Virus record (IMG/VR): IMGVR_UViG_3300010354_000762
Span: 1 to 22,120 of that record
Origin: a virus
Length of the DNA: 22,120 bases
Reading direction: 5' to 3' (one strand)
Part shown: positions 1-22,120 of the stretch, in pieces
Numbering within the stretch: the first letter of the stretch is position 1
Layout of the letters: each line of letters opens with the position of its first letter
The notes under the pieces: model-generated
Database searches by the model: none
What the model was told of the DNA's origin: nothing
The model's input: only the letters and a program-made list of their open reading frames with translations
Translations under genes and position numbers: made by a program

Positions 1-468
1 GGTATCACCATTCACAAGACGGAAACCGCCGATCAAATCGTCTTCATCAGTCTCAATCGTGATGTTAACACGAATGAGTTCACGTTTCAGTTGAGCACAA
101 GCTTGTTCAACACCGAAAGTTTTTCCGTTACCAGAAAGACCAGTGATGAACACAGGGTAAAACTGACGAGAAGAAATAACCTTTTTAAGATCACTAAAGT
201 TACCAAAGCTGACGAAGGAAGCATCTTTTTCAGGAACGAAGTTTACAGGATTGAAAGCGGGTTCTACAGCAGGTGCGTGATAAACCTCTTCAAGTTTTTC
301 TGCAACAGTAAGATTCCAAACACCACGACCACTCTTGAATCGATCAAGTTTTTTGGTCAGAGTTTGGTAAGAAATACCAACTTCATCGGAATAAGCACGC
401 AGGTCTGAAGCAACAATAGTTTGACCGAAACGAGTGATGAGGTCAGAGATTTCAAGTTGTTTTGCCAT
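1..468 (-). CDS. cobS: CobS-type AAA+ ATPase, N-terminal 156 residues (runs off left edge)
   Basis: The reading frame opens with ATG at 468-466 and stays open to base 1, so the C-terminal part lies outside the window. The N-terminal ~70 residues look like a helical DNA-binding-like or adaptor segment. A Walker A motif GLSGNGKT follows at about residues 112-119, and then DEDDLIGGFRLVNGDT, typical of the MoxR/CobS branch of AAA+ ATPases. In bacteria CobS is the ATPase of the aerobic cobaltochelatase CobNST, and cobS is a well-known cyanophage gene. Here it lies directly downstream of a VWA-domain gene, the usual partner arrangement for MoxR/CobS ATPases. A near-consensus sigma-70-like promoter precedes it in the 85-bp gap. 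The CobS/MoxR-class assignment is secure; a role in cobalamin synthesis is only one possibility. Walker B and the sensor motifs cannot be seen here. Confidence 0.85.
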   Translation of the reverse strand, partial: MAKQLEISDLITRFGQTIVASDLRAYSDEVGISYQTLTKKLDRFKSGRGVWNLTVAEKLEEVYHAPAVEPAFNPVNFVPEKDASFVSFGNFSDLKKVISSRQFYPVFITGLSGNGKTFGVEQACAQLKRELIRVNITIETDEDDLIGGFRLVNGDT

Positions 469-502
469 TATCAAAAAGCGATGGGTCGTTTGTTACCTTG
501 TA

Positions 503-531
503 ATTATAGATGGGATTGGGGGACAGGTCAA
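503..531 (-). promoter_or_regulatory. Sigma-70-like promoter ahead of cobS
   Basis: Reading leftward, TTGACC (531-526) is followed by a 17-bp spacer and a perfect TATAAT (508-503). The expected start near 496 would leave a leader of about 28 nt before the cobS ATG at 468. A 6-bp inverted repeat, GGATTG (513-518) and CAATCC (529-534), overlaps the -35 and spacer and could be an operator or a weak hairpin in the upstream transcript. No late box is seen here, so cobS probably can be expressed by host RNA polymerase. Confidence 0.65.
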
Positions 532-553
532 TCCTCCAACCCATTAGCAAATT

Positions 554-2749
554 TTATGAGATCAGACTAGCAAAAGAAGAAAGAACCTTTTTGTTAATAC
601 TCTTAGACTTTTGAGATTTAACAAAAGCATCTTTCAACTTGGAAGTTTCTACTACAGTTGTAGAAAAATCATAATTACTAGAAAGACTATTTGAGTGCAT
701 CACATAGAGAGATTTGTAACCACAATTTTTAAATTCAACAGATTTTTCTTTTTTCCATTGTTTTTGATAAACTTCATAATCATCTTCAATATATTCTTTA
801 TTATCACTGTAGATAGAATACATATCACGACTGGATGCAAGTCGAATACCAATCAAATTAACATCGGGGAATCTATCAGAAACAGAATCCAAGAAAATTT
901 TAGTAGTTTTTGTACAACAACCATACATACCAAAGAAAGGATAAACACGACCAGTCTTACGATCCCGAAGAACACAGTTATCAGTAAGCGAATATGAATT
1001 AATCCTACCGTAACTAGATTTATGACTCACAGAATCTGCAGTCCTACCAATAGATTGTGCCTCACCATCAGTCAAAATAATAACATTAGTTTTTTGACAC
1101 TTAGTTTTATTTTTAAATTGAGGAATCAATTCATGCAAAGTAACAATAGATTCATTCAGAGGTGTACCAGATAGATAATAACCATTAGGAGAACACAAAC
1201 AACTTCCACGCATAGAAGATGCGAGTCTCCACAGATTACGAAATTGAGTTTCAATATCTACCTTTGAAGTAGAACTAATCACATTCAAAAGATTGAAGTT
1301 ACTAGATACGTGAATTTGATTTGGTTGAAACTCTTGATGTTCTGATGGACGAATACGAGTTTGAGTATCAAAATCGAAATTATTGTAATAAGAATAATCG
1401 TTAGTAAAACAATAAACGTCAAAAGGTACTTGAACTTTACGACAGAACCAAAGAAGATTCATCAATTGTTGTACAGTGTCCATAAGGATATTACCCATAG
1501 AACCAGACCAATCAAGAATAAACATCAATCCGTGATTTTTACCATCAGGAGTGACAGTAATTTTTTTGAAAAGATCTTCATTCCATTTGTAAGTGGTCAG
1601 TTTGGAAGTATCCAGAACACCAGTTTTAGCAACACTTGCACGAGCATATTGATCTGCAGATTTACGCATTTCAAATTCTTTTACAAGATAATTGACTTCT
1701 CGTTGAGAATTTTTTCTAAAACTGATATATTTTTTATCAACCTGTTCTAGTGACTTTGCGGACTGTGGTTGCCAACATGTATTCAATTGTTCAGTAATTT
1801 TTTCAACAGGAATAATAATATTATCTAGATTAAGTTTGGGAATTTCCAAATACAATGGATCACGGGTGGTTTTAGTAATAAATTGTTTCTGAGATTGATT
1901 AAAAGCTTGATCAGTTTCAGATTCAATATTTACATCTGGTTGAGGACAATTATCACCAAAAGTACCAGCAGATTTATTATCACCAGTTTCAAATTCTTCA
2001 GGAGAAGAATTGTCTGGATTGTTGGGTTGACTTTCAGATTCACCAGAAAAATCAGGTTGAGATTCCGAAGATTGTGGTTGAGATTCACCAGAAAAATCAG
2101 GTTGAGATTCCGAAGATTGTGGTTGATTATCTTGATAGGAAGATCCAGAAGAATCGGATTTTTGATCCGAGACTTGAGGATCTTCAAATTTATCGAGTTC
2201 GTGTTCCTTGGTATAATCAAGAATTTTACGAGCTACATCAACTACATCTTCAAATGTCTCAGACTTTTCTACAAGTTCGACAAGTTGTTTTTCCTTTTCA
2301 TTGAAAGGAATTAGTGCATTTGCATGAATACCAACTTTAAAATAAAGATTGATACGGTCAATCAAAGTATAAGTATTGAATTCCCTATTTCCAGTCTTGA
2401 AAAAATCTTTTTTGTACAGTTCTACATATGCAGTATAAAAATTACGAGCAAGACCAGGAAATTTTTTCTTCATCATTTTTTCAATCCGTGCATCTTCAAT
2501 TACATTGAGATACGATTGAGGAATACCTTGTGGTTTTGAATAGTCAATAGGAGTAAACAATGCATGTCCAACTTCATGACCCACAAGCATATCATAAACT
2601 TCACCAGAAGCAGTGTCCCAAACAGGCAGTGTAAGAATACGATTCTTGATATCGAACGATGCTGTCTCAACACTGCGGTGTTCTACTACGAGGTTTTCCG
2701 TAGCAAGAAGACGAGCAAGATTTCCTTTGACTTCGATGTTTAGGGACAC
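554..2749 (-). CDS. HExxH metallopeptidase-like / VWA domain protein (CobT-like partner of CobS)
   Basis: 731 residues, starting at GTG (2749) with a strong GGAGG five bases upstream. The N-terminal domain carries HEVGH at residues 58-62 (HExxH zinc motif) and NVIEDARIE at 82-90, whose E85 is a plausible third zinc ligand, as in gluzincin-type peptidases. Residues about 190-280 are an acidic Ser/Gln/Pro/Glu linker with a perfect 15-residue tandem repeat (209-238). The C-terminal part is a VWA domain: ILDWSGSMG at 411-419 gives the MIDAS DxSxS, and IILTDGEA further on fits a later VWA strand. The layout (N-terminal domain, acidic linker, VWA) resembles CobT, and cobS follows directly. It probably works with the CobS ATPase as an AAA+/VWA machine. 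Whether the peptidase site is active, and on what, is unknown. It has its own sigma-70-like promoter. Confidence 0.75.
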   Translation of the reverse strand: MSLNIEVKGNLARLLATENLVVEHRSVETASFDIKNRILTLPVWDTASGEVYDMLVGHEVGHALFTPIDYSKPQGIPQSYLNVIEDARIEKMMKKKFPGLARNFYTAYVELYKKDFFKTGNREFNTYTLIDRINLYFKVGIHANALIPFNEKEKQLVELVEKSETFEDVVDVARKILDYTKEHELDKFEDPQVSDQKSDSSGSSYQDNQPQSSESQPDFSGESQPQSSESQPDFSGESESQPNNPDNSSPEEFETGDNKSAGTFGDNCPQPDVNIESETDQAFNQSQKQFITKTTRDPLYLEIPKLNLDNIIIPVEKITEQLNTCWQPQSAKSLEQVDKKYISFRKNSQREVNYLVKEFEMRKSADQYARASVAKTGVLDTSKLTTYKWNEDLFKKITVTPDGKNHGLMFILDWSGSMGNILMDTVQQLMNLLWFCRKVQVPFDVYCFTNDYSYYNNFDFDTQTRIRPSEHQEFQPNQIHVSSNFNLLNVISSTSKVDIETQFRNLWRLASSMRGSCLCSPNGYYLSGTPLNESIVTLHELIPQFKNKTKCQKTNVIILTDGEAQSIGRTADSVSHKSSYGRINSYSLTDNCVLRDRKTGRVYPFFGMYGCCTKTTKIFLDSVSDRFPDVNLIGIRLASSRDMYSIYSDNKEYIEDDYEVYQKQWKKEKSVEFKNCGYKSLYVMHSNSLSSNYDFSTTVVETSKLKDAFVKSQKSKSINKKVLSSFASLIS
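2036..2126 (-). repeat. 45-bp tandem repeat, two perfect copies, in the VWA-protein linker
   Basis: Two adjacent identical 45-bp units (2036-2081 and 2081-2126 share the same phase) encode the 15-residue unit QPQSSESQPDFSGES twice. The repeat lies in the acidic, probably disordered linker between the peptidase-like and VWA domains. Because 45 is a multiple of three, copy number could vary without breaking the frame. Confidence 0.9.
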
Positions 2750-2775
2750 GGGTTCCTCCGTTGGTTGATGAACCT

Positions 2776-2804
2776 ATAGTAGGACCATATGGCACCCATG
2801 TCAA
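2776..2804 (-). promoter_or_regulatory. Sigma-70-like promoter ahead of the VWA-protein gene
   Basis: In the 61-bp gap after gene 46, a perfect TTGACA (2804-2799) is followed by a 17-bp spacer and TACTAT (2781-2776). The predicted start near 2769 gives a ~20-nt leader containing the GGAGG that precedes the GTG start. The -10 matches only four of six consensus bases, but the perfect -35, exact spacing and intergenic position support it. Confidence 0.55.
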
Positions 2805-2810
2805 GTGGCT

Positions 2811-4532
2811 TCAAAATTTTTCTTCGACAGTACTGAAATTTTTATACTTATCGAACTTCAAAATTCTATCAAATTTATCTAAGATAGAATCTCCTTTATG
2901 AGATATTACCATAACATTGGTCCCTTCGTCAAGACCTTTAATAATTCTCATGAAATCATCAGTACCAGCAACGTCTAGTGAACTGTCAAATACTTCATCT
3001 AAAATAAGAAGATTTGTATTAGCAGAATTTTTAAGTTTAGCGACAGATCTCCAAGTAAACATTAGAGATAAATCTATTCTCATTTTCTCACCTTCTGAAA
3101 AAGAAGCGTAAGTAAAATCATCACGATATCTAGACTTGATGGTTTCGTCAAAGTTTTCATCAAGTGTAAAGTTCACATAAAAATCCATTGATTGCAAATA
3201 TTTATTAATCAATTGATTCATTACAGGTAGATATTTTTTAATGATTTGAGATTTGATTCCTCCATCTTTGAGAAGATTATTTAATACATCATAATTTGTT
3301 TTCTTAGTTTTTAAATCAGAAAGACGTTTTGAAAGAGAAACACCGTCAGAAACATATTCATTTAATTTATTTTTTTCATCAGTCATATTGTTATTATTGT
3401 TTTCAATATCAGAAATTTCTTTCCGTATCTCATCAATAATTCTTGTAACTTGACGATTACTGTTTATTGCAGAACTAATTTCATTATTATATTTTTGTAT
3501 TTCACTTAAGATAGAATTTTTTTCTTCTAATTTTAAATTTGTTTGTTCAATCTCAGATTCTAATTTTAAAAGTGCATCTTCTAGTTTTAAAATTTGATTG
3601 GTGTTTTCTTGAATATGATGATGTTTAATATCACCCGTAATCTCCTGATTACATTGTGGACAAACATCATTTTCTTCAAAAAACTTTTTATAATTTGTAT
3701 GATCTTTCTTCTTACTACCAAACTTAATTTTAAAAGTTTCTAACTCTTTAATTTTTTTATCAATATTTTGAAGTTTGGTATACTGTTCTTGCAGTTCATT
3801 AATTTTAAAATTATACAAATTAATCATGTCTTGATTAAGTTCAACTTCTGCACTTAATTCTTCTATTTTATTTTTCTTTTGATCTATAGTTTTGTCACTA
3901 TGTTTTTTGAGATTATCAATAAATTTTTTCTGAATATCTACCTTCTCTTTAATTAGATCAATGTCCCTGTCTAAATTTTTTATTTCATCTGCAGTGGTTT
4001 TCATACGATCTCTAACAATAACGTGCATTGTAGAGAAAATTTTAATATCTAGAAGATCTTCAATCACTTCTCTACGATGAGCAGCAGGAAGTTGCATAAA
4101 TGGAACAAAAGTACTTGAACCCAAGATAACAATTTGAGTAAAAGATTTGTAGTTCAATTTTAAGACATGCTGTTCTAACCACTTCTGCTGATCAGCAGAA
4201 GCTGAAGATTGATCTAAAAGATTATTGTTTCTATAAATTTCAAAAATATTTGGTTTCATACCACGAACTACTTTCCATGTGGTATTACCAATTTGAAATT
4301 CTATTTCTACAAGACAATCAGAACCATTGATGGAATTGATGAGTTGATTTTTATTTACCTTTCTGAAAGACTTATTAAACAACGCAAAAATAATAGCTTC
4401 TATAATAGTACTTTTTCCAGCGCCATTTGTACCCACAATAAGGGTACTCTTGTGGGTATCTAAATTAACTTCAATTGGTGTGTTTCCAGTTGCGAGAAAA
4501 TTTTTATAACTAATTTTCTTAAATAAAATCAT
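2811..4532 (-). CDS. 46: gp46 recombination nuclease ATPase subunit (Rad50/SbcC-like)
   Basis: 573 residues, close to T4 gp46 (560). The order is that of Rad50/SbcC proteins: Walker A GTNGAGKST at 34-42, a long coiled coil (about 180-410) interrupted by the zinc-hook CPQC at 291-294, an ABC signature FSEGEK at 478-483, and Walker B LLILDE at 508-513 followed by the D-loop. With gp47 it forms the Mre11-Rad50-type complex that resects DNA ends to make 3' single strands for UvsX/UvsY-driven recombination-dependent replication. In T4 it also supports host DNA breakdown. The ATG at 4532 overlaps the end of the upstream small gene by 14 bp, which suggests translational coupling. No key motif is missing. 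Confidence 0.96.
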   Translation of the reverse strand: MILFKKISYKNFLATGNTPIEVNLDTHKSTLIVGTNGAGKSTIIEAIIFALFNKSFRKVNKNQLINSINGSDCLVEIEFQIGNTTWKVVRGMKPNIFEIYRNNNLLDQSSASADQQKWLEQHVLKLNYKSFTQIVILGSSTFVPFMQLPAAHRREVIEDLLDIKIFSTMHVIVRDRMKTTADEIKNLDRDIDLIKEKVDIQKKFIDNLKKHSDKTIDQKKNKIEELSAEVELNQDMINLYNFKINELQEQYTKLQNIDKKIKELETFKIKFGSKKKDHTNYKKFFEENDVCPQCNQEITGDIKHHHIQENTNQILKLEDALLKLESEIEQTNLKLEEKNSILSEIQKYNNEISSAINSNRQVTRIIDEIRKEISDIENNNNNMTDEKNKLNEYVSDGVSLSKRLSDLKTKKTNYDVLNNLLKDGGIKSQIIKKYLPVMNQLINKYLQSMDFYVNFTLDENFDETIKSRYRDDFTYASFSEGEKMRIDLSLMFTWRSVAKLKNSANTNLLILDEVFDSSLDVAGTDDFMRIIKGLDEGTNVMVISHKGDSILDKFDRILKFDKYKNFSTVEEKF

Positions 4533-4791
4533 GACTCATAGTTGGCGGTATTACAAAATCGTCTGGGGTAATAATCACATAATTATACCCGAAACTTTCA
4601 CAAGCATCAATGGCTTGTCGATGTGGTATTTCTGTTACTTCTAGACTAGGTAATCCTTCTGCTTCTAAAAGACCTGCATATCTTTCTGCATCGTCTTTTT
4701 CTTGAAATATTTGGAGAACCTTAGAACCATCGGAAAGTTCGATAGAGTATGCACCCTCTTCTTTTTTTCCAGCAACAGTTATGACATACAT
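4519..4791 (-). CDS. Small DUF3110-like protein between genes 47 and 46
   Basis: About 90 residues. I chose the ATG at 4791 because it forms a TAATG overlap with the stop of gene 47; an in-frame ATG five codons earlier (4806) lies inside gene 47. The protein starts MYVITVAGKKEEGAYSIEL and continues with a segment (around EKDDAERYAGLLEAEGLPS) resembling DUF3110, a small alpha/beta family mostly known from cyanobacteria and their phages. There is no signal peptide or membrane segment. Function is unknown. Its place inside the 47-46 unit, overlapping both neighbours, suggests it is made in step with the nuclease and may modulate it. The family match is from memory of the pattern and was not searched. 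Confidence 0.75.
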   Translation of the reverse strand: MYVITVAGKKEEGAYSIELSDGSKVLQIFQEKDDAERYAGLLEAEGLPSLEVTEIPHRQAIDACESFGYNYVIITPDDFVIPPTMSHDFI

Positions 4792-5840
4792 TACTGAATC
4801 TCGCATGCTTCTACATAGATAGATTTCATAAGACTTTTTAATTCACTCTTATCGAAATTGGTATTCATATCTTCTATGTAGTTATGGAGAGTTGTTAAAG
4901 TATCAACTACTTCTACATTTGTTTCTACATCATCTGTTTCATAATTAAAGTTTGTATCTTCAATTATTTTGATTTCGTGTACTCCAATTTCATAAAGAGA
5001 CTCTATAAATTTATCAAAATTATAGTAATCTTTTTTTTGTTCAACTACAATTTTGATATAAGTATCTTTATATTCAGTTAGATCTAATTCTAGATAATTT
5101 ACGTTTGAATCATTATAAAATATTTTTTTAAAAATTTGATGAGGATTTTCAAAAAACTTTACTTTATTTTTTGTAGGATCAAATAAATGAAATCCTCTGG
5201 TATCACCATAATCATTCCAATATATTTGATATGGATTACCTAGGTATGAAATATTATCTTTACTAGACTTGTGATGGAAATGTCCAGAATAAACATGATC
5301 AAATTTTGAGAACATGTCTGGATTCATACCACCTTCAAATACATGTCCCTGATGTGCAACAAATCCATTTAGTTCTAAATGTCCCATTGCAATTTTAGAA
5401 CTAGTATCTGAAATATGTTTCATCACTTGATTATAATTATCAGAGTTAATCCATGGAATTAAAGTTATTTTAGTTCCTTCTACCATGATATCTTCTATTT
5501 CACTATAAGTCATAATATTATTATAACTATCAAGGAGCAAATCTGGAGTATTGATTTTATTTGTGTTCTTATAATATGAAGTATGATTACCTACAATCAT
5601 ATGAACAGTGATACCCATCGCTTCTAAAGTATCATAATACTCTCTTTTAATTCTGTTTAACGCAGAAAAATCAATACCTTTACGATTGTCAAAGGTATCC
5701 CCCAAATCAATAATTGTCTTTACTTTGTGTTTTTGTAATGTAGGAAAAAATACATCATTATAAAAACGCATAAAATAATCCCAGAAAATCTGGGATCCTT
5801 TTCTAGCATCAAGATGTTGATCTGTAATCAATCCAATCAT
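4791..5840 (-). CDS. 47: gp47 recombination endonuclease subunit (Mre11/SbcD-like)
   Basis: 349 residues (T4 gp47 is 339). All metal-binding motifs of the Mre11/SbcD calcineurin-like phosphoesterases are present in order: DQH at 7-9, GDTFDNR at 47-53, GNH at 84-86, GHLE at 153-156 and GHFHHK at 186-191. It is the nuclease partner of gp46 and processes DNA ends for phage recombination and replication. The ATG follows the gene 55 stop by four bases, and a GAGG inside the end of gene 55 serves as ribosome site. The stop overlaps the DUF3110-like gene start (TAATG). Confidence 0.96.
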   Translation of the reverse strand: MIGLITDQHLDARKGSQIFWDYFMRFYNDVFFPTLQKHKVKTIIDLGDTFDNRKGIDFSALNRIKREYYDTLEAMGITVHMIVGNHTSYYKNTNKINTPDLLLDSYNNIMTYSEIEDIMVEGTKITLIPWINSDNYNQVMKHISDTSSKIAMGHLELNGFVAHQGHVFEGGMNPDMFSKFDHVYSGHFHHKSSKDNISYLGNPYQIYWNDYGDTRGFHLFDPTKNKVKFFENPHQIFKKIFYNDSNVNYLELDLTEYKDTYIKIVVEQKKDYYNFDKFIESLYEIGVHEIKIIEDTNFNYETDDVETNVEVVDTLTTLHNYIEDMNTNFDKSELKSLMKSIYVEACEIQ

Positions 5841-5844
5841 AATC

Positions 5845-6318
5845 TCACTTCCTCGATTTAGATTCTAACTGTTCCTTAATTGTATTCATTAAAGAACTAT
5901 CATATCCCATAAGACTGGAATCTGCAGTAAAAACTTCATCAAATCCAGACTTTTCTAAAAGTCTAGCTTTAATCTCTAGTTGTTTCTTCTCTTTTTGAAT
6001 ACGTCTCAAAAAAGCGTAATAGATAATTTGAGTAAAATAAGCAAATGGATTACTTGATTTTGCTGGATCAAAATTATCTATGTATTGTAAGCAATTCTCA
6101 ATGCCGTCACAAATCATGTCATCCTTAAACATATAGTTGACAAAATTTGGTTTATAGGATAAATGTGTTGCAATCTTTAGAAAGCAAGATCCTATATAAT
6201 TCGGAACTCTAGGTCTCTCTAGACCTTCTTCCTTGGCATTAAGAACATCTTTCTTATATAAAATTAGAGCTTCAAGAAACTCTCTATTATTAACGTAATG
6301 TTCTTTCTTAGCGGCCAT
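5845..6318 (-). CDS. 55: gp55 late-transcription sigma factor
   Basis: 157 residues (T4 gp55 is 185). Residues about 67-113, from DDMICDGIENCLQYIDNFDP through FAYFTQIIYYAFLRRIQKEK, match the sigma-70 region 2 core-binding and -10-recognition helices kept in gp55-type sigma factors; there are no clear regions 3 or 4. It directs host RNA polymerase to TATAAATA-type late promoters, several of which lie upstream of the head and tail genes in this window. The C-terminus is polar and may contain the sliding-clamp contact used by T4 gp55, but I cannot identify it firmly. It is preceded by a 117-bp gap with a sigma-70-like promoter and followed after four bases by gene 47. Confidence 0.93.
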   Translation of the reverse strand: MAAKKEHYVNNREFLEALILYKKDVLNAKEEGLERPRVPNYIGSCFLKIATHLSYKPNFVNYMFKDDMICDGIENCLQYIDNFDPAKSSNPFAYFTQIIYYAFLRRIQKEKKQLEIKARLLEKSGFDEVFTADSSLMGYDSSLMNTIKEQLESKSRK

Positions 6319-6343
6319 ATAAGTACGAATAATATATGCGTAT

Positions 6344-6372
6344 ATTTTAACACACTATTTACACAATGACAA
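6344..6372 (-). promoter_or_regulatory. Sigma-70-like promoter ahead of gene 55
   Basis: TTGTCA (6372-6367), a 17-bp spacer, then TAAAAT (6349-6344): one mismatch from consensus in each hexamer. The expected start near 6337 gives a leader of about 20 nt to the gene 55 ATG at 6318. A host-type promoter fits the need to make gp55 before late promoters work. It would also serve genes 47, DUF3110-like and 46. Confidence 0.6.
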
Positions 6373-6378
6373 CGGCCC

Positions 6379-6407
6379 TTGACAAGTGCTAAAAAAGTAT
6401 GTACAAT
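6379..6407 (+). promoter_or_regulatory. Sigma-70-like promoter on the opposite (plus) strand
   Basis: A perfect TTGACA (6379-6384), a 17-bp spacer and TACAAT (6402-6407, one mismatch) read rightward. It is back to back with the gene 55 promoter in the same 117-bp gap. Transcription would start near 6414 and run antisense into the Sm-like gene and possibly uvsW; no plus-strand gene follows. It scores as well as the sense-strand sites here, but whether it is used cannot be told from sequence. Confidence 0.45.
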
Positions 6408-6435
6408 AACTATGCCAGAGTTTCAAGATTAGTTA

Positions 6436-6852
6436 TCAGCTATTATCTTTAGATTCTATATTAAGTTTGAAGAGATCCTCTAGTACTGATCTAGCTTCTT
6501 CAATCTTATTTTTAAATCCCATTTCTTTATCAAGGGACAACTGGTTTGAATCTAATTGATTAGCTATCTTTCTTACTGTCACATGATATAGTTGAGCCAT
6601 TTTATCTTCTGGTTCTCCTATACTCATGACTTTTTGTTTATCAATAAAAAATATTGAATCTTTACTGAATTTAAACCAAGGTGTTAGATCTACCTTACAT
6701 GCCATTCCGTAAGGTGTCTCAATTACTTCGCTATCAATTTCAAAAGGATATTCTAACAGAAATCCCTCTTCTTCGGGGTAGGGAACAATTTTAGAAATAA
6801 TCTGTTCCCCTGTAATTAATTTTAAAATACCAAAAAATTGTTCATGTTTCAT
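6436..6852 (-). CDS. Conserved phage hypothetical protein, Sm-like N-terminus
   Basis: 138 residues, cytoplasmic, with no signal or membrane segment. The N-terminal ~75 residues (starting MKHEQFFGILKLITGEQIIS) have the short beta-strand pattern and central GE turn typical of Sm-like folds. The C-terminal ~55 residues are predicted helical and charged. Similar small genes next to uvsW occur in cyanophage genomes as conserved hypotheticals. The ATG at 6852 overlaps the uvsW stop (TAATG), so it is probably co-translated with uvsW, and it is the last gene before the promoter-bearing gap ahead of gene 55. An RNA-related role would suit an Sm fold but is only inference. Confidence 0.7.
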   Translation of the reverse strand: MKHEQFFGILKLITGEQIISKIVPYPEEEGFLLEYPFEIDSEVIETPYGMACKVDLTPWFKFSKDSIFFIDKQKVMSIGEPEDKMAQLYHVTVRKIANQLDSNQLSLDKEMGFKNKIEEARSVLEDLFKLNIESKDNS

Positions 6853-8324
6853 TAATTACTTCCTTTAATATTTACTGGAATAATTTCATAATCAAAATTT
6901 TCTTGTGAATAAATTTTTATTCTTTCTATTAAATGATTTAAAGTATAATTTTTTCTTCCATTCTTTGAAAAATCATCAGCTATGTCATATAGTTGTGCTG
7001 ATTCTTTTTTATCTCCTTTTCTGAGGACTCTACCAATACTTTGGAGGTTTCTAATTCTTGATTTACTAGGGGAAGCAAAGATAACGTTATGTAAATTTCT
7101 AATGTTAATACCAGTAGAAAAAGTGCCGTAAGAAGCAATGATGATAGCATTATCTTCGTCCTCAGTAATGTGTCTAATTTCTTCTCTTTCTGTGGTATCT
7201 GTACCACCATAAACGAAGAATACTTTTCTGTCTTTTGAGACGTAATTATTTATAAGATCGTAAAGTATTTCACCATGTTTCTCGACATAAGAGAAGAGTA
7301 CAAGGGTGTTTCCTTGCATGTCTCGACATAAGTTACGAATAAATTTATTTCTTTGATCACAAGAACAAATATAATCAATTTCTTCTTGGTAAGAATCAAA
7401 TGTAATGTCTTTATGTTTTAATAATAAAATTTTAATTTTTAAATTTGATAAATGCCCTTCATCTATAAGTTTCTTAGTTTCTGTTACTTGTTTTACAGGA
7501 CCAAACAATCCTTCTAGTACCAACTTATTTGTGTTACTTCCGTCAAGTGTTCCAGTAAAACCAATTCTATACTTACAGTTGTGCATCTTATCCATGATAC
7601 CTGTAAGAGATTTTGCTTTAAATAAATGAGCTTCATCTCCAATTACAACATCATATTGTTCAAACCACTTTTTTGGCATTTTATAAATTGATTGCCAAGT
7701 AGTAACAGTCACATCTTTATTAGAAGATTTTTCTTGTCCCGAATAAATTTTATGACAATAAAAATCTCCATCCCAACCATATTTGGAAAAGTCTCCTACC
7801 ATCTGTTCAACCAAAGATGTAGTAGGAACAATAATTAATGTTCTTAAATCTTTTGCAGAATAATACCTTATTAATGAATAAATCATTAATGATTTTCCAG
7901 AAGCTGTTGGAGACACTAACAACTTTCTTATATTTTTAATTGATTCGTAAATTGCTTTGTATTGATAATCTCTGACTGCAAAAGGTATTTGCAAACTCTT
8001 TACAAAATCAACAATACCTTGTGGAGAAACATCATGATCTGTTTCTCCTGGATATCCGTAATATTTGTTATCTAATACTTGATGTGTATATCCTCTTTCT
8101 CCTAACCATTGTACCAAATATTCAAATAATCCGACGTAAAGTTCTCCAGTACCAGGACTGAACAAACGGATTTTTCCATCCCACATACGAGACTTGTATT
8201 GTGGCATGAATTTAAAATTTGGAACTTCAAACGTAAAATATTCTGATAATTCTTTTTTGATGTGTGGTTCGCAAGTTACAGTCAGATATGTTTCGTTCTT
8301 CTTTACAATGGTTACATCAAACAT
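6852..8324 (-). CDS. uvsW: UvsW superfamily 2 helicase
   Basis: 490 residues using the ATG at 8324 (T4 UvsW is 503). I prefer this start to an in-frame ATG at 8354: it forms a TAATG overlap with the uvsY stop, has GGAG seven bases upstream, and gives an N-terminus like T4 UvsW. Helicase motifs are complete: Walker A SPTASGKS at 138-145, DEAH at 230-233, FTGTL at 256-260 and motif VI QSIGRVLRKG at 428-437. The N-terminal segment with the WDGKIRLF pattern (about 48-55) matches the UvsW substrate-binding domain. UvsW unwinds R-loops and branched DNA, moving replication from origins to recombination-driven forks. It lies between uvsY and the Sm-like gene in one transcription unit. Confidence 0.95.
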   Translation of the reverse strand: MFDVTIVKKNETYLTVTCEPHIKKELSEYFTFEVPNFKFMPQYKSRMWDGKIRLFSPGTGELYVGLFEYLVQWLGERGYTHQVLDNKYYGYPGETDHDVSPQGIVDFVKSLQIPFAVRDYQYKAIYESIKNIRKLLVSPTASGKSLMIYSLIRYYSAKDLRTLIIVPTTSLVEQMVGDFSKYGWDGDFYCHKIYSGQEKSSNKDVTVTTWQSIYKMPKKWFEQYDVVIGDEAHLFKAKSLTGIMDKMHNCKYRIGFTGTLDGSNTNKLVLEGLFGPVKQVTETKKLIDEGHLSNLKIKILLLKHKDITFDSYQEEIDYICSCDQRNKFIRNLCRDMQGNTLVLFSYVEKHGEILYDLINNYVSKDRKVFFVYGGTDTTEREEIRHITEDEDNAIIIASYGTFSTGINIRNLHNVIFASPSKSRIRNLQSIGRVLRKGDKKESAQLYDIADDFSKNGRKNYTLNHLIERIKIYSQENFDYEIIPVNIKGSN

Positions 8325-8758
8325 TAAATAACTCCATTCATAAACTTTCTCCAATCAATACAATTTTTAATTTGAAATCCTCTTGTATTGATGTTGTCCA
8401 ATATTTTTTCCAAGAAAAAAATAATTTCTTTGTAGTAAGTTATTTTTCCTTGTAGTGATTGAACGTCTTTGTCGGAATCGATGTAGATAGCAATATCCTG
8501 TTTTAATATTTTTAAATTAAACGGATTTTCTTTATATACTTCCTCATCAGATTTTCCTGAATAATATTCCCATTTTTCCTTATACAAATTTTTGTATTCA
8601 AATTCGTATCTAGTTTTTGTTAATTTTGCATCGGATAATAAATTCAAATACTTAGAATGTAATTGTGGTATTTTTAAAGATTCATTATCTAGAAGATCCT
8701 CGTCCATCTGTGAATCTTCTTGCCACATTTCTTTAATTTTATCAAGAGTAATAATCAT
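8324..8758 (-). CDS. uvsY: UvsY recombination mediator
   Basis: 144 residues (T4 UvsY is 137), mostly helical and charged. It shares the family pattern: a central WEYYSGKSDEE segment (T4 has LDYYSGRGD), a SDKDV stretch, and near the C-terminus TRGFQIKN (T4 SRGFAIKH). UvsY helps load the UvsX recombinase on gp32-coated single strands, working downstream of 46/47 resection. The start overlaps the stop of the upstream gp3-like gene (ATGA) and the stop overlaps uvsW (TAATG), so the three are probably translationally coupled. Confidence 0.9.
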   Translation of the reverse strand: MIITLDKIKEMWQEDSQMDEDLLDNESLKIPQLHSKYLNLLSDAKLTKTRYEFEYKNLYKEKWEYYSGKSDEEVYKENPFNLKILKQDIAIYIDSDKDVQSLQGKITYYKEIIFFLEKILDNINTRGFQIKNCIDWRKFMNGVI

Positions 8759-9324
8759 ACTGGATCATCATTTGCATCAAGAATATCGTAAATTGTGTAT
8801 TTAAAGGATGCGTCTATAGCAAAATAATTAGGATCTGTATATGAAGAATCAAACAGTAGATCTCCTACAGACACAGGAAATAAATCTTTAAATATCACTT
8901 TATATTTAGGCATAAAATTAGAGTTCATTATGTGAAGAATTGCTTCACTATAGATAGATCCTTCCCTTGCATATCCTTCATAAAATAAAACAGATTTATT
9001 TGTATTTAATTGACCGTCATACAACTCTGTTAAATTATATGGATGACCAAGTTCTCTAATCCATCTATGAACCTCTGCATAATTTTTTAAATCTTCATCC
9101 ACCAAAAAACGAACATTTAAATCGTTGTAGATTACTTCATCACCTGGAAGTGGAATTGCATTGTATCTAGTAGGTTGTTCCGCAGTTAATAAACTAATAC
9201 CAGGAACATTTGCTGCTTGACAAAAGAATTCTACATTTGGACATTTTGTAATTTGTAATTTAAATTGAACACCAGATAAAAAATTTCTATTTTCTGGTTG
9301 TCTATTTACCCAGGATGCAGACAT
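8755..9324 (-). CDS. gp3-like tail completion protein / tail-tube-fold protein
   Basis: 189 residues. In cyanophages the gene at this place, between 23 and uvsY, is usually labelled gp3, tail completion and sheath stabiliser. The sequence shows a tail-tube-type pattern: NVPGISL near residue 40, PGDEVIYNDL near 60-70, FLVDEDLKNYAEVHRWIREL around 73-92, and a closing beta-rich FKYTIYDI. Related patterns occur in the T4 gp19/gp54 tube family. I infer a ring-forming tail protein, either the tube terminator or another tube-like part. I do not see clear similarity to T4 gp3 itself, so I left the symbol empty. It is the first gene after the gene 23 terminator, with a CTAAATA box ahead, and overlaps uvsY by 4 bp. 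Confidence 0.65.
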   Translation of the reverse strand: MSASWVNRQPENRNFLSGVQFKLQITKCPNVEFFCQAANVPGISLLTAEQPTRYNAIPLPGDEVIYNDLNVRFLVDEDLKNYAEVHRWIRELGHPYNLTELYDGQLNTNKSVLFYEGYAREGSIYSEAILHIMNSNFMPKYKVIFKDLFPVSVGDLLFDSSYTDPNYFAIDASFKYTIYDILDANDDPV

Positions 9325-9341
9325 TGTTATACCTTTTTAAA

Positions 9342-9348
9342 TATTTAG
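9342..9348 (-). promoter_or_regulatory. Possible late-type promoter box ahead of the gp3-like gene
   Basis: CTAAATA lies between the gene 23 terminator and the gp3-like ATG, about 18 bases upstream of the start. It differs slightly from the T4 late consensus TATAAATA. Since a strong terminator precedes it, a promoter is needed near here. No sigma-70 -35 is found at the right distance. Confidence 0.35.
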
Positions 9349-9352
9349 TTAC

Positions 9353-9382
9353 AAAAAAAGGGAGTCCGAAGACTCCCCAAAA
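9353..9382 (-). terminator. Intrinsic terminator after gene 23
   Basis: Read on the minus strand, a perfect 7-bp GC-rich stem GGGAGTC/GACTCCC (9377-9371 with 9366-9360) closes a TTCG tetraloop and is followed at once by seven T (9359-9353); A residues precede it (9382-9379). It starts 16 bases after the gene 23 stop. It is the only clear intrinsic terminator in the window. Confidence 0.93.
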
Positions 9383-9397
9383 ACTTTCTGATTTAGA

Positions 9398-10795
9398 TCA
9401 GAAGATGTTTGCAACCTTAACTCTTCTGTAGTATACGTTAGAGTTGTTGTTAAGAGCACCCTGACCTTGAACAAGACCCTCAGCAAATGGGTTAGCAACC
9501 ATGCCGTAACGAGTCTTGAATCCAATCTTAGGCTGGAATGTATCCTGACCGATGGAACGAACCATTTGGAGAGGAACATATGGGCAGTAGAATAGACCTG
9601 CATCATATGGGGAAGAACCCTTATAACCAGCAACATAGAAGTGGGTATCAGAGATATTTGCAGAATATGGATCTACATATACCTTAATACGACCGTTGAT
9701 TGTACCAGCAAGAGTAGAAGCGGTATCGTCGGGTAGATCAGATGCCTTGGAGTTAAATGGCGAGTTGTAATCGAGTACACCAGCCATTGCAAGGGCAGAA
9801 GCAACATCAGCAGAGCAGATGATGAAGTTACCCTTTCCTCTACGAGTTAACTGACCGATAGCGTTGCAATCTCTTTCGATTTGGAAGAGTAGACCCTTGA
9901 ACTTCTCAACAGACCAACGACCATTAGAATCAACGTCTAGATCGAATGTACCAGCAGATGCAACGTTGTTCTGTGCGCCAGGACGTGCATTTAGATAGAT
10001 GGTACGAACAACCTCACGGTTGATTTCAGCAAGAACTTCAGTCGAAAGAATGTTAGCAAGTTCAGTCTCAGCATCAAGACCATGAATAGCCTTGAGGTCT
10101 TGTGCGAGTTCTAGGGTGTACTCAGCCTTGAGAGCACGTGACTTTGCGGAAACAGTTACTTTCTCAATCGAGAAAGACATTTCGCGGAAAGCACCACTAT
10201 CACCACCGAGAGATTCAGCAGTACCAGTGTTCATACCACCAACTGCACTGTAGTTATCAGAGTTGGTAGCACCTTGTCCACCAGCGGTTGGGGTGGTTGG
10301 GTTGAGTAGACCTGGGTTTGTCTTGGTCTCACCTGCAGCAGCACTGTAAGCACCACCACCAGCGGAACGACCAGTTGCAACTTCGTTGTAGAAGGTCTCG
10401 TTATCGTATACGTTAGGTGAAGCACCATTACCGTCACGATCCGTACCGAAGTGCGAACGCATTGCAAAGATTAGACCAGAAGGACCACTCATTGGCTGAA
10501 CGCCACAAATGTCATATGCCATTAGTTTTGGCATAGAACGACGAATGAGTGAAATTAGAACGGGATCGAAACCAGCAACTGGTGGGGAAGCACCAGCGGA
10601 AGTGAAACCACCTGTACCAGCAGAGTTGGTGATAGGTGCTTCTGTTAGCATACCACGCTCTTGACGTAGGAATGCCTCTTGGTTCTCAAGAAGTTGTGCA
10701 GTTACAGCCTTCTTGTAGTTGTCTTGAATAGAAGGGAGATCACTATGCTCTAGGATAGGACTCCACTTTTCTACTAAATGTTGTGCGTTAAGCAT
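9398..10795 (-). CDS. 23: gp23 major capsid protein precursor
   Basis: 465 residues (T4 gp23 is 521). The N-terminus, MLNAQHLVEKWSPILEH, and the block FDPVLISLIRRSMPKLMAYD followed by GVQPMSGPSGLIFAMRS are hallmarks of cyanophage gp23. A prohead-protease consensus (L/I-x-E) occurs as LTE|A at residues 50-53, about where T4 gp23 is cut (TEA), so mature protein probably starts at A53. It forms the hexameric capsid shell on the gp22 core. A TATAAATA late box lies about 40 bp upstream, AAGGAGC is the ribosome site, and a strong terminator follows, all suiting very high late expression. The Gly/Ser/Thr/Ala-rich stretch at about 145-190 may be the insertion domain. Confidence 0.97.
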   Translation of the reverse strand: MLNAQHLVEKWSPILEHSDLPSIQDNYKKAVTAQLLENQEAFLRQERGMLTEAPITNSAGTGGFTSAGASPPVAGFDPVLISLIRRSMPKLMAYDICGVQPMSGPSGLIFAMRSHFGTDRDGNGASPNVYDNETFYNEVATGRSAGGGAYSAAAGETKTNPGLLNPTTPTAGGQGATNSDNYSAVGGMNTGTAESLGGDSGAFREMSFSIEKVTVSAKSRALKAEYTLELAQDLKAIHGLDAETELANILSTEVLAEINREVVRTIYLNARPGAQNNVASAGTFDLDVDSNGRWSVEKFKGLLFQIERDCNAIGQLTRRGKGNFIICSADVASALAMAGVLDYNSPFNSKASDLPDDTASTLAGTINGRIKVYVDPYSANISDTHFYVAGYKGSSPYDAGLFYCPYVPLQMVRSIGQDTFQPKIGFKTRYGMVANPFAEGLVQGQGALNNNSNVYYRRVKVANIF

Positions 10796-10835
10796 TTTAG
10801 AATAGCTCCTTGTTTTGTTTTCGGAATCTGTTAAT

Positions 10836-10843
10836 TATTTATA
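10836..10843 (-). promoter_or_regulatory. T4-type late promoter for gene 23
   Basis: An exact TATAAATA, identical to the T4 late consensus recognised by gp55-RNA polymerase, sits in the 59-bp gap between genes 22 and 23, about 40 bp before the gene 23 ATG. T4 gene 23 uses the same type of box. Confidence 0.7.
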
Positions 10844-10854
10844 AAATAATGTAG

Positions 10855-12036
10855 TTATTTAGACCATCTTGCAATTGCAGCTGCATATGCCGCCATTGGT
10901 CCTTCAAGATTGTCATACGACTTATTAGACTCAACTAAATCTTCAATTGACTGTGTATGAGTTCTAGGGAAGTATGATTCTTTTAGCGTTTCAAGCTTAT
11001 GCTTGTAATTTTCCTCACTCTCAAACTCAACAGATTCTGCCAAGGAAGCTAATTTTTCTTTTTGAGTGTCTGCAAGACCCTCAGAAACTTCACTAAAAAT
11101 TCCATTCTTGATATAAGAGTTTAGTTTCTTGTTAAGATTAATATTAACTTCGTAAGCTTCGTTGAGTTTACCTTCCATATCATCTAATGCATTGGACATA
11201 TCGGTTAGTACATCAACCTTGTCCTCTGGAATATCAATATAGTGTTCTACGAATACGTCTTTTAGACCACGCATGAACTCTTCAGTTAATTCATTTCTGA
11301 CTCCATAATCAATAGCGAGTTTGTTCTCTTCAATCCACTTAGAAGTAGCATAATCTAGCTGTGCGTCAAGTTTTTCTTCTAGAAGTTCTGCAACAGCAAC
11401 TACTTCTTCTTCTAATCTTGCTTGATAATGTGCTTCAATATTTTCCAATACTTCAGCAACTTTATTTCTTACAGCAGATTCAAAGATTAGTTTTGCTTTT
11501 GCTTCAAACTCAGGTGAAAACTCTTCACCTTCTAGAAGAGCCTTAACATCTTCATCGACATCGATTTCAATGTCTTCCTTCTTCATCTTCTCTTCTTTTT
11601 CACCCTTTTCTTCTTTCTCACCCTTTTCTTCTTTCTCTTTACCTTCTTTTTCAGAATCTTTCTTTTCAGAATCTTTTTCTTCTTTATCAGAATATTCAGC
11701 TTCCGAAATTACTTCTTCCGACTCTTCGGTTTCTTCAAAAGTTGGTTTCTGTTTGATAGTGGTTTGAGTATCACCAGAAGCAGCAGATGGTTTGGTCTTT
11801 AAAGACTTACTACCTTCGTGACTCATTCTAGCGGCAACTTTTTTACCGATACTATCAGTATCCATTGGTTTAACTACTGGACCACCAAGATCTTCAGCGC
11901 TACCGCTTTGACCAGGAACAGTGTTATCGATCTTATGCATTGGTTCTGCAGGCTTAGCGTGTGCTGTCACTGCATTGCTTCCTTCTGACATAGTTACTTC
12001 GTGTTCAAAGTCTCTGTCAACTATAGATTTAGACAT
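10855..12036 (-). CDS. 22: gp22 prohead core (scaffold) protein
   Basis: 393 residues, against 269 in T4. The family segment LLEGEEFSPEFEAKAKLIFE begins near residue 167, followed by a long helical, coiled-coil-like region, as in T4 gp22. The first ~165 residues are an extra N-terminal extension, ending in a Lys/Glu-rich stretch (about 115-153) with KGEKEE repeats. gp22 forms the internal core on which gp23 assembles, and gp21 later degrades it to small peptides. It sits between the protease and capsid genes as in T4, preceded by an AATAAATA box and followed by the gene 23 promoter. The very acidic/basic repeats look disordered. Confidence 0.9.
   Translation of the reverse strand: MSKSIVDRDFEHEVTMSEGSNAVTAHAKPAEPMHKIDNTVPGQSGSAEDLGGPVVKPMDTDSIGKKVAARMSHEGSKSLKTKPSAASGDTQTTIKQKPTFEETEESEEVISEAEYSDKEEKDSEKKDSEKEGKEKEEKGEKEEKGEKEEKMKKEDIEIDVDEDVKALLEGEEFSPEFEAKAKLIFESAVRNKVAEVLENIEAHYQARLEEEVVAVAELLEEKLDAQLDYATSKWIEENKLAIDYGVRNELTEEFMRGLKDVFVEHYIDIPEDKVDVLTDMSNALDDMEGKLNEAYEVNINLNKKLNSYIKNGIFSEVSEGLADTQKEKLASLAESVEFESEENYKHKLETLKESYFPRTHTQSIEDLVESNKSYDNLEGPMAAYAAAIARWSK
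11601..11636 (-). repeat. 18-bp tandem repeat in the gp22 Lys/Glu-rich region
   Basis: Two perfect adjacent 18-bp units (11601-11618, 11619-11636) encode repeated EEKGEK-type hexapeptides. Flanking degenerate units encode the related DSEK segments further left in the protein. The repeat keeps the reading frame. Confidence 0.85.
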
Positions 12037-12074
12037 TGAAAAAAACTCCCTATAGTTTATGTTTTTTCTAATAG

Positions 12075-12082
12075 TATTTATT
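12075..12082 (-). promoter_or_regulatory. Late-type promoter box ahead of gene 22
   Basis: AATAAATA (NATAAATA type) lies in the 50-bp gap between genes 21 and 22, about 40 bp before the gene 22 ATG at 12036. The spacing is like that of the gene 23 late box. Confidence 0.5.
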
Positions 12083-12086
12083 AAAA

Positions 12087-12731
12087 TTACAAATTAGAAA
12101 GGAAATCCCCGAATACACGGAGTTTTCTTTCTTGTAATTCTTTGGAAGGAGAAGAGTGAATATATTTTTTATACCCATCAATTCTTTTTTCCTTTAATAG
12201 TCCGTTTTCCCAGACCCATTCTTTTCCTTCCATAATTCCTTGTACGAACGCATCTGGTGCGGAAGGATCTGCGACGATATCAGCTGCAGTTGCAAGCATA
12301 AAATCATCACGAACATAATTAATTCCATTTTTCTCTTCGATGGATCCCATACCTCTTGAAGAAACTCCAAGAGTTACACCACCATCCAAAAGATTTCTTG
12401 CAATTTGTCCCATTGGAGTATCAAGAATTTTTGCTTTTCCAATGAAATTTTTGCCATCTGCATAAAGTTCAACAATTTTATGAGAAACTCTATCAAGATT
12501 AATTGAAGGGCCATCAGGATGACCTAACTCACCGAGAGCCCTTCCAGTTGAAACATATTTTTCATTATATTTTGAAACTTCTTTTTCTAGAACTGGAAAT
12601 GGATAGAAACGATTGTTTCTATTAGCAATTTCAGATTGAAGAAAAATACCACTTATATATGTGCTCTTTGTTCCGTTCTTTTCCTCAGTGAGAATCTGAA
12701 TGTCTTCTACGGTTTCGGTGATTAGTTTCAT
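12087..12731 (-). CDS. 21: gp21 prohead maturation protease
   Basis: 214 residues (T4 gp21 is 212). The pattern of the herpesvirus/T4-type prohead serine proteases is clear: GELGHPDGPSINLDRVSHKI at residues 67-86 supplies the catalytic His (H71 is likely, by analogy with T4), and LGVSSRGMGS at 121-130 contains the nucleophile (S124 or S125). It is built into the prohead core, is activated after assembly, and cuts gp22, gp23, the small core proteins and itself at (L/I)-x-E sites. The start is ATG at 12731 with a weak AGGTAA ribosome site. It lies between the 58-residue core-like gene and the scaffold gene. Confidence 0.95.
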   Translation of the reverse strand: MKLITETVEDIQILTEEKNGTKSTYISGIFLQSEIANRNNRFYPFPVLEKEVSKYNEKYVSTGRALGELGHPDGPSINLDRVSHKIVELYADGKNFIGKAKILDTPMGQIARNLLDGGVTLGVSSRGMGSIEEKNGINYVRDDFMLATAADIVADPSAPDAFVQGIMEGKEWVWENGLLKEKRIDGYKKYIHSSPSKELQERKLRVFGDFLSNL

Positions 12732-12745
12732 CGTTTGTTACCTAA

Positions 12746-12922
12746 TTATTCTGTATAATCTTCATCAGTGGAATCATTATCAAAAATGGATTTAGCAACA
12801 ACTTGTTTACGAGAGTTAATATAATTATTAGCCCTGGCATACAAAGCATTATTTATGTGTTCAATTGTACCGACAGTATCATTATCGGAAAATGATTTTA
12901 AAATGTCTTGACTTAGACTCAT
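12746..12922 (-). CDS. 58-residue acidic protein between portal and protease; possible gp67/gp68-type core protein
   Basis: ATG at 12922 with GAGG eight bases upstream gives a 58-residue protein starting MSLSQDILKSFSDNDTVGT and ending in an acidic tail (NDSTDEDYTE). The stop is 15 bases before the gene 21 start. T4 has prohead core genes 67 and 68 at exactly this place (20-67-68-21). T4 gp67 is likewise small and acidic at its end, and is cut by gp21. I therefore suggest an equivalent core/internal peptide protein; direct sequence similarity is too weak to judge by eye. A NATAAATA box lies about 20 bases upstream. Confidence 0.75.
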   Translation of the reverse strand: MSLSQDILKSFSDNDTVGTIEHINNALYARANNYINSRKQVVAKSIFDNDSTDEDYTE

Positions 12923-12940
12923 AATTTACCTCTATTAGAT

Positions 12941-12948
12941 TATTTATT
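12941..12948 (-). promoter_or_regulatory. Late-type promoter box ahead of the 58-residue core-like gene
   Basis: AATAAATA occurs in the 33-bp gap between gene 20 and the small gene, about 20 bases before its ATG. The leader would be short. It could also serve gene 21. Confidence 0.4.
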
Positions 12949-12955
12949 AAAAGTA

Positions 12956-14611
12956 TTAAAAGTTACCTTTGTTATATTCACCTGATTTCATGGTATTTGC
13001 AAATTGTGTATTAACATCATTTTGAGGTTCCTGACCTTGATCAGGTGGTGGTTGTTCACCAGAACCCATATCACCTCCCATTTGCATTTGTTGATCCATC
13101 ATTGCATTTGGATCTACAATTAATCCAAGTTCTTTTTCACTTTCAATTTGAAGATCAATCTCTTCCATTTCAGAATCCGTTTGTTTTAGAACTTGTCTTC
13201 TTGCATATTCAATAGAGAAATATTTTCCGATATATGGTTCAATCATATTAATGATATTCATTCTTTCAGTTAAAAGTTCAGTTTCTTTTAACTCAGAAAA
13301 ATGATTATCAAAGATATAATCATATTGTATATCTTCCTTCATTTCCTCCCAATCTTCTGCGGTAATAATACCTTTTAGCATCAATTGAGTTTTTAAAATA
13401 TCATGAAATACTTCACTAAATCTTTTACGAAGTCTTCCTACAAATTTATTAAATTTTAATTCATCCCTAGTAATCTCGGAACTTCTTCCTAAACTAAAAG
13501 CATTTCCAGACTCTAATCTAGAGATAGGAAGATTAAGAGATGAATATAGTTTCTGTTTAAAATACTGAACGTCTGCTAATTCTCCGAGATTCTGTCCACC
13601 AGGAAGAGTTGTGATTTCTGTACCTCTACCACCTTCTCTACGAGGTAACCAGAAGTCTTCAAGCATAGACATATGCTTTCTATCATCACGAACTTCACCA
13701 GTTGCTGAATCATATACAAGTTTGTTTCTATAACGAGACATTACCTCTCTGAGATATTGTTCCGCTTTAATCTTAGGGAGATTACCTACATCAATATAAA
13801 AAATTCTTCTTTCTGGTGCTCTTGATAATCTGTAAATTACAAGACTATCTTCAATCATACGAAGTTGATTGACTGCCTTAATTGCCTTATGAAGGTAACT
13901 TAGGACTAAATTTCTGTTATAATCCATCAGTCCAGATGGAACGAAGGTAACTGCATCCGATGCAATTTTAATACCTTGTCCACCAAAACCTTGGTATCCT
14001 TTATCAGAGTAAATAAAATACTCTACAAAGTTTCCATAGTTATATTTGTTGATATCACGATCGCCAAATACAGCTATTTCTTCTTGCTTTCTTAATTTTT
14101 CCCTGACTTTTTTAATCTTGAGAGGATCAATAAAACGTAACTCTTTGATGCCTTCTTTTGGATTATCAAAATCAATAATTTTATGATAAAAGATTTTGCC
14201 GTCTACATACCATCTTCTAAAAATAGTATGGCAATTTTTATCAAAATTTAAAAGTCTTAAAATATATTTAAATTCTGTTCTAATTGATTTTTTAATTTTA
14301 TCACTAACTTGAAGATTAGATAATTCAATATCTACAGGTGAGTAATCTAAATCACTAGCAATAACTTCATTTACAATTTCGTCAATTGCAGAATCAACTT
14401 CGGGGTGCAAAGATACTTCACGATACTTTTTTACAAGATCGAATTCATTTTTTGCTGCACCTTCTATGTCAAGATAGTGTCCATAATATCCTCCAACGGA
14501 TATCGTGGACACCCCATCTTCATCGGTAGGAGGAGCTGGAGAATAAGTTTTCCCCAGCTTCTTATTTTTCCTATCTTCAAGTGAAAAACCAAAAAGTTTA
14601 TCTGATGCCAT
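12956..14611 (-). CDS. 20: gp20 portal vertex protein
   Basis: 551 residues (T4 gp20 is 524). The conserved portal core is easy to follow: LHPEVDSAIDEIVNEVI near residue 68-84, the YYGHY segment, IDPLKIKKVREK near 160, RAPERRIFYIDVGNLP near 265-280, RYRNKLVYDS at about 294-303, and WLPRREGGRGTEITTLPGG near 328. This region is the standard marker for cyanophage diversity. Twelve copies form the ring through which gp17 packages DNA and on which the prohead starts. The C-terminal ~45 residues are Met/Gln/Gly/Pro-rich and look disordered. Only a weak ribosome site precedes the ATG; a CATAAATA box overlaps the end of gene 19. Confidence 0.97.
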   Translation of the reverse strand: MASDKLFGFSLEDRKNKKLGKTYSPAPPTDEDGVSTISVGGYYGHYLDIEGAAKNEFDLVKKYREVSLHPEVDSAIDEIVNEVIASDLDYSPVDIELSNLQVSDKIKKSIRTEFKYILRLLNFDKNCHTIFRRWYVDGKIFYHKIIDFDNPKEGIKELRFIDPLKIKKVREKLRKQEEIAVFGDRDINKYNYGNFVEYFIYSDKGYQGFGGQGIKIASDAVTFVPSGLMDYNRNLVLSYLHKAIKAVNQLRMIEDSLVIYRLSRAPERRIFYIDVGNLPKIKAEQYLREVMSRYRNKLVYDSATGEVRDDRKHMSMLEDFWLPRREGGRGTEITTLPGGQNLGELADVQYFKQKLYSSLNLPISRLESGNAFSLGRSSEITRDELKFNKFVGRLRKRFSEVFHDILKTQLMLKGIITAEDWEEMKEDIQYDYIFDNHFSELKETELLTERMNIINMIEPYIGKYFSIEYARRQVLKQTDSEMEEIDLQIESEKELGLIVDPNAMMDQQMQMGGDMGSGEQPPPDQGQEPQNDVNTQFANTMKSGEYNKGNF

Positions 14612-14638
14612 ACTATATTAATCGAGTATTCTATGTTC

Positions 14639-14646
14639 TATTTATG
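14639..14646 (-). promoter_or_regulatory. Late-type promoter box ahead of gene 20
   Basis: CATAAATA overlaps the stop codon region of gene 19 and lies about 28 bases before the gene 20 ATG. It matches NATAAATA exactly. Confidence 0.45.
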
Positions 14647-15349
14647 AACCTGTCCCAGTCGTAACTTGGTTGCTAGAACCATTACTTACTTCATAGTACT
14701 GATATTGGAATTCAACTGTGAATTCTTCTACTTGGTTATTCGATTCGTAACCAAGATCAATAGCAGAAATTGAAGCAGGCCATGCATCATAGAATCTATA
14801 AGCACGTACAACTCTCTCGTTATCAGTACCTGCAGCTACAGCACCGCCTGTATCAGGACCACGACTTGCTGCAATACCATCTCTATCTAACTGATAAACA
14901 AACATATCTTGACAATATGATAGTCCAGTAGACTGAGAAGCAGAACCAGCAGAAGCGGTGTTTGCACCACTACTTGCAGCCCCATAACCTAGAGAAGCAA
15001 CGTTCTCTGTTAATGCGTTGATACTTCTAGACCATGTTTCAAATGCTTGACGAAGAGAAAATTCTCCATCATTGATTACAGTAACAGTCCATGGTTCAAA
15101 CGTTCTATCACCAGCAACTTTTAGCATTCTTCCTTTAAAAGGAACTTCAATTACACCGATACTGGATGCAGGTAGTTGAGCAGCCTTAACTAAGAAAGAT
15201 GCATTATTTTTTAATGATGATGTTTGTTGAACAGTTTCACCACCAACTTGAGCTAAATTGGAAGGAAAGTTTATTTCTACTCTGAAGAGATTAGGGCGTG
15301 CGCCCCCTCTCTTCAGAGCTGTTTTAAAATCGGTAATGTTCTTTGCCAT
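14642..15349 (-). CDS. 19: gp19 tail tube protein
   Basis: 235 residues, longer than T4 gp19 (163). Features of the tube family are present: the N-terminal NLFRVEINFPS, VKAAQLPASSIGVIEVPFKGR around 54-74, DRTFEPWTVTVIND at 81-94, FRQAFETW-like helix at about 99-107, and the C-terminal beta-strand VEEFTVEFQYQYYEV. The extra length is mainly a Gly/Ala/Ser-rich stretch at about 120-145 and another at 162-176, probably surface loops. It stacks in hexamer rings to form the inner tail tube within the gp18 sheath. AGGAG precedes the ATG. It sits between sheath and portal as in T4. Confidence 0.94.
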   Translation of the reverse strand: MAKNITDFKTALKRGGARPNLFRVEINFPSNLAQVGGETVQQTSSLKNNASFLVKAAQLPASSIGVIEVPFKGRMLKVAGDRTFEPWTVTVINDGEFSLRQAFETWSRSINALTENVASLGYGAASSGANTASAGSASQSTGLSYCQDMFVYQLDRDGIAASRGPDTGGAVAAGTDNERVVRAYRFYDAWPASISAIDLGYESNNQVEEFTVEFQYQYYEVSNGSSNQVTTGTGS

Positions 15350-15366
15350 TAGAATCTAATCTCCTG

Positions 15367-15374
15367 AATTTATA
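15367..15374 (-). promoter_or_regulatory. Weak late-type box ahead of gene 19
   Basis: TATAAATT, one base off the late consensus, lies in the short gap between genes 18 and 19, about 18 bases before the gene 19 ATG. AT-rich sequence makes chance matches likely. Confidence 0.25.
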
Positions 15375-15385
15375 TGTTTAACAAA

Positions 15386-17926
15386 TTAACCAATAATTTC
15401 ACTAAAACTTACTCCAGTCCTTGTAGCAACAAAGGTTAGAGTTACATAGTTAATAGTTCTTGCAGGCTTAACATAAATTTCTGCATAGAATTCATTTCTG
15501 TCAATAGCATCAGGTGGATTATTAGAAGCATCACACTTAACTAAGAACTCATAGATACCTCTTCTAGCCTGAACATCACGAAGATAAGGTTCAACGATTG
15601 ATTTAAAACCACCACGAGTATTTTCGTCGTTAATTTCAAATAGTTGATACTTACCAAGTCTTCCAATAACTTTCTCAAGTTCAATGAATAGTCTACGAAC
15701 ATTGATTCTATCAAATGCACTTGGAGTTGCAAGAGCAGTTTTATCACCAAAGAGAACGATTCCTTGACCAGGGAAAGAAACAATTGGGTTGATACGAGAA
15801 GTATAAAGTCTATCTCTCTCGGACTTCTTAGGATTATAAGCAAGTCTTAGAGCATTTCTTAGATTACCTCTGTTATAACCAGCTGGAGAGAACCAAGTTT
15901 CGGAATTAATAGAAGTTCCTACACATAGTCCAGCAACATCAGCTGCACATGGAATATAACGATATACATCATTATACTTATCATAGATGTACTTATATCC
16001 AGAATCAAAGATTGCGTATGAAGAACTTGCAAGAAGATTGAAGAACTCAATAATATTTGTAGTCTTATCAGTACTAGATTGAGCAGTTACTACATCATTT
16101 CTTCTTGCGGAAATTACCGCCATGCAGTCTTTTCTTGATTCTGCAATATCAATTAGTTTTACAGCTCTAACTAATGAAATATTTCCAGGGATTAAGAAAT
16201 CAATATCATTGAATGTTTCTGTATCACCAACTAAATCATAAGCACTTGTTAATGCAGTTTCAATAGCCGCAGATTGTGTAGCCCACTCGTAATCTTTACC
16301 ATCAGCAAAACTGAAGGAAAGAACTGGTTTTCCACTTGAATTGAAAATATCAAAGAGTGAGTTTACGACAGTACCTTCTGCAGATCTTGATGCTTGACCA
16401 GAACCTGAAATTGGAGTTAGAGTAACTTTTGAAGTATTTACAAAGTTTGTACCAGCATAGATGTATGTAGATCTATTCTCTAGTACTTTCTTCCAATATT
16501 TAACTTCTCCATCTGTAGATTTACCATCACTTGCTTTAGACAAGTATGTGAATTTTTCTACGATTGTATTTGGAACTCCTGTTAGAGCACCATCTTCATC
16601 TAGAATTAAAAGGTGGAATTCATCGAAACTTGCATTTCTTTGTAATCCATAACCAGAAGTTCCTGGTTGTGGAGCAACACTATTCCAAAGTAAACCAGGA
16701 GCATACTCAAGAGTATCGTAGTAGTTAGATACAGCAATTACAGTACCAATTAATGTAGTTCCATCTGCATTGTAAAGAGCATCTCCTGCAGCAAATCTCT
16801 TGGTCGAATCAGCAAGAACTACGTTAACAGTGTTACTTACTACACTATATACCCAAGCATTCTTACCACTTCCTGCAGCACCCTTTACAACACCACCTAC
16901 AGAACCTGTAAAAGCACTTACAGTGTAAGATGGATATGCAGCGGAAAGAGTTGTTACAGGTGTGGTTGCAGCAAAGGTCATTTTGATAACAGATACTGTT
17001 ACCGCAGTTTCACCACCATTTGTGTCATCGTCGAAAGCAATTGCAGTAGTACCTAGTTGACCACGAACTACTTCAAGAATATTCGATTCTGTATCTACTG
17101 CTGTTACTAATGCATATTCAAATGTAGTACCAGCAGAACCACCAGTAGGAACTCTCTTAATTTTTACATAATCATTTACAGCAAAACCAGTTACAGAAGT
17201 GATTGCAACAAATGTTTCTGTAGAAGAAAGTTCTGGAGCTGCATTTGGTTCAGCTAATGCACTAGATGTACCACTTTCAGAAAAACTCCACTTGGTTACA
17301 GTAGCACCAGAAGCATGTGTTGTTGCTGTAGTACCTAATGCACCACCAGTTACTGTCAATTGACCAGTTGCTGTTGCAGAAACCGTGAAATATTCGTTGT
17401 CTACTTTAACAACATCGTTTGCAGCAAATCCAACCGAAGATGCAACATACAATTTGGTACTGTCTGCAGTTGCACCACTTACTGTTAAAATTTGATCTGC
17501 GCCATGGTCAACAGCTACAACTTTAAGACTATTCTGTAAAGAACCAGGGGTTTTTGCAACAAATTTATATGATGGAGAAATTTCGTTATTGATAAAATCT
17601 AAACTATTTTCAATAACTACGTTTGTTGAACCATCAGTATTAGCATTCTTAAGACCAACAGTGTTGGTAGAATCCATGGGGCGAATTACTGCTGCAACAC
17701 CGCCATATGCGATAAATTGTGCAGCAGAAAACCAGGATTCAAAGTTATTATTGGTAGGAATACCAAATGTAGAGACCAATTCGGCCTCAGAAGTGATATA
17801 GGTTAATTGGTTTACTGGACCTTGTGTAGCAGCAATAGCAACTACACCAATATTTTGGTCAGAAACATTTAAAGACGTAGTTAAATCTACCTCTTTGATA
17901 GTTACTCCAGGGGAAGCAAATGACAT
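15386..17926 (-). CDS. 18: gp18 contractile tail sheath protein with large insertion
   Basis: 846 residues, against 659 in T4. The N-terminus, from MSFASPGVTIKEVDLTTSL to the YGGVAAVIRPMD segment ending at residue 85, and the C-terminus, FEINDENTRGGFKSIVEPYL through ARTINYVTLTFVATRTGVSF, are the conserved sheath core. The expansion lies in the middle: residues about 145-215 and 226-314 each carry a beta-rich module with the shared pattern VGFA-NDVVK ... GxLGTTA, suggesting tandem domain duplication in the surface-exposed part of the sheath. Contraction drives the tube through the host envelope. GAGG precedes the ATG, and overlapping AATAAATA boxes lie upstream. Confidence 0.96.
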   Translation of the reverse strand: MSFASPGVTIKEVDLTTSLNVSDQNIGVVAIAATQGPVNQLTYITSEAELVSTFGIPTNNNFESWFSAAQFIAYGGVAAVIRPMDSTNTVGLKNANTDGSTNVVIENSLDFINNEISPSYKFVAKTPGSLQNSLKVVAVDHGADQILTVSGATADSTKLYVASSVGFAANDVVKVDNEYFTVSATATGQLTVTGGALGTTATTHASGATVTKWSFSESGTSSALAEPNAAPELSSTETFVAITSVTGFAVNDYVKIKRVPTGGSAGTTFEYALVTAVDTESNILEVVRGQLGTTAIAFDDDTNGGETAVTVSVIKMTFAATTPVTTLSAAYPSYTVSAFTGSVGGVVKGAAGSGKNAWVYSVVSNTVNVVLADSTKRFAAGDALYNADGTTLIGTVIAVSNYYDTLEYAPGLLWNSVAPQPGTSGYGLQRNASFDEFHLLILDEDGALTGVPNTIVEKFTYLSKASDGKSTDGEVKYWKKVLENRSTYIYAGTNFVNTSKVTLTPISGSGQASRSAEGTVVNSLFDIFNSSGKPVLSFSFADGKDYEWATQSAAIETALTSAYDLVGDTETFNDIDFLIPGNISLVRAVKLIDIAESRKDCMAVISARRNDVVTAQSSTDKTTNIIEFFNLLASSSYAIFDSGYKYIYDKYNDVYRYIPCAADVAGLCVGTSINSETWFSPAGYNRGNLRNALRLAYNPKKSERDRLYTSRINPIVSFPGQGIVLFGDKTALATPSAFDRINVRRLFIELEKVIGRLGKYQLFEINDENTRGGFKSIVEPYLRDVQARRGIYEFLVKCDASNNPPDAIDRNEFYAEIYVKPARTINYVTLTFVATRTGVSFSEIIG

Positions 17927-17960
17927 TTTTTATACCTCTATGAGATTTTTTTCTCAAAAC

Positions 17961-17972
17961 TATTTATTTATT
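17961..17972 (-). promoter_or_regulatory. Two overlapping late-type boxes ahead of gene 18
   Basis: AATAAATA occurs twice, overlapping by four bases (17961-17968 and 17965-17972), in the 62-bp gap after gene 17, about 35-45 bases before the gene 18 ATG. The position matches the gene 22 and 23 boxes. Confidence 0.5.
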
Positions 17973-17988
17973 TCAAAATTTCGAGAGA

Positions 17989-19641
17989 TTAGTGATACTC
18001 CCACATAAAAGATCTATCACCAAACTCATCTAAATGCCATCTGTCACCTTTATCATCAACAAATGTGGTTTCTTCTTCACTCAGTCCATCTAATATAAAA
18101 CCAAAAGGTGACATATCTTGTTCAATGGCATTTTTTTGTTCTTCATAAATTCTTTGTCTGACATCGTTTGATGTCATTTCTTTAAAATATGGTTGTGCAA
18201 TCATCCATGCGAAAATAACCATGCACATAACTAGATCATCATTACATCCGTCTTCTGCTTCAAAAGATTTATTCTTTTGAATAAACGTTGTCAATTCACT
18301 AAGAATTTCATAGTCGCATAAAATAAGTTTATCATCTTCTATTAATGTTTTTAAGTTTGAGCATCCAGTCTTTTTTACTGCAGTTGTAGTTTTAACACCC
18401 AAGTATGCCTTGTGAGAAAAACCAGTTCCTAATACCTGACCTGCTCTACCCTTCATTGCACACATTAAAAGATTTGGATATTCCAAATCAAATTGCATAA
18501 TGTCCGCAACCTGAGCACCAATATCATTAACTTCAATTAATACATATGCTTTATTATAATTTTGTGCGGTTGTTTCAATTACATTTGGAAACAACATTGG
18601 TTTGATTTCATTGCTTCGATATTTACCTACAATTTTATATGGAACTGTAGTTATATCGTATATGATGAATGCTGAATAATCGTTACTAACACCTCTAGCA
18701 ACATCAACTGTTAATAGATATTCGTGGTTCTCGATTGGTTTTTCATAAATATCCAGACCTGCATTAGAAACAATTGGATCATCAATTGCAATTGTTCTCA
18801 ACTTTGATGGAGATATTAGAGTATCAACGGATCCTAAAAATTCACACTCAAACTCTTGAGTAAACTGTCTTGCAGAAGTGTTCGCAATAGTTTGTTCCTT
18901 CCACTTTTCATCTCTACCAGGAACTTGTGACCAGTGAACTTCTAAAGGAATATAATCATTCTTCTGTCTTTGTGCATCATGCCAAAGTTTATAGAACATG
19001 TTCATTCCATTTGGTGTTGAAATGATAATAACTTTGGTTTTTTGTCCAGAAGAAATAGTAGGATATACAGAAGAAAAGAATTGCTCTGCAATATGATTTG
19101 GAATGAACGCAAATTCATCCAAGAAGATGATGTTGAATGACATTCCTCGGACAGCAGAACTTGATGTAGAGTTCGCAGATATTTTAGAACCGTTTTCTAG
19201 TACCATGGAACCTTTGTTCCATGATATAACTCCTTGTTGTAAAAACTTGGGTAAATTTTCGTATGCTAACTGAAGTCTTCCAAGAATATCCATCGCAATG
19301 GAAGACTTGTTTGCAAGAATTGCAATATTGATATTTGGATTAAAAATTGCATAATGAAGTAGATAAGATACTACTGTAGTAGTCTTACCAGTCTGTCGAG
19401 GAAGTTTAGCAATATTAAATCTATTTGTATGAAAGTTGCGAATTAAATCCTCTTGAAAATCGTACATATCAAAAGGAATCAAACCTTCATCTAGAGAAAC
19501 AATCTTTACATAATGTTTTGCAAAGTATACAGGATCATCTTGACATTTTATAAATTCAGCAATAGATTTTTGATCCCAATCTATAGGAACATTTGCTCTT
19601 TTTAAATTCGGATTACCTAAGTAAACATCATCATTTCTCAT
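17989..19641 (-). CDS. 17: gp17 terminase large subunit (packaging ATPase/nuclease)
   Basis: 550 residues (T4 gp17 is 610). The ATPase domain has Walker A PRQTGKTTT at 81-89, Walker B IIFLDEF at 171-177 with catalytic E176, and coupling motif STPNG at 208-212. The RNase H-fold nuclease domain follows, with D313 in TVDVARG, E370 in VLIEVND, and D468/D469 in the CNDDLVM segment as likely metal ligands. It cuts concatemeric DNA and pumps it through the gp20 portal. The gene starts with ATG at 19641, six bases after the upstream small gene's stop, with GGAAGA upstream. In T4 the small subunit gene 16 precedes 17; here only small unrecognised genes do. Confidence 0.97.
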   Translation of the reverse strand: MRNDDVYLGNPNLKRANVPIDWDQKSIAEFIKCQDDPVYFAKHYVKIVSLDEGLIPFDMYDFQEDLIRNFHTNRFNIAKLPRQTGKTTTVVSYLLHYAIFNPNINIAILANKSSIAMDILGRLQLAYENLPKFLQQGVISWNKGSMVLENGSKISANSTSSSAVRGMSFNIIFLDEFAFIPNHIAEQFFSSVYPTISSGQKTKVIIISTPNGMNMFYKLWHDAQRQKNDYIPLEVHWSQVPGRDEKWKEQTIANTSARQFTQEFECEFLGSVDTLISPSKLRTIAIDDPIVSNAGLDIYEKPIENHEYLLTVDVARGVSNDYSAFIIYDITTVPYKIVGKYRSNEIKPMLFPNVIETTAQNYNKAYVLIEVNDIGAQVADIMQFDLEYPNLLMCAMKGRAGQVLGTGFSHKAYLGVKTTTAVKKTGCSNLKTLIEDDKLILCDYEILSELTTFIQKNKSFEAEDGCNDDLVMCMVIFAWMIAQPYFKEMTSNDVRQRIYEEQKNAIEQDMSPFGFILDGLSEEETTFVDDKGDRWHLDEFGDRSFMWEYH

Positions 19642-19647
19642 GACACA

Positions 19648-19839
19648 TTATCTTCCTTCTTCTTTATGTATCCAGGTTTTTAATTCTCTTAAATATTTTC
19701 TTAAGATATTAGCTTGTTCTTCATGCCAATAATCTCCAGTCTCCATCCAGAGACGAGTATGATTATCTATAGCTTTGAGTATTTGATGGATGGGAGCATT
19801 CCAACACTCTCTTTTAGGAGTGTTCCATTCTCGTGGCAT
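19648..19839 (-). CDS. 63-residue helical protein directly upstream of gene 17
   Basis: Starts MPREWNTPKRECWNAPIHQ and continues with a strongly helical, charged segment ending KTWIHKEEGR. It contains five Trp in 63 residues. I do not recognise a domain, but similar short genes precede gene 17 in cyanophages. By position it could stand in for the small terminase subunit gp16, although it is far shorter than T4 gp16 (164). Its first 73 bp overlap the 59-residue frame, and no good ribosome site precedes the ATG, so translation may depend on coupling or on a -1 shift from that frame. The distinctive composition makes it more likely real than chance. Confidence 0.65.
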   Translation of the reverse strand: MPREWNTPKRECWNAPIHQILKAIDNHTRLWMETGDYWHEEQANILRKYLRELKTWIHKEEGR

Positions 19840-19946
19840 GGTATAACGAGCGAGTGGATTTCATTATATCTAAAATAATCAACTTGACATTGACCTGGAC
19901 TTATTTCAGAATAACCCACTATCATAAAAGCAATAAATTCCATCAT
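19767..19946 (-). CDS. 59-residue protein overlapping the gene upstream of 17
   Basis: ATG at 19946 overlaps the stop of the 38-residue gene (ATGA). The product starts MMEFIAFMIVGYSEISPGQC, with a short hydrophobic N-terminal segment, and ends GMLPSIKYSKL. The last 24 codons overlap the 63-residue frame in another phase. The first ~37 residues look protein-like; the overlapped end may not be under selection. It could be a separate small protein, or the first half of a product continued in the other frame (-1). Function unknown. Confidence 0.5.
   Translation of the reverse strand: MMEFIAFMIVGYSEISPGQCQVDYFRYNEIHSLVIPCHENGTLLKESVGMLPSIKYSKL
19803..19824 (-). other. 7-bp perfect inverted repeat (hairpin) in the overlap of two small genes
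   Basis: AACACTC (19803-19809) and GAGTGTT (19818-19824) flank an 8-base loop. The hairpin lies in the 73-bp stretch read in two frames. No T-run follows, so it is not a terminator. Confidence 0.6.
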
Positions 19947-20059
19947 TTTTTCTTGCCGCCGTTCTTCGCCTTTTTAGCAGTAGCATTTCCTTGATTTTGT
20001 TTTGAGGTTTTCTGTCCACCAGAAGAACCTTTCTTGCCTTTATTTGGTGACTTAGCCAT
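19943..20059 (-). CDS. 38-residue Lys/Gly-rich basic protein
   Basis: ATG at 20059 forms a TAATG overlap with the stop of the upstream gene, and the TGA at 19943 overlaps the next start (ATGA). The product, starting MAKSPNKGKKGSSGGQKT and ending KAKNGGKKK, is about one third lysine with many Gly, Ser, Asn and Gln and no hydrophobic core, so it is very probably disordered and nucleic-acid binding. Coupling on both sides supports it as a real gene. I know no characterised homologue; a packaged DNA-binding peptide or a packaging helper near gp17 would fit, as inference. Confidence 0.7.
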   Translation of the reverse strand: MAKSPNKGKKGSSGGQKTSKQNQGNATAKKAKNGGKKK

Positions 20060-21300
20060 TAGCAGTTCCAAGCACGTAATGATTTATTTATGCGAGAATT
20101 TGGGTCATTTGCTGTTTTTTTAGAAGTACGTTTGTTTTTCATGCCTCTCATTCTTGCACAAAAGGAATCTCTACGTGATCCTCCTTCTGGTTGAGGTGCT
20201 TTTAGATCTGATCCAGGATTCTCACGTTCATAGGATTTGCGTCCTTTTTCATTTAAACCGCCATTTTTATTTTGACCTTCTTTACGAGTCCATGCAGCAC
20301 CTTCATTTTTAATTGAAGGAAGTCCTACCTTTTCTCTTTCTTTTTTATGTCTTGCTGCAGCGTCAGGAGAATGTCTTTCTGCATCTGCTTTTGTCATACT
20401 ACTAAGACCAGTAGTTTTCTTTTTATCAATTGTAAAACTTAAAGTAGCTTCATCAATAGTTACTTCTAGATGTTCACGATTTAATAACTTTCCCAGTAGA
20501 CCTTTTTTCTTAGGTGTAGGAGACTTATATCCATGACGTTTGGCATAATCCATATAAGATTCACCTGGACGTAATTTCTTAGGATCTTCTTTTGGTTTAG
20601 ATGCAGCCTCACGATCTTCGCGAGCACGTTGGTTGGCGCCAGGACCACCTAATTTTCTATCTTGTTCTGGATCTGGATGCCAAAAATCTGCACGTTCTTT
20701 CATGTCTTCTTTATATGAAGGACATTCTTTCATACCGTGAACAGGACAATATGTTCCAGATTTTGTTTTTACACAATCTTTGGAAAGAACTTTTTTAGTT
20801 TCTTTTGGTTCTTCACAACCACAATGCTCCTCATAATAATTTGCAAACTCTTCATCTACACCCGACATGTAATCTGCTACAGTATCAATATAATCTGTTG
20901 CTAAAGTAATTTTAGACTGGACCCAGCCTGGCATTTGCATGTCATCATTTTTTATAGCTTTCTTTAATATTTTTAAAGCTTTTTCCATTGTCTCCAATTG
21001 ACTTTTCGCCATCGAACCTTCATCATCAATTTCTCTACCCATAGCAACTGCTATATGATTTTCCTTGACAGTTTTCTTTTTATTCCATTCGGATTTGAGT
21101 TTCTTTTCCATAGGTAGTAAATGTTTGTAGTAATCTGGGAACTCCATGATATGTTGAAGCGCAATACCATAAGCTTCTTCATGTGTAGTTACATGTTCTC
21201 TTTCAATAGTAGAACCAATTTCTGCTTGACGAGTAACATAATCGAGAGAAATGCTGTGTTTTTGTGCGATCTCTTTTTCGGTGGGAATTCTTTTTTTCAT
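20059..21300 (-). CDS. 413-residue conserved phage protein (DUF5661-like N-terminus, DUF6321-like C-terminus)
   Basis: I use the ATG at 21300, which overlaps the upstream stop (TAATG) and has GGAGG eight bases ahead; an upstream in-frame alternative codon is less likely. Residues about 1-65 (EKEIAQKHSISLDYV ... HIMEFPDYYKHL) resemble phage DUF5661. A WVQSKITLATDYIDTVADYM helix lies near 126-145. A Cys/His-rich patch follows at C160, C162, C176, C185, H188 and C193. The C-terminal ~115 residues, with SFCARMRGMKNKRTSKKTAN then NDPNSRINKSLRAWNC, match a phage motif I associate with DUF6321. The protein is very basic at the C-terminus. Family names are from memory and function is unknown; a virion or nucleic-acid-associated role is inferred from position. 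Confidence 0.75.
   Translation of the reverse strand: MKKRIPTEKEIAQKHSISLDYVTRQAEIGSTIEREHVTTHEEAYGIALQHIMEFPDYYKHLLPMEKKLKSEWNKKKTVKENHIAVAMGREIDDEGSMAKSQLETMEKALKILKKAIKNDDMQMPGWVQSKITLATDYIDTVADYMSGVDEEFANYYEEHCGCEEPKETKKVLSKDCVKTKSGTYCPVHGMKECPSYKEDMKERADFWHPDPEQDRKLGGPGANQRAREDREAASKPKEDPKKLRPGESYMDYAKRHGYKSPTPKKKGLLGKLLNREHLEVTIDEATLSFTIDKKKTTGLSSMTKADAERHSPDAAARHKKEREKVGLPSIKNEGAAWTRKEGQNKNGGLNEKGRKSYERENPGSDLKAPQPEGGSRRDSFCARMRGMKNKRTSKKTANDPNSRINKSLRAWNC
20085..20092 (-). promoter_or_regulatory. Late-type box inside the end of the 413-residue gene
   Basis: CATAAATA lies within coding sequence, about 26 bases before the ATG of the 38-residue gene. It could drive the small genes and gene 17, but coding constraint (codons for R-I-N-K) may explain the match. 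Confidence 0.3.
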
Positions 21301-22120
21301 TAGTAAATCTCCCTCCACTGGATAGTAGCAGCAACGTTGGCATCAGCATTATTAGCGGTATCAACGGTTTTTACAGCAACAACAAATACTTCTGAATCTG
21401 TTGAATCTATATTTTGGACAATAATATTTTTCTTTGCTTTTGTCAAACTACCAGAATCTACTGGTGTTAGTGAGTTTGGTGAAGAACCAGCAGTTACAAT
21501 ACCAGCAGCAAACACATCAACATCGCCATTGATTACTTCGGCATTAGCACAATACTGAACTCCACTATTTGTATCAGCATCAACCCATGTTAAAACACCA
21601 CTATTCAAGGTAGTAGTCAGTTGAGTATCACTTGATAGTTTGATTAATTCATAATAACAGGCATCAGATTGAGCAAAAATACCAAGTGTATTTGGTCTCA
21701 CACTAATTCTATTTGGATAGTTATTAAATGAGTTTTTGAGACGAATTGCTAAAAGAGGGAATCTTGTTCCGCCAGGAGTTTTAGTAGTTCTAACTGCTGG
21801 AGAAGTAATCGCCCAGTCAATACCACTTTCAACATATCCACCTTCTGACATTACGGTAGAGCAAATCTGATCCATAGATCCGCCAGCAGTTGTTCCTGTA
21901 TTGAGCATCTCACATCTCACAGGAAGATTTGGATTTGACATATACACTTCTGCCAACTCGTTGGAGCAGTAGTATTCATGTGCTAAAACAATCTGACCGT
22001 TATGAACAAATCCACAGCGAACTCTACCAACTCCCAGCCACTGGAAATCAATATAAACTAATTGGGTTTTTGAAGTATTGATATCAAACTTGGAAGGACC
22101 AGTTCCATCACAAGGATCAA
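21300..22120 (-). CDS. Probable virion structural protein, C-terminal 273 residues (runs off right edge)
   Basis: The frame is open to the window edge and lacks its N-terminus; the TTG at 21956 is an internal Leu codon, not the start. Upstream residues read DPCDGTGPSKFDINTSKTQL, then YIDFQWLGVGRVRCGFVHNG, and later VYMSNPNLPVRCEMLNTGTT and QICSTVMSEGGY. The YID-WLGVG-VR-GF ... NLPVR-E pattern recurs in beta-rich proteins of many tailed marine phages annotated as structural or tail-fibre related. The sequence is beta-rich with no transmembrane segment. The stop overlaps the next start (TAATG). Its exact role, whether fibre, neck or capsid decoration, cannot be told from this fragment. Confidence 0.6.
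   Translation of the reverse strand, partial: DPCDGTGPSKFDINTSKTQLVYIDFQWLGVGRVRCGFVHNGQIVLAHEYYCSNELAEVYMSNPNLPVRCEMLNTGTTAGGSMDQICSTVMSEGGYVESGIDWAITSPAVRTTKTPGGTRFPLLAIRLKNSFNNYPNRISVRPNTLGIFAQSDACYYELIKLSSDTQLTTTLNSGVLTWVDADTNSGVQYCANAEVINGDVDVFAAGIVTAGSSPNSLTPVDSGSLTKAKKNIIVQNIDSTDSEVFVVAVKTVDTANNADANVAATIQWREIY

Follow-up and report, generated by a model that had tools for sequence, protein, structure and literature searches.

Organization of the locus and its occurrence in phages

The stretch analysed here (the window) is an entire virus record of 22,120 bases and covers part of a T4-like, cyanophage-type genome. Its genes, named by homology with annotated relatives, are arranged on the minus strand in the order structural genes (gp17–gp23), uvsY, uvsW, gp55, gp47, gp46, a gene for a VWA protein, and cobS (Table 1). 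The VWA gene begins with a GTG codon located 5 nt after a GGAGG sequence and lies directly upstream of cobS at a distance of 85 bp. The latter gene begins with an ATG codon at position 468, with approximately 156 of some 360 codons inside the record. The HEVGH, E85-D86, and DWSGS motifs of the 731-aa protein, which an earlier note on this DNA had pointed out, were all confirmed at residues 58–62, 85–86, and 413–417, as was the proposed pairing of an AAA+ gene with a VWA gene, the Walker A motif and the MIDAS both being present. In the VWA protein, the disordered linker contains a short in-frame repeat, QPQSSESQPDFSGES (window positions ~2030–2120). A CobN-like gene was not found within the 22,120-base record, which says little because the record is a fragment.

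Table 1. Features of the VWA–cobS region of the window
Feature	Position	Strand	Basis or remark
VWA zinc-peptidase-like gene, 731 aa	554..2749	minus	phrog_459 / T4-GC 146 'peptidase'
N-terminal zincin-like domain, residues 1–189	2183..2749	minus	conservation and AlphaFold2 (AF2)
HEVGH (58–62) on helix 49–65; N82, E85, D86, and R88 on helix 78–96			AF2 model of the N-domain
Acidic/Q-rich linker, ~residues 190–269	1943..2182	minus	low confidence, pLDDT <50
VWA domain, ~residues 406–731	557..1534	minus	closest solved folds: midasin MIDAS and NorD VWA
VWA MIDAS residues D413-x-S415-x-S417, T529, D561			DWSGS = 413–417
cobS-like AAA+ ATPase gene	1..468	minus	incomplete at record end; HTH-like N-terminus, Walker A GLSGNGKT
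Sigma-70-like boxes TTGACC-17-TATAAT, upstream of cobS	503..531	minus	consensus match only
Sigma-70-like boxes TTGACA-17-TACTAT, upstream of the VWA gene	2776..2804	minus	consensus match only

The 731-aa protein matched phrog_459 ('peptidase') over its full length (731 aa; E = 2e-244); the idea of a peptidase is not new, this annotation of the cyanophage gene being of long standing. Relatives of the VWA protein, each <60% identical, were identified in 463 phage records, nearly all of cyanophages, and the gene order gp47–gp46–VWA–cobS–gp45–gp44 recurs in the majority of annotated relatives, in some of them interrupted by small insertions, with S-CRM01 departing from it. Searches for VWA and CobS proteins returned equal record counts (cyanophages, 365/61/24; pelagiphages, 3). 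An AAA+ gene was present in 127 of the 134 loci (IMG/VR and other loci, some sharing one contig) that have at least 1.2 kb of downstream sequence, and where it follows directly, the median gap between the two genes is 198 bp. These counts bear out the co-occurrence that the earlier note had proposed to survey, and the VWA/cobS pair is present in nearly all sequenced ocean cyanophages. Cyanophages of cluster C have been described as devoid of cobS (PMC10665884). A single-sequence scan of viral contigs gave no match. Most of the relevant contigs labelled bacterial or archaeal (L094–L118) look like cyanophage-type phage sequence binned into metagenome-assembled genomes (MAGs), including a 188-kb cyanophage-type contig in a Nonlabens assembly.

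The N-terminal domain of the VWA protein

The first profile search was seeded with HEVGH, which biased the conservation count, and was repeated with VWA-only seeds. Seven residues, namely H58, E59, H62, N82, E85, D86, and R88, were invariant in all 67 distinct viral homologues with an N-domain recovered by the VWA-only seeds and in 138 of 138 distinct homologues overall, including the four residues (H58, E59, H62, and E85) whose conservation the earlier note had wished to see checked. The spacing between H62 and the invariant E85 is 20–34 residues. Among 90 sequences sharing 22–66% identity, 11 of the 189 N-domain columns are invariant; judged from this alignment, the zincin motif is far beyond chance, because 7 of only 11 invariant columns are zincin-site residues (illustrative random-draw probability, 2e-10). 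In the VWA half, D413, S415, S417, and D561 are present in all 135 sequences that reach them, and T529 is kept apart from its replacement by Ser in two.

With 86 homologues, AlphaFold2 confidently modelled two domains joined by a disordered linker. The structure search with the full-length model was filled by VWA matches and was uninformative on the N-domain, which was modelled separately (pLDDT 88, pTM 0.85). In this model, strands precede the HEVGH helix, which is followed by the adjacent helix with N82, E85, and D86, in the classic order. Foldseek matches of the N-domain to the PDB were individually weak (best E = 0.28), and the first nine were all minigluzincins or ArdC. By VIA, the best 20 rows all belonged to zinc metallopeptidase families with modest scores, i.e. 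ZMPSTE24 (Z = 7.0, the maximum; 3.5 Å over 133 residues), ArdC (6.5), abylysin (6.3), and jannalysin (6.2), with BlaR1 and IrrE/PprI also among these 20. The structure prediction suggested in the earlier note for the 731-residue protein thus yielded a predicted zincin-like fold with HEVGH and E85-D86 on adjacent helices, at modest scores. The fold is common to viral proteins named CobT and to proteins of the haloviruses HHTV-2 and HCTV-2. A sequence search of the PDB returned no credible relative of the VWA protein. The DUF2201_N profile (PF13203), representing a cellular metallopeptidase–VWA family, had no match in the phage protein and none above the cut-off in 100 Proteobacteria. VWA domains working with AAA+ motors (midasin, Z = 15.8; NorD, 15.7) are the nearest matches to the VWA half, and a profile of the CobS-like protein matched midasin, CobS, CbbQ, and NorQ in the PDB.

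On sequence evidence, the VWA/AAA+ pair recurs in unrelated phages. Pairs with HExxH and an acidic second-helix motif were identified in Stenotrophomonas phage DLP6, Ochrobactrum phage OC, Salmonella phage SSU5, Microcystis phage Mae-Yong1326-1, and Vibrio phage JSF27 (second-helix motif, NMVVDHNIE). The archaeal halovirus HHTV-2 carries SHEVQHH and NVLED, with the gene split: separate genes encode the zincin-like N-domain and the VWA domain (L242:416-2989), and the AAA+ gene lies further on (5983-7365). In Stenotrophomonas phage ANB28 (L211:1631-3616), EDVRTE is kept and HExxH is replaced by DREVSTL, so that this phage has naturally lost the site. Chloroflexota also encode VWA proteins with HExGH and LEDxRxER, an intact cellular zincin–VWA family, and at four loci (L119, L197, L198, and L201) a MoxR-like AAA+ gene adjoins the zincin–VWA gene. 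A CobN/ChlH-type protein was absent from 10 of 11 such Chloroflexota genomes, some of which are incomplete MAGs. One of these pairs (L201:5825-9100, genome G099) is located near integrase-, RadC-, and DNA-methylase-like reading frames, which suggests that it resides on a mobile element. No relative of the Ochrobactrum phage protein was found in the plasmids searched.

A zincin fold could bind zinc without peptide cleavage, and the least improbable of the alternatives to a peptidase, itself unlikely, is a non-cleaving MoxR–VWA chaperone in which the zincin-like domain holds a metal structurally or for metal handling and the pair remodels proteins in the manner of NorQD or RavA–ViaA. The resemblance of the two halves to NorD and midasin (VWA) and to NorQ, midasin, and CbbQ (AAA+) is consistent with such a chaperone. 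Because ANB28 lacks HExxH, catalysis would not be required in every lineage, and cellular CobT works without the site. Against this reading, neither E59, the general base, nor D86 varies any more than the metal ligands do, and a metal bound for structural reasons would make no such demand.

Relationship to cobaltochelatase CobS and CobT

The CobS-like protein and cobaltochelatase CobS are homologues (PDB profile, E = 4e-35). AAA_5, the MoxR/dynein-related profile, matched the full-length relative in the isolated cyanophage DSL-LC02 (E = 4.8e-18) and reached 21.4 bits in the incomplete copy of the window (cut-off, 22). Full-length cyanophage relatives scored 64.8 and 70.1 bits against CobS TIGR01650 (cut-off, 558.6 bits), for which CobS of Rhodobacteraceae, the control, scored 558 bits. 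CobS_N (PF12556) was absent from CobS of DSL-LC02 and present in the cellular control. Cyanophage CobS proteins (window 1-468; L002:8218-9297) have instead an HTH-like N-terminus with a weak match to the DUF2089 HTH (E = 0.0018), which is missing from the copy in the Ochrobactrum phage. In the AAA+ tree, which is poorly resolved and contains long branches, cellular CobS groups in a separate clade and the branching order of the viral lineages is unsettled.

HExxH is absent from this domain in all 43 cellular CobT proteins of Proteobacteria, which have RGxxDxxAL, or a sequence close to it, and then a helix of the type AvEQARvEaiG, and CobT of the solved structures likewise has an RGxxDxxAL-type N-domain without HExxH. 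Three divergent proteobacterial CobT-like genes also encode an N-domain without HExxH. One CobT reading frame (L223) does contain a lone HExxH, at position 31, but this was rejected because the protein probably starts further downstream. The window protein scored 12.4 bits against CobT TIGR01651 (cut-off, 759) and 12.7 bits against PF06213 (cut-off, 26.1). Since the hhalign alignment of the viral family with CobT is weak (E = 0.056) and places HExxH ambiguously, the contrast with CobT rests on the absence of any HExxH in the N-domain rather than on a column-by-column alignment. The second half of cellular CobT matches phrog_1576, a viral zincin–VWA family (E = 2e-44), whose member in phage SSU5 carries HEVAH and NALED and also matches phrog_459. 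By these matches, the viral zincin–VWA and CobT families are cousins, with a shared VWA ancestry. Loss of the site in the CobT lineage would be the simpler inference, because bacterial and archaeal viruses alike have an intact site, as do Chloroflexota. The dead CobT-like fold that the earlier note had offered as its alternative is contradicted for this family, as the protein without the site is cellular CobT.

These results bear on the reading held in PMC8651126, where the cyanophage cobT is described as 'mistakenly annotated as a peptidase', and in the literature on cobS as an auxiliary metabolic gene. There, the AAA+ and VWA proteins would replace or boost the small subunits of the host cobaltochelatase and, with the host CobN, raise cobalamin for infection. 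The homology to CobS and the shared ancestry of CobT and the viral VWA proteins agree with it, and CobN would be available: Synechococcus and Prochlorococcus host genomes encode two PF02514 proteins each, which keeps this explanation alive for cyanophages and tempers the earlier note's dismissal of cobalt chelation, otherwise upheld by the poor match to the CobS and CobT models. However, the strictly invariant zincin site is missing from every CobT compared, the phage proteins fall far below the CobS and CobT cut-offs and lack CobS_N, and cells without CobN also carry related intact pairs. We therefore regard a viral CobST as improbable, next after the non-cleaving chaperone. The peptidase reading is favoured because the protein encoded beside cobS keeps an intact zinc-protease site that the true B12 enzyme lacks.

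Expression timing and comparison with known systems

The cyanomyovirus late promoter has been described as NATAAATA (PMC2984593). In the window, gp23, gp22, gp20, and gp18 are each preceded by ATAAATA at a distance of 27–40 nt, and in DSL-LC02 the motif is found upstream of gp22, gp20, gp18, and gp13; in both, the VWA gene, cobS, and the replication genes next to them lack it. Among relatives, the motif stands before only 2 of 131 VWA genes and 3 of 126 cobS genes. The sigma-70-like boxes are strong in the window and show no clear enrichment upstream of these genes in relatives, and are thus given little weight. We infer from the promoter pattern that the pair is probably expressed early or in the middle phase with the replication–recombination genes. 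A late chaperone–protease that processes structural proteins in virion assembly, as proposed for jumbo phages (PMC7824862), has the same domain order, and other phages do use late proteases in head maturation, but it is very unlikely here, because the VWA gene and cobS lack the late promoter carried by the capsid and tail genes, sit between gp46/gp47 and gp45/gp44, and coexist with a separately encoded gp21 prohead protease. The chaperone–peptidase acting on host or virion proteins that the earlier note had envisaged is partly supported, by the pairing, the conserved site, the predicted fold, and the co-occurrence, and its virion targets are disfavoured.

The explanation that we prefer, with a probability of approximately 0.58, is an AAA+ motor with a VWA–zinc-peptidase cofactor, expressed early or in the middle phase and distinct from CobST, for which we infer zinc binding, catalysis, coupling, timing, and substrate. 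The CobS-like protein would be a MoxR/midasin-type AAA+ motor, and the N-terminal domain of its VWA cofactor a gluzincin-type zinc-peptidase domain in which H58, H62, and E85 would bind zinc and E59 would activate water. The MIDAS may dock a partner protein or the AAA+ ring, and an ATP-driven hexamer of the CobS-like protein may present or unfold a bound protein that the zincin domain would clip. Takeover or replication would be the stage at which the pair acts, on a protein complex of either the host or the phage, and neither cobalt insertion nor capsid maturation would be its task.

In T4-like cyanophages, cobS belongs to the core genes; it has been reported to be an auxiliary metabolic gene conserved worldwide (PMC3037559, PMC9301287), and viral control over B12 has been deduced from this. 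Should the pair be a protease-coupled motor, the deduction would fall, and a conserved function in host takeover or replication would become testable through the single residues E59, H58, and D413; an origin for the CobT subunit would be offered as well. The broader proposal, that the virus 'cobS', counted among the most frequent auxiliary metabolic genes in ocean viromes, encodes the motor of an early-acting AAA+-coupled zinc protease rather than a vitamin enzyme and that CobT arose from such a VWA peptidase with loss of its catalytic activity, is put forward tentatively, at somewhat less than even odds.

Compared with known systems, the window protein differs in nothing essential from phrog_459/T4-GC 146 of T4-like cyanophages, which occupies the same place before cobS. 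Cobaltochelatase CobS/CobT (TIGR01650/TIGR01651; PDB 9uka) is likewise a two-gene pair of AAA+ and VWA proteins with distant common ancestry in both subunits, whereas its CobT N-domain has RGxxDxxAL in place of the HExxH of the phage family. Minigluzincins (selecase, abylysin, and jannalysin), M48 peptidases, and ArdC are the top structural matches of the N-domain, but share no sequence similarity with it and differ in domain context. NorQ–NorD, CbbQ, and midasin supply the solved folds nearest to that of the VWA half as well as the profile matches of the AAA+ protein, whereas no relation to the HExxH N-domain was found. The MoxR–vWA pair of group 2.2 jumbo phages (ASV44728/ASV44729; PMC7824862), likened here by its described domain order, has an N-terminal metallopeptidase fused to vWA beside an AAA+ protein; it belongs to another phage group, and the context in the window is early or middle rather than late. 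The two published readings, 'mistakenly annotated' peptidase and metallopeptidase, conflict, and the present data favour the domain reading of PMC7824862 for the cyanophage family, but not its late-assembly timing.
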